Of a stretch of 64,000 nucleotides of DNA, positions 1 to 64,000 are shown in pieces; the stretch's first letter is position 1; each line of letters begins with the position of its first letter. The notes below the pieces were generated by a model that did no database searches, was not told the origin of the DNA, and saw nothing but the letters and a program-made list of their open reading frames with translations. Source of the stretch: Bradyrhizobium jicamae (GTDB lineage: Bacteria; Pseudomonadota; Alphaproteobacteria; Rhizobiales; Xanthobacteraceae). The stretch covers positions 372,001 to 436,000 of the forward strand of contig NZ_JAFCKQ010000001.1 in NCBI RefSeq assembly GCF_018130215.1. The letters are read 5' to 3'. A program made the position numbers and the translations under genes.

Positions 1-2
1 GG

Positions 3-1244
3 CCCGCGGCACTGCTCGACTATGACCGCAAGCGGCTGCGCGGCCTCGTGCTCGAGGAAGGTACCGCGAACTCGCACGTCTCGATCGTGGCGCGCGCGCT
101 CGGCATCCCCGCCGTCGGCGAGGTGCCGAACGCGCCGGGCATCGCCGATCCCGGCGACGCCATCATCGTCGACGGCATCTCGGGCGAGATCTATGTCCGC
201 CCGTCCGCCGAGATCGAGTCCGCCTACGCCGAACGGGTGCGCTTCCGCGCCCGGCGCCAGGCGCAATATTCGGCGCTGCGCGACAAGCCCTGCGTCACCA
301 AGGACGGCCAGTCGATCGAGCTCCTGATCAATGCCGGCCTGACCATCGACCTGCCGCATATCGACGACACCGGCAGCGCCGGCATCGGCCTGTTCCGAAC
401 CGAATTGCAGTTCATGGTGAGCCCGAGCCTGCCGCGCTCCAGCGACCAGCTCGCGCTCTACCGCACCGTGCTCGATGCCGCGGGATCGAAGCCCGTCACG
501 TTCCGCACGCTCGACATCGGCGGCGACAAGGCGCTGCCCTATATGGAGACCGTGACCGAGGAGAATCCCGCGCTCGGCTGGCGTGCGATCCGGCTCGGCC
601 TCGACCGTCCCGGCCTGCTGCGCGGCCAGATCCGCGCGCTGCTCCGCGCCGGCGGCGGGCGCGCGCTGAAGATCATGTTCCCGATGATCTCGGACGTCGC
701 CGAATTCGATCAGGCCAGGGCGATCGTCGAGCGCGAGCTGACCTATCTGCGCCAGCATGGCCACTCGCTGCCCGAGCGCATCGACGTCGGCACCATGGTC
801 GAGGTGCCGGCGCTGCTCTACCAGCTCGACGAGCTCCTGAAGAAGGTCGACTTCGTCTCGGTCGGCTCCAATGACCTGTTCCAGTTCCTGTTCGCGGTCG
901 ATCGCGGCAACGCCAAGGTCTCGGAACGCTTCGACACCATGTCTGCGCCGATCCTGCGCGCGCTGCGCGACATCGTGCGCAAGGCGCAGCAGGCGAAGAA
1001 GGTCGCCTCGCTGTGCGGCGAGATGGCATCGAAGCCGATCGGCGCGCTGGCGCTGATCGCCCTCGGCTATCGTTCGCTGTCATTGTCGGCGACTGCTCAC
1101 GGCCCGGTGAAGGCGATGATCCTCGACCTCGACGCCAGGAAGGCCGCGGCGATGATCGATCCGCTGCTGGACGCGCCGTCCGGCAGCGTGTCGATCCGCG
1201 AGCAGCTGACGAAATTTGCCGAAGCCGAGGGACTGGCCTTGTAG
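3..1244 (+). CDS. ptsP: Phosphoenolpyruvate-protein phosphotransferase PtsP (EI-Ntr), 3' part
   Basis: The gene enters from before the window; only the C-terminal part is visible. EI-Ntr autophosphorylates from phosphoenolpyruvate on a histidine and passes the phosphate to NPr in the regulatory nitrogen PTS. The visible part starts just before the phosphohistidine loop ([16 protein letters not shown], encoded around 72-120). It continues through the PEP-utilising barrel, with FRTELQFM, the [10 protein letters not shown] arginine/aspartate motif and a [14 protein letters not shown] segment near the end, and a CGEMA motif carrying the catalytic cysteine. The N-terminal GAF domain expected of PtsP lies outside the window. 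prfA follows 55 bases downstream on the same strand. I am confident of the family; PtsP rather than carbohydrate PtsI is inferred from the alphaproteobacterial context. Confidence 0.93.
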
Positions 1245-1299
1245 CGACGCTCCCGTCGCCTCCGCCGCCTTCCGTGATCCGCAGTTTCCGAGAATCGCC

Positions 1300-2379
1300 A
1301 TGCTACCCGAAGCCAAACTCGACATCCTGCTCGCCCACCACGCTTCGCTCGAGGCCGAGTTGCTGGGCCAGGTGAATTCCGACCGCTACGTTGCGATCAC
1401 CCGCGAGCTTGCCGAGCTCAATCCGCTGATCGACGCGGTAAAGACCTATCGTTCCGCGCGCAGCGAGCTTGCCGACACCGAGGCGATGCTGGCGGACGCC
1501 GCGACCGATCCCGAGATGCGCAGCATGGCGGAGGCCGAGCTCGACACCTTGCAGGCACGCATCGGCGAGCTCGAACAGAAGATCCGCATCGCGCTGCTGC
1601 CCAAGGACGCGATGGACGATCGCAACGTGATGCTGGAAATCCGCGCCGGCACCGGCGGCGACGAGGCCTCGCTGTTCGCCGGCGACCTGTTCCGGATGTA
1701 TGAGCGCTTCGCCAGCTTGCAGGGCTGGAAGGTCGAGGTGATCTCGGCGAGCGAGGGCACCGTCGGCGGCTACAAGGAAATCATCGCCGAGGTGCAGGGC
1801 CGCGGCGCGTTCGCCAGGCTGAAGTTCGAGTCCGGCGTGCACCGCGTGCAGCGCGTGCCCGACACCGAGACGCAGGGCCGCATCCACACCTCGGCCGCGA
1901 CGGTCGCGGTGCTTCCGGAGGTCGAGGACGTCGACGTCGATATCAAGAACGAGGATCTGCGGATAGAGACCATGCGCGCGGGCGGCGCCGGCGGCCAGCA
2001 CGTCAACAAGACCGAATCGGCGATTCGCATCACCCACATCCCGACGGGCATCGTGGTGATGATGCAGGACAGCCGTTCGCAGCACAAGAACCGGGCGTCG
2101 GCGATGAACATCCTGCGCTCGCGCATCTATGATGCCGAGCGTCAGCGCGTCGAGGCCGCGCGCTCGGCGGACCGCAAGGAGAAGGTCGGCTCCGGCGACC
2201 GCTCCGAGCGCATCCGCACCTATAATTTCCCGCAGGGGCGCGTCACCGACCACCGCATCAACCTGACGCTCTACAAGCTGCCGCAGGTGATCGCGGGTGA
2301 ATCGCTCGGCGAATTGATCGATGCGCTGACCACCGAGCACCAGGCCGCGCAGCTCGCGGCGCAAGGCGCGGCGGCGTGA
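1300..2379 (+). CDS. prfA: Peptide chain release factor 1
   Basis: RF1 recognises UAA and UAG in the ribosomal A site and triggers peptidyl-tRNA hydrolysis. The 359-residue product has the usual length of RF1. The universal GGQ motif is at residues 231-233 within [15 protein letters not shown], and the [10 protein letters not shown] segment lies in the codon-recognition region (RF1 normally has PxT; here PDT). An earlier in-frame start at 1216 would overlap the end of ptsP and add residues unlike RF1, so the ATG at 1300 is preferred. In many alphaproteobacteria prmC, which methylates the GGQ glutamine, follows directly. Here prmC is about 8.7 kb downstream, with an accessory block between. 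Confidence 0.97.
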
Positions 2380-2389
2380 CGGCGCGCCG

Positions 2390-2845
2390 CTAGCCCGGCT
2401 CCGGGGATGACTTCAAAAGGCGACGCAGCGCCGGACTGGCGGCTCGACGCAACTCCTCGATGTTCTTCCTCGAAATCGCCTGGAGTTTCTGCTCGCCCTT
2501 CCTGGTCAGCTTGAGCTGCACCCGCCGGCCGTCTTCGGGATCGGTCATCCGGATGATCAGCCCGAGCTTCACCATGCGGTTGATCAGCTCGACGGCGGAG
2601 TGATGCCGGACCAGCAGAAATCGCGCGACGTCGCCGACAGTCGCAGGCCGCGGATGGACGAAGCCCTTGATGCCGAGCAGCGCCTGGTGCTGTTGCGGCG
2701 TCAGTCCGGCCTGCCGCGCCCCCTGCTCGCTGAACGCGAGAAACGTCCGCAACTGGTAGCGAAAACGCGCCAGCGCCTCGTAGTCGACCGCTCCACTCGG
2801 CTTTGTGGCCTTGCCCGGCGCCATTCGCTGTTTCGGTTGAGGCAT
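2390..2845 (-). CDS. MarR-family transcriptional regulator
   Basis: Winged-helix MarR-type repressor of about 151 residues, usual for the family. Visible features are the helix-turn-helix with VGDVARFLLVRHHSAVELINRMVKLGLI and the wing MTDPEDGRRVQLKLTRKGEQKL, whose DxRRV pattern is typical of MarR. The ATG at 2845 gives a product starting MPQPKQR; an upstream start at 2914 would add 23 arginine-rich, low-complexity residues and is less likely. It converges on prfA with a 10-base gap. It follows the alpha-CTD-like gene on the same strand by about 140 bases, and both sit opposite the ABC transporter operon. I infer that it controls that transporter, possibly through the palindrome at 3500-3520; its ligand is unknown. 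Confidence 0.85.
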   Translation of the reverse strand: MPQPKQRMAPGKATKPSGAVDYEALARFRYQLRTFLAFSEQGARQAGLTPQQHQALLGIKGFVHPRPATVGDVARFLLVRHHSAVELINRMVKLGLIIRMTDPEDGRRVQLKLTRKGEQKLQAISRKNIEELRRAASPALRRLLKSSPEPG

Positions 2846-2985
2846 TCCGCCGTCCCTGGCCTTGCTCCGTCCGCCGCATGGCGGACGTCGGCTGACGGTA
2901 TCAAGCCCGGGCACGACCGGCCATCCCGGCGGGGATCCCCGGCCGTGTTGTCAACGGTTTGGCCGGGCCGCGTGCCGCGGTGGCG

Positions 2986-3453
2986 TCACGGCGACGGCCA
3001 CTGATCGTAGCTCGAGCTGAGCAGCTTCAGGAGCACGATCTGGAATGCGACCGGGATGCGGGCGCTCTTGCGGCGGATGGATTTCTCGAGCGCCTCGGTG
3101 ATCTCGCCCTTGGTGAGCTTGCCGGTGGAAGCGCGCTCGATCAGGTCGCGCCAGATCTGCGACAGCGATTTGCCGGCGTGGTGCGGAGGCTCGATCAACA
3201 CTCCGTGCGAGCGCGCCCACTCGATGATCTCGACCATCGTCTGCGGCCCGCAATTGCGCGCGGTGGCGAGGTGCCGGGCGGTCAGCTTGCGCAGCAGACG
3301 CTCCGGCGGCACCCACCCGACCTTCGGCGGTGTATCGCCGATGAGCTCGACCGCAAGTTCCTTGAGCACGTTCATCGCCCGCACGCTCAAGCCGGACGAC
3401 GGCTCCGCGCCACCTTCAGCACTTTCCGCGTGACCTGCCGTTTCCTCGATCAT
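2986..3453 (-). CDS. Stand-alone RNA polymerase alpha-CTD-like protein
   Basis: 155-residue protein of unknown function. Residues 22-85 resemble the C-terminal domain of the RNA polymerase alpha subunit: LSVRAMNVLKEL then IGD then LL then ARNCGPQTMVEIIEW and a final SHGV. Lined up by eye with E. coli alpha, Arg25 and Asn28 match Arg265 and Asn268, Asn67 and Gly69 match Asn294 and Gly296; these contact UP-element DNA in RpoA. About 13 extra residues lie between the two halves. No assembly domain of alpha is present, so this is not rpoA. Residues 95-155 are a basic, helical tail (KSIRRKSARIP). It is divergent from the ABC transporter and upstream of the MarR gene. A generic helix-hairpin-helix protein is the alternative reading. 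Confidence 0.75.
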   Translation of the reverse strand: MIEETAGHAESAEGGAEPSSGLSVRAMNVLKELAVELIGDTPPKVGWVPPERLLRKLTARHLATARNCGPQTMVEIIEWARSHGVLIEPPHHAGKSLSQIWRDLIERASTGKLTKGEITEALEKSIRRKSARIPVAFQIVLLKLLSSSYDQWPSP

Positions 3454-3499
3454 GTCTCTTTATGACAGGACCGGCACACGAGCGCAAACCTCGATCACG

Positions 3500-3520
3500 T
3501 TATATCGTGAAGCGATATAA
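3500..3520. promoter_or_regulatory. Perfect inverted repeat, candidate operator
   Basis: TTATATCG, five bases, CGATATAA: an 8+8 perfect dyad in the 222-base gap between the alpha-CTD-like gene (leftward) and the ABC binding-protein gene (rightward). Size and symmetry fit a MarR- or GntR-type dimer site, and a MarR gene is two genes away. The binding protein is inferred, not shown. It is AT-rich in a GC-rich setting, so it could also overlap promoter elements. Confidence 0.55.
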
Positions 3521-3675
3521 TTCGACGAAAGTGACATTGACTAAACCCGCGGCTGGGCAATTGTTAGCGGTGGAGAGGCTGCGCAACAGCAGCCGCGCAC
3601 CTGCCGCCGGTCACCCCGATCCGGCGACCACTGGTGATGCGCGCCAAAATCAATCCATTTGGAGGATACCGAGCG

Positions 3676-5022
3676 ATGAGCACCAAGGAGTTTCGGCCGG
3701 GCAGGCAACTGAACGTTTCGCGTCGCACCTTGCTGCAGGCCGGTGCAGGCTTGATCGGCGGTGCGGTGCTTCCCGCCTCCGGCGCGCTTGCCGAGGATCA
3801 TCCGGCGATCGGGACCTATCCCGCCGGCTCGTCCGGCTCCTCGGTCTTCATCGGGATCTCGGTGCCGCGCACCGGCACCTATGCCGTTCAGGGCGAGGAT
3901 GAGCTCAAGGGCTATCAGCTCGCGATCGAACACATCAACAGCGGACACGACCTGATCAAGAAGATCTCGCCGAAGACCACCAAGGGCGTGCTCGGCAAGG
4001 AGCTGAAGTTCGGCGTTGCGGATTCCGCGGCGAAGCCGAACGAGGCCGTCCAGGCGCAGCAGCGCTTCATCACCGAGAACAAGGCGGTGATGATCACCGG
4101 TGGCACCTCCAGCGCGGTCGCGGTCGCGCTCAACAAGCTGGCGCAGCGCGAGAAGGTGATCTTCGTCTGCGGCATTTCCGGCTCCAACGATACCACCGGC
4201 AAGGATTGCGTGCGCTACGGCTTCCGCCAGGATTTCTTCGGCCAGACCGCGGCGGCGGCAATCGCGCCGGTGCTGATCAAGCAGTTCGGCAAGAACAAGA
4301 AGGCAGCCTACCTGACCCCGGACTACACCTATGGCCACACCGTCACCAAGTCGATGCAGGACTTCCTCGCCACGGCCGGCTGGACCACCACCACCGACCA
4401 GGTCTCGCCACTCGGCGCGCCGGACTATTCGTCCTACCTGCTCAACGTCGCCAACTCCGGCGCAGACGTTCTGATCAACGTCAACTGGGGACACGACGCC
4501 GTGCTGTCGACGCAGCAGGCCAAGCAGTTCGGCGTGCTCGACAAGATGAAGCTGGTGGTGCCCTACCAGGTCCCGTTCATCGCCCGCGAGACCGGCGGCC
4601 TGATGCAGGGCGTCTATGCGGCCACCGATTACTGGTGGACGATCGAGGACAAATATCCGCTGGCCAAGATGTTCAACGACGCCTTCGACAAGAAGTACGG
4701 CTACAAGCCGGAATGGGGCGCCGAGAACGCCTATGTCAGCTTCGCCCACTGGGCCCGCATGGTCGAGGAGGCCGGCAGCTTCTATCCGCCCGACGTCATC
4801 AAGGCCTACGAGAAGGGCGAGACCATCCCCTCGCTGGTCGGCGACGTCCACTATCGCGCCGAGGACCATCAGTGCGTGCGTCCCGTCATCATCGTCCGCG
4901 GCAAGATGGAAAAGGACATGAAGAACAAGGAGGACTATTACGACATCGTCGAGATCGTGCCCGGCGAAGGGCTGATGCAGAAACCGGACGCATTCGGCTG
5001 CCATCTCGGCGATTACACCTGA
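3676..5022 (+). CDS. Periplasmic substrate-binding protein of a branched-chain-amino-acid-type ABC transporter
   Basis: 448-residue periplasmic binding protein (type I fold, LivJ/UrtA/AmiC-like). The N-terminus has a Tat-type signal (SRRTLLQAG, then a hydrophobic stretch ending ASGALA). The mature part opens with IGISVPRTGTYAVQGEDELKGYQLA, typical of this family. GGAGG at 3661-3665 lies ten bases before the ATG at 3676, which decides this start over an in-frame ATG at 3634. It is the first gene of a transporter operon with permeases and ATPases at 5136-8591. The ligand cannot be read from the sequence; amino acids, urea/amides and aromatic acids are all known for the family. Confidence 0.9.
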   Translation: MSTKEFRPGRQLNVSRRTLLQAGAGLIGGAVLPASGALAEDHPAIGTYPAGSSGSSVFIGISVPRTGTYAVQGEDELKGYQLAIEHINSGHDLIKKISPKTTKGVLGKELKFGVADSAAKPNEAVQAQQRFITENKAVMITGGTSSAVAVALNKLAQREKVIFVCGISGSNDTTGKDCVRYGFRQDFFGQTAAAAIAPVLIKQFGKNKKAAYLTPDYTYGHTVTKSMQDFLATAGWTTTTDQVSPLGAPDYSSYLLNVANSGADVLINVNWGHDAVLSTQQAKQFGVLDKMKLVVPYQVPFIARETGGLMQGVYAATDYWWTIEDKYPLAKMFNDAFDKKYGYKPEWGAENAYVSFAHWARMVEEAGSFYPPDVIKAYEKGETIPSLVGDVHYRAEDHQCVRPVIIVRGKMEKDMKNKEDYYDIVEIVPGEGLMQKPDAFGCHLGDYT

Positions 5023-5041
5023 TCGATCGTGGGAACCTTGG

Positions 5042-5078
5042 CGCCGTGGGCGGAGTTCAACGCCCGCGGCGTCGTTTT
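5042..5078 (+). terminator. Hairpin between binding protein and permease genes
   Basis: CGCCGTGGGCG (5042-5052) can pair with CGCCCGCGGCG (5061-5071), eleven pairs including one G-U, with an eight-base loop, followed by TCGTTTT. It resembles a weak intrinsic terminator. In binding-protein transporter operons such hairpins commonly lower expression of the membrane and ATPase genes relative to the binding protein, or protect the upstream mRNA. Confidence 0.55.
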
Positions 5079-5135
5079 GTGCCGGAACTCCAGCGGCGAC
5101 ATGCTTTCATTGACGGGGCCATCTGAGTTCGCGCC

Positions 5136-6011
5136 ATGATCAACTGGCCAAATTTCGTCTCCCAGCTGTTTAACGGACTGGCGCTCGGCGCCTTGCTGGC
5201 GCTGATCAGCTCCGGACTGACGATCATCTACGGCACGCTCGGCGTGCTCAATCTCGCCCATGGCGCCATGTTCATGATCGGCGGCTATGCCGGATATGTG
5301 GCCTACAGCTACACCGGCTCCTTCGTCGTCGCGGTCGTGGCGGGCTCGCTGTTCGTGATGGCGCTCGGAGTGGTGATGGAGCGGGTCGTGATCCGCCACT
5401 TCTATCATCGTCCGCATGAGGACCAGCTGCTGGTCACGTTCGGGCTCGGCATCTGCTTCGTCGAGATCGTGCGGCTGATCTTCACCAGCCAGTCCCAGGT
5501 GGTACCGCCGCCACCGATGCTGCAGGGCATCACCTCGCTCGGCTTCCTGTTCTACCCGACCTATCGCCTCGCGGTGGTCGGCATCGTCGCAGTCGCGCTC
5601 GGCGGGCTGTTCCTGGTGCTCTACCGCACGCGATTGGGAATGATCGTGCGCGCCGGCATCGAGGATTCGGTGATGGTGGATTCGCTCGGCATCAACGTCT
5701 ACCGCGTCTTCATGATCGTGTTCGGCATCGGCGCGATGGCCGCGGGCTTCGCCGGCATCATCAATGCGCCGGTGGTGTCGCTCACGCCCGGCGTCGGCGA
5801 CGACATCCTGGTCGAGACCTTCGTCGTCGTGGTGATCGGCGGCGTCGGCTCGTTTCCCGGCGCCATCCTCGGCGGCCTGATCGCAGGCGAGATCATCAGC
5901 ATCACCTCCATGTTCAACCCCGGTTACGCCTACGTCATGCTGTTCGCGGCAATGACGCTCGTGCTCGTGATCAGACCGCACGGCCTGCTCGGCACGCAGG
6001 GCCGCGAATGA
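5136..6011 (+). CDS. ABC transporter permease, LivH type
   Basis: 291-residue inner-membrane permease with about eight hydrophobic segments. The N-terminus NGLALGALLALISSGLTIIYG and the following GVLNLAHGAMFMIGGY are signatures of LivH/UrtB-type permeases; GIEDSVMVDSLGINV is the cytoplasmic loop that contacts the ATPase. It pairs with the permease half of the next gene, 13 bases downstream. No strong ribosome-binding site precedes the ATG at 5136. A 113-base gap with a hairpin separates it from the binding-protein gene. Confidence 0.92.
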   Translation: MINWPNFVSQLFNGLALGALLALISSGLTIIYGTLGVLNLAHGAMFMIGGYAGYVAYSYTGSFVVAVVAGSLFVMALGVVMERVVIRHFYHRPHEDQLLVTFGLGICFVEIVRLIFTSQSQVVPPPPMLQGITSLGFLFYPTYRLAVVGIVAVALGGLFLVLYRTRLGMIVRAGIEDSVMVDSLGINVYRVFMIVFGIGAMAAGFAGIINAPVVSLTPGVGDDILVETFVVVVIGGVGSFPGAILGGLIAGEIISITSMFNPGYAYVMLFAAMTLVLVIRPHGLLGTQGRE

Positions 6012-6024
6012 CGACGGATATGCA

Positions 6025-7892
6025 ATGCTGAAGCAGCGCCCATACCTGATCGAGACCCTGACCGCCATCGGCCTGATCGCCGCGCCCTTCGTGCTGCCCC
6101 TGCTCGGCTTCGCGCCGAACACGGTCAACCGGATCCTGGTGTGGGGCCTGTTCGGCCTCGGCTTCGACATCCTGTTCGGCTTCACCGGCCTGTTGTCGTT
6201 CGGCCAATCCGCGTTCTACGGCACCGGCGGCTTCGTTGCGGCCTACCTGCTGACCCAGGCCGGATTTCCCAACGTCCTGCTCGCGCTCGTCATCGGCATG
6301 ATCGCGGCGGCCGCCGCCGGCTACCTGATCGGCCTGATCGCGTTGCGCCGGACCGGCATCTATTTCGCGATGATCACGGTCGCGATCGCCGAAGTGTTCT
6401 TCTTCGTCGAGTTCAATCCGCTGTCGGACTGGACCGGCGGCGAGAACGGGCTGCCTGGCGTGCCGACCCCGAGCTTCAATCTCGGCTTCACCACGCTGCA
6501 TTTCGACAGCGGCTGGTCGCTCTATCAATTCCTCGCGCTGTGCTATTTCGTCGGCATCGTCATCGCGCTGCGTATCGTGCGCTCGCCGGTCGGCGCGATC
6601 TTCAGCGCGATCAGGGACAATCCGCTGCGCGCGACCGCGGTCGGCCACAACATCCACGCCTACAAGCTGACCGCGTTCGTGATCGCCGCCGCCTATGCCG
6701 GCTTCGCGGGCGGCCTGCTCGGCGTGCTGCAGGCTTTCATGCCGCCGGACGCATTCACCTTCGACACCTCGGGGCAACTCGTGATGCAGACGGCGATCGG
6801 CGGCCGCGGCACGTTGTTCGGACCGCTGGTCGGCGCGGCCGTCTGGCTGTCGCTGCAGGATTTTCTGCAGGCGACGCTCAATCTGGGCGCGGCCTGGAAG
6901 CTGGTGTTGGGCATCGTCTTCGTGCTGCTGGTGTGCTTCCTGCGCCGCGGCATCGTCGGCGGCCTCGTTGATCTCTATGGGCTGCTGACCGGCAAGCGCG
7001 GCGCTGAAGCCGACACAACCGAGGCAGGTGTTTCCGCGCAGGACGAGCAGCGCGCCGCGGAAGCCGCCACCGCCCACGAGCCGGCCGCGGTCCCGATCTC
7101 GTCGCGACCGCACCTCCCCGGCGCGCCGTCCGGCCCCATCCTGCAGGCGCGAGGCCTGACCAAGCGCTATGGCGGCCTGCTCGCCAACAGCGACATCGAC
7201 TTCACGGTCAACCATGGTGAGCTGCGCGGCATCATCGGGCCCAACGGGGCGGGCAAATCGACCTTCTTCAAGATGCTGACCTGCGAGGTCCACCCGACGT
7301 CGGGCAGCATCGTGTTCGAAGGCCGCGACATCACCGGGCTCAGCGTCACCGATGTCTGCCAGCTCGGCCTGACCAAGAGCTATCAGGTCAACCAGCTGTT
7401 CGCAGGACTGACCGTGCGCGAGAACCTGGTGATCGCGGCGCTGTCCGGACTGCGCGGCAGGTTTCGGCTGGATCTGTTCCGCAGCATCGACGGCATTCCC
7501 GGCCTCACCGAGCGCGTCGAGCACACGCTCGAGCTGGTCAATCTGACGGCCCGGCCGGACACGCCGGTGTCCGAGCTCGCCTATGGCGAGAAGCGCCGGC
7601 TGGAGATCGGCCTCGCGCTTGCGACCTCCCCGAGCCTGCTGCTGCTCGACGAGCCGCTCGCCGGCATGAGCCCGCGCGAGCGGGTCGAGACGGTGAGGCT
7701 CCTGAAGTCGATCAGCCAGGGCCGTACGATGATCATCATCGATCACGACATGGATGCGCTGTTCGAGCTCGCCGAGCGCGTGACCGTGCTGCAGGAGGGC
7801 CGCGTGCTGGTCGAGGGAACGCCCGACGAGATCAAGAACAATTCGACCGTCCAGGAGGCCTATCTTGGCGGCGTGCATGGAGTGCTCGCCGC

Positions 7893-7896
<4 letters not shown>
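6025..7896 (+). CDS. Fused LivM-type permease and LivG-type ATPase
   Basis: 623-residue fusion. Residues 1 to about 315 are a LivM-like permease (GFTGLLSFGQSAFYGTGGF, and the loop AIRDNPLRATAVGHN). Residues 325-370 are a polar, alanine-rich linker. Residues from about 373 to 623 are an ATP-binding domain: Walker A GPNGAGKST, signature-like region VSELAYGEKRRLEIG, Walker B LLLLDEPLAGMSPRE and the switch histidine in IIIDHDMD. LivM and LivG are usually separate; fusions occur in some rhizobial HAAT transporters. The stop overlaps the start of the next ATPase gene by four bases (ATGA). Confidence 0.93.
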
Positions 7897-8591
<695 letters not shown>

Positions 8592-8656
8592 GCTTGCATG
8601 ACTGGCTAGCCGACGGGCCTTCCGACGCGCGCGCATTCGTCGCGATTGCCCGGCGT

Positions 8657-8989
8657 TCAAATTGGCCCGGGATTGTGCACAACGATCCTCAGGTTGGCGA
8701 TCACGATCCCGCCTTTGTCGACAATGACCAGATTCGTGGTACCGGGGCCCAGCGCCTTGAGGAGCAGCGAGCGCTTGCCCAGCGCCTGAAAATCGATCAC
8801 GCGGGGATCTCCGATCAGCACGAGGCCAAACGGCCTATCGATCTCGAGCGTGGTCCTGCCGCCGGGCTCGAGATTGACGCTGGCGTGCCCACCTTTGATC
8901 TCCGTCTGCGCTCGCGCGCGTGATATCGCGGGCCCCATCGCAAATTGGGCTGCAAGGAGGGCGACAATCAATGAATGACGCGTTTGCAT
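8657..8989 (-). CDS. Secreted pilus-assembly N-terminal-domain-like protein
   Basis: 110-residue exported protein. Residues 1 to about 28 are a signal peptide (MQTRHSLIVALLAAQFAMG, cleavage near ARAQ). The rest matches the small beta domain found at the start of CpaC/RcpA-type secretins: VNLEPGGRTTLEIDRPFG, then VLIGDPRVIDFQALG, then GTTNLVIVDKGG. In secretins this precedes BON and pore domains, but here the protein ends after it. No tad/cpa pilus genes are nearby. The ATG at 8989 is chosen because it places the signal peptide at the N-terminus, although AGAGG directly abuts it. Role unknown, possibly a periplasmic accessory. Confidence 0.75.
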   Translation of the reverse strand: MQTRHSLIVALLAAQFAMGPAISRARAQTEIKGGHASVNLEPGGRTTLEIDRPFGLVLIGDPRVIDFQALGKRSLLLKALGPGTTNLVIVDKGGIVIANLRIVVHNPGPI

Positions 8990-9050
8990 CCTCTGCGCTT
9001 CCAGATGTCGTACATGGTCAAGTGACGCGCTCCAAGGCGACTCCGACCCT

Positions 9051-9662
9051 TCAAGGCATCCTGGCCGGTGAGGAGAATGGCTTGGTGGCATCGGCAAGGA
9101 ACATGACAAGCGCACTCAGATCGCTGGTTCCGCTACTGAACACCTCCATGGGCATGCCGGGCCCATGTCCGGGCATGACCTGTCCGGCTGCCGCATGGCC
9201 AACGCCATGTGGCGTCTTTTGGCCCAGCTCTCCCGTCAGCACATAGAAGCTTTCAGATCCGGGATGCGTGTGCACGGGCGTTCTAGCTCCCGGCGATCCG
9301 GCCGCGCTATTGATGCGCAACAGATACTGGGGCGCGGGGAAGGACGGCACCGGGCCCACTTCCGCAACCATGGTGCCGCCAGGCGACGATCCACCCTTCG
9401 CGCCGAGGGTGAACAACCACGCCTTGCCGGCGGCTTCGGCGGCGAGTGCAGTCGGACCAGCCGCCGCTTGCGCCTGGGCCAGCGTCGGGAAATTGTCGAT
9501 GCGCCAGAACAATTGACCGATAGGCAGTTGCGGAATTTTCCTCTCCGCTATCGGCTTGATTTCAAATTGTTGAGCCGGGGCGGTCGATGATGTCAACGCC
9601 ATGCCTGCAATGGCCCCCGATACCAAAGCAGCATGTCGAGAAATGAGCCAACCGCCCGGCAT
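9051..9662 (-). CDS. Exported cupin-domain protein
   Basis: 203-residue protein with an N-terminal hydrophobic signal (HAALVSGAIAGMALTSSTAPAQ) and a C-terminal cupin barrel. The first cupin motif HTHPGSESFYVLTGEL supplies two histidines and a glutamate as likely metal ligands; the second motif GHGPGMPMEVFSSG is less canonical. GGAG eight bases before the ATG at 9662 supports this start over 9719. It is divergent from the AraC-type gene and upstream of the pilus-N-like gene on the same strand. Substrate not predictable; it could be a small dioxygenase or a binding protein. Confidence 0.75.
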   Translation of the reverse strand: MPGGWLISRHAALVSGAIAGMALTSSTAPAQQFEIKPIAERKIPQLPIGQLFWRIDNFPTLAQAQAAAGPTALAAEAAGKAWLFTLGAKGGSSPGGTMVAEVGPVPSFPAPQYLLRINSAAGSPGARTPVHTHPGSESFYVLTGELGQKTPHGVGHAAAGQVMPGHGPGMPMEVFSSGTSDLSALVMFLADATKPFSSPARMP

Positions 9663-9828
9663 CGATGAGTCTCCAGGAAAAATTCGCGGTATCGGGAAGA
9701 TTGCGGTGAATCGCGGCAACCGGGCTATTCAGTTTGCGCGCCGATATTCAAAAATCGCCGAAAACGCAGTAGCATGCGCGTGCGACTGGCCCTGCCGGCG
9801 AATAGCCGTGATATCGGCAGACGATCAC

Positions 9829-11004
9829 ATGAGTGGCGTTGATCCCGACGGCGGAATCCTGGACGGGCAGGCATTCTCCAATGTCCTGCCCGCAGATCTC
9901 GTGCGCGCTCTGGGCTGGCTCCGCGGTCACCTTTCCGAACCGGTGCAACTCGATCTGCTTGCCCAGGCCGCTGACGTTCGTCCTCGGACCCTTGAGAAAC
10001 ACTTCAAGATGTTTCTTGGCACGACGCCGCTTGGCTGGGTGCGTCACATGCGGCTGGCACGGGCGCGCCAGGAATTCGTCCGTCTTGGACCGAACGCTAC
10101 GGTCACGACGGTTGCACTCAACAACGGCTTCAGTCAGCTCGGGCGATTTGCAGCCGAATATCGCAAGGCGTTTGGCGAACTGCCTTCAGCGACCATCCGC
10201 CGTGCAAAAGGCGCGTCCACGACGACTTCCGACTGCGATCTTGATGAGGCCATGCGACTGACATCGGACGCCCTGCCATTTGCGTTCGCGGTTGAGCGCG
10301 CGCAATGCAACATTGCCCTTGAAAAGCTGAGCCGTCCGCAAGAGCTGGCGCCCGGCTATGGATTGGCCAAGGCGGTCGCCGGTTGGTGTTGGGCGCAGCG
10401 TGCGGCGCATGATTTCGCTGCAACTCCTGCGGCAGATCGCAATCATGCATCTCGGCTTGCCGCGGAAGCCTATGAGCTCGCCCCTGACGATGCCCTGACG
10501 TTGACGCTGAGCAGCGGCGCGCTCGTGCTGCTCCATCAGCTTGAAGCAGCGGATCAGCGGCTGGAACGTGCATTGGCGCTTGATCCCTGGTTGGCATATG
10601 GCTGGATTCGTCGCGGTTGGATGTCCGCTTATGTTGGAGACAGCGATGGAGCACTCCGCGAACTCAGGATCGCGCTTCATCTGATGCCGTTCGAGCCACT
10701 GCGGCACATCACGTGCATCGGCATTGGCTGCGCGCACTTTGCAGCCGAACGCTACGATCGCGCGGCGGCATGGGTCAGGAGCGGCGTGGAGGCCTATCCG
10801 CAATCTCATTGGGCACAACGAGTAGCCGTTGCTGCCGTCGCCTTGACGGGTGCCCGCGCGGAAGCACGTCGCATGGGTCGGGAGCTGCTGCGGAAGGAGC
10901 CGAATTTGACGGCCTCGCTGGCGCGGCGGGCATGGCCGTTTACTCCGAGATTCATGTCGTGCCTCGGAGATGGGCTCGAGATTGCAGGATTGCCCGCCGC
11001 CTAG
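9829..11004 (+). CDS. AraC-type regulator with helical-repeat C-terminal region
   Basis: 391 residues from the ATG at 9829; a GTG at 9808 is possible. Residues about 23-125 form an AraC-type double helix-turn-helix (LDLLAQAADVRPRTLEKHFKMF, then VTTVALNNGFSQLGRFAAEYRKAFGELP). In most AraC proteins this is C-terminal. Here it is N-terminal and followed by about 260 residues of helical, TPR-like repeats (AADQRLERALALDPWLAYGWIRRGW, GDSDGALRELRIALHLMPFEP, AERYDRAAAWVRSGVEAYP). It is divergent from the secreted cupin gene, which it may regulate. GC at third positions seems lower than in the flanking housekeeping genes. Confidence 0.8.
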   Translation: MSGVDPDGGILDGQAFSNVLPADLVRALGWLRGHLSEPVQLDLLAQAADVRPRTLEKHFKMFLGTTPLGWVRHMRLARARQEFVRLGPNATVTTVALNNGFSQLGRFAAEYRKAFGELPSATIRRAKGASTTTSDCDLDEAMRLTSDALPFAFAVERAQCNIALEKLSRPQELAPGYGLAKAVAGWCWAQRAAHDFAATPAADRNHASRLAAEAYELAPDDALTLTLSSGALVLLHQLEAADQRLERALALDPWLAYGWIRRGWMSAYVGDSDGALRELRIALHLMPFEPLRHITCIGIGCAHFAAERYDRAAAWVRSGVEAYPQSHWAQRVAVAAVALTGARAEARRMGRELLRKEPNLTASLARRAWPFTPRFMSCLGDGLEIAGLPAA

Positions 11005-11097
11005 CAGACCGCGCGCATTTGCTGGACGACCGCCTGCGGGCCAGGGTCCGTGGCGCATCATATCGACGCCGCGTCGGCCATCGGCTAACAAGCCGCG

Positions 11098-11988
11098 ATG
11101 AGCCAACCCGCCGAACGTGGCAGTCCGACCGTCGACAGCGCCCGCCGCGCGCTCGCCGCACGCCTGAAGACGGCCGGCAACGACTCGGCGGAAGCAGATG
11201 CGCGGCTTCTGACCGGCGCAGCGCTCGGACTCGATCTCACCGGCCTGATCAAGGCGGCGAGCCGGCTCCTGAGCACGTCCGAATCGGGTCAGCTCGAATC
11301 GCTGGCGCGGCGTCGCCTGGCCGGTGAGCCGGTCGCGCGCATCCTCGGGATGAAGGAATTCTGGGGGCTGCCCCTGAAACTCTCCGCCGCGACGCTGGTG
11401 CCACGCCCCGACACCGAGACGGTGGTCGAGCGCGCGCTGGAGCTGTTGCGGGCCGACGGCGCGCTCGACCGCCCCCTGCGGCTGGCCGATCTCGGCACCG
11501 GTTCGGGCGCGATCCTGCTCGCACTGTTGTCCGAGCTGCCCCATGCGCAGGGCTTCGGCACAGACATTTCGGAGCAAGCCCTGGAGACCGCGCGCGACAA
11601 CGCTGCGCGGCTTGGCCTCGCTGGTCGCGCGATCTTCATCCGCTGCGATTTTGCGAGTGGCCTGGACGGCGCGTTCGACCTGATCGTGTCGAACCCGCCC
11701 TATATCCGCTCCGCCGATATCGCCGAACTCGCGACCGAGGTGCGCGACCACGACCCCCCCGCGGCGCTCGATGGCGGCGCCGACGGGCTGGATGCCTATC
11801 GCGCCCTGATCTCGCACTCTGCGGGTCTTTTGGTCTCGAACGGCTTTCTGGTTGTGGAGGCCGGCGCGGGTCAGAGCGAGGACATTGAAGCTTTGATGAC
11901 CGCCGCAGGGTTAACCACAGCCGGGCCGCCCAAGGCCGATCTGGGGGGCGTCCCGCGGGCGGTTTCCGGCCGCCGGTTGCCCCGATAA
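11098..11988 (+). CDS. prmC: Protein-(glutamine-N5) methyltransferase for release factors
   Basis: 296 residues. PrmC methylates the glutamine of the GGQ motif in RF1 and RF2 using S-adenosylmethionine. The SAM-binding glycine loop is DLGTGSGA at residues 131-138, and the substrate-binding NPPY motif is at 199-202. The N-terminal helical domain is typical of the family (RRLAGEPVARILGMKEFWGL). Its substrate RF1 is encoded upstream by prfA, but here the two genes are separated by the block at 2390-11004. Confidence 0.95.
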   Translation: MSQPAERGSPTVDSARRALAARLKTAGNDSAEADARLLTGAALGLDLTGLIKAASRLLSTSESGQLESLARRRLAGEPVARILGMKEFWGLPLKLSAATLVPRPDTETVVERALELLRADGALDRPLRLADLGTGSGAILLALLSELPHAQGFGTDISEQALETARDNAARLGLAGRAIFIRCDFASGLDGAFDLIVSNPPYIRSADIAELATEVRDHDPPAALDGGADGLDAYRALISHSAGLLVSNGFLVVEAGAGQSEDIEALMTAAGLTTAGPPKADLGGVPRAVSGRRLPR

Positions 11989-12444
11989 AGTCCTATTGGA
12001 ACGCAAAAAAAGCTCTTGGAATATCCCCCGGGAACGACTACGTTCCGGGCACAACATCGGTACTGGCCCCGTAGCCAACGGGTGATGACCAGGGTTCTCG
12101 ACGAGAGCCCGCCGATCGAAGGGTTCCAAAACGCAGGTCACATTGAGCGCAAAAGCCGAAGCTGTGCTGCTCTCGACCGCCAAGCGAACGAAAGCCTGTT
12201 ATTGCGCTTGAAGACTTACGCAAGAGAAGTGGGCCTGTCTCGACGGGCGGAATGATTTGGTCGCTGGCGAGGCCCGTCAGCGGTTGGGGAACGCGTCTTT
12301 GTTGAACGCGACATTGCTGAACGAGATGGTCGGCGACATCGAAGCCAATTCGGACGGTACTGCGATTCCGTGCGCGTAACTGCGTGCCGAATCGATCGAA
12401 GCTATGGACTGCGAAAACATCAGGGCTGGAATAAAAGGCGACAT
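11989..12444. other. Intergenic region upstream of the DUF4167 gene
   Basis: 456 bases without a convincing gene. An imperfect GC-rich hairpin at about 12027-12050 (CCCGGGAACG against CGTTCCGGG) has no T-run after it. A short reading frame at 12016-12255 has no family resemblance or ribosome-binding site. The region probably holds the promoter and a long 5' leader of the downstream gene. Confidence 0.5.
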
Positions 12445-13191
12445 ATGAGAAACGGTCAGAACAACAAGCGGATGCGCAACCGGAATAACAACAACAATAA
12501 CAACAACAACAACAACCGGCGCGGCCAGAATCCACTGACACGGGTGTACGAATCGAACGGTCCCGACATCAAGATCCGCGGCACGGCCTCCCATGTGGCC
12601 GAGAAATACGTCCAGCTCGCCCGCGATGCACGCTCCTCCGGCGATCCGGTCGCAGCCGAGAACTACTACCAGCACGCCGAGCATTATTACCGGATCATCG
12701 CTGCCGCGCAGGAGCAATTCCGGCAGAACCAGCAGCAGCCGCGACCTGATGCCGAGGTGGCGCCGTCCGACGACAGCGACGACGACAGTGACGGCTATTC
12801 GAGCTTCGGCCAGGAGCCGGGCTTCGTGCCCCAGCCGCAGCCCTATATGCGCGACAACAACCAGCAGCCCTATCAGCGCGACCAGCAGCAGCCGCGCGAG
12901 CACCGGGAGCACCGCGAGCGGGAGCATCGTCCGCAGCCGCAGCAGTATCAGCCGCAGCCGGCGAACCAGCCACAGCCCGCGATGGCCGATGCCGGCGGCG
13001 TCGATCGCCTGCCCTCCTTCATCACCGGCGGCCCGCAGCCGCAGGTCAATGGCGGCTTTGAGGGCAATGGCGGCGGAGAGCGTGGCGAGCGTGCCGAACG
13101 CTTCCCGCGCCGGCGCCGCCGTCCGCACGGTCCGCGTCCCGAGATGGCGCAGCCCGCGCCGAGCGACGACTTCAATCCGGGCAACGAGTAA
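12445..13191 (+). CDS. DUF4167 protein with N-terminal asparagine tract
   Basis: 248-residue alphaproteobacterial protein of unknown function. The N-terminus MRNGQNNKRMRNR is followed by a run of eleven asparagines. Then comes the conserved DUF4167 core (residues about 28-85): NPLTRVYESNGPDIKIRGTA, then VAEKYVQLARDARSSGDPVAAENYYQHAEHYYRII. The rest is a disordered Q/P/R-rich tail with repeated QPQP and HREHRE and a basic end (FPRRRRRPHGPRP). Composition and the core suggest an RNA-associated protein, but that is inference. The ATG at 12445 matches the family start. It lies downstream of prmC on the same strand. Confidence 0.88.
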   Translation: MRNGQNNKRMRNRNNNNNNNNNNNRRGQNPLTRVYESNGPDIKIRGTASHVAEKYVQLARDARSSGDPVAAENYYQHAEHYYRIIAAAQEQFRQNQQQPRPDAEVAPSDDSDDDSDGYSSFGQEPGFVPQPQPYMRDNNQQPYQRDQQQPREHREHREREHRPQPQQYQPQPANQPQPAMADAGGVDRLPSFITGGPQPQVNGGFEGNGGGERGERAERFPRRRRRPHGPRPEMAQPAPSDDFNPGNE

Positions 13192-13287
13192 GGCACCGGA
13201 TCATTTCTGAAGATTGAGGGCGGGCACGCGCAGGCGGTCCGCCTTCTACTTTTCAAGCCTCTCGATCTGGCGCCTTTCCTCGAAGCG

Positions 13288-14022
13288 CTATCCCCGGGCT
13301 CCCGTCGACGACGGCACCAGCACCGGCTGTAACGACGGGATGAGCCGCGTGCGCCCACGGTGCGCGGGAATCGCGCGATAGACCTGCTTGCTCGCCTCGA
13401 CGATATGCACACCGGCAAATGGCAGCGACAGCGCCGCGCCGACGCGCTCCCACGCCATCGCCGAGCGCAAGAACCAGCCGCCCTGGACCGGCGGCATGAA
13501 CAGCGCCTCGCCCCATGCCGTCGGCGTGAACCAGGTCTGCCGCAAGAGTTGCGTGATCTGTGCGCGCGAATAGGGCCTGCCGTGGCCGAACGGCGTGTTG
13601 TCGGTGCGCGTCCATACGCCACGCCGGTTCGGGATCACCGCGATCACCCGTCCCGATGGCGCCAGCACGCGCCAGACCTCGCGCAGCAGCCGCTCCGGGT
13701 CGTCGGACATTTCCAGTGCATGCACCAGGAGCACGCGGTCAACCGCGGCATCCGGCAGCGGCATCGAAAATTCGTCGATCAGGGTCGCCAGCGCCGGCCG
13801 GCCGGTCGGCCATTTCAGGACGCCCTGCGCCGCCGGCATGAAGGCGATGCAGCGCTCGCAGCTGTCGCGGAACAGGCCGAGATAGGGCGTCGGATAGCCG
13901 AGCCCGAGCACCCGCTGACCCTCCGCATTGGACCAGCGTTCGCGGATACCGCGGTTGATGAGCTGGCGCGCCACGATGCCGAGGCGCTGGGAGTAGAAAT
14001 CCCGGAGGTCGATGACGTCCAT
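13288..14022 (-). CDS. Class I SAM-dependent methyltransferase
   Basis: 244 residues. The protein looks like a UbiE/Methyltransf_11-type enzyme: a short N-terminal helix (DLRDFYSQRLGIVARQLINRGI), a VLGLGYPTPYL region in place of the usual DxGxGxG loop, and LPDAAVDRVLLVHALEMSDDPERLLREVWRVLAPSGRVIAVIPN, typical of motifs II-III. The family is common next to gloB in rhizobia and is divergent from it here. Substrate unknown. The atypical first glycine loop (GLGYPTP) is a feature of this rhizobial subgroup as far as I recall. Confidence 0.82.
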   Translation of the reverse strand: MDVIDLRDFYSQRLGIVARQLINRGIRERWSNAEGQRVLGLGYPTPYLGLFRDSCERCIAFMPAAQGVLKWPTGRPALATLIDEFSMPLPDAAVDRVLLVHALEMSDDPERLLREVWRVLAPSGRVIAVIPNRRGVWTRTDNTPFGHGRPYSRAQITQLLRQTWFTPTAWGEALFMPPVQGGWFLRSAMAWERVGAALSLPFAGVHIVEASKQVYRAIPAHRGRTRLIPSLQPVLVPSSTGARG

Positions 14023-14151
14023 GGCTCAACCTAACACGCCGCCAAAGGCCGCGGCGCGCGGAAATTTGCGTTGCCGCATGAGGGTTAACGCCATATTTCA
14101 CCCCTATATAGGGCGCGTTGAACACCCGTCCGTTTTGTTCGTGGAGATACC

Positions 14152-14919
14152 ATGGCCGCCGAGATTCGCCTGTTCCCCTGTCTGACCGATAATTTCGGTT
14201 ATCTGATCCACGACCCCGAGACCAAGGCGACCGCGTCGATCGACGCGCCGGAGGCCGGGCCGATCATCGAGGCGCTGGAACGTGAGGGCTGGACGCTGAC
14301 CGACATCCTCCTCACCCATCACCACGGCGACCATGTCGGCGGCGTCGCCGAGCTGAAGCAGAAATATGGTTGCCGCGTGGTCGCCCCGCACGACAAGTCG
14401 GCGAAGATCGCCAATGTCGATCTGCGCGCCGCCAATGCAGACGTGATCAAGGTCGGCAGCCTGCTGGCGCGCGTCGTCGAGACGCCCGGCCACACGCTCG
14501 ACCACATCTCCTACGTATTCGACGGCGAGAAGGCGGTGTTCGCCGCCGACACGCTGTTCTCGATCGGCTGCGGCCGGGTGTTCGAGGGCAACTATCCGAT
14601 GATGTGGGATTCGCTGCTGAAGCTGCGCGCGCTGCCCGACGACTTCCGGCTCTATTGCGGCCATGAGTACACGGCATCGAACGTCAAGTTCGCGCTCACA
14701 GTCGAATCCGACAATCCGGACTTGCAGGCGCGTGCGGCGGAAGTCGCAAAACTGCGCGCCGAGAACAAGCCGACGATCCCGACCCTGCTCGGCGAGGAGA
14801 AGAAGGCCAATGTGTTCCTGCGCGCCGACGAGCCGTCGGTTGCGGCCAAGCTGCACATGAAGGGCGCCGAGCCTGCCGCGGTGTTCGGCGAGCTTCGCGA
14901 GCGCAAGAACAAGTCCTGA
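14152..14919 (+). CDS. gloB: Hydroxyacylglutathione hydrolase (glyoxalase II)
   Basis: 255 residues, the usual size. It hydrolyses S-D-lactoylglutathione to D-lactate and glutathione in methylglyoxal detoxification. The metallo-beta-lactamase metal site THHHGDH is at residues 55-61 (His56, His58, Asp60, His61). Later ligands appear in TPGHTLDHISY, VFAADTLFSIGCGRVFEG and LYCGHEYT. The C-terminal KANVFLRADEPSV segment with the following helix is the glutathione-binding domain. The stop overlaps the next start by one base (TGATG), so the two are co-transcribed. Confidence 0.96.
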   Translation: MAAEIRLFPCLTDNFGYLIHDPETKATASIDAPEAGPIIEALEREGWTLTDILLTHHHGDHVGGVAELKQKYGCRVVAPHDKSAKIANVDLRAANADVIKVGSLLARVVETPGHTLDHISYVFDGEKAVFAADTLFSIGCGRVFEGNYPMMWDSLLKLRALPDDFRLYCGHEYTASNVKFALTVESDNPDLQARAAEVAKLRAENKPTIPTLLGEEKKANVFLRADEPSVAAKLHMKGAEPAAVFGELRERKNKS

Positions 14920-15353
14920 TGCCGCTGCCCACGGCTGCCGAGATCATCGCGCGGCTCGAGTTGAAGCCGCATCCCGAAGGCGGGCACTATCGCGAGACGT
15001 TTCGCGACAAGCGCTGCGCCGCCAACGGCCGCGCCCGCTCGACCGCGATCTATTTCCTGCTGGCGCGCGGCGAGCGCTCGCATTGGCATCGCATCGATGC
15101 GGTCGAGGTCTGGCACTACTATGCGGGCGCGCCGCTGCTGCTGCAGATCGCGCATGAGGGCTGCACCCGCCACACGGTGAAGCTTGGCCCCGACGTCGCG
15201 GCCGGCGAGCGGCCGCAGGCGATCGTGCCGGCGGACGCCTGGCAGGCCGCCGAGAGCAGCGGCGACTGGACGCTGGTCGGCTGTACAGTGGCGCCGGGAT
15301 TCGAGTTTGCCAGCTTCGAGCTGGCGCCGAAGGGTTGGGAGCCCTGTTCGTAG
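14919..15353 (+). CDS. Cupin_5 (DUF985) family protein
   Basis: 144 residues. The pattern AAEIIARLELKPHPEGGHYRETFR at the start, then TAIYFLLARGERSHWHRIDAVEVWHYYAGAPLLL and the C-terminal GCTVAPGFEFASFEL, matches the DUF985 cupin family. The conserved histidines (HWHRID, EVWHYY) line the cupin pocket. It is translationally coupled to gloB by a one-base overlap. No enzymatic role is established for this family in bacteria; a sugar or small-metabolite role is guesswork. Confidence 0.9.
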   Translation: MPLPTAAEIIARLELKPHPEGGHYRETFRDKRCAANGRARSTAIYFLLARGERSHWHRIDAVEVWHYYAGAPLLLQIAHEGCTRHTVKLGPDVAAGERPQAIVPADAWQAAESSGDWTLVGCTVAPGFEFASFELAPKGWEPCS

Positions 15354-15373
15354 AAGCCCCTCTTGTCCGATCG

Positions 15374-16246
15374 CTACGTTCTCTTCCTCAGCACCATGTC
15401 TTTCGCCGCGATCAGGCCGCCGCCGGCAATCAGGATCGCGGCGATGGCGATGTTGGCGCTGGGTTTTGCGAATCCGGCGAGGATCAGGAAGGCGGTCGAT
15501 AGCAGCGGCGTGGCGTAGGACGCCGCCCCCAGCACGCGGATGTCGCCGTGCTTCATGCCGACGTCCCAGGCAAAGAACGCGGCGCCGACCGGGCCGATGC
15601 CGAGGCCGATGACCGCAAGCCATTGCAGCGATGTCTCGGGCCAGACGGTCGTCTCCACCATCATGTGCACCGACGCCGCCAGCACGGCGGTCGCGAGGCA
15701 AAAGCCCGCCACCGCATCGGTCGGCACCGCCTTGAGCCGGCGCGACATCACCGAATAGGACGCCCAGACGAAGGCGGCGACGAAGGCCGCCGCGAATCCC
15801 GGAATCTGGCTTTGCGCAAAACTGCCGGTGTTGCCGGCGAACAGCAGCACCGTGCCCACGAGACCGAGCACGGCGCCTGCGATGTGATGCGCGGCGAGCC
15901 GCTCGCCGGGCAGCAGCGAGGAGAACAGCACGATCAGGAGCGGCCAGAGATAATTGAGCAGGCCCGCCTCGGCCGGAGGCGCGTAGCGCAGCGCCAGGAA
16001 GTACAGCGCGTGATAGCCGAACAGCCCGCCGACACCGACCACCCAGGCGACCGGCGGCTGCTTCAAGGCGCCGAACGCCGAGGGGCGAAACAGGAAGCTG
16101 GCGAAGGCGACCGCTGCAGCAATCGCGAACGCCATCGCGGCGAGCTGGAAGGCCGGAATCTTGCCGGTCGCCACCGTCATCACCGACAGCAGCGACCACA
16201 TCAGGATAGCGGTCAGTCCAACGAGGGTAGCGGTCCGATTTGTCAT
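15374..16246 (-). CDS. DMT-superfamily exporter (EamA, YddG-like)
   Basis: 290-residue inner-membrane protein with about ten predicted hydrophobic segments in two EamA halves. The start TATLVGLTAILMWSLLSVMTV and the ALRYAPPAEAGLLNYLWPLLIVLFS stretch resemble the aromatic amino-acid exporter YddG. The ATG at 16246 is used because the frame upstream runs through a palindromic repeat (16251-16337). It converges on the cupin_5 gene with a 20-base gap. Substrate is inferred from weak resemblance only. Confidence 0.82.
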   Translation of the reverse strand: MTNRTATLVGLTAILMWSLLSVMTVATGKIPAFQLAAMAFAIAAAVAFASFLFRPSAFGALKQPPVAWVVGVGGLFGYHALYFLALRYAPPAEAGLLNYLWPLLIVLFSSLLPGERLAAHHIAGAVLGLVGTVLLFAGNTGSFAQSQIPGFAAAFVAAFVWASYSVMSRRLKAVPTDAVAGFCLATAVLAASVHMMVETTVWPETSLQWLAVIGLGIGPVGAAFFAWDVGMKHGDIRVLGAASYATPLLSTAFLILAGFAKPSANIAIAAILIAGGGLIAAKDMVLRKRT

Positions 16247-16250
16247 TTTC

Positions 16251-16337
16251 TCGTCATTGCAGGCGACGCGAAGCAATCCATTCGCCGTCAATAGCGGAAA
16301 TGGATTGCTTCGTCGCTAGCGCTCCTCGCAATGACGA
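16251..16337. repeat. Palindromic intergenic repeat, family A
   Basis: Outer arms TCGTCATTGC (16251-16260) and GCAATGACGA (16328-16337), inner arms GAAGCAATCCATT-like (16270-16282) and AATGGATTGCTTC (16299-16311). The whole can fold into a long stem. A short partial copy with arms CATTGCG/CGCAATG is at 53850-53870. From memory, similar GCAATGACGA elements are dispersed in Bradyrhizobium genomes. It lies between two minus-strand genes, the DMT exporter and phaB. Confidence 0.75.
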
Positions 16338-16343
16338 GAGCCA

Positions 16344-17069
16344 TCAGGCGTGATACTGACCGCCATTGATGGTCAGCGTCGAGCCGGTGATGAAGCCGGC
16401 GTCGTCGGCGGCGAGGAAGACCACCGCGCGCGCAATCTCCTCGGGCTCGCCGAGGCGGTTGACCGGGATTTGCGGGATCACGTTCTTCTCCAGCACGTCC
16501 TTGGGCACGGCCTGCACCATCTCGGTATTGATGTAGCCGGGCGCGATCACATTGACCGTGATGCCGCCCTTGGCATTCTCCAGCGCGAGCGCCTTGGTGA
16601 AGCCGATATCGCCGGCCTTCGCCGCCGAATAGTTGACCTGGCCGAACTGGCCCTTCTGCCCGTTGATCGAGGAGATCGAGATGATGCGGCCGAACTTGCG
16701 CGCGCGCATGCCTTCGATCACCTGGCGCGTCATGTTGAACAGCGAGCCGAGATTGGTGCTGATCACGGCATTCCACTGCTCGAGCGTCATCTTGTGGAAG
16801 GCGGTGTCGCGGGTGATGCCGGCGTTGTTGACCAGCACGTCGACCGGGCCGAGGTCGGCCTCGACCTTCTTCACGCCGGCCGCGCACTCGTCGAACGAGG
16901 CGACGTCCCACTTGTAGACGGGGATGCCGGTCTCCGCCTTGAACTTCTCCGCGGCGGCATCATTGCCGGCATAGCTTGCCGCCACCTTGTAGCCGGCCGC
17001 CTTCAGTCCCTTGCTGATCGAAGCTCCGATGCCCCGCGTTCCGCCAGTCACCAATGCAACACGTGCCAT
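16344..17069 (-). CDS. phaB: Acetoacetyl-CoA reductase
   Basis: 241-residue short-chain dehydrogenase, the family's usual length. It reduces acetoacetyl-CoA to (R)-3-hydroxybutyryl-CoA with NADPH in polyhydroxybutyrate synthesis. The Rossmann motif is TGGTRGIG (residues 8-15), NNAG is at 81-84, and the catalytic set is Ser134, Tyr147 and Lys151 (YSAAK). ITRDTAFHKM and the end GSTLTINGGQY are typical of PhaB. GGAGGAG lies six bases before the ATG at 17069. phaA is upstream on the same strand, but a terminator-like hairpin at 17133-17163 separates them. Confidence 0.95.
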   Translation of the reverse strand: MARVALVTGGTRGIGASISKGLKAAGYKVAASYAGNDAAAEKFKAETGIPVYKWDVASFDECAAGVKKVEADLGPVDVLVNNAGITRDTAFHKMTLEQWNAVISTNLGSLFNMTRQVIEGMRARKFGRIISISSINGQKGQFGQVNYSAAKAGDIGFTKALALENAKGGITVNVIAPGYINTEMVQAVPKDVLEKNVIPQIPVNRLGEPEEIARAVVFLAADDAGFITGSTLTINGGQYHA

Positions 17070-17132
17070 GTCCGTCTCCTCCTTGGCCGTCTTTTATGAC
17101 CGGATAGCTCCAGTCTTTGCACTCACTCACAC

Positions 17133-17163
17133 AAACAAAAATGCCCGGCGCGTGGCCGGGCAT
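17133..17163 (-). terminator. Rho-independent terminator after phaA
   Basis: ATGCCCGGC (17141-17149) and GCCGGGCAT (17155-17163) form a perfect nine-pair stem with a five-base loop. Read on the minus strand, it is followed by TTTTTGTTTG. It lies between the phaA stop and the phaB ribosome-binding site, so phaB probably has its own promoter or depends on read-through. On the plus strand the hairpin is followed by CTTATTT, so it may act both ways. Confidence 0.8.
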
Positions 17164-17234
17164 CTTATTTATCAGCTCGCGCCGCGGTTGACAGATGATC
17201 TTTTCATCACCTAACCCGCTCCGCTGCCTTTTGT

Positions 17235-18725
<1,491 letters not shown>

Positions 18726-19313
18726 ATGGCAAAATCTGAACAACCGACTACGATCAAGAAATACGCGAACCGGCGGCTCTATAATACCGGTACGAGCACT
18801 TACGTGACGCTCGAGGATCTCGCGGCGATGGTGAAGGAGGGCGAGGATTTCCTCGTCTATGATGCCAAGACCGGCGACGACATCACCCGCTCAGTGCTTG
18901 CGCAGATCATTTTCGAGCAGGAGAACAAGGCCGGCCAGAACCTGCTGCCGACCACGTTCCTTCGGCAGTTGATTCGCTTCTATGGCGACAGCATGCAGAT
19001 GGTGGTGCCGAAATATCTCGAGCAATCGCTCGAGACACTGACGCGGGAGCAGGAGAAATTCCGCAAGCAGATCGCTGGCGCGTTGAGCGGAACGCCGTTT
19101 GCGCCGCTCGAAGAGCAGGTCCGCCGCAACATGGAGCTGTTCCAGCAGACCTTCTCGATGTTCAAGCCATTCGTGCCGCAACGCGGCAACGCCGAGCCGG
19201 ACAAGGTCGCCGATCCCGCGCCCGACGACAGCAAGATCGATGATCTGCGCCGCCAGATGAAGGACATGCAGGATCGCCTCGAGCGCATGTCGCAGCCGAA
19301 GAAGGACGAGTAG
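18726..19313 (+). CDS. phaR: Polyhydroxyalkanoate synthesis repressor
   Basis: 195 residues. PhaR binds PHA granules and the promoters of phasin and pha genes, and is released from DNA when granules form. The N-terminal DNA-binding domain is characteristic: TIKKYANRRLYNTGTSTYVTLEDLAAMVKEGEDF and DDITRSVLAQIIFEQEN. It is followed by the PHB accumulation regulatory domain (TFLRQLIRFYGDSMQMVVPKYLEQSLE). The C-terminal 50 residues are charged and coiled-coil-like (IDDLRRQMKDMQDRLERM). It is divergent from phaA. No phaC or phaP is in the window. Confidence 0.96.
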   Translation: MAKSEQPTTIKKYANRRLYNTGTSTYVTLEDLAAMVKEGEDFLVYDAKTGDDITRSVLAQIIFEQENKAGQNLLPTTFLRQLIRFYGDSMQMVVPKYLEQSLETLTREQEKFRKQIAGALSGTPFAPLEEQVRRNMELFQQTFSMFKPFVPQRGNAEPDKVADPAPDDSKIDDLRRQMKDMQDRLERMSQPKKDE

Positions 19314-19367
19314 GTTCTCGTTCTTCGCCGCGCTGCCGGCACGCAAATCACGACACTCACGACTGTC

Positions 19368-19390
19368 ATCGCCCGGCTCGGCCGGGCGAT
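19368..19390. repeat. Short REP-like hairpin
   Basis: ATCGCCCGGC and GCCGGGCGAT form a perfect ten-pair stem with a three-base loop in the gap between phaR and the EAL gene, followed by CCAGTATTCC. There is no T-run, so an intrinsic terminator is unlikely. It resembles the GC-rich hairpins often found between Bradyrhizobium genes. Confidence 0.6.
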
Positions 19391-19481
19391 CCAGTATTCC
19401 AGGGATGCCAGAGTTCGAACCGCTGCAGCCGGCGTGCTGGACGGCACGGCGTACCCCGCCTTCGCGGGATATGTGATCGCT

Positions 19482-21170
19482 TCACCCCGCCGCCGGCAGT
19501 GCCTTCTCCGCGTCCGCGCTCCACGGCCGCTCCGGTGACGCCAATCCGATCAGGCGGCCCTGGATGAAGTCGCAGCCCCACTCGCGCAGCATCGCGGCGG
19601 CCTCCTCGTCCTGCACCCATTCGGCGACCGTCTTGATCTGCAGGCGCCGCGCCAGATCGATCAGCGTCTGCACGAAGGCGCGGTCATCCGAAGAGCGCGC
19701 AATATTCTGCACGAAGGCGCCGTCAATCTTCACGATGTCGACGCCGAGCTTGCGCAGATTGCGGAACGAGGTGTAGCCGGCGCCGAAATCGTCGATCGCG
19801 ATCCGGCTCCCGAAGCTTTTGAGCCGCGTGATGAAGCCTCTGATATCGTCGATATCCTGGATCGCGACCGTCTCGGTGATTTCGACGATCAGCCTCTCGC
19901 CGACGCCGGGATGCGCGTGCATCAGGGCTTCGATCGTGGTCCACCAGTCCGGATCCATCGTGGTATCCGGCGAGATGTTGAGGCTGAGCTGCACCCCGGG
20001 CGCCGCCGCAAGCTCCGCGACGGCGAGTTCGAGGACCCGGTGATCGACCAGCCGGATCAGGCCGAGCCGCTCGGCGACCGGCACGATATCTGGCGCAAGC
20101 AGCGCCTGTCCGTCGTCCTGCTCCATCCGGACCAGGCACTCGTAGAACGCCGGCTGCCGCGAGCGCGCGTCGACCACGGGCTCGAACCCGACCACGATCC
20201 GCCGTTCGTTGAGCGCAGTGACGATCTCGTCGGTGACGCGGATGTTGACGCGGCGCTGGGCGTCGCGCTCGACATTCGGCTTCCATAGCGCGAACGATCC
20301 GGCGCGCCGGCTCTTGGCGGCGTCCAGCGTCTCCTGGGCGCGGTTGACCGCCTCCTCCGCCGAGCGCGCGTGGCGCGGGATGGTGACCGCGCCGATCGAG
20401 GCCGTGACCGACACCGGACCGGATTTGGTCGGCACCACATCGTCGCGTACCGCGGCGAGGAAACGCTCGGCCGCGCTATTGGTATCGTCAACGGTGCAGT
20501 TGCGCAGGATCAGGCCGAACTTGTTGCCGGAGAAGCGGCCCAGCACGTCGCCGCTGCGCAGCCGCGCGCGGATCCGCTTGGCGATCTCGGCAATGACGGC
20601 ATCGGCGACGTCGAAGCCGAAGGCGTCATTGATCCGCGCCAGATGATCGATGCCGATCAGCATGAAGGCGCAGGAGGAGCGGAAGCGCGCGCACTCCTCG
20701 ATGGTCTCGGCCAGCGAGGCGATCAGGTGGGTGCGATTGAGCTCGTTGGTCAGCGGATCGCGTTGCGACAGCTTCAGGAGCTGCTCGTCGCGGGCATGGC
20801 GCTCGTTATTGACGCGAACGATGCCCTGCACGCGGGCCGGTTTGCCGTCGGGGCCGGCGAACCGGCAGCCGGTTTCCTCGATCCAGATCACCGGCGCCGA
20901 CATCATCGCGCGCACGCCATATTCGATCCGGTACGGCACCGCCTCGCCGCTTCCTGCCGCGGGCTGGGCGAGCACGTCGGTCCGAACCGCGCGCGGCGGC
21001 TCGATCAGCCGGGCGAGTTCGGCGCCGCTCGATATCTGCTCCAGCGGGATGCCGGGAAAGACCACCGAGACATTGTCGCTCCAGACGATCGCATCGCTCG
21101 CCAGATCCCAGGCGAACGTCGCCTGGCCGAGCGAGGCGAGGATGCTGGAAGCGGGCGGGACAGCAGGCAT
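19482..21170 (-). CDS. EAL-domain protein with degenerate GGDEF domain
   Basis: About 562 residues: an N-terminal PAS-like sensor region (about 1-130, FAWDLASDAIVWSDNV), a GGDEF-like domain, and a C-terminal EAL domain. The GGDEF active site reads SGNKF, so cyclase activity is unlikely, but an RSGD five residues earlier matches the allosteric I-site pattern RxxD. The EAL signature reads ECL with the catalytic glutamate kept. NISPD, EITET, DDFGAGYTS, KIDGAFV and AEWV are all recognisable, so c-di-GMP phosphodiesterase activity is plausible. A start at 21170 has GAGG eight bases upstream; 21197 is an alternative start lying inside a palindrome. Confidence 0.85.
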   Translation of the reverse strand: MPAVPPASSILASLGQATFAWDLASDAIVWSDNVSVVFPGIPLEQISSGAELARLIEPPRAVRTDVLAQPAAGSGEAVPYRIEYGVRAMMSAPVIWIEETGCRFAGPDGKPARVQGIVRVNNERHARDEQLLKLSQRDPLTNELNRTHLIASLAETIEECARFRSSCAFMLIGIDHLARINDAFGFDVADAVIAEIAKRIRARLRSGDVLGRFSGNKFGLILRNCTVDDTNSAAERFLAAVRDDVVPTKSGPVSVTASIGAVTIPRHARSAEEAVNRAQETLDAAKSRRAGSFALWKPNVERDAQRRVNIRVTDEIVTALNERRIVVGFEPVVDARSRQPAFYECLVRMEQDDGQALLAPDIVPVAERLGLIRLVDHRVLELAVAELAAAPGVQLSLNISPDTTMDPDWWTTIEALMHAHPGVGERLIVEITETVAIQDIDDIRGFITRLKSFGSRIAIDDFGAGYTSFRNLRKLGVDIVKIDGAFVQNIARSSDDRAFVQTLIDLARRLQIKTVAEWVQDEEAAAMLREWGCDFIQGRLIGLASPERPWSADAEKALPAAG

Positions 21171-21184
21171 CGAACTGGCCTCGA

Positions 21185-21218
21185 TTTGAGACACCATCGG
21201 GTGATTCTGTGTCTCAAA
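21185..21218. promoter_or_regulatory. Perfect inverted repeat at the 5' end of the EAL gene
   Basis: TTTGAGACAC (21185-21194) and GTGTCTCAAA (21209-21218), ten perfect pairs with a 14-base loop. If translation starts at 21170 it lies just upstream of the ribosome-binding site and could be an operator or an mRNA hairpin. If translation starts at 21197 the start codon would lie in the hairpin loop. Confidence 0.5.
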
Positions 21219-21387
21219 GATAATGGTTCCGACGAATCCGACGCTAGGTGAAGTTGATAAATAATCTGGAAACCACGTTTGAAGCAGCCGCGGAACGGAT
21301 CGGGCCCGGCCGGCATAGCCTTTGCCATGAGTAGGTCATGGAGGGGCATAGCGTCCCAAAACGTGACAATTCAACCGGACCTTCACC

Positions 21388-21669
21388 ATGCTGGACATCG
21401 ATCAGTCGGAAGTTCTGGACGACGAGATCAACGATCGCGCGACCACCTGCACCGATCTCGTGCCGCTGGCCACGACCACGCATTGGGCGCCCAAGATCCC
21501 GCTGCCCCACGCAGATCCGTCCTTCGTCACCCAATTGATCGCGACCGCGGAACGCGAACCGCAGACCCGCGGACTGCGGCGGGGATCGCTCGCCGATGCG
21601 CAGAGCGCCTACGGCCCGCATCCCTGTGAGCGCCGCAGCGTAGCGCGGCGCACCCGACAGATCGTCTAG
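21388..21669 (+). CDS. Small hypothetical protein
   Basis: 93 residues, no recognised domain. The central part (PSFVTQLIATAEREPQTRGLRRGSLADAQSAYG) resembles a motif I recall in many short Bradyrhizobium hypothetical proteins, which is the main reason to keep it. The N-terminus is acidic (MLDIDQSEVLDDE) and the C-terminus basic. The ribosome-binding site is weak. It is convergent with the membrane protein at 21678-22325, with an eight-base gap. Confidence 0.5.
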   Translation: MLDIDQSEVLDDEINDRATTCTDLVPLATTTHWAPKIPLPHADPSFVTQLIATAEREPQTRGLRRGSLADAQSAYGPHPCERRSVARRTRQIV

Positions 21670-21677
21670 GAGTGCTT

Positions 21678-22325
21678 TCAGGAGCGCGGCGGCGCGTCCG
21701 ACGACGGCTGATGGCCCGGCTGCAGATCGGGCGCCGCGACGGCGGGCTGCGTCGGCTTCGGCGCCCCCTGGTCCAGCAGCACCGATTCAGCGACCGACGC
21801 TGCGGCCGGCACCTGTGAAGCTGCCGGAGGAATGACGGGCGCCGGTGCGCGCGAAGGCACCGGCGTGATGACTTCGGGCGCAGGCGCGGGTGGCGCCGCC
21901 TCCGCCGTGGGCTCGGCCTTGCTGGCGCGCACCGAAGGTGGAGTGGTAACGGCCACCGCACGGCGGCGCGTGCGCAGCGCAATGCCGGAGATGAAGTCGA
22001 CCAGGGCCAGCAGTGTCAGCAGGCAATAGGTCGAGTTGCCGAATTTCGGCCAGAGCAGGAATTCGGCGGCCGCCGCGCCGAACACGATCAGCGACAGCAG
22101 ATGATCGGTCAGATATTTCGCGCCGGGCCGCGCGCCCTTGATCACTTCGAGCAGCAGCAGCAGCACGCCGGCTGCCAGCAGCATGTCGTTCAGCGCGACC
22201 GGCCATTGCTCGCCCGACATCAATGTCACCCTGAGCAGCGGGTCCGTGAAGGACAGGCCGGGCATCAGGAAGACGATGATGTTGTAGACCGCGAGCGGAA
22301 TCAGGAGCAGCGGAAATCCGACCAT
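21678..22325 (-). CDS. Hypothetical membrane protein with proline/alanine-rich tail
   Basis: 215 residues. The first 120 residues hold four hydrophobic segments (FPLLLIPLAVYNIIVFLM, LLAAGVLLLLLEVI, LLSLIVFGAAAAEFLLW, YCLLTLLALVDFISGIAL). The remaining 95 are a low-complexity, P/A-rich tail, probably disordered and cytoplasmic or periplasmic. No family recognised. It follows rpmF on the same strand at a distance of 144 bases. Confidence 0.7.
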   Translation of the reverse strand: MVGFPLLLIPLAVYNIIVFLMPGLSFTDPLLRVTLMSGEQWPVALNDMLLAAGVLLLLLEVIKGARPGAKYLTDHLLSLIVFGAAAAEFLLWPKFGNSTYCLLTLLALVDFISGIALRTRRRAVAVTTPPSVRASKAEPTAEAAPPAPAPEVITPVPSRAPAPVIPPAASQVPAAASVAESVLLDQGAPKPTQPAVAAPDLQPGHQPSSDAPPRS

Positions 22326-22469
22326 CGGGGCTTGCGCCTTATCTCAGGAAGAACCGGGCAAAGCGGCGATGCTGTCGGCCCCGCCGCGGACGCGCCCCTC
22401 TTGACCGCACTCGTTGGCCGAATTCAGGCGCGGCGCCGCCGGATCGCAGCGCCCGGGCCGAGCGTCCGA

Positions 22470-22655
22470 TCAGGACTCTTTCTTGGCCTTCAGGACCTGG
22501 CGGCCCTTGTACATGCCGGTCTTCAGGTCGAGATGGTGCGGACGGCGCAGTTCGCCGGAGTCCTTGTCCTCGACATAGGTCGGGGTCTTGAGCGCGTCAG
22601 CCGAGCGGCGCATGCCACGGCGCGACGGCGAGGTTTTTCTTCTGGGAACGGCCAT
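22470..22655 (-). CDS. rpmF: 50S ribosomal protein L32
   Basis: 61-residue ribosomal protein. The start [20 protein letters not shown] is typical of alphaproteobacterial L32, and [16 protein letters not shown] follows. The zinc-type CxxC of some L32 proteins is absent, as is usual in this class. The ATG at 22655 gives the family start; an upstream in-frame ATG at 22727 would add unrelated residues. mtgA lies upstream on the same strand. Confidence 0.97.
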
Positions 22656-22813
22656 AGCGGTGTCCTCTAGGGTGTTGCGGAGGCATCGTCCGAAATGCGG
22701 ACGCGCGCATAGCGCTTCAGGGCGCAAGCTGCGATGCCGGTAAGGCCGCGCTTATAGAGGAAGGGGCTGGGTAAATCTAGGGTGCGATACAGCAAAAAGC
22801 GTACGAAATCGGC

Positions 22814-23509
22814 TCAAGAGCCGCGATTTTCGCTCCAGCAACGCCGCACTTTGTTGGCCCTGGCCATGTAGGTTCCGGACAGGCGGCGGACGCCGGGACC
22901 CGGGTTCCGGGCGCTCCTTTTGACCGGATTCGGCAGGATCGCCGCCAAAAGTGCCGCATCGCGCGGCGACAATGCCGCGGCGGAACGGCCGAAGGCATAT
23001 TGGGACCCCGCCTCGGCACCAAACTGCCCGGACGGCCCCATTTCGGCGATGTTGAGGTAGATTTCCAGAATCCGTTGCTTCGGCAGCATGAAATCGATCC
23101 AGAGCGCCAATGGCAGTTCCAGGCCCTTGCGGATCATGCTGCGGCCTGGCCACAGGAACAGATTCTTGGCGACCTGCTGGGTGATGGTCGAGCCGCCGCG
23201 TGCCACCTCACCGTCCTCGGCGTCATCGATTACCTCGCGCAGCGCTCCCCAATCGACGCCCTTGTGCTTGCAGAAATGGGCGTCCTCCGAACCAACCACG
23301 GAGCGCGGCAGATAGGGCGAAATCTCGCCGAAATCGACCCAATGGCGCGTCACGGGGGCGCCTGTCAGGGTCCGCCAGGCCATCAGCACCGAGACCGGAT
23401 GGCCGGTGCGGTAGAACGGCGTCACCAGATAGGGCAGCAACAACAGGACCAGCAAGAGCAGCAATAAAATTCGGACGATGCGCAAAACGGCCCTTTCCGG
23501 CTCGGACAC
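22814..23509 (-). CDS. mtgA: Monofunctional biosynthetic peptidoglycan transglycosylase
   Basis: 231 residues. MtgA polymerises lipid II glycan strands at the inner membrane. One N-terminal transmembrane segment ([18 protein letters not shown]) is followed by a GT51 domain. The catalytic glutamate is in [38 protein letters not shown] and [15 protein letters not shown] are family signatures. The length and the absence of a transpeptidase domain distinguish it from class A PBPs. The C-terminus continues into arginine-rich residues that are less conserved. Confidence 0.95.
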
Positions 23510-23669
23510 GGTCCGCGTCAGCCCCGAAAATGGCCGGCGCCACTTGATGTCTGCTGATAATTCACGGTTTTTCCAGCACTTTTAAGGCGCGTTCCCTCGC
23601 GGGGTGGAATTGACGAAGCCGGTGCCATCAACGATTGTCCGGCCGAAAATCGATCTGGAGCAATTCTTG

Positions 23670-24590
23670 ATGACGACCGGTACTACAGAGTTTTCCAAGC
23701 GTCTGGACCAGACCGCTGACGATACCGAGGCCCTGCTTGCGAAATTGCTGTCCGATGCGACCGTTTCGGACGAGATCGTGCGGCCGAAGCGACTGATCGA
23801 GGCGATGCGCTATTCCAGCCTCGGCGGTGGCAAGCGGCTGCGGCCGTTCCTTGTGGTCGAAAGCGCCGCGGTGTTCGGGGTTCCGCGGCAGGCGGCGCTG
23901 ATGGCGGGGGCCGCGCTCGAATGCATCCATTGCTATTCGCTGATCCACGACGATCTGCCGGCGATGGACAATTCCGACCTGCGCCGCGGCCGCCCCACCC
24001 TGCACAAGGCCTATGACGACGCCACCGCGATTCTCGCCGGTGACGCGCTGCTGACGATCGCCTTCGACATCATCACCCGCGACGAGATTCACAAGGACGC
24101 CAATGTCCGCCTGCTGCTGACCCGTGCGCTGGCGCGCGCCTCCGGCATCGGCGGCATGGCTGGCGGCCAGATCCTCGACCTCGCCGGCGAAGGCCGGTTC
24201 GGTGACCGCGAGCCGGTCGATGTCGCCCGCCTGCAGCAGATGAAGACCGGCGCGCTGCTGCGCTTCGGCTGCATTGCCGGTGCGATCCTCGGTCAGTCTT
24301 CCGAGAGGGAGTACCAGGCGCTCGACGATTACGGCAAGGCACTCGGCGAAGCGTTCCAGATCGCCGACGACCTGCTCGATGTCGAGGGCGATGCGGCCGC
24401 ACTCGGCAAGCCGGCCGGTGCGGATGCGGCGCTCGGCAAGACCACCTTTGTCACGCAACTCGGCATCGAGGGCGCCAAGCAGCGCGTGCGCGACCTGCTG
24501 GCGCGCGCCGACGCCGCGCTGTCCGTGTTCGGCGCGCGGGGCGACGTACTGCGCGCGGCGGCGCGTTTCGTCGCCGAACGCAAGAACTAG
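23670..24590 (+). CDS. ispA: Polyprenyl diphosphate synthase, farnesyl diphosphate synthase type
   Basis: 306 residues. It condenses isopentenyl diphosphate with allylic diphosphates in the cytosol. The first aspartate-rich motif is DDLPAMD, followed by DLRRGRPTLHKAYDD. The second is DDLLD. GGGKRLRPF binds IPP. The short spacing in the first motif (DDxxxxD) and the length fit the bacterial FPP/short-chain group. GGAG nine bases before the ATG at 23670 decides this start over 23604. The chain length of the product cannot be fixed by eye, so geranylgeranyl synthase is the alternative. IspG of the same isoprenoid supply is encoded at 32398-33687. Confidence 0.92.
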   Translation: MTTGTTEFSKRLDQTADDTEALLAKLLSDATVSDEIVRPKRLIEAMRYSSLGGGKRLRPFLVVESAAVFGVPRQAALMAGAALECIHCYSLIHDDLPAMDNSDLRRGRPTLHKAYDDATAILAGDALLTIAFDIITRDEIHKDANVRLLLTRALARASGIGGMAGGQILDLAGEGRFGDREPVDVARLQQMKTGALLRFGCIAGAILGQSSEREYQALDDYGKALGEAFQIADDLLDVEGDAAALGKPAGADAALGKTTFVTQLGIEGAKQRVRDLLARADAALSVFGARGDVLRAAARFVAERKN

Positions 24591-24609
24591 CCGCGGACGC
24601 CGGCAGCCG

Positions 24610-25290
24610 ATGGACAAGGACTTCAACGACCGCCTTGTTCGTTTCAGGAAACTGCCGATGCCCCTGCGCGTGGTCGTGGGGCGGCCGCGGACCTTCGTCT
24701 CGGTCGCCGTCGGCATTGTGTTCGCGCTGCTGGTCCCGGATTCGCACCGCTTGGTCACGCGTCTGCTGACCGGCTGGGACGCGTTCGCCGCGCTCTATCT
24801 CGTGCTCGCCTACGCGATGATGCTGCGCTGCGATGCCGGCCATATCAAGCGCCGCGCGATCGTGCAGGATGACGGGCGCTTCCTGATCCTGCTGCTGACC
24901 GCGCTCGGCGCGTTCGCGAGTCTCGCGGCCATCGTGTCCGAGCTCGGCGCGTCGAAGGGCAATCCGATGGCGCTCACCATCGCAGTCGTCACCATCGCGC
25001 TGTCATGGAGCGCAGTCCACACCGCCTTCGCGCTGCATTACGCCCACGATTTCTACCGCGGCAAGAAGCCCGGCGGCCTGCAATTCCCGAGCGGCGACGA
25101 GCATGCCGATGCCGACTACTGGGACTTCGTCTATTTCTCGTTCGTGATCGGCATGACCGCGCAGGTCTCCGACGTCGGCATCACCGACAAGATCATCCGC
25201 CGCACCGCGACGGTGCACGGCATCGTCTCGTTCGTGTTCAACACGGCGCTGCTGGCGCTGATGGTGAACATCGCGGCGAGCGCGATCTAA
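24610..25290 (+). CDS. DUF1345 family membrane protein
   Basis: 226 residues, about five hydrophobic segments. Family signatures include PLRVVVGRPRTFVSVAVGIVFALL, SWSAVHTAFALHYAHDFY and the soluble loop DYWDFVYFSFVIGMTAQVSDVGITD. Function unknown. It begins 19 bases after the polyprenyl synthase stop, so the two are probably co-transcribed. It converges on the caspase-like gene with a four-base overlap of the stops. Confidence 0.92.
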   Translation: MDKDFNDRLVRFRKLPMPLRVVVGRPRTFVSVAVGIVFALLVPDSHRLVTRLLTGWDAFAALYLVLAYAMMLRCDAGHIKRRAIVQDDGRFLILLLTALGAFASLAAIVSELGASKGNPMALTIAVVTIALSWSAVHTAFALHYAHDFYRGKKPGGLQFPSGDEHADADYWDFVYFSFVIGMTAQVSDVGITDKIIRRTATVHGIVSFVFNTALLALMVNIAASAI

Positions 25291-27146
25291 TTGCAGACCT
25301 GCACATTGCCGACGCCGGCATAGGTCGGGACGCCGCCGCCGCCGCGATACTCGATATGACAGCCGTGCAGGAGCGGCTTGCAGCCGGTGTTGTCGCAGAC
25401 GATCTTGCCGCGGTCCCGGTCAGCCTCGCTCCTTGCGCTCGCGCTCGCCTGCGGGCGCGGCATTGCCGCTGACGGCGCCGGCGGCTCTCGCTCCGGACGC
25501 AAGGCGCGCTCGCGCCGCGGCGCACGGTCGTCGGTGTCGCGCTTAGCAGCCGGCTTCTTCTCGCGCCGCTTCTCGCACTCATTGTCGTCGTTGAGGAACG
25601 AGCCTTCAGCACAGACGATCCTGCTGCAACGGTCGCCATCGGCCCGGTATCCGTGCTCGCAGACCAGCGGACAGACACGGGACTGCTTCAGCTTCACGGC
25701 GTCGAGCGTGTCGAGGCTTGCGGTCCTGGCATCAAGCCTGGTGCCGGCATAGCGGTTGAACTGGGCCAGCGATCGCTGCGAGGCAGCGTTCCAGTCACCA
25801 TCGGCGGCCGTGGTCAGGCAGCCGACGCGGCGCAATTCGGTCTGCACGGACTTGACGATGTCGGCTTGCGGCGACCCGGCCGTCAGTGCCGCGACGGTCG
25901 TCGTCTTGTCGGCGGGCGCAGGCGGCGGCACAGCTGCCGCGGCCTGACCGGCGGCAGCCTTGTCGGCGGCGAGTCGTTTCTGCTCGGCGGCCGCGGCCTG
26001 ATCCTGGGCGGCCTGCTTGGCCTGCTCGGCGGCAAGCCGCGCCTGCTCCGCAGCCTTCGCGTCCGCCTCGGCCTTGGCCTGCTGGGTTTTCTGCGCGCCC
26101 TCGGCAACCAGCCGCGCCCGCTCCTGCTCGGCGATCCGCGCCTTCTCGGTGGCCGTGACGCGCGCGTCCTCCGCGGCGAACTTCTCGAGTTGCAGCCTGG
26201 CAAGGCTTGCGTAGTAGCCGCTCGGGTACTGCGCCAGGAAGGCGTTCATCGCGCTCTTGTTGCCGATCTGCAGCGCGAGCTCGTAGTCGCGGCGGGCCTC
26301 CGACTGCGGCGTGGGCGCCGCCGCGGCCGGCGCAGCGGCAACGGGCGCGGGCTTGGCGGGCGCGGGAACCAGCGACACGTCTTCGCCGCCGAGCGAGCCA
26401 TAGACAAACGGCTCCTGCCGGTTGTTGGTGGTCTTCAGCACATCGTCGCGCACATAGCCGAAGGCACGGCGGACATCGAGGCCCGGCGTCGGCAGGTATT
26501 TCGACAGTGCCAGCGTGAACGGGCTGTTCTTGCCGTCGCCATCGGCCGCGGTGGAACCGGCCTTCGCGGAGTAGGCGATCAGGACGTTCGGGCTGGTCGG
26601 CTCGACCTTGGCGAGGCCCTGCCCGATCGCACGCGTCGCCAGCGTCCGCTTCATGCTCTTGGCGAAAGGGTTGTCGCGGCAGGCATCGAGGATCACCAGC
26701 CGCAATTTCCGGGCCGGCTCGATCGCCACCAGGAGGCGGTCGAGCGACAGCGCCTCGTCGTAGACGTCGGTATCGCGCTCCAGCCTGGCATCCACCGGGA
26801 CCAGGTAGTTAGCGCCGTCCACCTCGATGCCGTGACCGGCGTAATAGACCACGGCGATATCGGCATCGCGGGCGTGGTCGCCGAATTCACGCAGGGCGCG
26901 GCGGGTCTCGACGGCCGAGAGATCGCGGCGGAAGTCGACAAAATCGAAGCCGGCGGCCTTCAGCGTCGACGCCATGACGGACGCGTCGTTGACCGGGTTC
27001 GGCAGCGCCGCGACGTTCTGATAGGCGGAATTGCCCATCACCAGCGCGACGCGCTTTTCGGCGAAGGCCGGCTGGCATGCGAGAAGCAGCACGGCCGCGA
27101 CGGCAACAACAAATCGATGCAATCCAGAGCCTTTAGGCCTATCCAT
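25287..27146 (-). CDS. Caspase-fold (peptidase C14) exported protein
   Basis: 619 residues. An N-terminal signal (VVAVAAVLLLACQPAFA) is followed by a caspase-like p20 domain: RVALVMGNSAYQNVAALPNPVNDA, catalytic His105 in YYAGHG and Cys156 in LDACRDNPF. After about residue 270 comes an alanine/glutamine/lysine-rich, coiled-coil-like stretch (ARLAAEQAKQAAQDQAAAAEQKR), then a peptidoglycan-binding-like repeat (QTELRRVGCLTTAADGDWNAAS) and a cysteine-rich end. The dyad is complete, so proteolysis is plausible; rhizobial homologues are not well characterised. The ATG at 27146 has GGAAG nine bases upstream; 27170 is an alternative. Confidence 0.85.
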   Translation of the reverse strand: MDRPKGSGLHRFVVAVAAVLLLACQPAFAEKRVALVMGNSAYQNVAALPNPVNDASVMASTLKAAGFDFVDFRRDLSAVETRRALREFGDHARDADIAVVYYAGHGIEVDGANYLVPVDARLERDTDVYDEALSLDRLLVAIEPARKLRLVILDACRDNPFAKSMKRTLATRAIGQGLAKVEPTSPNVLIAYSAKAGSTAADGDGKNSPFTLALSKYLPTPGLDVRRAFGYVRDDVLKTTNNRQEPFVYGSLGGEDVSLVPAPAKPAPVAAAPAAAAPTPQSEARRDYELALQIGNKSAMNAFLAQYPSGYYASLARLQLEKFAAEDARVTATEKARIAEQERARLVAEGAQKTQQAKAEADAKAAEQARLAAEQAKQAAQDQAAAAEQKRLAADKAAAGQAAAAVPPPAPADKTTTVAALTAGSPQADIVKSVQTELRRVGCLTTAADGDWNAASQRSLAQFNRYAGTRLDARTASLDTLDAVKLKQSRVCPLVCEHGYRADGDRCSRIVCAEGSFLNDDNECEKRREKKPAAKRDTDDRAPRRERALRPEREPPAPSAAMPRPQASASARSEADRDRGKIVCDNTGCKPLLHGCHIEYRGGGGVPTYAGVGNVQVCN

Positions 27147-27343
27147 GGCTGCGCTTCCAGAATTCGCCATCCCTGGCACACTGACTTGACTATCAGAAAC
27201 GGGCGCCGGTCATTGTGAGGCGCCTCACGATCCGCGGCGGCAGACCATACCACCTGATCATTAGTCGGCGAATTCGGCGGCTGGTTCGCGCCGCCATGGC
27301 GCAAATGGAGCAGCCTGGGAGCACGAACTGGCCCGACGCGGAT

Positions 27344-27778
27344 TTATTCCGCCGGCCGCGTCACATGCTCCTGAAATTGCGGCAGGTCGTCCGTGATCGA
27401 ATACCACGGCGCCTTGGAGCCGACGAAGATATGCGCGCTCGGCCGGATCGATGGCTGATCGCACAGCGTGCCCATCGTGACATGGACGAAGGCGCCGTCA
27501 CGCACGACCGAATAGAGCAGCGAGCCGCAATGGCGGCAATGCGCGTCGTGGGCATCCACCTCACCGTAGATCATCAGGTTATCGGCGCCGCTGGCGACGG
27601 CAAGCCCCTCGCGCGCGATCCCCGCGAACGGCTTGAACGCGGAACCCGTGGTGCGCCGGCAGTTCGAACAGTGACAATTGAGCGCATAGGCAAATGCGTC
27701 TGCGACCTGATAGCGCACGGCGCGGCAGTAGCATTCACCGGCAAGCATGCGGACGTTCGGATTGGCAGATTGATTCAC
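27344..27778 (-). CDS. GFA-family (glutathione-dependent formaldehyde-activating-like) protein
   Basis: 144 residues with the CENP-V/GFA zinc fold. Zinc cysteines are visible in GECYCRAVRY, NCHCSNCRRTTGSAF and HCRHCGSLLY. Members bind zinc through these cysteines, and some act on glutathione adducts; most are uncharacterised. A GTG start at 27778 is chosen because GAGGAG lies six bases upstream; the ATG at 27814 lacks such a site. It is divergent from the NTF2-like gene, about 100 bases apart. Confidence 0.85.
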   Translation of the reverse strand: MNQSANPNVRMLAGECYCRAVRYQVADAFAYALNCHCSNCRRTTGSAFKPFAGIAREGLAVASGADNLMIYGEVDAHDAHCRHCGSLLYSVVRDGAFVHVTMGTLCDQPSIRPSAHIFVGSKAPWYSITDDLPQFQEHVTRPAE

Positions 27779-27879
27779 GGCGCGCTCCTCACGCGGAATT
27801 TTGCCGCCGCCCATGGCGCGGTCAGGCGCTTCATGGCTTAATCCTAGCAGAGCATGATCCTGCCGGGAGGACCCAGCCC

Positions 27880-28254
27880 ATGAGCAACGAACGATCCAGC
27901 GTCGAAAGCGTCGTACAGACCTATTTCGATGGCCTTTACGAGGGCGACGCCGACAAGCTTGGCGCGGCCTTCCATCCCAGCGCCGACCTGCGCTGGGTGG
28001 AGAAGGGCGAGTTGAAGGTCCTGACGGTGCCGGACTGGCTCGCCTGGGTGCGCAAACGGCCTTCGGCGAAGGCCGAGGGCAAGCCACGCGAGGATTTCAT
28101 CGTCACCATCGACCGCTCCGACGACAACACCGCCTTCATCAAGGTGCGCTGCCAGCTGCCGCCGCGCTACTTCACCGACTATCTGGTGGCGATGAAGCTC
28201 GCCGACGGCTGGCAGATCGTCTCGAAGTCCTATCGCTACGACCTGCGCGATTGA
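27880..28254 (+). CDS. NTF2-like (lumazine-binding-type) protein
   Basis: 124 residues, a single SnoaL/NTF2-like domain of the putative lumazine-binding group: VESVVQTYFDGLYEGDADKLGAAFHPSADLRWV, DWLAWVRKRPSA, and a C-terminal beta stretch DYLVAMKLADGWQIVSKSYRY. GGGAGG nine bases before the ATG fixes the start. Such proteins can be isomerases, hydratases or binding proteins; no substrate can be read here. Antiporter gene downstream after about 100 bases. Confidence 0.85.
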   Translation: MSNERSSVESVVQTYFDGLYEGDADKLGAAFHPSADLRWVEKGELKVLTVPDWLAWVRKRPSAKAEGKPREDFIVTIDRSDDNTAFIKVRCQLPPRYFTDYLVAMKLADGWQIVSKSYRYDLRD

Positions 28255-28353
28255 TTGCAATCGCCTGGACCACGGCCCTGTGCCATGACCGGAACGGCCG
28301 GCGGCCGCCGGCTGCATTGACTGGCGGGGATTTCCGGGCGAATTGAGCCGGTC

Positions 28354-29961
28354 ATGGAAGCCAGGTTTCAGATCTTTCTCATCCTGCTGGGCGTGCTGGC
28401 GGGAACCGCCCTGCTGGCGCGCCGGGTCAATGTCGCGCCGGCGATCCTGCTGCTGCTGGTCGGCATCGCGCTGGCCTTCGTCCCGGGCATTCCCTCGCTG
28501 GAGCTGCCGCCGGAACTCGTGCTGCTGGTCGTGCTGCCGCCGCTGATCTATTCGGCCAGCGTCGCGATGAGCTGGCGCGAATTCAAGGCCAACCTGCGGC
28601 CGATCATCCTGCTCTCGGTCGGCTGCGTGATCTTCACCGCCTTCATGGTCGCGGCTGCGACGCACTATCTGATCGGCCTGCCCTGGAACGTCGGCTTCCT
28701 GCTCGGCGCCATTGTCGCGCCGCCGGACGTGGTCGCGCCGCTGGCGATCGCGCGCAAGCTCGGAATGCCGCGCCGGATCCTGGTGGTGCTCGAGGGCGAG
28801 GGCCTCGCCAACGACGCGACCGCGCTGATCCTCTACCGCTTCGCGGTGGCGGCGATCTCGACAGGGCTGTTCTCGCTGCCGCAGGCCACCGGCACCTTCT
28901 TCGTCATCGTCATCAGCGAGGTGCTGTTCGGCGCAGGCGTCGGCTGGCTCAGCCTGCGCGCCCGCCGGCGCGCCCACGATCCGCAGGTCGAGATCACGCT
29001 GTCCCTGATCACGCCCTATCTCGCCTACTGGATTCCCGAGCATTTCGGCGGCAGCGGCGTGATCGCAACCGTCGCCTGCGGGCTCTATATGAGCTGGAAC
29101 GGGCCGCTGCTGATCTCGGCTGCGACCCGCCTGCAGGGGATATTCTTCTGGGACCTGATCATCTACTTGATCGAGGGCCTGCTGTTCCTGCTGACCGGCT
29201 TCCAGATGCGATCGCTGTTCGAGAAATCGAAGGCGTTCCCGCTCGACGACATCCTCGCCGCCACCGCGCTGGTCGCCGTCATCGTGATCGTCGCGCGCTT
29301 CCTCTGGGTGTTTCCGGGCACCTATCTGCCGCGCTGGATCAGTTCCCGCGTGCGCGAGCGCGATCCGCTGCCGTCCTGGCGCGCGGTGTTCGTGGTGGCC
29401 TTCACCGGCGTGCGCGGCGCGGTTTCGCTCGCCGCCGCGCTCGCCCTGCCGCTGACACTGCCGAATGACGATCCGTTCCCGTACCGCGACCTGATCCTGT
29501 TCGTCGCCTTCGGCGTGATCTTCGTCACCCTGGTCGGGCTCGGCCTCGGGCTGCCGCCGGTGGTGCGCTGGCTCGGCCTTGCCAGCGACGGACGCAGCGA
29601 GGATATCGCCGAGCATGAGCAGGAGATCGCCGCGCGGCGCGAGGCGCTGGCGGCCGCGCTGAAATCGCTCGACGCCATCACCGACGACCGCGAACTGTCC
29701 GACGAGGTGGTGAAGCTCCTGCGTTCCCGGCACGAGATCCGCATCAACCAGCTGCCCGACACGCTCGATCCCGACAGGCACGACGTCTCCGCGACCGGCA
29801 CCGAGCTGACACGCGAGTTGATCGCCTCGGAACGCAGGTTCATCCATGCCTTGCTGCGCGACGGCAAGATCACCGACGAGTCGCGCCGCCGTATCGAGCG
29901 CGATCTCGACCTCGAGGAGGCGAGCCTCGCCAACCGCGAGTACCGGCGGATTCCGCTGTAG
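28354..29961 (+). CDS. Na+/H+ antiporter, CPA1 family
   Basis: 535 residues. About twelve hydrophobic segments span residues 1-400. The ion-binding region is recognisable: GAIVAPPDVVAPLAIARKLG and VVLEGEGLANDATALILYRFAV, where the conserved ND pair of CPA1 transporters lies. FTGVRGAVSLAAALALPL is a second family signature. The C-terminal 120 residues are cytoplasmic, charged and helical (EHEQEIAARREALAAALKSL). Role in sodium and pH homeostasis follows from the family. The ATG at 28354 has no strong ribosome-binding site. Confidence 0.93.
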   Translation: MEARFQIFLILLGVLAGTALLARRVNVAPAILLLLVGIALAFVPGIPSLELPPELVLLVVLPPLIYSASVAMSWREFKANLRPIILLSVGCVIFTAFMVAAATHYLIGLPWNVGFLLGAIVAPPDVVAPLAIARKLGMPRRILVVLEGEGLANDATALILYRFAVAAISTGLFSLPQATGTFFVIVISEVLFGAGVGWLSLRARRRAHDPQVEITLSLITPYLAYWIPEHFGGSGVIATVACGLYMSWNGPLLISAATRLQGIFFWDLIIYLIEGLLFLLTGFQMRSLFEKSKAFPLDDILAATALVAVIVIVARFLWVFPGTYLPRWISSRVRERDPLPSWRAVFVVAFTGVRGAVSLAAALALPLTLPNDDPFPYRDLILFVAFGVIFVTLVGLGLGLPPVVRWLGLASDGRSEDIAEHEQEIAARREALAAALKSLDAITDDRELSDEVVKLLRSRHEIRINQLPDTLDPDRHDVSATGTELTRELIASERRFIHALLRDGKITDESRRRIERDLDLEEASLANREYRRIPL

Positions 29962-29976
29962 CCCCGACAGTGGTGA

Positions 29977-31317
29977 TCATTCCGCGGCGGCATTCTGCCC
30001 CGGACCACCGACGAACCCCGCGGGATCACCGAAACGCTCGATCATGACCGCGGCGAGGTCCTTGGTCTTGGTGGTCACGCAGGCGCCGGAGCGCACGGTG
30101 TAGCGATCCTGTCGACCGGCGTGCGGCGGGGCTTCGCCCTTCTGAAGCGCGCGTGCGGCATCCATCACCAGCTTGCGGAAGTGCAGGATGCCGAGATCGG
30201 TCGGGCCGAGATGCTCGCGGGTGCGGTCGGCGATCGGGCCCTGGCTGTCCTGCACCGCGGCGTCCTGCTCGGAGACGCCCTTGATGCCGGTATAGCTCCT
30301 GGTCCGCTGCAGCTTGCGGTCGATCAGATAGTCGTTTCCCTTGTTGCGCAGCGGCACGTAATTCGCGTCGACGACGGCCATCACGCCGTTGCCATTGGCA
30401 TATCCCTCGCGCTCGGCCTCGGTCAGCGGACGGTCGGGATTCCACGCATAGGTGTAGATCCAGCAATTGGTGTCGGTCACGGGCACGAAGGTCTGGCCGA
30501 ACATGTTCTCGCCCGGCATCGAGCTCGGCGCATATGAATGGAACGGCATCAGGAACTGGGCGATGCGCCAGTAGATGTTGTCGGAGCCGGTGAGCCGGCC
30601 GCCCGCGACCGTCAGCCCGGCGTCATGCGGATTGATCTTGATCACCGGCCGCGGATCCTCGGCGATCCAGCGCATGTGATCGGTCGCGACCCGGGTCAGC
30701 GGGTTGATGAAGTGCTTCTTGATGTCGAGGATCTCGTTCTCCTCCTTCTCGAAGGAGAGATGCGCGAAGGTGAAATGCGCGGTGTCGATGGAGCCTTCCA
30801 CCGCCTGCACCCAGTTGCAGTCCTGCCACTTCTTGGTGACGAAGCGGTGTGATGCGGGCAGCAACGCCATCTCCAGCGCCGGCAATTCCGGCATCAGCTC
30901 GACGGGGCCCATATACGCCCAGATCATCTCACCCCATTCGCGCACCGGATAGGACTTGATGCGGATCAGGTCCTTGGCGTTGAGGTCGGGATACGAGGTC
31001 GGCATGTCGACGCAGCGGCCGTCGGTGTCGAACTTCCAGCCGTGATAGACGCAGCGGATGCCGCATTCCTCGTTGCGGCCGAGCCAGAGATTGGCGCCGC
31101 GATGCGGGCAGTATTGGTCGATCACGCCGACCACCCCGCGCGAGTCGCGGAAGGCAAGCAGCTCCTCGCCCATGACCACGATCTTCTTCGGATCGCTGTC
31201 CGGCTCCGGCAGCTCTTCGGAGAGCAGCACCGGGATCCAGAACCGGCGCAGCAGCTCGCCCATGCCTGTCCCTTCACCTGACTCGGTGAGGAACTTGTTG
31301 TCTTCTGCGCGAAGCAT
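29977..31317 (-). CDS. Rieske non-haem iron oxygenase, large subunit (phthalate dioxygenase-like)
   Basis: 446 residues. The Rieske cluster ligands are Cys70, His72, Cys89 and His92 (CPHRG and CVYHGW). The mononuclear iron site lies in VEGSIDTAHFTFAHLSF with a later aspartate (GPTDLGILHF). Length and the SEELPEPDSDPKKIVVMGEELLAFRD start match phthalate 4,5-dioxygenase-type single-component alpha subunits. No reductase gene is adjacent, so electrons would come from elsewhere. The TauD-type gene lies 50 bases upstream on the same strand, so the two may be co-transcribed. Substrate unknown, probably an aromatic acid or ether. Confidence 0.9.
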   Translation of the reverse strand: MLRAEDNKFLTESGEGTGMGELLRRFWIPVLLSEELPEPDSDPKKIVVMGEELLAFRDSRGVVGVIDQYCPHRGANLWLGRNEECGIRCVYHGWKFDTDGRCVDMPTSYPDLNAKDLIRIKSYPVREWGEMIWAYMGPVELMPELPALEMALLPASHRFVTKKWQDCNWVQAVEGSIDTAHFTFAHLSFEKEENEILDIKKHFINPLTRVATDHMRWIAEDPRPVIKINPHDAGLTVAGGRLTGSDNIYWRIAQFLMPFHSYAPSSMPGENMFGQTFVPVTDTNCWIYTYAWNPDRPLTEAEREGYANGNGVMAVVDANYVPLRNKGNDYLIDRKLQRTRSYTGIKGVSEQDAAVQDSQGPIADRTREHLGPTDLGILHFRKLVMDAARALQKGEAPPHAGRQDRYTVRSGACVTTKTKDLAAVMIERFGDPAGFVGGPGQNAAAE

Positions 31318-31367
31318 GGACGACCTCCCGATATTGTTCTTGTCTCAGTTCGTAGTGCCGCAATCCG

Positions 31368-32261
31368 TCACACCGGCCGCTCTCCCTTCACGGTCACGCG
31401 CGTGCCCGAGCGGGTGTGCGGCCAGTAGTCCCACATCGCGCGGTGCTGGGCGCAGCGGTTGTCCCAGAATGCGATCGCATTCTCGGTCCAGCGGAAGCGG
31501 CACTGGAACAGCGGGTTCTCGGCGTGCTGGTAGAGATAGGCGAGAACGGCGTCGCTCTCGTCGCGGGGAATGCCCAGGATGAAGCGGGTGAAGCCGCGGT
31601 TGACGTAGAGCGCCTTCTTGCCGGTGACCGGATGAGTGCGGATCACGGGATGCTCGGCGCGCGGATAGCTCTGCTTGTCCGCGACGCCGTAATTGGCATA
31701 GAGCCCGCGATAGGTCTGCTCGCCGTCATGCAGCGCCGTGAGACCATCCAGATAGGCCTTCATGCGATCCGACAGCGCCTCATAGGCCGCATACATGTTG
31801 GCGAACAGCGTGTCGCCGCCGCGTGGAGGGCACTGCCTGATGTAGAGGATCGAGCCCATCGGCGGCTCGAGGTCGCAGGACACGTCGCTATGCCAGCCCT
31901 CGCCATTGGCACGCGGGGAATCCTTGTCGGCGTGGATCCTCATCAGCGCCGGATCGCCCTCGTTCGGCGCGGCCGGATGCACATGCAGCTCGCCGAACTT
32001 GCGGCCGAAGGCGAGATGCTGCTGCGGGGTGATGTGCTGGTCGCGGAAGAAGATGACCAGGTTTTCGGCGAGCGCGCGGTGGATCTCGTCCATCTGGCGG
32101 TTGGAGCGCGTCTCGTCATCGACGAGCCTGCCGATATCGACGCCCGAGATTTCCGCGCCGATGATCGGCGTCAGCTTTTCGACGCCGATGGTCTCGAAGG
32201 GCTCGGTGGAGTCGGCAGCGTGCCGATAGCGCGGGCCCTGCTTGCCGGACAAAGAGCTCAT
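31368..32261 (-). CDS. TauD/TfdA-family 2-oxoglutarate-dependent dioxygenase
   Basis: 297 residues. Iron ligands fit the HxD...H pattern: WHSDVSCDLEPP, and NRCAQHRAMWDYWPHTRSGTRV, with the final arginine binding 2-oxoglutarate. The N-terminal LTPIIGAEISGVDIGR is typical of TauD. GGGAG seven bases before the ATG at 32261 decides the start. Family members act on taurine, 2,4-D, alkyl sulfates and other carboxylates or sulfonates. The substrate here is unknown. It is paired with the Rieske oxygenase gene. Confidence 0.9.
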   Translation of the reverse strand: MSSLSGKQGPRYRHAADSTEPFETIGVEKLTPIIGAEISGVDIGRLVDDETRSNRQMDEIHRALAENLVIFFRDQHITPQQHLAFGRKFGELHVHPAAPNEGDPALMRIHADKDSPRANGEGWHSDVSCDLEPPMGSILYIRQCPPRGGDTLFANMYAAYEALSDRMKAYLDGLTALHDGEQTYRGLYANYGVADKQSYPRAEHPVIRTHPVTGKKALYVNRGFTRFILGIPRDESDAVLAYLYQHAENPLFQCRFRWTENAIAFWDNRCAQHRAMWDYWPHTRSGTRVTVKGERPV

Positions 32262-32292
32262 GGGCGGTCTCCCGATGGTTCTTGTTTTGACC

Positions 32293-32386
32293 ATCGTAGC
32301 CCGGATGGAGCGAAGCGCAATCCGGGATCAGCCCATGCATGGCGGCAGTGTCCCCGGATTTCGCTTCGCTCCATCCGGGCTACGAT
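32293..32386. repeat. Palindromic intergenic repeat, family B (copy 1)
   Basis: Left arm ATCGTAGCCCGGATGGAGCG with CGAAGCGCAATCCGGG after it; right arm CCCCGGATTTCGCTTCGC, then TCCATCCGGGCTACGAT. The arms can pair over about 35 bases with few mismatches around a 25-base centre. A second copy lies at 53746-53834. I recall this GTAGCCCGGATGGAGCG type as very common in Bradyrhizobium and Rhodopseudomonas genomes. Confidence 0.85.
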
Positions 32387-32397
32387 CACTGCGCCGC

Positions 32398-33687
32398 TTA
32401 CTCCGCCGCCCCCGCGCTCTCCGGCAGCTTGGCGCCGCTGCCGTACTTCTGGTCGATATAGTCGATCACCAGAGCCTTGAAGTCGGCGGCGATGCCGGGG
32501 CCACGCAGGGTGCGGAACTTCTTGCCGTCGACGAAGACGGGCGCGGCCGGCGCTTCGCCGGTGCCAGGCAGCGAGATGCCGATATTGGCATGCTTGGATT
32601 CGCCGGGACCGTTGACGATGCAGCCCATCACGGCGACGTTGAGCTGCTCGACTCCGGGATATTTGGTCTTCCAGGCCGGCATCTCGTCGCGGATGAAATC
32701 CTGAATCGAGCGCGCCAGCTCCTGGAACGTGGTCGAAGTGGTGCGGCCGCAGCCCGGGCACGCAGCAACCAGCGGCACGAAGGTGCGGAAGCCCATGGTC
32801 TGCAGCAATTCCTGCGCGACCTGAACCTCGAGCGTGCGATCGCCGCCGGGCTCCGGCGTCAGCGAGATGCGGATGGTGTCGCCGATGCCCTGCTGCAGCA
32901 GGATGCCGAGCGCGGCCGAGGAGGCGACGATGCCCTTCGAGCCCATGCCGGCTTCGGTCAAGCCAAGATGGATCGCGTAATCCGAGCGGCGCACGACTTC
33001 CTGATAGACCGCGATCAGGTCCTGCACGGCGGACACTTTTGCCGACAGGATGATCTTGTTCTTGGGCATGCCGAGCTCTTGGGCGCGCGCCGCCGACAGC
33101 AGCGCCGACTGCACCATGGCCTCGCGCGTCACGGCGCGGGCATCCAGCGGATTCGGCGAAGCGGTGTTCTCGTCCATCAGCTTGGTGAGCAGCTCCTGGT
33201 CGAGCGAGCCCCAATTGGCGCCGATGCGCACCGGCTTCTTGTTCTTGTTCGCGATCTCGATGATGTCGGCGAATTGCGTGTCGCGCTTGTTCTTGAAGCC
33301 GACATTGCCCGGATTGATGCGATACTTGTCGAGCGCCTCGGCGCAATCGGGATACTCGGCGAGCAGCTTGTGGCCGATATAGTGGAAATCGCCGATCAGG
33401 GGCGTCGTGATGTCCATCTTGCGCAGGCCGTCGCGGATGTGCGGCACGGCGGCGGCCGCCTCCTCGCGGTCGACGGTGATGCGCACCATCTCGGAGCCGG
33501 CGCGGCTGAGCGCCGCGACCTGGGCGATGGTGCCCTGGACGTCGGCGGTGTCGGTGTTGGTCATCGACTGCACGACGATCGGCGCACCGCCGCCGACGGC
33601 GACGTTGCCGACCATCACTTGCGTGGTTTGGTGCCGGGCCTTCGGGCCTGCGATGTCGTCCTGCGGCAAAATCTCGGGCTTGTTCAT
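32398..33687 (-). CDS. ispG: 4-hydroxy-3-methylbut-2-en-1-yl diphosphate synthase
   Basis: 429 residues. IspG reduces methylerythritol cyclodiphosphate to HMBPP in the non-mevalonate isoprenoid pathway with a 4Fe-4S cluster. Visible signatures are [18 protein letters not shown], the cluster cysteines in ACPGCGRT, and [25 protein letters not shown]. The ATG at 33687 gives MNKPEIL; an ATG at 33717 would add ten residues and cannot be excluded. The alphaproteobacterial insert between the barrel and the cluster domain explains the length. Confidence 0.96.
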
Positions 33688-33947
33688 GGCGTCTCGAATA
33701 TCAGGTTTTGGTGACATTCACCAAGGGGGACGGGGGCCTGCGCGACTGCTGGCCAAGGGGGCAGGTTTCCGGAGTGAATTCAAAAGCTTATGCCGCCGAT
33801 TGGGCCGCAACGCAAGCCATGCAACGGCGTCCTGCATGACCAGCTATATTGGACCGGATTTCGATGATTCAAAGGGCAAAGTCGCGGCTTTTCATGTGCG
33901 CCGGGGCATCTTAGCATTGGTTTAAGAAAACTCGTCGGAGGGGTCCA

Positions 33948-34823
33948 ATGGCAGACCATCGCGAGCTGATCACCACGGCGGAACTCGCCGAGATCCTGAC
34001 CCGGCCGGATCTTCGGCTGTTCGACTGCACAACCTATCTGGAGCCGGCGCCCGAAGGCAGCGGCGTTCCGTACATCGTCGTTTCCGGCCGCCAGACATTC
34101 GAGGCCGTGCATATTCCGGGCGCCAATTTCCTCGATCTGCAGGCCGAATTCTCGGATCCCCGCACCGAGCTGCGCTTCATGATGCCCCCGGTCGGCCAGC
34201 TCGAGGCGGCGTTCGGCCGCCACGGCATTTCGGCGCATCACCGCGTGGTGCTGTATTCGATCGGAACCGCGATGTGGGCGACCCGGTTCTGGTGGATGCT
34301 GCGCGCGCTGGGTTTCGACGGCGCCTCGGTGCTCGATGGCGGCATCGACAAATGGACCGCCGAGGGCCGTGACATCGAGACCGGCCTTGCCGGCGGCTAT
34401 CCGCAGGCAACCTTCACGGCGCGGCCGCGGCCCGGCATGTTCGTCGACAAGCACGACGTGCTCGCGGCAACCGCGGACAGCAACACCGTCATCGTCAATG
34501 CGCTCGGCCCGCAATTCTTCAAGGGACTGGAGCCGAGCCGCTACGGCCGGCCGGGCCGCGTCCCCGGCAGCGTCAGCGTGCCGGCCGCTACCCTGATCGA
34601 TCCCAAGCGCAAGACCTTTGCTTCGGCAGCGGATGCCGAAGCGGCTTTTGCGGCACAGGGCATCACGAAAGACAAGCGCGTCATCGCCTATTGCGGCGGC
34701 GGCATCTCCGCGACCATCGATCTGCTGCAGCTGCATCGGCTCGGCTACGACAACCTCACGCTCTACGACGGCTCGATGGGCGAATGGGCCAAGGACGCGT
34801 CGCTGCCGATCGAGACGGGGTAG
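33948..34823 (+). CDS. sseA: 3-mercaptopyruvate/thiosulfate sulfurtransferase
   Basis: 291 residues with two rhodanese domains. The first (residues 1-140) has the degenerate, non-catalytic form (LYSIGTAMWATRFWWMLRALGF). The second carries the active-site cysteine in IAYCGGGISAT. CGGGIS is nearer to the mercaptopyruvate-type CG[S/T]G loop than to the CRxGx[R/T] of thiosulfate rhodaneses, so mercaptopyruvate sulfurtransferase is favoured. CGGAGGGG precedes the ATG by seven or so bases. It is divergent from ispG with a 260-base gap. Confidence 0.88.
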   Translation: MADHRELITTAELAEILTRPDLRLFDCTTYLEPAPEGSGVPYIVVSGRQTFEAVHIPGANFLDLQAEFSDPRTELRFMMPPVGQLEAAFGRHGISAHHRVVLYSIGTAMWATRFWWMLRALGFDGASVLDGGIDKWTAEGRDIETGLAGGYPQATFTARPRPGMFVDKHDVLAATADSNTVIVNALGPQFFKGLEPSRYGRPGRVPGSVSVPAATLIDPKRKTFASAADAEAAFAAQGITKDKRVIAYCGGGISATIDLLQLHRLGYDNLTLYDGSMGEWAKDASLPIETG

Positions 34824-35476
34824 CGGAGGCGCGCAGGCTCTCTCCATCTGTCGTCCCGGCGAAGGCCGCGACGACATCGAATGTGTTGCGCGGCTTGTGA
34901 GTCATAAGCCCGCATTCTCGCGACATGAACCGTCCGAGTTTTTGCATTCATTCGCCCTCTCCTTGAATAGAGGGCGCAGGGAAAGCCGGGTGCCGATCGC
35001 ACCCATGGGCCCGGTGCAAAAAAGGTAGCACCGGGGTAGGACCACAGGTGTAACCGGAGCAATCCGGCTTTCCCTGCGCGATGGGTTACGGCTTATACGT
35101 GCTCTCCCCGGCGAGACTGGGCTTGCTTGTCACCGTCGCCAGCGAGAGACATTGCCCTCGCTGATGAGACACCTGCCACCAGGGCGTCAGGCCTGCACGA
35201 TTTCGCCGTCCGCTGCATTCGCTCTCGTCAGTCACGCATGCAACGTCCACCGCATCCCACCGCGCGTTCGTGACGTGCGCTCGCCCCTCATCCGGGTGAG
35301 ACGGATGAATCCATACACTGATTTGCCATTACGATAAACCGAAATATTTTTGCAATGGGGGCTTGCCCCGTCGGGCAAATCAGTGATTGGCACGTCAGGA
35401 AGGCACCGGCGGATACCTGACTAGCGTGCTCGCCTCACCATCGTTCCGACACGCGCGCCAGGCTGACAACAAGAGT
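34824..35476. other. Structured non-coding region downstream of sseA
   Basis: About 650 bases with no convincing gene. A 16-base perfect inverted repeat (34974-34989 with 35074-35089) encloses a smaller hairpin, CCGGTGC (35011-35017) with GCACCGG (35028-35034). A 12-base perfect inverted repeat (35315-35326 with 35374-35385, CACTGATTTGCC) encloses a TTGCCCCGTCGGGCAA hairpin. A half copy of repeat family D (TCGTCCCGGCGAAGGCCG) lies at 34851. I recall similar stretches in other Bradyrhizobium genomes, so this is probably a dispersed repeat. Short reading frames inside it are not supported. Confidence 0.65.
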
Positions 35477-36433
35477 TCACGCCGGCACGTTCGGGTCCGG
35501 CGTCACCTTGGGGTCGGGCTTGTTGACCAGATAAAGACCGGCGATCACCAGCAGGGCGGCGACGCCGAACACCGGGGTCAGGGTGTCGTGCATGACGAGA
35601 TAGGCTGCGACCACGCCGAACAGCGGCGTGATGAAGGTGAAGGCCGACAGCTTGCTCGGCGAATAGGTCTTCACCATCGCAAACCAGATCACGAAGGTGC
35701 AGCCGACCACCCAGATCGACTGGTAGGCCAGCAGCGAGAGCGACAGCGCGCCTGGCATATGCGTGATGCGCTCGCCCGCGATCCAGGACGCAAGCCCGAG
35801 GATCGGGATCGAGACCGCGACCTGGTAGCCGAGCGCCTTTTCCGGCGCGGCCTTGCGCAGGGCGGTGCCCTTGGCGACCAGCGTGGTCGCCGCCCACAGC
35901 GCGCCGCCGCCGACCACCATGAGGTCGCCGAGCAGTACCTTTGCATCGACATTCGGCTGCGGCACGCCGATCGCGAGGGCAACGCCCGCAAAGCTCAGCG
36001 CCAGCCCGCTCCACTGCGTCTTGCTCAGGCGCTCGCCGAGGAACTGGTGCGAGCCGAGCGCGACGAAGAACGGCGCGGTGTAGAGGAAGACGGCTGCGCG
36101 CGAGGCCGAGGTGAAGACGAGCCCGAAGAAGATCAGAACGAATTCGAGGCCGAACATCAGCCCGGCGGCGAGGCCGGGTTGCAGCGTGCCGTCGCGCTCG
36201 AAGAACTTCACGCCGCGCAGCCGGCCGACCAGCAGCATCACCGGCAGCGCGCAAGCGGAACGGATCATCGCCTGCAGCATCGGCGGCACGTCGGGCAGCG
36301 CAAGCTTGACCGCGACCTGGTTGAAGCCCCAACTCACGCACAGCATCAACATCACTGCAATCGCGCCGGGCGGCAGCCCGTGGCCGACGCTGACGGGGCG
36401 GGTTGGGTTGGCTGAGATCACTTGGGTCGACAT
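35477..36433 (-). CDS. EamA/DMT-family transporter
   Basis: 318-residue inner-membrane protein with ten hydrophobic segments in two EamA repeats: AVMLMLCVSWGFNQVAVKLAL, FVLIFFGLVFTSASRAAVFLYTAPFFVALG, and FTFITPLFGVVAAYLVMHDTLTP. Family members export amino acids or other metabolites; substrate not readable. It starts at the ATG at 36433 and is followed by the structured region at 34824-35476. It is upstream-flanked by a palindromic repeat, then zur. Confidence 0.88.
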   Translation of the reverse strand: MSTQVISANPTRPVSVGHGLPPGAIAVMLMLCVSWGFNQVAVKLALPDVPPMLQAMIRSACALPVMLLVGRLRGVKFFERDGTLQPGLAAGLMFGLEFVLIFFGLVFTSASRAAVFLYTAPFFVALGSHQFLGERLSKTQWSGLALSFAGVALAIGVPQPNVDAKVLLGDLMVVGGGALWAATTLVAKGTALRKAAPEKALGYQVAVSIPILGLASWIAGERITHMPGALSLSLLAYQSIWVVGCTFVIWFAMVKTYSPSKLSAFTFITPLFGVVAAYLVMHDTLTPVFGVAALLVIAGLYLVNKPDPKVTPDPNVPA

Positions 36434-36483
36434 GGTTCCTCGCGGCCGGCTTGGCGCCGTGTTGTTGTCAGTTGGTTAGGCTC

Positions 36484-36617
36484 CCTCGCCCCGCTCTTGC
36501 GGGGAGAGGGTTGGGGTGAGGGGCCGTCTCCGCAAATTCGAGAGAGAGTGTGCGGAGAGCCCCCCACCCGAAATTCGCTGGCGCGAATTTCGACCTCTCC
36601 CCGCAGGCGGGGCGAGG
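36484..36617. repeat. Palindromic intergenic repeat, family C
   Basis: Left arm at 36484-36509 (CCTCGCCCCGCTCTTGCGGG and six more bases) pairs with 36594-36617. Inner hairpins are TCTCCGCA/TGCGGAGA (36527-36534, 36551-36558) and AAATTCG/CGAATTT (36571-36577, 36584-36590). The stretch 36485-36516 is identical, in reverse complement, to 42128-42159. It fills the gap between zur and the EamA transporter. Confidence 0.8.
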
Positions 36618-36657
36618 TGACTCGAAAGCGGCGCCGGTTAGCCGAACCCATCCCGCA

Positions 36658-37143
36658 TCACTTCTGGCAATGCGCGCACGTGCCGGCGATCTCGACGACG
36701 GAGAGCTTTGGGATGAACCCCGACGCCCGCGCCGCCGCGGTCAGGCTTTGCGCGACGGGAGCGGCCGGAATCTCGCCGACCGAGCCGCAATGGTCGCAGA
36801 TCAGGAACGCCACCATCGAGGTTTCGTCGTGGTCATGCGCGCAGGCGAGGAAGGCGTTGCGACTCTCGATGCGGTGGACGAGGCCGTTCTGCATCAGGAA
36901 GTCGAGCGCGCGGTAGACGGTAATCGGTGCCGGGCGCGGCATCGACTTGGCCAATTCGTCGATCACCTCATAGGCGCCGAGCGGGCGGTGGCTGGACGAC
37001 AGCGCCTGCAGCACCTGGCGGCGGATCGGGGTGAATTTCTGGCCCCGGCGGGCGCAAACCTGCTCGGCATGGGTCATCGCATCAGCGGCACAGCGGCCGT
37101 GATCATGATCGGGGGCAGGAAACGTCGGCTTCGCGAGGCTCAT
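36658..37143 (-). CDS. zur: Fur-family zinc uptake regulator
   Basis: 161 residues. The winged helix contains FTPIRRQVLQALSSSHRPLGAYEVIDEL and the recognition helix PITVYRALDFL. The structural zinc site is formed by CDHCG and the C-terminal CAHC. The histidine-rich AHDHDETS stretch is in the metal-sensing region. The histidine-rich start (PAPDHDHGRC) and the CAHCQK end fit Zur rather than Fur. Zur represses zinc-uptake genes when zinc is abundant; none lies in the window. The ATG at 37143 is preferred over 37179. Confidence 0.88.
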   Translation of the reverse strand: MSLAKPTFPAPDHDHGRCAADAMTHAEQVCARRGQKFTPIRRQVLQALSSSHRPLGAYEVIDELAKSMPRPAPITVYRALDFLMQNGLVHRIESRNAFLACAHDHDETSMVAFLICDHCGSVGEIPAAPVAQSLTAAARASGFIPKLSVVEIAGTCAHCQK

Positions 37144-37266
37144 TTGCCCGGAATGTAGCATTTTTGGGCCCGTTCCCAAAGCCCGCCGGGCACGCTTGTT
37201 CGCCCAAAGCCGCCCAAGCCATGTGCGCGGTGCGGGGCAGCCTCCCGTTAACCCGCCATGAAGAAA

Positions 37267-37300
37267 CCATAAGCAAGCTTATAATATCGCAAGCTTATGG
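37267..37300. promoter_or_regulatory. Candidate MarR autoregulatory operator
   Basis: CCATAAGC (37267-37274) and GCTTATGG (37293-37300) form a perfect inverted repeat, and CAAGCTTAT occurs twice as a direct repeat inside. It lies directly before the MarR gene start at 37315 and overlaps the ATG at 37297. AT-rich palindromes at this position are typical operators of MarR repressors that control emrAB-type pumps. Confidence 0.65.
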
Positions 37301-37314
37301 AGGCAGGATTTCCC

Positions 37315-37794
37315 ATGCGCGGTTCCGTGGACGCGAACTTTCTGTTTACGCTTGGCGAGGTGTTCCGCCTGATCCGCGTCTACGCCGACAAGGAGGCTGC
37401 GCGTTACGGCATCACCCGCGCGCAGTGGGGCGTGCTGGCCAAGGTCGAGCGCAACGAGGGCATGAAGCAGACCGAGCTCGCCGAGCAGCTCGAGGTGCAG
37501 CCGATCACCCTGACGCGATTGATCGACAAGCTCTGCGACAGTGGCTGGATCGAGCGCCGCAGCGACGAGAACGACCGCCGCGTCAACCGCCTCTACCTGA
37601 AGAAGGCTGCGCGCCCCTTGCTCGGCAAGCTGGCCGGCCTCCGCTCCGAACTCACGGCGACTGCGCTCGAGGGCATCAGCCCGGCGGACGCGCATCGCCT
37701 GCTCAACCAACTGGACCAGATCAAGGACAACGTTCGCAATGCCATCCAAAGCCCAGCCAGCGAGCCCTCGCGAAAGGAACAGCGCTATGGCTGA
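37315..37794 (+). CDS. MarR-family repressor of the emrAB operon
   Basis: 159 residues. Winged helix: YGITRAQWGVLAKVERNEGMKQTELAEQLEVQPITLTRLIDKLCDSGWIERRSDENDRRVNRLYL, a textbook MarR core with the DRRVN wing. Two starts exist. The ATG at 37297 lies inside the palindrome; the ATG at 37315 has AGGA six bases upstream and is preferred. The stop overlaps the emrA start by eight bases, so the repressor and the pump are one operon. Release by a toxic phenolic or drug-like ligand is inferred from relatives such as EmrR. Confidence 0.9.
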   Translation: MRGSVDANFLFTLGEVFRLIRVYADKEAARYGITRAQWGVLAKVERNEGMKQTELAEQLEVQPITLTRLIDKLCDSGWIERRSDENDRRVNRLYLKKAARPLLGKLAGLRSELTATALEGISPADAHRLLNQLDQIKDNVRNAIQSPASEPSRKEQRYG

Positions 37795-38965
37795 ACCCAT
37801 CCTCAAACTCGCGCCTGAGCAGAAGAGCAATCCGGGAGAGCACACTCCCCCGGTTAAGGCCGGCCGCGCGCCGCGCCGTCGCCTGATGGCCGGCCTGCGT
37901 CGCTATCGCCGCGTGCTGCTGCTCGTCGTTCTGCCTGTTATCGCTGCGATCGGCGGCCTCGTGTTCTATCTCAATGGCGGCCGCTATGTCGGCACCGACG
38001 ACGCCTATGTCGGTGCGCAGAAGGTGCTGATCACGCCCGAGATCTCTGGCAAGATCGACAAGATCGTCGTCAAGGAAGGCCAACACGTCAGGAAAGGCGA
38101 CGAGCTGTTCGAGATCGACCCGGTGCCTTACCGCCTCGCCGTCGACCAGGCCAAGGCGGCGCTCGACCAGACCCGGACGAGCTATGACAATCTGGTCGAC
38201 AACATCAAGATCAACACCAGGATGCTCCAGTTCGCCGAGCAGAGCATCGAGCTGAAGAAACGCGACGTCGAGCGCAAGTCGACGCTCGCCAAGCAGAATT
38301 TCGGCTCGCAGCTCGATCTCGACAACGCCGCCAACGCGCAGGTCACCGCCGAGAGCCTGGCGCAATACATCCGCCAGCAGATCTCCAACGCCAAGACGCA
38401 GCTGCTCGGCAATGTCGATCTGCCGGTCGAAAAGTTCCCGCCCTATGCCCAGGCCAAGGCCAAGCTCGACGACGCAGAGCGCAACCTCGACCACACCGTG
38501 CTGCGCGCGCCGATGGACGGCGTCGCGACCCAGGTCGACCAGATCCAGCTCGGCCGTTTCGTCGCCGCGGGCTCGCCGGTGTTCTCCGTGATCGACGTCG
38601 AACATCCCTGGGTCGACGCCAATCCGAAGGAAAGCGATTTCACCTATGTCGCGGTCGGCCAGCCGGTCGAGCTCGACGTCGACGCCTTCCCCAACCACCT
38701 GTTCAAGGGCACGGTCGGCTCGCTTTCGCCGGGTACCGGCGCGCAATTCGCGATCCTGCCGCCGCAAAACGCCACCGGCAATTTCGTCAAGGTGGTGCAG
38801 CGCGTTCCGGTCCGCATCTACCTCGACAAGGACGACCCGTTCGTCCGGAAGCTGAAGGCGGGCATGAGCGTCTATGCCACCATCGACACCAACCATCGCC
38901 GCTCGCTGGCCGGCCTGCTCGGCCTCGCGCCGGCGGCTGCGCATCAGGATCACGACCAGGAATAG
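37787..38965 (+). CDS. emrA: HlyD/EmrA-type membrane fusion protein
   Basis: 392 residues. A cytoplasmic basic N-terminus, one transmembrane segment (VLLLVVLPVIAAIGGLVFYLNGG), then the biotinyl-lipoyl half (VGAQKVLITPEISGKIDKIVVKEGQHVRKGDELFEID), a coiled-coil hairpin, and the beta-barrel. It links the EmrB pump in the inner membrane to an outer-membrane channel. AAGGA precedes the ATG at 37787, which lies inside the end of the marR gene. emrB follows after 108 bases that contain a small hairpin (39012-39029). Confidence 0.93.
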   Translation: MAEPILKLAPEQKSNPGEHTPPVKAGRAPRRRLMAGLRRYRRVLLLVVLPVIAAIGGLVFYLNGGRYVGTDDAYVGAQKVLITPEISGKIDKIVVKEGQHVRKGDELFEIDPVPYRLAVDQAKAALDQTRTSYDNLVDNIKINTRMLQFAEQSIELKKRDVERKSTLAKQNFGSQLDLDNAANAQVTAESLAQYIRQQISNAKTQLLGNVDLPVEKFPPYAQAKAKLDDAERNLDHTVLRAPMDGVATQVDQIQLGRFVAAGSPVFSVIDVEHPWVDANPKESDFTYVAVGQPVELDVDAFPNHLFKGTVGSLSPGTGAQFAILPPQNATGNFVKVVQRVPVRIYLDKDDPFVRKLKAGMSVYATIDTNHRRSLAGLLGLAPAAAHQDHDQE

Positions 38966-39073
38966 GATGGGATCCGGTCGCATCAGCGGCCGCGAAGACT
39001 GTGTGCTCCCACTCCCGCTTGCGCGGGAGGTGATTCCCGACATGTTCGACAAGACGAAGCGAGACCGAACTGA

Positions 39074-40633
39074 ATGACCGCACCGTCACCATCCGCCGTC
39101 CCCGGCCTGCGCCGGAACATGGTGACGATCTGCGCCATGACGGCGACGATCATGCAGGCGCTCGACACCACGATCGCCAACGTGGCGCTGCCCTACATGC
39201 AGGGCTCGTTGTCGGCCTCGCAGGACCAGATCAACTGGGTGCTGACCTCTTACATCGTTGCGGCCGCGATCATGACCGCGCCGGTGGGGTGGATCGCCAA
39301 CCGTTACGGCCGGAAGCGCATCTTCATCATCTGCTCCGCCGGCTTCACGATTGCGTCCGTGCTGTGCGGCCTCGCGCAGGACATCAACCAGATGGTGCTG
39401 TTCCGCCTGCTTCAGGGCGTGTTCGGCGCCGCGCTGGTGCCGCTGTCGCAGGCCGTGATGCTGGACTCCTACGCGCTGCATGAACGCGCCAAGGCAATGT
39501 CGATCTGGGGCATGGGCGTGATGATGGGCCCGATCATGGGCCCCTCGCTGGGCGCCTGGCTGACCGAGACCTATTCCTGGCACTGGGTATTCTTCGTCAA
39601 CCTGCCGTTCGGCGCGTTCACCGTGCTCGGCCTTGCCGTCTTCATGGACGAGACCAAACAGAACCTCGATCTGAAGTTCGACTGGTTCGGCTTCTCGGCG
39701 CTGGCGCTCGCGATCGGCTCGCTGCAGCTCGCGCTCGACCGCGGCGAGCAGCTCGGCTGGCTGGAATCCAACGAGATCATGATCGAGTTCATCGTCGCAG
39801 GCATCGGCTTCTACTTCTTCCTCGCGCACTCGCTGACGACGGAGCGGCCGTTCATCCAGTTCGCGCTGTTCAGGGACAAGAACTTCCTCGGCGGCTGCGT
39901 GTTCATGACCGTGATGGGCCTCGTGCTGTACTCGACCATGGCGCTGTCCTCGCCCTACCTGCAGAACGTGATCGGCTATCCGATCATCACCGCGGGCCTG
40001 TTGTTGGCGAGCCGCGGCTTCGGCACCTTCGTGGCGATGATGCTGGTCGGCCGCCTGATGCGCTATATCGAGGCGCGCACGCTGATCATCTCCGGCCTCA
40101 GCCTGACCGCGGCCTCGCTGTTCCGGATGACCGGCTGGACCGACATGACCCAGGCGCCCGAGATCATCGTCGTCAGTATCTTCCAGGGCTTCGGCTTCGG
40201 CCTCGTGTTCGTGCCGCTGTCGACGGTGTCGTTCATGACCCTGCCGGGCCAGCTGCGCACCGACGGCACCTCGATGCTGACGCTGTTGCGCAACGTCGCA
40301 AGCTCGGCCGGCATCTCGATCGTGATCGCGCAGCTCACCGAGGGCGGGCGGCGGATCTACGCAAAACTGTCGGAGCAGATCAATCCGTTCAACCACGCGC
40401 TGCAGATGCCTGATGTCGCCAGCATGATGAACCTCAACACCGACGCCGGCCGCGCAATGGCCGACAAGATGGTGGCGGCGCAGTCGCAGATCATCGCCTT
40501 CTCGCACGACTACATGCTGGTGATGCTGTTCATCCTGGTCTCGATCCCGCTCGCGATCATGATCGGCTCGACCAAGGCGGCGCTCCGCCAGCAGACCGCC
40601 GCCGCCTCGGATCATGCCGCGGTGATGGAGTAG
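39074..40633 (+). CDS. emrB: EmrB/QacA-type drug:H+ antiporter
   Basis: 519 residues, MFS DHA2 family with 14 predicted transmembrane segments. Signatures are ALDTTIANVALPYMQGSLSAS (motif D1, LDxTIVNVALP), GWIANRYGRKRIF (motif A) and LFRLLQGVFGAALVPLSQ (motif B), followed by GPIMGPSLGAWL (motif C). It exports hydrophobic compounds together with EmrA. Third gene of the MarR operon. A half copy of repeat family D (AGCCTTCGCCGGGACGACG) lies just after the stop at about 40640-40658. Confidence 0.95.
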   Translation: MTAPSPSAVPGLRRNMVTICAMTATIMQALDTTIANVALPYMQGSLSASQDQINWVLTSYIVAAAIMTAPVGWIANRYGRKRIFIICSAGFTIASVLCGLAQDINQMVLFRLLQGVFGAALVPLSQAVMLDSYALHERAKAMSIWGMGVMMGPIMGPSLGAWLTETYSWHWVFFVNLPFGAFTVLGLAVFMDETKQNLDLKFDWFGFSALALAIGSLQLALDRGEQLGWLESNEIMIEFIVAGIGFYFFLAHSLTTERPFIQFALFRDKNFLGGCVFMTVMGLVLYSTMALSSPYLQNVIGYPIITAGLLLASRGFGTFVAMMLVGRLMRYIEARTLIISGLSLTAASLFRMTGWTDMTQAPEIIVVSIFQGFGFGLVFVPLSTVSFMTLPGQLRTDGTSMLTLLRNVASSAGISIVIAQLTEGGRRIYAKLSEQINPFNHALQMPDVASMMNLNTDAGRAMADKMVAAQSQIIAFSHDYMLVMLFILVSIPLAIMIGSTKAALRQQTAAASDHAAVME

Positions 40634-40788
40634 GACCAAGCCTTCGCCGGGACGACGCTGAATCAGGCACGCCTCCCCCTACCAAGAGGCGAGACGCAAT
40701 CGCGTTGACTTTCCGCCGCGCGCTCCCAATACTCCCGGAAAACCAGCAAAAAAACGTCATAAATGACGATAGCAATGGGGAGGACGCG

Positions 40789-42099
40789 ATGCCGACGTCA
40801 CGAAGGACGCTGCTCAAGACTTCCGCGGCTGCCGCCGCCGCATTCAGCTTCGATTGGACACGGGCGCAGGCGCAGGCCGAAACGGTGCGCATCGGCACCG
40901 TCTACGACATGACGGGCCCGTTCGCCGCCGGCGGCTCGGTCGCCTCCTCGATCGGCAACGACATCGCGATCGAGATGTGCAACGAGAAGGGCGGCATCGG
41001 CGGCAAGTACAAGATCGCCACCGTCAAGGTCGATTCCCAGAGCAAGGCCGACGTCGCGATCAACGAGGTCGAGCGGCTGATCAACCAGGAGAAGCTCGAC
41101 ATCATCGAGGGCGTGTTCTCCAGCGCGCATGCAGTGCCGCTGGCCGCCAAGGTCGAGCAGCACAAGAAGATCCTCTGGATCACCACCGCGGTGTCGACCG
41201 CGGTGTTCAAGGACCGCAACCTGCAATACGTGTTCCGCGCGCAGATCCATTCCGACCAGTATGGCCAGGCGTTCGGCGGCTTCCTCGCCGAGCACGCCAA
41301 GGCCAAGCTCGGCATGGATCCCAAGGACGTCAAGGTCGCGCTGATCCACGAGGACGGTCCCTACGGCGTCGGCGTCGCCGCGGCCGACGAGATGTTCGCG
41401 AAGGAAGCCGGACTCCAGGTCGTGCTCAAGGAGGGCTATTCGGCATCGGCCCCCGACCTCTCGGTGCTGGTCACCAAGCTGAAGCGCGCCAAGGCCGACG
41501 TCATCTCGCATGCCGGCTACAACCCCGACATCACACTGTTCCTGCGCCAGGCGCGCGAGAGCGGGCTGAAGTTCAAGATGCTGTTCGGCGCCGGCGCCGG
41601 CTACAGCCAGCTCGACAAGCTGCGCGCGACGTTCGCCGCCGACATCGACAATTTCTGCAACATCGATCCGGTGCCCGCGCAACTGCTCGATCCCGCCAAG
41701 CTGGCGCCGGGGATCGGCGACCTCACCAAGGCCATGGTGACGCGCTTCCGCGAAAAGACCAAAGCGACCGAGGTGCCGCCGCACTGCTCGATGGGCTTCA
41801 ACCAGACCTGGATCCTGCTCAACAACGTGCTGCCGGTCGCCAAGGAGAAGTATGGCAGCTTCGAGCCCGAGGCGATCCGCAAGGCCGCGCTCGACGTCGA
41901 CATTCCCCCGGGCGGCACCATCCAGGGCTACGGCGTCAAATTTTATCCGCCGGGCACGCCGATGGCCGGCCAGAACGAGCGCTCGACGCCGGTCGTGATG
42001 CAGAACGCCGGCGAGCACATCTCGGTGGTGTGGCCGACCAACATCAGGACACAGGACCCGGTGTTCCCGCTGCCGAAGAGCTCGATCTACGCGGCGTAG
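40789..42099 (+). CDS. ABC transporter substrate-binding protein, HAAT type, without adjacent transporter
   Basis: 436 residues. A Tat-type signal (SRRTLLKTSAAAAAAFSFDW) is followed by RIGTVYDMTGPFAAGGSVASSIG, typical of the LivJ-like periplasmic fold. GGGGAGG precedes the ATG at 40789. Unlike the binding protein at 3676-5022, no permease or ATPase gene is next to it. It lies 5' of the nitrobenzoate/protocatechuate region, and LivJ-like proteins often bind aromatic acids in this bacterial group, so an aromatic ligand is possible but unproven. Confidence 0.88.
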   Translation: MPTSRRTLLKTSAAAAAAFSFDWTRAQAQAETVRIGTVYDMTGPFAAGGSVASSIGNDIAIEMCNEKGGIGGKYKIATVKVDSQSKADVAINEVERLINQEKLDIIEGVFSSAHAVPLAAKVEQHKKILWITTAVSTAVFKDRNLQYVFRAQIHSDQYGQAFGGFLAEHAKAKLGMDPKDVKVALIHEDGPYGVGVAAADEMFAKEAGLQVVLKEGYSASAPDLSVLVTKLKRAKADVISHAGYNPDITLFLRQARESGLKFKMLFGAGAGYSQLDKLRATFAADIDNFCNIDPVPAQLLDPAKLAPGIGDLTKAMVTRFREKTKATEVPPHCSMGFNQTWILLNNVLPVAKEKYGSFEPEAIRKAALDVDIPPGGTIQGYGVKFYPPGTPMAGQNERSTPVVMQNAGEHISVVWPTNIRTQDPVFPLPKSSIYAA

Positions 42100-42127
42100 G
42101 GTTTTCCCTGCCTCGTCCCGCCCCTTG

Positions 42128-42159
42128 CCCCAACCCTCTCCCCGCAAGAGCGGGGCGAG
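42128..42159. repeat. Partial copy of palindromic repeat family C
   Basis: 32 bases identical to the reverse complement of 36485-36516, including CTCTCCCCGCAAGAGCGGGG, which folds on itself. It lies in the 85-base gap between two convergent genes, where it may also help to end transcription. Confidence 0.8.
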
Positions 42160-42184
42160 CGAGCGCAGCGCCGATGCGGCGACC

Positions 42185-43354
42185 TCACAACGTCACCCGC
42201 CGCCCCTCGTCCGCGGACCAATAGCCGGCGTAATTCACCCTCGTCGTCTCGAACGCGAGCGCGAGGCCGGCGAGCGGTTGCCGCCCGGTCGCGACGCATT
42301 CCATGAAGTCCTGGATCTCCTGCAGATAGCCGCGGGTCCATTCCTCCTCGAGGCAGACATATTGCCAGCCGGTTTTGCGGTCGACCTTTTCGGTGATGTA
42401 GACGGAAGCGAGCTTCTCCTCGCTGGTCTGGTAGCTCGTGAGATGCGTGTTCGGCGTGATGTTGGCGAACAGCGCGCCGCCGCTCGTGTAGGTCTCGATC
42501 AGATTGCGCACGCCGCCCATGATCATGTCGCCCGAGAACACCGTGGCCTTGGTGCCGTCGGAGAAGGTCAGGGTCAACGCACCCCAATCCTCGACGTCGA
42601 CCGGATTGGACTTGATGTAGGTGCGCTCCTCCGGCTTGAGACCCGCGGTGACATTGCCGACGTCGCAGGTGACGCTGGCGACATGGATCGTCTCGCCGCG
42701 CGCGCGGGCCTCGACCTGCTTGAGATGGAGCACCGCCGACAGCGGATGGCAGCCCATCCGGACCAGCGAGCCGCCGCCCGTCATCGCCCATTCCGCGGCA
42801 TGCGCCGCGTGCGAGCCGGAATGGCTCTCCTCGCCCTTCATGAACAGGATCTTGTCGCCTGTCGCGCGGATGATCTCCGCGGTCTTGGTCACCGCAGGGG
42901 CGTAGATCCAGTCCTCGGCATACATGAAGAGCCTGCCGGTCCGCTCGATGGCGGCGCGGGTCCCTTCCATCTCCTCCATCACGCGCTGGTACATCAGCGC
43001 CTTCGGCACGTGCCGGCCGATCGGCCGCCTGTCGCCCTCGCGACCGAAATAGCCGCTGAACGGCTTCTCGCAGATCACGTGCTTGCCGCTCTGCATCGCC
43101 TCGACGATCATCGCGGCGTGCAGACTGGGCGGCGTGCAGATGTCGATGACATCGAGCTCGCGGTCGGCGACCAGCTCGGCGAAACTGCGATAGGCGTTCG
43201 GGATCCGGTGCCTGCGGGCGAAGTCGACGACGTGATCACCGCGCGCCGCAACCGCCCTCACCTCCACATCGACGCCGTAGACGCGCCGATAGGCAACCAT
43301 ATGCAGCTCCGACACGAAGCCGCAGCCGGCCAGACCGATCCTGATCGTTGTCAT
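42185..43354 (-). CDS. Gfo/Idh/MocA-family oxidoreductase
   Basis: 389 residues. The N-terminal Rossmann fold has IRIGLAGCGFVSELHMVAYR, and the family's EKP motif appears as VICEKPFSG. The C-terminal domain is the alpha/beta sheet typical of the family (GGSLVRMGCHPLSAVLHL, where MGCH lies near the catalytic region). It would oxidise or reduce a sugar, polyol or related compound with NAD(P). No sugar-catabolic neighbour helps define the substrate. It is convergent with the binding-protein gene. Confidence 0.88.
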   Translation of the reverse strand: MTTIRIGLAGCGFVSELHMVAYRRVYGVDVEVRAVAARGDHVVDFARRHRIPNAYRSFAELVADRELDVIDICTPPSLHAAMIVEAMQSGKHVICEKPFSGYFGREGDRRPIGRHVPKALMYQRVMEEMEGTRAAIERTGRLFMYAEDWIYAPAVTKTAEIIRATGDKILFMKGEESHSGSHAAHAAEWAMTGGGSLVRMGCHPLSAVLHLKQVEARARGETIHVASVTCDVGNVTAGLKPEERTYIKSNPVDVEDWGALTLTFSDGTKATVFSGDMIMGGVRNLIETYTSGGALFANITPNTHLTSYQTSEEKLASVYITEKVDRKTGWQYVCLEEEWTRGYLQEIQDFMECVATGRQPLAGLALAFETTRVNYAGYWSADEGRRVTL

Positions 43355-43443
43355 CGGGGACGCTTCCGTGTTGCACGCCGGCGCAGCCTAGCGCACGGCC
43401 GTCACGGCGTCGAATGCATCCCCGCCGGGACATGCGCGGGACT

Positions 43444-43983
43444 TCAGTCCGGCGCCTTGAAATCGTAGGAGATGCGTCCGGCCGGCAGATAGAACAGGGC
43501 GATCACCGCGCCGCCCCTGACTTCGGGATAGTGCCGGCTGCCGGGATCGGGCGCCGTCCAGCCCGGTCCCTGCCACCCCTGCAGTCCCTTCAACTGGGCG
43601 CCCTTGTCGAGGGGAACGACGAGGTTGAGTTCGCCATAGGGGTGACCGTGATACTCCCCGCGCAACACGTCGTGATCGTCCTCGTCCTTGAATCGACGCG
43701 GATCGGCGCTGTTCATGTAGACCGCGGTGATGCTGAACTGGAACGTTTCAGGGATCGGCTCGAGAATGCGGCTGCGCCGATAGTTCGGCCCCTCAACTTC
43801 CTGGTTCGCCGCCCAGCCTTCCTCGACGCCGATCCTGATCAGGCGCGCGAGGTCCTGATAGAGCGCGCTCGCTTCTCCATAGGTCTCGTTGAGCCATCGT
43901 TCCATCGCCGCTCCCGGCGTCATGTCCCTGACCTCGCGCAGAAATGGAATACTGCGCTCGATAAGCTGCTCCCGGCTTCCCAT
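43444..43983 (-). CDS. pnbB: 4-hydroxylaminobenzoate lyase-like protein (DUF4863)
   Basis: 179 residues. The conserved C-terminal half (GEYHGHPYGELNLVVPLDKGAQL, LQGWQGPGWTAPDPGSRHYPEVRGGAVIALFYLPAGRISYDF) matches the DUF4863/PnbB family. PnbB converts 4-hydroxylaminobenzoate to protocatechuate and ammonia. Two ATGs occur at 43989 and 43983. AAGGAG abuts the first and lies six bases before the second, so 43983 is the start. It begins 26 bases after the nitroreductase stop, in the same operon. Assignment rests on family memory and on the neighbouring nitroreductase and pcaHG. Confidence 0.82.
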   Translation of the reverse strand: MGSREQLIERSIPFLREVRDMTPGAAMERWLNETYGEASALYQDLARLIRIGVEEGWAANQEVEGPNYRRSRILEPIPETFQFSITAVYMNSADPRRFKDEDDHDVLRGEYHGHPYGELNLVVPLDKGAQLKGLQGWQGPGWTAPDPGSRHYPEVRGGAVIALFYLPAGRISYDFKAPD

Positions 43984-44009
43984 GACCATCTCCTTGTCCT
44001 GATAAGTGT

Positions 44010-44771
44010 CTAGTTCTCGAAACCCCTGAAGGAGGCGAATTCGTTCACCGCTGCGCGCGGCATCAATCGTCGCGTCGCCGCGTTGTTCGCGTGACCGATC
44101 GAGATGCCGCAGACCACCATCTGCTCCGCCGGGATCGACAGGAGCGAACGCAGAATCCGGTGGTACTTTGCGAATGTCTCCTGGGGGCAGGACTGCAGTC
44201 CGCAGCCTGCTGCCGCCAGCATCACGTTCTGGATGAACATCCCGAGATCGAGCCAGCTTCCGATTTCGAGCCGGCGGTCGATGGTGACGATCAGCCCGAC
44301 CGGCGCGCCGAAGAAGGCATAATTCCTTGCCGTCTGCCGGCCGCGCGCCTCGGTATCGGTCTGAGCTATTCCGAGCGAGCCGTAGAACAGCCGTCCGAAC
44401 TGCTGCCGACGATCGAGATAGGGCTGGGGCAAGTCGCTGGCGTAGTATCTGTACTCGGATACGTGTTGGTCCCGTGCTTCCTCGTGCGCGCGCAGGAGCG
44501 CAGCCGATACCTCGTCCCTCGCAGTGCCGGCGAGGACATGGACGTGCCAGGGCTGAATGTTCGCACCGCTCGGAGCGAACCGCGCCACGCCGAGAATCTG
44601 CTCGATGATGTGTCGCGGAACCGGCGCATCGGAGAACGCGCGGCATGCGAAGCGACCCGCGATGATCTCGTCGATGGTGCCCCGCGTGAATCCAGGCGCG
44701 GTGCCCTCGCCGATGACGGCTTCGTTCGTTCGACCCGGTCCATCTTGGCCCGACCTTACCCAGGCGTTCAT
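44010..44771 (-). CDS. pnbA: Nitroreductase, probable 4-nitrobenzoate reductase
   Basis: 253-residue FMN-dependent nitroreductase. FMN-binding features are the RFACRAFSDAPVP start with its arginine, RFAPSGANIQPWHVHVL, and the C-terminal VVCGISIGHANN. GGAGGAG seven bases before the ATG at 44771 sets the start. The next gene encodes a PnbB-type lyase, which points to four-electron reduction of 4-nitrobenzoate to 4-hydroxylaminobenzoate. The specificity is inferred from context. It is divergent from the LysR gene, with 212 bases between the starts. Confidence 0.82.
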   Translation of the reverse strand: MNAWVRSGQDGPGRTNEAVIGEGTAPGFTRGTIDEIIAGRFACRAFSDAPVPRHIIEQILGVARFAPSGANIQPWHVHVLAGTARDEVSAALLRAHEEARDQHVSEYRYYASDLPQPYLDRRQQFGRLFYGSLGIAQTDTEARGRQTARNYAFFGAPVGLIVTIDRRLEIGSWLDLGMFIQNVMLAAAGCGLQSCPQETFAKYHRILRSLLSIPAEQMVVCGISIGHANNAATRRLMPRAAVNEFASFRGFEN

Positions 44772-44983
44772 CGCTGCTCTCCTCCCAACCCGGCGGCCGC
44801 CATCTTGACCAGAACGCGCGGCTACGGAAGTGAAAGTCTTGCAGCTTGATCCTGAACCGCCTTCAGATCGCGGACCGCACCGGTACGCGATCCGACGTTC
44901 GTTCGGTTGCATCCAGCGTGCGGCTGGCCTTAACTGCGTTCGATCGCAGTAATTTCTCGATCCGCGCTCACGGGACTCTCATC
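44772..44983. promoter_or_regulatory. Divergent control region between pnbA and the LysR gene
   Basis: A 212-base gap between a LysR gene and the operon it probably controls, the usual place for a LysR operator. I could not find a convincing T-N11-A dyad by eye. If the LysR gene starts at 44846 rather than 44984 the gap shrinks to about 75 bases. Confidence 0.5.
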
Positions 44984-45961
44984 GTGTCCGTTTCGTTCAA
45001 GACATTGGACCTGAACCTGCTCAAGGTCTTCGACGCCGTGATGGAAGAGCGCAGCGTGCTGCGGGCCAGTCAGAAGGTCGCACTGAGCCAGTCGGCCGTC
45101 AGCCATTCGCTCGCGCGACTGCGCGAGATGCTGGGCGACGATCTGTTCGTCCGTACCGCAACCGGCATGCAGCCGACGGCGCGGGCGCTGACGATGGCGC
45201 CGCAGGTTCGTCAGGCCCTGCAATCGCTCGAAGCCGCCGTTGAGTTGCCGACCTTCGTTCCGGCCGCTTCCACCAGGCAGTTCACGCTGGCCGCCAACGA
45301 CTTCACCACGATGGCGCTGGCGTCCCCGCTGCTGAAGATACTCGGCCGGGAAGCTCCGGGAATCGACCTGACGATCCGGCCGGTGACCCGGATCGACCTT
45401 GCCGAGCAGATCGACCTTGGCCGCATCGATGTCGCCATCGGGGTTTTCTCGACGCCGCCGAGCCGCTTCCGCACCGCACTGCTGTTCGAATATGACGATG
45501 TCCTGGTGGTTGGCCGAAAGCGCAAGCTCGGCCGGCTCGACAAGGCCAGGCTCGCAAGCCTGCCGCTGGTTGTCGTCTCCTTCGGCGGCGAACAGGAGGG
45601 AGCGATCGGCGGCTTCATCTCCGAGCGTGGTCTCGCGCGAAGGTCTGAGATGTACGACCGCACCGCGCTCGAACGGGCACTATCCGACAGCGACCGGCCA
45701 GCGCGGATCGCGGTGACGTTGCCGCATTTCCTTGCGGTTCCCGCCTTGCTGGCGGATTCCGAACTCGCGGCCATCGTTCCGCGCCCGTTGGCACGCGCGC
45801 TCGGGCAAACGCATGCCATCGCGACCTACGAGTTGCCATACGCCACGACGCCGGTGGAAGTCCGGCTGCTGTGGCACGAGCGCGTCGAGGGCGAACCATC
45901 GCACGAGTGGCTTCATGACCTGCTCCGGCGCGCGACCGAGGAGCTGCGCCACGGACGCTAG
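44984..45961 (+). CDS. LysR-family regulator, probably of the nitrobenzoate genes
   Basis: 325 residues from a GTG at 44984. The winged helix opens with FKTLDLNLLKVFDAVMEERSVLRASQKVALSQSAVSHSLARLREMLGDDLFVRT, a NodD/NahR-type LysR start. The effector domain follows (FTLAANDFTTMALASPLLKILGREAPGIDLTIRPV). An ATG at 44846 would add 46 residues not typical of LysR and is rejected. It is divergent from pnbA, as in known pnb clusters where pnbR lies beside pnbA and pnbB. Its stop overlaps that of pcaG from the other strand. Confidence 0.85.
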   Translation: MSVSFKTLDLNLLKVFDAVMEERSVLRASQKVALSQSAVSHSLARLREMLGDDLFVRTATGMQPTARALTMAPQVRQALQSLEAAVELPTFVPAASTRQFTLAANDFTTMALASPLLKILGREAPGIDLTIRPVTRIDLAEQIDLGRIDVAIGVFSTPPSRFRTALLFEYDDVLVVGRKRKLGRLDKARLASLPLVVVSFGGEQEGAIGGFISERGLARRSEMYDRTALERALSDSDRPARIAVTLPHFLAVPALLADSELAAIVPRPLARALGQTHAIATYELPYATTPVEVRLLWHERVEGEPSHEWLHDLLRRATEELRHGR

Positions 45962-46557
45962 ACGTCGAAGAACACCGTCTCCTGGTCGCCCTGGAGATGG
46001 ACGTCGAGCGTGTAGACATTGCCCGATCCCGCCTTCCGCGCGATCAACGTGGCGCGGCGATCGGCCGGCACCAGCGCGAGCACGGGATCGCCGGCGTTGC
46101 CTGCTTCGTCGTCGAAATAGATCCGCGTGTACAGGTGCAGCAGCATGCCGCGCGCGAACACCGCGAGCAGGATATGCGGCGCCTGCGGCTTGCCGTCGGG
46201 ATCCGGCACCACGCCCGGCTTGATGGTATCGAATGCGTAGGCGCCATTCCTGTCAGTGCCGACCCGGCCGAAGCCCTTGAAGCTTGAGTTCGGCAGCGCA
46301 CGCTTGTCCTGGGGGTCGGAGAAGCGGCCCTGCGCGTCGGCCTGCCAGATCTCCAGCATGCAATCCGGGATCACGGCGCCGTCGCCGTCATAGACCTTGC
46401 CCTCGACGCGGATGCGCTCGCCCGACGTATCGGCCGTCACCAGATTGCTGGTGAATGCGTCGTTCCATTCATACTCGCCATTCGGCGTCAGGCCGTACTT
46501 GAAATAGGGGCCGACGGTTTGCGAGGGCGTGATCCCATCAGGGCGCTGGTTCGGCAC
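45958..46557 (-). CDS. pcaG: Protocatechuate 3,4-dioxygenase, alpha subunit
   Basis: 199 residues, usual for PcaG. The N-terminus (ITPSQTVGPYFKYGL) and VEGKVYDGDGAVIPDCMLEIWQADAQGRFSDP are typical of the alpha subunit. The region equivalent to the iron site lacks the ligand set (PHILLAVFARGM), as expected. It forms the heteromer with PcaH and opens the ring of protocatechuate between the hydroxyls to give 3-carboxy-cis,cis-muconate. The ATG directly abuts the pcaH stop. Confidence 0.96.
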   Translation of the reverse strand: MPNQRPDGITPSQTVGPYFKYGLTPNGEYEWNDAFTSNLVTADTSGERIRVEGKVYDGDGAVIPDCMLEIWQADAQGRFSDPQDKRALPNSSFKGFGRVGTDRNGAYAFDTIKPGVVPDPDGKPQAPHILLAVFARGMLLHLYTRIYFDDEAGNAGDPVLALVPADRRATLIARKAGSGNVYTLDVHLQGDQETVFFDV

Positions 46558-47259
46558 TTACTTGGTCTCCATCGGCGTGGCGTTGCGTCCGCGCAGCACG
46601 ATATCGAAGCGGTAGCACAGCGCCCATTCGGGCTTGGTGTTGTCGAGGTCGAACGAGGAGATCATCCGCGCGCGCGCCTTCTCGTCGGTCACCGAGTTGA
46701 AGATCGGATCGAACGGGAATAGCGGATCGCCGGGGAAATACATTTGCGTCACGAGGCGCGAGATGAAGGAGTGGCCGAACACCGAGAAGTGGATATGCGC
46801 GGGCCGCCAGGCATTGTGATGATTGCCCCAGGGATAGGCGCCGGGTTTGATGGTGACGAATTTGTAGTAGCCCGCCGCATCCGACTGCGTGCGGCCCGCG
46901 CCGGTGAAATTCGGATCGAGCGGCGCCGGGTGCTGGTCGACGACATGGATGTAGCGGCCGCAGGCATTGGCCTGCCACAGCTCGACCAGCACGTTCGGCA
47001 CGCCGCGGCCGTCCTCGTCGCGGACATGACCGTGCACGATGATGCGCTCGCCGAGTGGCTCGCCCTTCGCCTGGATGGTGAGGTCGCTGTCGTGCTCGCG
47101 CACGGTCTCATGACCATAGACCGGCCCGGTGAGTTCCGAGAGCGTGTGGCGCATCGGGATCAAGGGCTTCTGCGGCGAACGCTTGACGGTGGAGCGATAG
47201 GCCGGCGAAAGCCGCGCCGGATGCGCCGCGAGCGACTGCAGCGGATATTGCAAGGTCAT
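46558..47259 (-). CDS. pcaH: Protocatechuate 3,4-dioxygenase, beta subunit
   Basis: 233 residues. This subunit carries the ferric iron. The ligands are Tyr103, Tyr142, His155 and His157 (ACGRYIHVVDQHPAP, IKPGAYPWGNHHNAWRPAHIHFSVFG), with the spacing of the Pseudomonas enzyme. The end NATPMETK abuts the start of pcaG. GGAGG eight bases before the ATG sets the start. It would receive protocatechuate made by PnbA/PnbB. The other ring-cleavage pathway genes (pcaB, pcaC, pcaD) are not next to it. Confidence 0.97.
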   Translation of the reverse strand: MTLQYPLQSLAAHPARLSPAYRSTVKRSPQKPLIPMRHTLSELTGPVYGHETVREHDSDLTIQAKGEPLGERIIVHGHVRDEDGRGVPNVLVELWQANACGRYIHVVDQHPAPLDPNFTGAGRTQSDAAGYYKFVTIKPGAYPWGNHHNAWRPAHIHFSVFGHSFISRLVTQMYFPGDPLFPFDPIFNSVTDEKARARMISSFDLDNTKPEWALCYRFDIVLRGRNATPMETK

Positions 47260-48020
47260 GGCGAGTTCCTCCGCGGGTTCGCGCGACGGCGAGCCGTGCG
47301 CAGATCATTATCGAACATAACCAATTTGGGAAAGGGCTGTTTTTGCATCTTTCAAGCCGCTGATTTGGTTCGGTTTTCGATCGCGCCTCGACGCCATGGC
47401 CGACGTCGGCGCGCATAGTTGCCAAGGCAAGCTTCTGGTCCGCGATTGATGCTCTGCACGGCGATCAGCGCCCGCCCGGCCGGTCTCGCTTGCACGCAAT
47501 GGCACGCGACATTCCCGGGTCATAACGAAAGCAAATCCGGACCGATCCACAAAGACGATTTCCATTTTCACGTCGCCTTCATGATGGTCTCTTTGCACCA
47601 AAGAGATTCGGCATGGCCAGGCGGATCTCGAGCGGGTGATCGAAGCGAGACCCTGTTCGTGCGGTTGTGCGCGCAAATATTCAATCTAAAGATGCAATAT
47701 ATGATGTTATTTCTATTAGGTTGACTCTCTGCAAATCAACTTGTAGACGGCTGCTCTGTGACATCTCGGCGGGATCTAATGAAAAACGGAACCATTAGCG
47801 ACGCACGTCTGAAGTCCCTCCGCAAGCAGTGGCAACAACCGGAATGGCCTCGCGCGAACTGTTTTAACTGCGTGAGCAGCGTGGACAATCGCATGCAAGC
47901 GATTTTCTGACCGTTGGCGGGATGGGGCATGCGTCAAGCATCGCTTGGAGTGCGATCGCATTTGGCGTTTCCGCGATTGCCTTGTTCTTCAACTAGGCAA
48001 GCTCGAGAGGCGTGTTGGGG
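47260..48020. other. Gene-free stretch between pcaH and the aldehyde dehydrogenase gene
   Basis: About 760 bases. It must hold the pcaHG promoter. An ATAACC half site at 47317-47322, upstream of pcaH, resembles half of the PcaQ site described in Sinorhizobium (ATAACC-N4-GGTTAA), but the other half does not match. The part at 47680-47750 is strikingly AT-rich (GATGCAATATATGATGTTAT). Short reading frames on both strands have no ribosome-binding sites or recognisable domains. Confidence 0.55.
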
Positions 48021-49463
48021 ATGAATGCAGGGCTATGGTCTGTCGAAGGCTCCCGAATCGATGGAAAGAGAGTTTTCGGTCCCCGGATTCTGAACATCTC
48101 CAATCCCTTCAACGGCGAAACCGTGGGGGCTGTAAGCATGATCTCGACGGACGATGTCTCACGTGCGCTCAGGATCGCATGGACATATCGATCGACCCTG
48201 ACGCGGGCCGAGCGCGGCGAGGTACTGTTCAGGGCTGCTTCGGAACTGTCCAATAATCTCGAAGAGGCCTCCCTGCTGATATCCCTCGAGTCAGGCCTGA
48301 GCAAACGCGATACAAGGCACGAGGTCTCCAGGGTCATAGACGTCCTTACAATGGCGGCCAGCGAGGTCCTCCAGGATGACGGGACGTGTCAGGCCGGTGA
48401 CGTCGGCCGCAGCCCCAAGCGACGAAGAACGATCACACAACGAGAACCGCTACTCGGGGTCATTGCGGCGATCACGCCCTTCAATCATCCGATGAATCAG
48501 GTCGCCCACAAGGTGATTCCGGCCATCGCGACGAACAATCGGATCGTGTTGAAGCCGTCGGAGAAGGCGCCGCTGTCCGCGCTTTACTTTGCAGACCTTC
48601 TGTATCGAGCCGGCCTGCCTCCCGCCATGTTCCAGGTCGTCGTCGGCAATCCGCGAGCCATCGTCGCGCAATTTGCCGATAGTCAGTTCGTCAGTCTCCT
48701 GACGTTCACGGGTAGCGTCGGTGTCGGAAAACAGATTGCCGGTCTCGCCATCTACAAGCGACTTATCCTGGAATTGGGAGGCAATGACCCGCTCATCGTG
48801 ATGGACGATGCCGATGTTGACCGGGCCGCCGCGCTCGCCGCTCACGGCGCTTACGCGAATTCGGGGCAACGTTGTACCGCAGTCAAGCGGATCATGGTGC
48901 ATCGATCGCTTGCGAGCAGATTCACCGACGCCCTGGCCGCGAACACGAGGCGATGGGTCTGTGGGAACCCGCTCGCTGACGACACGGACGTGGGCACGGT
49001 CATCGACACCGCCGCTGCCGAGAGAATCGAACTCGCGGTCAATGATGCAGTAGGGCGCGGCGCAAGGGTGGTTCTCGGGCACCGAAGAGAGGGTGCACTT
49101 TACAGTCCAACCATTCTGGCGAATGTGTGCTCGACGATGCCACTCGTTACGGAAGAGACCTTTGGACCAGTCGCACCCGTCATCACCTTCAATTGCATAG
49201 AAGAAGCCATCGCGATCGCGAATGGCACGCCGTTTGGCCTGTCGTCGGGGATCTGTTCCAATCGTCTGGATTACATCGACCGCTTCATGCACGAGCTTCA
49301 GGTCGGCAGCATCAACGTCTGGGACGTTCCGGGCTATCGAACGGAGAGAACGCCCTTTGGAGGCATCAAGGATTCCGGACTCGGTCACAAGGAGGGCGTA
49401 CTGGAAGCGATGAAGGCCTACACCAACATCAAGACCTTGTCGCTCCCGTGGGGTGTCAGCTGA
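48021..49463 (+). CDS. phnY: Aldehyde dehydrogenase, phosphonoacetaldehyde dehydrogenase-like
   Basis: 480 residues. The NAD(P)-dependent aldehyde dehydrogenase fold is clear, with Asn155, Glu251 (LELGGNDP) and the catalytic Cys285 (NSGQRCTAVKR). The end (GSINVWDVPGYRTERTPFGGIKDSGLGHKEGVLEAMKAYTNIKTLSLPW) resembles PhnY, which oxidises phosphonoacetaldehyde to phosphonoacetate. No phnW, phnA or phnX lies nearby, so the substrate could differ. GAGAGG ten bases before the ATG supports 48021 over a GTG at 48012. Its codon use is less GC-biased at third positions than its neighbours, suggesting transfer. Confidence 0.85.
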   Translation: MNAGLWSVEGSRIDGKRVFGPRILNISNPFNGETVGAVSMISTDDVSRALRIAWTYRSTLTRAERGEVLFRAASELSNNLEEASLLISLESGLSKRDTRHEVSRVIDVLTMAASEVLQDDGTCQAGDVGRSPKRRRTITQREPLLGVIAAITPFNHPMNQVAHKVIPAIATNNRIVLKPSEKAPLSALYFADLLYRAGLPPAMFQVVVGNPRAIVAQFADSQFVSLLTFTGSVGVGKQIAGLAIYKRLILELGGNDPLIVMDDADVDRAAALAAHGAYANSGQRCTAVKRIMVHRSLASRFTDALAANTRRWVCGNPLADDTDVGTVIDTAAAERIELAVNDAVGRGARVVLGHRREGALYSPTILANVCSTMPLVTEETFGPVAPVITFNCIEEAIAIANGTPFGLSSGICSNRLDYIDRFMHELQVGSINVWDVPGYRTERTPFGGIKDSGLGHKEGVLEAMKAYTNIKTLSLPWGVS

Positions 49464-49588
49464 CGGGGTCGAGCTAACCCTCGACATTGCGCGCGGCCGA
49501 ACAGCTGCGCGCCGGAAGCCTCGTCGAATCCTGGACGGCCCGATCCTCCAGGAACTTCGGTTCCGATTCGATCAGAACCGAAGTCGTC

Positions 49589-50797
<1,209 letters not shown>

Positions 50798-51011
50798 TGA
50801 ATCTCTCCCTGGATGCCGCGGTTTAGGGGCCGGATGACTGGAACCTGGCCAGAGTTTTAGGAGCGTGCCCGCGGCAGGTCAATCGACCGGAACGCGCGTC
50901 AAGCGCGCATTGCCGTGATGCCTCGTCATATCCCGAGGCCGTGGAGAGGGTGGAAAACCCTCACCCCTCGGATATGACCGCGCCGCGAAATTCTGTAGTT
51001 TCCGGCCCCTC

Positions 51012-53741
51012 ATGACCATTCAACAGCCGATCCCCGCTCCGCCCGACGCTGCGTCCGCCGCCGAGGCGCCGTCGCGCGTCACGCCGATGATGGAACAGTA
51101 TCTGGAGATCAAGGCGACCCACCCCGGCCTGTTGCTGTTCTACCGGATGGGCGATTTCTACGAGCTGTTCTTCGAGGATGCCGAGATCGCTTCCAGAGCG
51201 CTCGGCATCGTGCTCACCAAGCGCGGCAAGCATCAGGGCATGGACATCCCGATGTGCGGCGTTCCGGTCGAGCGCTCCGAAGACTATCTGCATCGCCTGA
51301 TCGGTGCCGGACATCGCGTCGCGGTGTGCGAGCAGACCGAGAACCCCGCGGAGGCAAAGGCCCGCGGCAACAAGAGCGTGGTGCGCCGCGGCGTGGTGCG
51401 GCTGGTGACGCCGGGGACGTTAACCGAAGACACGCTGCTCGATGCGCGCACCAACAATTACCTGATCGCGATCGCGCGCGCCCGCGGCTCGGCCGGTGCG
51501 GACCGGCTCGGCCTCGCCTGGATCGACATCTCGACCTCGGAATTCATGGTGACGGAATGTGCGACCGCGGAGCTTGCGGCGACGCTGGCGCGCATCAATC
51601 CGAACGAGGCTGTCGTCACCGATGCGCTCTATGGCGACACCGAGCTTGCGCCCACGCTGCGTGAACTGCCGTCGGTGACGCCGCTGACCCGCGACGTCTT
51701 CGACAGCGCCACCGCAGAGCGGCGGCTGTGCGACTATTTCGCGGTCGCGACCATGGACGGCCTGTCGGCAATGTCGCGGCTGGAAGCGACCGCCGCGGCC
51801 GCCGCCGTCACCTATATCGACCGCACCCAGGTCGGAAGGCGTCCGCCGCTGTCGCCGCCGGCGCGCGAGGCCGCGGGCACCACGATGGCGATCGACCCGG
51901 CAACCCGGGCCAATCTCGAGCTGACGCGGACGCTGGCCGGCGAACGCCGCGGCTCGCTGCTCGATGCGATCGACTGCACCGTGACCGCAGCCGGGTCGCG
52001 GCTGCTGGCGCAGCGGCTTGCCGCGCCGCTCACCGATGTTGCCGTGATCTCACGACGGCTCGATGCGGTCTCGGCCTTCGTCGCCGACAGCGCGGCGCGA
52101 GAGGACATCCGCACGGTGCTGCGCTCGGCACCCGACATGTCACGCGCGCTGGCGCGGCTATCAGTCGGCCGCGGCGGTCCACGCGACCTCGCAAGCCTGC
52201 GCGACGGCATCCTCGCCGCCGACCAGGCGCTCGAACTGCTCGTGCTGACCGACGCTCCGCCGGCAGAAATAGCGGCGGTGATGGCGGCGCTGCGCCGCCC
52301 CTCCCGGGATCTCGCGCAGGAATTCTCCCGCGCGCTGTCCGAGCATCTGCCGCTGATCAGGCGCGACGGCGGCTTCGTCCGCGAGGGCTATGAAGCCGCG
52401 CTCGACGAGAGTCGGAACCTGCGCGATGCCTCGCGCCTCGTCGTCGCCGCGATGCAGGCGCGCTATGCCGAGGACACCGGCATCAAGACCTTGAAGATCC
52501 GGCACAACAATGTGCTCGGCTATTTCGTCGAAGTCACCGCGCAGCACGGCGACCGGCTGCTGGCGCCGCCGCTGAACGCGACCTTCATCCATCGCCAGAC
52601 CCTCGCGGGCCAGATCCGCTTCACCACGGCGGAGCTCGGCGAGACCGAGGCCAAGATCGCCAATGCCGGCGAGCGCGCGCTCAACCTCGAGCTCGAGATC
52701 TTCGAGCGGCTGAGCGCAATGGCGCTCGCCGCCAGCGACGACTTGCGCAACGCCGCCCACGCCTTTGCGATGCTCGACGTCGCCACCGCGCTGGCGAAGC
52801 TCGCGATCGACGACAACTACGTGCGGCCCGAGGTCGACGGCTCGCTCGGCTTTGCCATCGAGGGCGGCCGGCATCCGGTGGTCGAGCAGGCCCTGAAGCG
52901 CGACGGCCAGCCCTTCATCGCCAATGCCTGCGATCTGTCGCCTGCGCCCGGACAAAAATCCGGTCAACTCTGGCTCATCACCGGTCCGAACATGGCCGGC
53001 AAATCGACCTTCCTGCGCCAGAACGCACTGATCGCGCTGCTGGCGCAGGTCGGCTCTTTCGTGCCGGCGTCGCGGGCGCGGCTCGGCATCGTCGACCGCC
53101 TGTTCTCGCGCGTCGGTGCCGCCGACGACCTGGCGCGCGGGCGCTCCACCTTCATGGTCGAGATGGTCGAGACCGCCGTCATCCTCAACCAGGCGAGCGA
53201 GCGGTCGCTGGTGATCCTCGACGAGATCGGTCGCGGCACCGCGACCTTCGACGGGCTTTCGATCGCCTGGGCCGCGATCGAGCACCTGCATGAGAGCAAC
53301 CGCTGCCGCACGCTGTTCGCGACGCATTATCACGAGCTGACCGCGCTCTCGGCCAGGCTGCCGCGGATGTTCAACGCCACCGTGCGGGTCAAGGAATGGC
53401 AGGGCGACGTGGTGTTCCTGCACGAGGTGCTGCCCGGCTCGGCCGACCGCTCCTACGGCATCCAGGTCGCCAAGCTCGCAGGCCTGCCGCCCGCCGTGAT
53501 CGCGCGTGCCAAATCGGTGCTGGCGAAGCTCGAAGCACAGGACCGCGGCCAGACGGCGCGAGCGCTGGTCGATGACCTCCCGCTGTTCGCCGTCCCCTCG
53601 CGCGCCGCCGCCGAGGACGCACCGCCCAGCGAGGCGGATCTGCTGGTGCAGGCAGTGAAGGCGCTGCATCCGGACGAGATGTCGCCGCGCGAGGCGCTGG
53701 ATGCGCTCTATGCGCTGAGGGCGAAGCTGCCGAAGGGGTAA
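51012..53741 (+). CDS. mutS: DNA mismatch repair protein
   Basis: 909 residues. The mismatch-reading Phe-x-Glu is at Phe49-Glu51 ([12 protein letters not shown]). The ATPase has Walker [10 protein letters not shown] from residue 658 and Walker [13 protein letters not shown] from 737, with ATHYHELT after it. The domain order (mismatch, connector, lever, clamp, ATPase) is complete. The C-terminal tail ([21 protein letters not shown]) resembles the MutS tetramerisation end. It is divergent from pcaF. Confidence 0.97.
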
Positions 53742-53745
53742 GCCT

Positions 53746-53834
53746 GTAGCGCGGATGCAACGAAGCGAAATCCGGGACCGCGCTCACCCGTTGCGCGACT
53801 GATCCCGGATTACGCTGCGCTCCATCCGGGCTAC
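53746..53834. repeat. Palindromic intergenic repeat, family B (copy 2)
   Basis: Left arm GTAGCGCGGATGCAACGAAG with CGAAATCCGGGA; right arm TCCCGGATTACGCTGCGC then TCCATCCGGGCTAC. It is the same family as 32293-32386, with a more diverged left arm. A short hairpin CATTGCG/CGCAATG follows at 53850-53870, resembling part of family A. Confidence 0.8.
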
Positions 53835-53876
53835 GGCCCCCTCAACCATCATTGCGGACTCCACGCAATGACGGGG

Positions 53877-54677
53877 TCAGGTTCGCGCCTTCTTCCTCCG
53901 TCCGTTCCACCACAGCGTCAGGTTCCACAGAATGCAGGTGGCGAGCGCGCAGCACAGCCCGATCGCCGAGCCGAATTGCAGCACGGCGACATGCACCATC
54001 GCGACGCCGAGGCCGAAGCCGAGCAGGCCCCAGGCGCTGTTGGCGAGCACGGCGGCGGTGGCGGGGCCGCCGATGCGCGGATGCAGGATCAGCATCATCG
54101 AGGAGAACACGATCGGAAACAGCGCCATCACGCCGGTGACGCGCGGCCCGACCCATCCCGAGGTCGTGACCACGGTTCCGACCAGGCTTGCGACCAGCGC
54201 TGCGCGCAGCGGGATATCGTACCAGCGCCGCGCGATCAGCGGCATCTTCGCGACGTGGCGATAGGGTTTCAGCAGCGGGATGCAGACCGCGAAAGTGATG
54301 GCATTGATGATCAGCCCGCCGGCCAGCGTCCACTCGAACTGGCGGATGATGGTGGCGAGCACCAGCCACACCGCAATTGCACTGCCTGCGCTGATCCACA
54401 TGCCGCGGCGCTGCGCCAGCACGGCGTAGACGAGGCCCATCAGGATCGTCGCCGCATTGACCGGCAGGCTCGACAGCGCGCCCTCGGCGATGAAGGCGGC
54501 GTCATGATCGAGCGCGAGGAAGGTGTAGGACGGCCCGGCCGAGATCGGCAATGTCGCGATCAACGCGCCGATCACCGGCCCCGAACGCTCGGTGATGATG
54601 GAGGCGCTGACCACGAACGCGGCCGCAACGGCCATGCGCAGGATGGTCAGGAGGAGGAATTGCAGTTCGGGGGACAT
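53877..54677 (-). CDS. Hypothetical multi-pass membrane protein
   Basis: 266 residues with about eight hydrophobic segments (FLLLTILRMAVAAAFVVSASI, GPVIGALIATLPISAGPSYTFLAL, TLAGGLIINAITFAVCIPLL, VMALFPIVFSSMMLILHP, SAWGLLGFGLGVAMVHVAVLQFGSAIGL). Recurrent short LPxxxxxS-type sequences hint at an internal repeat. I do not recognise the family; a transporter of small solutes is a guess. It lies between mutS and glnD on the opposite strand. Confidence 0.75.
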   Translation of the reverse strand: MSPELQFLLLTILRMAVAAAFVVSASIITERSGPVIGALIATLPISAGPSYTFLALDHDAAFIAEGALSSLPVNAATILMGLVYAVLAQRRGMWISAGSAIAVWLVLATIIRQFEWTLAGGLIINAITFAVCIPLLKPYRHVAKMPLIARRWYDIPLRAALVASLVGTVVTTSGWVGPRVTGVMALFPIVFSSMMLILHPRIGGPATAAVLANSAWGLLGFGLGVAMVHVAVLQFGSAIGLCCALATCILWNLTLWWNGRRKKART

Positions 54678-54684
54678 TATCCTG

Positions 54685-54808
54685 CGTCGTCCCGGCGAAG
54701 GCCGGGACCCAAAACCACGAAAATTCGCGAGGAACGAAAGCCGTCGAGCGGCGCGGCTGGAGTCGAAAGAACACGGCGTATGGGCCCCGGCCTTCGCCGG
54801 GGCGACGA
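54685..54808. repeat. Palindromic intergenic repeat, family D
   Basis: Left end CGTCGTCCCGGCGAAGGCCG then GGACCCA; right end TGGGCCCCGGCCTTCGCCGG then GGCGACGA. The arms are near-perfect inverted repeats of about 26 bases around a 70-base centre. Half copies lie at 34851-34868 and about 40640-40658. It fills the gap between the membrane protein and the OsmC gene. Confidence 0.85.
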
Positions 54809-54812
54809 GACA

Positions 54813-55322
54813 TCACACCCGCTGCATCGACACCGTGACCTTCGGTCCGTTCCTGATGGTCTGGTAGACCACGCAATAGCGCTCGGTGAGCTTGAGCAGG
54901 AGGTCGAGCTTGTCCTGCGGCGCGTCGGTGCCGACGTCAAAGCGCAGGCGGATTTCGCGGAAGCCGACCGGGGCCTCCTTGTCGATGCCCAGCGTGCCGC
55001 GGAAATCGAGGTCGCCTTCGGCGAAGACGTTGCCGCTCCTGAGCGGTACCTCGACCGCCGTGGCCACCGATTTCAGCGTGACCCCGGCACAGGCGACCAG
55101 CGCCTCCAGCAGCATGTCGCCGGAACAGAGCTCGAGCCCCGACCCCCCGGTGGCGGGATGGAGACCTGCGACCGCGAGCGCCCGGCCGGTCTCGACCTTG
55201 CAGGAAAGGCTCTCATTGTCGATCGAGCCCCTGGCCTTCAGCGTGATCATTGCGGTCGAGGGATCGGCCTTGTAGCGCTCCTTGATCGGGGCCTGCATTG
55301 CGCGGAGTTCGGCGGAGTCCAT
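54813..55322 (-). CDS. OsmC-family peroxiredoxin-like protein
   Basis: 169 residues. Two conserved cysteines are visible, in ELCSGDMLLEALVACAGVTLKSVA and in TERYCVVYQTI; in OsmC/Ohr proteins this pair reduces organic peroxides. The alpha-beta order and C-terminal PKVTVSM fit the YhfA-like OsmC subgroup. GGGAG eight bases before the ATG sets the start. It is divergent from glnD. Confidence 0.88.
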   Translation of the reverse strand: MDSAELRAMQAPIKERYKADPSTAMITLKARGSIDNESLSCKVETGRALAVAGLHPATGGSGLELCSGDMLLEALVACAGVTLKSVATAVEVPLRSGNVFAEGDLDFRGTLGIDKEAPVGFREIRLRFDVGTDAPQDKLDLLLKLTERYCVVYQTIRNGPKVTVSMQRV

Positions 55323-55592
55323 GGTTCTGCTCCCGGCTGTTCTTGTTGTCTGCCGGTGTAAGGCCTTACTGCGCGGATGTCACCCACCACATCGCCTCGC
55401 CTGGCTTCGAAGCCGGGTCGTGCGCGTTGAAGAAATCCTTTTAAGTTCAGATGGTTCGGCTTGCGATCCACGCGAAAATCCATACCTTCGCTAAGCTGCG
55501 CGAGAACCGTCTAGCGGCTGCAACAGCCTGGAGCTGCCGCCGTTATACTTTGGTCAGTGACAGCAAAGGCCGCGTCCGTTATCGGAATGAGC

Positions 55593-58388
55593 ATGGACAG
55601 TATTGTAGCCGAGGGCCGCGCGGACGCGGATGATCGTTTCGAGACCGCCCGAGTCACCACCGCGATCAACGCCCTCGCCGAACAGCATTCCGGCCGGGAG
55701 GACCAGTTCCGCGCTGCGATGGCGCAACTGCTCAAGGCCGAGCTGATCGCGGCGCGCGCGAAGGCGCAGGCGCTGCTGCTCAAGGACCGTCACGGCCGCC
55801 GCTGCGCCGAACGACTCTGCTTCGTGCAGGACGAGATCATCCGCATCCTCTACGCCGCGGCCACCCGGCATCTCTATCACTCGCCGATCCCGTCAGGCGC
55901 CGAGCGCATGGCGGTGGTGGCGACCGGCGGCTATGGCCGCGGCCTGATGGCGCCGGAGTCCGATATCGATCTGCTCTTCATCCTGCCCTACAAGCAGACT
56001 GCCTGGGGCGAGCAGGTCGCGGAAGCGATCCTCTATTGCCTCTGGGACATGGGGCTGAAGGTCGGCCACGCCACCCGCTCGGTCGACGAATCGATCCGCC
56101 AGGCACGCGGCGACATGACGATCCGCACCGCGATCCTGGAGACGCGGTACCTCGCCGGCGACCAGCCGCTCTACAACGAGCTGGTCGAGCGGTTCGACAG
56201 GGAGGTGGTGCAGGGCTCCGCATCCGAGTTCGTCACCGCCAAGCTCGCCGAGCGCGAGGAACGGCACCGCCGTGGCGGCCAGTCGCGCTATCTGGTCGAG
56301 CCGAATGTCAAGGATGGCAAGGGCGGCCTGCGCGACCTGCACACGCTGTTCTGGATCGCCAAATACGTCTACCGCGTGCGCGAAACCGACGAGCTGCTGG
56401 AGCGCGGCGTGTTCGACGCCCAGGAGTATCGCACCTTCCGCCGCTGCGCCGATTTCCTCTGGTCGGTACGCTGCAATCTGCATTTCTTCGCAGGCCGCGC
56501 CGAAGAGCGGCTGTCGTTCGACATGCAGCGCGAGATCGCGGTCCGCCTCGGCTATACTTCGCATCCCGGCATGCAGGACGTCGAGCGCTTCATGAAGCAC
56601 TACTTCCTGGTTGCGAAGGACGTCGGCGACCTCACCGCCATCCTGTGCGCCAAGCTCGAGGAAGAGCAGAAGAAGCCGGCACCGGTGCTGAGCCGGATGG
56701 TGGCGCGCTTCCGGCCTTCGACCAAGCGACGGCGCGTGCCCGAGAGCGACGACTTCATCGTCGACAACAACCGGATCAACCTCGCGGCGCCCGACGTCTT
56801 CAAGCAGGATCCGGTCAATCTGATCCGGATCTTCCGCCTCGCGCAGAAGAACAACCTCGCCTTCCATCCCGACGCGATGCGAACGGTGACGCGCTCGCTG
56901 AGGCTGGTGAACACGGAGCTGCGCGATCATCCCGAAGCCAACCGCCTGTTCATGGAGATCCTGACCTCCGACAATGCGGAGACCGTGCTGCGGCGTATGA
57001 ACGAGACCGGAGTACTCGGCCATTTCATCCGCGCTTTCGGCAAGATCGTGTCGATGATGCAGTTCAACATGTACCACCACTACACGGTGGACGAGCATCT
57101 GATCCGCTGCATCGGCTTCCTGCAGGACATCGAGCGCGGCGGCAATGACGAGTTCGTGGTCGCCAGCGACCTGTTCCGCAAGATCCGTCCCGAGCACCGC
57201 GCCGTGCTGTACATCGCGACCCTGCTGCACGACGTCGCCAAGGGCCGTCCCGAGGATCACTCGATCGCCGGCGCCAAGGTGGCACGGCGGCTGTGCCCGC
57301 GGCTCGGCTTCTCGCCCGCCGACACCGAGCTGGTGGCCTGGCTCATCGAGGAACACCTCACGATGTCGACGGTGGCGCAATCGCGCGATTTGTCGGACCG
57401 CAAGACCATCGAGAACTTCGCCGCCGTGGTGCAGTCGGTCGAGCAGATGAAGCTGCTGACGATCCTGACCACCGCCGATATCCGGGGCGTCGGCCCGGGC
57501 GTCTGGAACGGCTGGAAGGCGCAGCTTCTGCGCACGCTCTATTACGAGACCGAGCCGGTCCTGACCGGCGGCTTCTCGGAAGTGAACCGCGCCCAGCGCA
57601 TCGCGGTGGCGCAATCCGAATTCCGCGCCGCCTTCACCGAATGGCCGGAAACCGAGCTCAACGCCTATATCGGCCGGCACTATCCGGCCTACTGGCTCAA
57701 GGTCGAGCTGCCGCGCAAGATCCGCCAGGCGCGCTTCATCCGCTCGAGCGAGCAGGCCGGGCACAAGCTCGCGATCAATGTCGGCTTCGACGAGATCCGC
57801 GCCGTCACCGAGCTGACGCTGCTGGCAACCGACCATCCGTGGCTGCTGTCGATCATCGCCGGTGCCTGCGCCTCGGCCGGCGCCAACATCGTCGATGCCC
57901 AGATCTATACGACCACCGACGGCCGCGCGCTCGACACCATCTCGATCTCGCGCGAATACGACCGCGACGAGGACGAGGGAAGGCGCGCAACGCGGATCGG
58001 CGAGATGATCGAGGACGTGCTGGAGGGCAAGCTCAGACTGCCCGAGGCCGTGGCGCGGCGCTCCGTGCGCAACAAGACGCGGCCGTTCATCGTCGAGCCG
58101 GAGGTCACCATCAACAACCAGTGGTCCGACCGCTACACCGTGATCGAGGTCTCCGGCCTCGACCGGCCGGGCCTGCTGTACCAGCTCACCACCGCGATCT
58201 CGAAGCTCAACCTCAACATCGCCTCGGCGCATGTCGCGACCTTCGGCGAACGCGCCCGCGACGTGTTCTACGTCACCGATCTGCTCGGCGCCCAGATCAC
58301 CGCGCCGACCCGCCAGGCCGCGATCAAGAGCGCGCTGTTGCATCTGTTGTCCAGCGAGGACAACGCGGCGGCGATGCCGGCGGCCTGA
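55593..58388 (+). CDS. glnD: Bifunctional uridylyltransferase/uridylyl-removing enzyme
   Basis: 931 residues. GlnD uridylylates PII proteins when glutamine is low and deuridylylates them when it is high. The nucleotidyltransferase site is GGYGRG (112-117) with Asp124 and Asp126. The HD phosphohydrolase domain has LLHDVAKGRPEDHS. Two C-terminal ACT domains sense glutamine ([57 protein letters not shown]). The ATG at 55593 gives MDS, the start I recall for Bradyrhizobium GlnD, with GGA six bases upstream. Starts at 55557 (GTG) and 55587 are in frame. Confidence 0.97.
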   Translation: MDSIVAEGRADADDRFETARVTTAINALAEQHSGREDQFRAAMAQLLKAELIAARAKAQALLLKDRHGRRCAERLCFVQDEIIRILYAAATRHLYHSPIPSGAERMAVVATGGYGRGLMAPESDIDLLFILPYKQTAWGEQVAEAILYCLWDMGLKVGHATRSVDESIRQARGDMTIRTAILETRYLAGDQPLYNELVERFDREVVQGSASEFVTAKLAEREERHRRGGQSRYLVEPNVKDGKGGLRDLHTLFWIAKYVYRVRETDELLERGVFDAQEYRTFRRCADFLWSVRCNLHFFAGRAEERLSFDMQREIAVRLGYTSHPGMQDVERFMKHYFLVAKDVGDLTAILCAKLEEEQKKPAPVLSRMVARFRPSTKRRRVPESDDFIVDNNRINLAAPDVFKQDPVNLIRIFRLAQKNNLAFHPDAMRTVTRSLRLVNTELRDHPEANRLFMEILTSDNAETVLRRMNETGVLGHFIRAFGKIVSMMQFNMYHHYTVDEHLIRCIGFLQDIERGGNDEFVVASDLFRKIRPEHRAVLYIATLLHDVAKGRPEDHSIAGAKVARRLCPRLGFSPADTELVAWLIEEHLTMSTVAQSRDLSDRKTIENFAAVVQSVEQMKLLTILTTADIRGVGPGVWNGWKAQLLRTLYYETEPVLTGGFSEVNRAQRIAVAQSEFRAAFTEWPETELNAYIGRHYPAYWLKVELPRKIRQARFIRSSEQAGHKLAINVGFDEIRAVTELTLLATDHPWLLSIIAGACASAGANIVDAQIYTTTDGRALDTISISREYDRDEDEGRRATRIGEMIEDVLEGKLRLPEAVARRSVRNKTRPFIVEPEVTINNQWSDRYTVIEVSGLDRPGLLYQLTTAISKLNLNIASAHVATFGERARDVFYVTDLLGAQITAPTRQAAIKSALLHLLSSEDNAAAMPAA

Positions 58389-58416
58389 TGACGATTCAAC
58401 CTGATCCCATCGCGCT

Positions 58417-60363
58417 CTAGCCGAACAGCCGCATCAGCAAAGCCTTGCCGACCGGGGCGGCGCGCACACCGCTAAAGGCGCGGACATATTCGCCCGCATA
58501 GAATGCGCGCACGACATTGACCCGCGTTCCGATCGCATCCTCGAAACGAACCCCGAAGCCGTCGCCGGTGCGGCGCACCACGGTCGCGACAACGCTCTGG
58601 CCATAGACATTGCAATTGATCCGGGTTCCCGCCGCTGGCGGGGCCGGATCGATGAAGCGGGCGCCGGTGATCGAGATGTCGGCCATCCGGACCAGTCGCG
58701 GCGCCGCCCCTTCATGGATCAGCACCGGCTCGTCGCGCTCGAAGCGTTCGGCCTTGCGGCGCCGCGGCTGCTCGATACAGATGAAGCAGACGATCGCGAG
58801 CACCACGCTATTATACAGGCTCCAGGCCAGCGCGAGCCCGCCATAGGCGATGCTCTCACCCCGCAAATGCAGGATGAACGCATAGGCGATCGCCGACAAG
58901 GTGATCAGCAGGGCGGCGCCATAGATCCGCAGCAGCGGCCACTCGACGAAGCGGCGATTGCGATCGCCGCCCTTGGCCGTCACCTTGAACTTGTGCCCCT
59001 GCGGCCGGGCAAGGCCCGTCACGACGGCCTTCAGCACCGCCGGCGCCGCAATGTATTGCGAAACGTCGGTCATGATCGCGAGCGAGCGGCCGCGCGAGAT
59101 CCAGGCCATCGTGAAGGCGTGCCAGACATAGAACGGCATGAAGTATTTCAGCAGCTCGAACAGGTCGGCGTGCACCGCCTTGATCCCGAACAGCAGATAG
59201 AGCCAGGGCACGACGAGGCCGAGCACCTTGGTGCCGTAGACCGCAGCCCAGCTCATGAAGGCATCGACCAGCGACAGCCGGTCGATGAAAGCGAGCTCGG
59301 ATTGCCGCGAGAACGGGCCGCTGCGTCCTCGAACGATCTGCATGAAGCCGAGGCACCAGCGCCCGCGCTGCGTGATGTATTCCTTCAGCCCTTCGGGTGC
59401 GAGGCCGAGCGTCAGGCGTTCGTTCAGATACACTGTACGCAGGCCACGCTCCTTCAGTCGCAGCGTGACGAGGTAATCCTCGGTCACCGAGTCTGTCGGG
59501 AAGCCGCCGATCTGCGTCAGTCCGGAATAACGGATGAGCGACGACGTTCCGCAACAGAACGCCGTGCCCCAGGCATCCTTGGCCGGCATCAGGATGTCGA
59601 AGAAGAACCGCTGCTCGTCCGGCCACACATCGGTGGCAGCGAGATTGGACTGGATCGGGTCGGGGTTGATGAAGTGTTGTGGCGTCTGCACGACGCCCAC
59701 GCTCTTGTCCTGCATCAGGCTCATCGCCCGGGTCAGGAAATCCGGCATCGGGACAAAATCCGCGTCGAGGATCGAGATGAACTCCGGCTTGTCAGGCAGG
59801 CCCGCGACGTGCCGGAGCGCGTGGTTGATGTTGCCGGCCTTGGCGTGGCGGTTGTCGGGACGCGTCAGGTAGTTGCAGCCGAGCTCCTGGGCCAGACGCC
59901 GCAGCCAGAGCCGCCGCCCGTCGTCGAGCACCCAGACGCGATAATTGGGGTAGCCGATCCCGGTTGCCCCGATGATCGTGCGCTCCAGGATCGCCTTCTC
60001 CTCATTGTAGGTGCAGATGAAGACGTCGACGAGCGGCGCGTCAGCAGAGGCCCTGGAATTGCGCAGGACGGCATTGACCTCCGGCGAACGATCGATGGTG
60101 CGGCTGAGGAACACCAGCGACAGGGAGACCGCGATCAACGAGGCGGCCTCCGCCAGCAGGAACGGATAGCCGACAATGGCGTCGGCCGTGAGCGCTAGTG
60201 GCGGGAGGGTCGCCGTCACGCGCCACACGAAGTAGTGGACCAGCAGGAGGAACGAGATGCCGGTCATCACGACACGGGACGAGGTCTTCTGGCGCTGAAG
60301 CAATGGCAGCAGGGCAAGACAGGCACCAAACGCGACGAGCCCGGGCGACAGCGCCGCGATCAT
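58417..60363 (-). CDS. Processive family-2 glycosyltransferase with C-terminal PilZ domain
   Basis: 648 residues, BcsA/Alg8-like inner-membrane synthase. N-terminal membrane segments, then a GT2 domain with DDG (147-149), DAD (200-202), TED (294-296) and the QRGRW acceptor motif (332-336). More membrane segments follow. The C-terminal PilZ domain has RxxxR at Arg536-Arg540 and DISITG at 562-567, the complete c-di-GMP-binding signature. It would polymerise a beta-linked exopolysaccharide and export it under c-di-GMP control. It overlaps the HlyD-type gene by four bases. The polymer is unknown; no bcsB, bcsZ or alg genes are adjacent. Confidence 0.9.
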   Translation of the reverse strand: MIAALSPGLVAFGACLALLPLLQRQKTSSRVVMTGISFLLLVHYFVWRVTATLPPLALTADAIVGYPFLLAEAASLIAVSLSLVFLSRTIDRSPEVNAVLRNSRASADAPLVDVFICTYNEEKAILERTIIGATGIGYPNYRVWVLDDGRRLWLRRLAQELGCNYLTRPDNRHAKAGNINHALRHVAGLPDKPEFISILDADFVPMPDFLTRAMSLMQDKSVGVVQTPQHFINPDPIQSNLAATDVWPDEQRFFFDILMPAKDAWGTAFCCGTSSLIRYSGLTQIGGFPTDSVTEDYLVTLRLKERGLRTVYLNERLTLGLAPEGLKEYITQRGRWCLGFMQIVRGRSGPFSRQSELAFIDRLSLVDAFMSWAAVYGTKVLGLVVPWLYLLFGIKAVHADLFELLKYFMPFYVWHAFTMAWISRGRSLAIMTDVSQYIAAPAVLKAVVTGLARPQGHKFKVTAKGGDRNRRFVEWPLLRIYGAALLITLSAIAYAFILHLRGESIAYGGLALAWSLYNSVVLAIVCFICIEQPRRRKAERFERDEPVLIHEGAAPRLVRMADISITGARFIDPAPPAAGTRINCNVYGQSVVATVVRRTGDGFGVRFEDAIGTRVNVVRAFYAGEYVRAFSGVRAAPVGKALLMRLFG

Positions 60364-61736
60364 GGCTTCGCCGCGTCCTCGTTGAACACCACCCGACCGG
60401 TGCGGCCGACGGCGCAATCCTTGCCTGACGTGTCGATCGACGGCATCGAGACCGTCACCCGATAGGGCTCCTTGTTCAGTGCATCGGGATTGATCGCGAG
60501 GTTGGCGGGCGCGCCCGACGCGCCGGTGAGGTTGACGATCTCACCCTTGATCTCGGGATTGCCGTCGTTCGGCTCGAAGCTTGCCTGTTCGCCGAGCTTG
60601 AGCCGGTTGTAGACCCCCTCGGTGACGTTCGCGGTGACCACCGCGCCGGTGCAATCGAGCAGCTTGAGCAGCGGCTGTCCGGCCCGGACATCCTCTCCGG
60701 GCGACGTCATCATCTCCCAGATGCGTCCGGTGACAGGAGCCTTGATGTCGGCTTCCGACCGATTGACATAATGCAGCTGCTCTGCCGCGATCTCGTGGGT
60801 CAGCCAGTCGATCTCGGCGTCGGCATGCGCCACATCGGCACGCAAATCGATTGCGCGCTGGCGCATCTCCTCTTCACGCTGCACCGAGCTCGGCCGGTCA
60901 TTGTAGCTGTCACCGAGATAGGTGCCGTTCTTGGCTGCGGTCAGCTCGACCTTCGCGGCGTCAAGCCGGCGCTGGGCACCGACTTCGGTCTGCTGGGCAA
61001 TCGCCTGCTCGCGCGTCAGCCGGGCCAATTCCACGGTCGACACGCTGCCCGACTTGATCAATGACGATGCCCGCTCGACGGCCGCCGTTGCCTCCTCCCG
61101 CCGCGCCGCGGCGGCCTCGATCGCCGACTGGATCTCGGCTATGCGCGCCTCGAGCTGGAGGATGCGGCCGTCGCGGAACTGACCGGCCTGCCTTGCGAGA
61201 TCCTGCTGCGCGGTCTCCGCCGCCGCGAGCTTGGCGGCGAGGCTCGGACGCTCATTTTCCAGCCGCGACATCTGCCGCCTGAGATCGTCGAGCCGCGTGC
61301 GGTCGCCCCGCGCGTTCACCACATGCAGGATGAGGTCGCCCTCGCCGACCGCACTGAGTTGCCTGGAATGTTGCGGCTTCGCGCTGACAGTGCCATCGAT
61401 CGGCGACCGCAATGTCACGATCCTGGCGTTGACCACCGCCTCGACGCTCGAGGTCTGCAGCACCGCCTTCAGCGGCAGCCAGCCGAATATGGCGACGATG
61501 GCCAGACCGATGGCGACCTTGAGCAGGCGGCGAACCGTTCGACCCGACCGTGCGGGGGCTTCGGGATGCGATGCAACATCAGCGACCGGCTCGTCCGCGG
61601 CCGGCTGCAACCGGTCATGCAGATCGCGCTGCAATCCCCTGGCTCCGCCATCGGGATCGAATGAAGGGGCTCCCTCCTCGTCCCTTGTGTCGGAAGCTTG
61701 TCCACGGGCGAATGACTTTTGCTGTGCGTGATCCAT
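60360..61736 (-). CDS. HlyD-like membrane fusion protein, Alg44-like
   Basis: 458 residues. A cytoplasmic N-terminus (about 1-80), one transmembrane segment (LLKVAIGLAIVAIFGWLPL), then a biotinyl-lipoyl half (NARIVTLRSPIDGTVSAKPQHSRQLSAVGEGDLILHV), a long coiled-coil region (RLDDLRRQMSRLENERPSLAAKLAAAETAQQDLARQ) and the second half (ADIKAPVTGRIWEMMTSPGEDVRAGQPLLKLLDC). Alg44 has a PilZ domain fused to such a protein; here PilZ is on the partner glycosyltransferase. The stop overlaps the start of that gene (ATGA), so it is the upstream member of the operon. It probably carries the polymer across the periplasm. Confidence 0.88.
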   Translation of the reverse strand: MDHAQQKSFARGQASDTRDEEGAPSFDPDGGARGLQRDLHDRLQPAADEPVADVASHPEAPARSGRTVRRLLKVAIGLAIVAIFGWLPLKAVLQTSSVEAVVNARIVTLRSPIDGTVSAKPQHSRQLSAVGEGDLILHVVNARGDRTRLDDLRRQMSRLENERPSLAAKLAAAETAQQDLARQAGQFRDGRILQLEARIAEIQSAIEAAAARREEATAAVERASSLIKSGSVSTVELARLTREQAIAQQTEVGAQRRLDAAKVELTAAKNGTYLGDSYNDRPSSVQREEEMRQRAIDLRADVAHADAEIDWLTHEIAAEQLHYVNRSEADIKAPVTGRIWEMMTSPGEDVRAGQPLLKLLDCTGAVVTANVTEGVYNRLKLGEQASFEPNDGNPEIKGEIVNLTGASGAPANLAINPDALNKEPYRVTVSMPSIDTSGKDCAVGRTGRVVFNEDAAKP

Positions 61737-61951
61737 GGCGACCGGCCCCTGATTGGTCAGTGGTCGAACCAACGCACCGCTCTCCCGAGCGATGCCGGTG
61801 CCAGACAAGCAGGATATCGAAGTGCTTCAGAACCAGCTAAGAAGGATCAGGCATCTTTCGAAAAATTGCTGCGATTTACCATAATCCGCGACCATGCATG
61901 ACGGCATCGATGCCTGCGACGGCCTGCCGCGGCACAACGATCAGACTCTCT

Positions 61952-62230
61952 CTACCGCCGGGTCTCTTCGACACGGTCGGCCCGAACCCTTGCTTCGGGC
62001 TCGAGCGCCGCCAGGCTCGCCTCCAGGAGGGTAAAATAGCTGACCTGGGAAACCAGCAGCCCCAGATTGAACAGTTCGAGCAGGTCTGACCAGGGGGCGT
62101 CGTCGACCACAGCGTCAGTCGCGCCCTTGCCTCCGTCGATCACGGAAGGCCGGAAGCCGCTGCTGCGGCGCATCACGTCGGGTTCGTCGTCATCAGTGCA
62201 AAGGATCACATGCAGGCGTGCTTTCGACAT
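61952..62230 (-). CDS. Small hypothetical protein upstream of the exopolysaccharide operon
   Basis: 92 residues from the ATG at 62230 (MSKARLHVILCTDDDEPDVMRR). A short beta-like start is followed by an acidic stretch, then a hydrophobic, leucine-rich helix (LLELFNLGLLVSQVSYFTLLEASLAALEPEARVR). AGG lies about eight bases upstream. No family recognised. It lies 215 bases upstream of the HlyD-type gene on the same strand and may belong to its transcript. An upstream in-frame start at 62353 is possible but less likely. Confidence 0.4.
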   Translation of the reverse strand: MSKARLHVILCTDDDEPDVMRRSSGFRPSVIDGGKGATDAVVDDAPWSDLLELFNLGLLVSQVSYFTLLEASLAALEPEARVRADRVEETRR

Positions 62231-62601
62231 TTCGATACCTGGATTTGTGATTGGCGATGGCTGAGCTTCAGATGCCTCTACCGGCATCGAATTACCCAAA
62301 AAGCGTAGTCGACGCGCTGCTAGGGACCATTGAACGGAGGTTGATCTACCCATTACATTCGGTGGGGAGGATCATACCAAGGTTTAGGTCCCAACCTGTG
62401 CCTGAACGCGCGCGGAAATTTCGCCTCCTGGCGAGATGGCTACGAGCGGTAGGATCGCGGAGGCCGCCGCGCGAGGCCGTCTGAACGTTGAAAAAGCTGT
62501 TAATGTGCTCCCTGTTGGAAGGGCGACGTTGTCGCCGCTGATGATGGCAGTCACCTAGCGACGCGGCGCGGCCCGTGAAGGCCCAGTGCGTGGTGCCGCC
62601 T
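62231..62601. other. Gap between the small gene and the histidine kinase
   Basis: About 370 bases between divergent genes. It presumably holds the promoters of both. I see no clear palindrome or terminator. A 77-codon frame at 62251-62484 has no ribosome-binding site or recognised domain and is not accepted. Confidence 0.5.
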
Positions 62602-64000
62602 ATGACGCGCAAGCCGACACCGGATTCCTGGTCGGTCGAGCAGTGGCTGCTCGGCGGCATGGTGCTGGCGCTGGGCGCGGCCGTGTGCATCTGGCTGGTG
62701 CCTGGACCTCAGCCTGCGGCCCCCGCCAATCTGGTTGCCGGCGCGCTGCTCGTCGCCTCGCTCGCCGCTGCATTGATGATGATGCGCCTCGTGGGCAAGA
62801 CCCGAGAGCGCATGGAGACCGTACTGCACGGCCGCGCCGAAGCCGAAGAGCGCGCGATAGATGCGCTGCGCAGCAGCGAGGCGCAATGGAGGGAGGTGTT
62901 CGAGCACAACCCCGTCATGTACTTCATGGTCGATGCAGCGGGCACCGTCCTGTCCGTCAACACGTTCGGCGCGGCGCAACTCGGCTACTCCGTTGACGAA
63001 TTGCTGGGGCAATCCGTGCTGAAGGTCTTTGCCCCCGAGGACCGCGCAGGAGTCCAGCGCAATGTTGCGGCGTGCCTCGACAACATCGGCCGAACCCACA
63101 GCTGGGAAATCAGCAAGGTCCGCAAGGACGGCTCACGGCTTTGGGTTCGTGAAAATGCCAAGGCGGTGCGGCGGCTGGACGATCAATTGATCGTCCTGGT
63201 CGCATGCGAGGATATCACGGAGCGCAGGCAGGCCGAAAATGCACTGCAGCAGAGTGAGATGTACCTGGCCGAAGCGCAGCGTCTGAGCCACACCGGCAGC
63301 TTTGGCTGGCACGTCGCCAGCGGCGAAATCATCTGGTCGGAGGAAACCTTCAGGATCTTCGGATTCGACAAGGTGCCTTCCATCAGGCATGACACGGTTC
63401 TCCAACACGTCCATCCGGATGACCGCACGCGCGTGCAGCGAACCATCGACCGTGCCTCCCTCGACCACAACGACTTCGAGCACGGATACCGATTGCTGTT
63501 GCCCGATGGGGCGGTCAAATATGTTCACGCAAGGGCGCATGCAGTGACGGATGCTTCGGGCGACACCGAATTCATCGGAGCGGTGACCGATGTCACGGCC
63601 CGCAGACGAGCCGAGGCGGAATTGCATGCAGCTCAGGTCAACCTCGCGCATGTTACGCGCGTGACGGCGCTCGGGGAACTCGCCGCATCGATCGCCCATG
63701 AAGTGAACCAGCCGCTCGCCGGCGTCGTCACCAACGCCGCAGCCTGCCTGCGCTGGCTCGACCGGTCGACGCCCGATCTGAACGAAGCGCGCGGGGCGGT
63801 GAGATTGATCATCAACGACGGCAACCGGGCCGGCGAGATCATCCGGCGCGTTCGCGCGCTGGTGAACAAGACGACGGATCAGAAGGCGCCACTCGACATC
63901 AACCAGGCGATCAACGAGGTGATCAGCCTGGTGCAGCATGAACTGCTGAGCCACCGCGTGTCGCTGCGGCTTGAGCTCACTCGCGATCTCCCGCTGGTGC
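62602..64000 (+). CDS. PAS-domain sensor histidine kinase, 5' part
   Basis: At least 466 residues; the reading frame is open at the window end. Residues about 18-70 hold two membrane segments (LLGGMVLALGAAVCIWLV, LVAGALLVASLAAALMMM). Two PAS domains follow, at about 95-215 (SEAQWREVFEHNPVMYFMVD ... VACEDITERRQA) and about 220-345 (LSHTGSFGWHVASGEIIWSEETFRIFGF ... GAVTDVTARRRAEAEL). The dimerisation domain has the phospho-histidine in LGELAASIAHEVNQPLAGV. The ATPase domain is beyond the window. Kinases of this build often pair with FixJ/NarL-type regulators. In-frame GTGs at 62590 and 62593 are alternative starts. Confidence 0.88.
   Translation, partial: MTRKPTPDSWSVEQWLLGGMVLALGAAVCIWLVPGPQPAAPANLVAGALLVASLAAALMMMRLVGKTRERMETVLHGRAEAEERAIDALRSSEAQWREVFEHNPVMYFMVDAAGTVLSVNTFGAAQLGYSVDELLGQSVLKVFAPEDRAGVQRNVAACLDNIGRTHSWEISKVRKDGSRLWVRENAKAVRRLDDQLIVLVACEDITERRQAENALQQSEMYLAEAQRLSHTGSFGWHVASGEIIWSEETFRIFGFDKVPSIRHDTVLQHVHPDDRTRVQRTIDRASLDHNDFEHGYRLLLPDGAVKYVHARAHAVTDASGDTEFIGAVTDVTARRRAEAELHAAQVNLAHVTRVTALGELAASIAHEVNQPLAGVVTNAAACLRWLDRSTPDLNEARGAVRLIINDGNRAGEIIRRVRALVNKTTDQKAPLDINQAINEVISLVQHELLSHRVSLRLELTRDLPLV

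Follow-up and report, generated by a model that had tools for sequence, protein, structure and literature searches.

A free-standing alpha-CTD-like protein linked to a MarR regulator and a divergent transporter operon in Bradyrhizobium

A stretch of 64,000 nucleotides from Bradyrhizobium jicamae, referred to here as the window, encodes a 155-residue protein predicted to contain the fold of the C-terminal domain of the RNA polymerase alpha subunit (alpha-CTD). We propose, with a probability of about 0.5, that this detached alpha-CTD-fold protein, together with its own helical domain, pairs with a MarR-family regulator and controls a divergent transporter from the region between them. The fold, DNA-contact face and genomic linkage of the protein were established by prediction and comparison; from these we infer a step at the promoter. 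The genes and domains concerned are as follows:

2986-3453, minus strand: coding sequence of the alpha-CTD-like protein, 155 aa (open reading frame, homologues, dN/dS)
3190-3390, minus strand: alpha-CTD-like domain, residues 22-88 (predicted structure, superposition, alignment)
2989-3189, minus strand: conserved C-terminal helical domain, residues 89-155, pI 10.1 (alignment, predicted structure)
2390-2914, minus strand, as the alpha-CTD-like gene: MarR-family regulator (PF12802, 48.5 bits; Pfam; start approximate)
3676-5022, plus strand: substrate-binding protein (SBP) of a HAAT-type ABC transporter, Peripla_BP_6 (Pfam, homologues)
5136-6011, plus strand: LivH-like permease (named after an annotated plasmid homologue)
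6025-7896, plus strand: fused LivM-like permease and ATPase in one open reading frame of 623 aa (open reading frame, plasmid homologue)
7893-8591, plus strand: LivF-like ATPase (open reading frame, plasmid homologue)

The neighbourhood described by the sequence-only reading, a MarR gene on one side and a divergent HAAT-type transporter on the other, proved to be conserved as a unit. In 30 of the 31 loci compared, the alpha-CTD-like gene is followed by MarR, the remaining locus (L103) stopping at a contig edge; the SBP is divergent and adjoining in 30, the other (L019) carrying a deletion. Across Bradyrhizobium, the SBP faces the gene at 81 of 86 gene places, with 222-1041 bases between match ends (89 match rows were reduced to 86 places by omitting the second pieces of split copies in G017, G259 and G212). 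Matches to the gene (E<=0.001) occur in 84 of 265 Bradyrhizobium genomes, 79 of which also hold the orthologous SBP and five of which do not; one genome has the SBP alone and 180 have neither, where SBP absence is defined as no match at 1e-150 (Fisher P 3e-60, kinship among genomes ignored). Of the five genomes that lack an SBP match, only G076 has an intact copy of the gene; the copies in G010, G210, G212 and G253 are fragments or broken. A single deletion in G253 (L114) evidently removed parts of both the gene and the SBP, so joint losses are not wholly independent. The flanks outside the unit vary, with prfA and ptsP in many loci, other genes elsewhere and a plasmid in one case, and the gene-MarR-transporter unit is preserved both on this plasmid, pS11L-1, and in another genus. 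The SBP itself scores far below the UrtA cut-off.

Nine further places were picked as exceptions. Among them, G076 (L111) keeps the alpha-CTD-like gene and MarR and lacks the transporter, while G139 (L110) keeps the transporter and lacks both genes beside it. In G240 and G057, all parts are present and the SBP match is split.

The proposed resemblance to the alpha-CTD holds at the level of the family, whereas the window protein by itself falls short of the curated threshold. The Pfam profile RNA_pol_A_CTD (PF03118) matches 27 of 29 family members at a limit of E 10 (best E 0.00023); the window protein, matched over residues 21-40, scores 18.4 bits and falls under the curated cut-off of 23.8. 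A weak RpoA match is also found in NCBIfam (residues 21-84, E 0.13), and PDB sequence searches gave no significant match (best E 0.53 and 0.87). When the family profile was aligned with that of RpoA alpha-CTDs, residues 19-88 were matched at 33% identity with a score of 30.5, which was reached by none of 200 column-shuffled controls (best control 30.36, next 18.5). The score was lower in an earlier profile-profile comparison that left out E. coli (probability 19%, P 0.0012). At E<=0.001, PF03118 identifies RpoA alone in the window genome. The frames among the matches listed in a class-wide PF03118 search of 289 genomes all have 275-436 codons and were taken as RpoA.

Structure prediction points in the same direction. 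The full-length model has a mean pLDDT of 76, and residues 18-92 predicted alone reach a pLDDT of 88.2 and a pTM of 0.77. When these residues were compared by VIA-align with the 420 chains ranked highest by Foldseek (419 aligned), alpha-CTDs occupied the first 14 of 42 listed rows, with Z 3.5-4.9, rmsd 2.5-3.9 over 51-59 residues and 20-31% identity. These entries derive from E. coli, H. pylori, Synechococcus and other polymerases, one being an integrative model; the highest unrelated row is Cre at Z 3.1. All Z values are below 5, and the tool itself warns that Z below 8 can reflect a mere common arrangement. Foldseek was not significant for residues 18-92, where an unrelated enzyme came first (E 0.46) and the best alpha-CTD row had E 1.1 and a probability of at most 0.63, or for the full model, where the best row had E 1.3 and an alpha-CTD appeared at rank 4 (E 2.7). 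When the full model was submitted to VIA-align, generic helical proteins came out on top over about residues 87-155 and alpha-CTDs appeared from rank 18. We therefore base the fold call on agreement among many alpha-CTD entries rather than on any single score: residues 18-92 superpose best on alpha-CTDs, as the sequence-only reading anticipated, and are predicted to take that fold, with modest Z and Foldseek E-values that are not significant.

These weak scores leave room for a helix-hairpin-helix DNA-binding protein of unrelated origin that merely resembles the alpha-CTD and serves in DNA repair or in a structural role. Consistent with this are the Pfam score under the cut-off, weak Pfam matches to HHH_9 in six of the 29 family members (best E 0.023) and the lack of any Foldseek match at E<=0.001 for either the full model or residues 18-92. 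However, no other protein scores as high in VIA-align as the alpha-CTDs of several organisms, and PF03118 recurs in nearly all members at its permissive limit. We consider this explanation improbable.

The DNA-contact face provides a further comparison. We take the DNA-contact positions of the alpha-CTD to be 265, 268, 269, 271, 294, 296, 298, 299 and 302 in E. coli numbering. In an alignment of 29 rows, representing 27 distinct loci (L038/L094 and L090/L097 duplicate each other), the equivalents of Arg265, Asn268, Lys271, Asn294, Gly296, Ser299 (as Thr) and Glu302 are invariant. The C269 equivalent is Val or Ala, and that of K298 is Gln, His, Arg or Leu. Thus the invariant share is seven of nine among contact-equivalent positions and 20 of 54 over all aligned positions (hypergeometric P 0.009 for the contacts taken here). 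Among them are Arg25, Asn28, Asn67 and Gly69, which align with E. coli Arg265, Asn268, Asn294 and Gly296 as had been claimed, and the lack of conservation among orthologues that would have spoken against the claim was not seen. As judged by alignment, and for the contacts taken here, the protein carries the DNA-contact residues of an alpha-CTD.

The faces directed at other proteins are less well kept. Residues D258, D259 and E261 (261 determinant) and E286, V287 and E288 (287 determinant) are presumably those that contact sigma and CRP; their equivalents are not conserved in the 29 rows. In our mapping, 28 of 29 rows keep the equivalent of T285, which we also take to belong to the 287 determinant; the mapping of 285-288 hinges on a one-residue gap that two alignments place differently. 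Since the 261-determinant residues and most of the 287-determinant residues are not kept, contacts to sigma and CRP-like partners may differ from those of RpoA. These changes, together with the variable Lys298 equivalent, count against our main reading.

Beyond the alpha-CTD-like domain, the protein departs from RpoA in several respects. In alignment with E. coli rpoA, an insertion of 12 residues follows the first helix (about residues 41-52). Residues 89-155, described from sequence as a basic helical tail, are indeed basic and helical; they are not a loose tail, since the predicted structure and family alignment indicate a conserved segment of three helices. The alpha-NTD required for dimerisation and core assembly is absent, and Pfam at E<=10 gives a partial CTD match alone, which sets the protein outside RpoA. 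The genome's own rpoA, a 361-codon open frame with its own CTD, is located elsewhere, so the 155-aa protein is an additional one. Searching the window genome with the protein itself gave no significant second copy (next E 0.23), and a PHROGs search gave no match.

A contig search for the family yielded 14 named loci, all Bradyrhizobium. Family-wide, five of 149 genomes match, two of Bradyrhizobium and three of one other genus, and order-wide 11 of 397 match at E<=0.01, five of them Bradyrhizobium. The six other order-wide matches, all partial and with E 0.0036-0.009, were regarded as chance hits. The genome searches scored part of the first-look candidates (for example, 9 of 48 order-wide and 6 of 87 in the SBP search), so a missing match does not prove absence. 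Among 72,556 plasmid records there is a single match, the conjugative Bradyrhizobium japonicum plasmid pS11L-1 (NZ_CP126014.1), where the copy is annotated as a "hypothetical protein" of 615 bases. The whole cassette lies on this plasmid at L093:3655-9985, and the plasmid may have helped it to spread. A second group of relatives is about 59% identical; there the open frames continue upstream of the conserved part and start positions are provisional. None of 50,697 phage records matches the protein, and a virus origin was rejected after none of 17 pattern stretches in IMG/VR was confirmed.

It could be argued that the gene is a passenger, carried with the transporter cassette and lacking a regulatory role. 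G017 and G259 keep the SBP but have a broken reading frame for the gene, and in G259 (L018) MarR is also present. The gene is thus dispensable in these genomes, which counts against our main reading as well. However, dN/dS is 0.07-0.34 in the 11 differing pairs among 12 chosen from the alignment (the twelfth pair being two copies of one locus), which indicates purifying selection, and the gene persists in two genera as well as on a plasmid. A passenger role is accordingly very improbable.

Two sequence elements were found in the region between the alpha-CTD-like gene and the SBP gene:

3502-3518, no strand assigned: palindrome ATATCGTGAAGCGATAT, probable MarR operator, with perfect arms over 3500-3520 (motif scan)
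3523-3541, plus strand: transporter-promoter block CGACGAAAGTGACATTGAC, ending in a -35-like TTGAC and not private to the cassette (motif scan)

In the window, the palindrome starts 49 bases upstream of the alpha-CTD-like gene, counted from the first base of the start codon. The form ATATCGN5CGATAT is exact in 14 and within one mismatch in 22 of 25 intergenic regions, where shuffles expect 0 and 0.05; the motif was derived from the same regions in which it was counted and this is not a clean test. The 25 regions come from 32 then available (L007, L018, L019, L100, L101, L102 and L108 were excluded), and their ends are mostly match ends instead of annotated start codons. L017 contains no palindrome with fewer than three mismatches. 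With one mismatch allowed, the narrower pattern ATATCGTNANNCGATAT occurs at the window site and at one other place in the window genome. On the basis of this co-occurrence, the palindrome is a probable MarR operator, and the layout is that of a MarR-controlled divergent operon, with a MarR gene, a divergent operon and a palindrome between. Palindrome centres fall mostly at -27/-28, about -50 and +20/+21 relative to the first base of the conserved TTGAC. The operators at +20/+21, in L097, L099, L103, L105 and L107, suggest repression by MarR in these five loci, while upstream operators elsewhere fit either direction. The window genome's other operator-like palindrome, with one mismatch, lies in L121 (G000:C81:18844-18860), a locus that also has a 398-aa open reading frame, transporter-like by eye.

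The block follows a different pattern. Its general form, CGACSAAAN3-4AMATTGAC, is exact in 22 of the 25 intergenic regions. In the window genome, the form ACATTGAC occurs once, and the window's exact 19 block bases recur only at three mismatches, in five places. For comparison with other genera, 16 of 20 loci with an orthologous SBP were used, the four from Bradyrhizobium being dropped. Two of these 16, from genus g5, have the gene, MarR and palindrome, while in the other 14 the 1.5 kb upstream of the SBP showed neither an alpha-CTD-like gene nor MarR. Nonetheless, the block is exact in nine of these 14, with one mismatch in one, two mismatches in three and a doubtful three-mismatch match in one. 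It is also intact in G139 despite the absence of both regulatory genes. Thirteen of the 14 loci lack the palindrome even when two mismatches are allowed (last 1000 bases scanned); in L169, a one-mismatch variant lies 210 bases upstream of the hexamer. G203 contains a second SBP that stands alone, with no block (at up to four mismatches) and no palindrome below three mismatches within 1 kb.

The idea that the block is a private site of the alpha-CTD-like protein was ruled out, since the block is found where no alpha-CTD-like gene or MarR is nearby. As it is kept without the regulators, we assign it to the transporter promoter, as an element that either predates the regulatory pair or is independent of it; the pair and the palindrome look like a later addition. 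This independence of block and protein also counts against our main reading. The block CGACGAAAGTGACATTGAC is common to several genera upstream of the transporter, with or without the pair.

The same data bear on two further explanations. In one, the alpha-CTD-like domain would be a co-factor of MarR only, stabilising it on its operator without touching the polymerase. This would agree with the near-constant order of the two genes and with the joint absence of genes and palindrome from 13 of 14 loci in other genera, but the conserved face is the alpha-CTD's DNA face, which is needless for help by protein contact alone; we regard it as rather unlikely. In the other, the protein would fill a site by the -35 and displace the polymerase's own alpha-CTD, keeping the transporter repressed until MarR senses its ligand. 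The block sits where a proximal alpha-CTD site would, running into TTGAC; E. coli UP-element subsites are centred near -42 and -52, with proximal alpha-CTD binding near -42 (PMC4496709). The operators at +20/+21 would also suit repression. However, the promoter position is putative, a sigma-70 promoter scan giving no match at threshold, and the block is present without the protein, which a competitor would allow. Such competition seems an outside prospect of similar weight.

The main reading, that the detached protein pairs with MarR to control the transporter, can be set out as a sequence of steps. MarR would sense a ligand; its binding to the palindrome and its regulation of both directions have indirect support. 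The alpha-CTD-like domain may bind in the minor groove of A/T-rich DNA close to the operator or the -35 hexamer region, and the conserved C-terminal domain may contact MarR or polymerase. The free alpha-CTD could then help or tune activation in trans, as RpoA's alpha-CTD does in cis. On the simplest reading, a free alpha-CTD beside MarR would help or hinder polymerase. A conserved DNA face and a tight tie to one operon argue for a role at the promoter, within the region between the genes. The local transcription device suggested from sequence thus follows well from the conserved linkage to MarR and the transporter, its step at the promoter being one that we infer. As the sequence-only reading proposed, it may compete with the polymerase's alpha-CTD or bridge a regulator to DNA, or it may act in another way. 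More tentatively, the protein might read upstream DNA in trans in a promoter-specific manner, with MarR as sensor, and be private to this one transporter promoter; we hold this to be possible and somewhat doubtful.

Several known systems are comparable in part. The alpha-CTD of RpoA (PF03118) shares the predicted fold, the motif order and Arg, Asn, Lys, Asn, Gly, Thr for Ser, and Glu at the DNA-contact positions. In contrast to it, the protein here lacks an alpha-NTD and a polymerase tether, does not keep the Lys298 equivalent and has both the insertion after the first helix and the extra helical domain. MarR regulators of divergent transporter operons are a general pattern. The present locus shares the MarR gene beside a divergent operon and the palindromic site between, and differs in the conserved second regulatory-looking protein between MarR and the divergent region. 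In Bacillus, Spx and the alpha-CTD recognise a promoter together (PMC2801614). This resembles the joint action of a small protein and an alpha-CTD proposed here, but the alpha-CTD there is the polymerase's, whereas here the domain is free and its partner would be MarR. Francisella likewise has more than one kind of alpha per cell, alpha1 and alpha2, but these are two RpoA subunits and not a detached domain (PMC3294249).

Non-RpoA proteins with alpha-CTD-like domains were also observed in other Alphaproteobacteria, at L138:1006-1764 (252 aa, 60 bits) and at L141:1195-1692 (165 aa, 27.8 bits; adjoining an open reading frame that is integrase-like by eye). Database names for such proteins exist. 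The two examples mean that a detached alpha-CTD domain is not by itself unique. Among the matches listed in a literature search, mostly outside subscription journals, no such free alpha-CTD protein was described, nor were the MarR pairing, the extra helical domain or the single-operon cassette.

In its familiar form, the alpha-CTD is an arm tethered to the polymerase. If our reading is true, a free alpha-CTD serving a single operon would mean that the UP-element and activator interface is separable from the enzyme and usable as a regulator. As the system is small, comprising one divergent region, two regulators and one type of palindrome, this would be directly testable.
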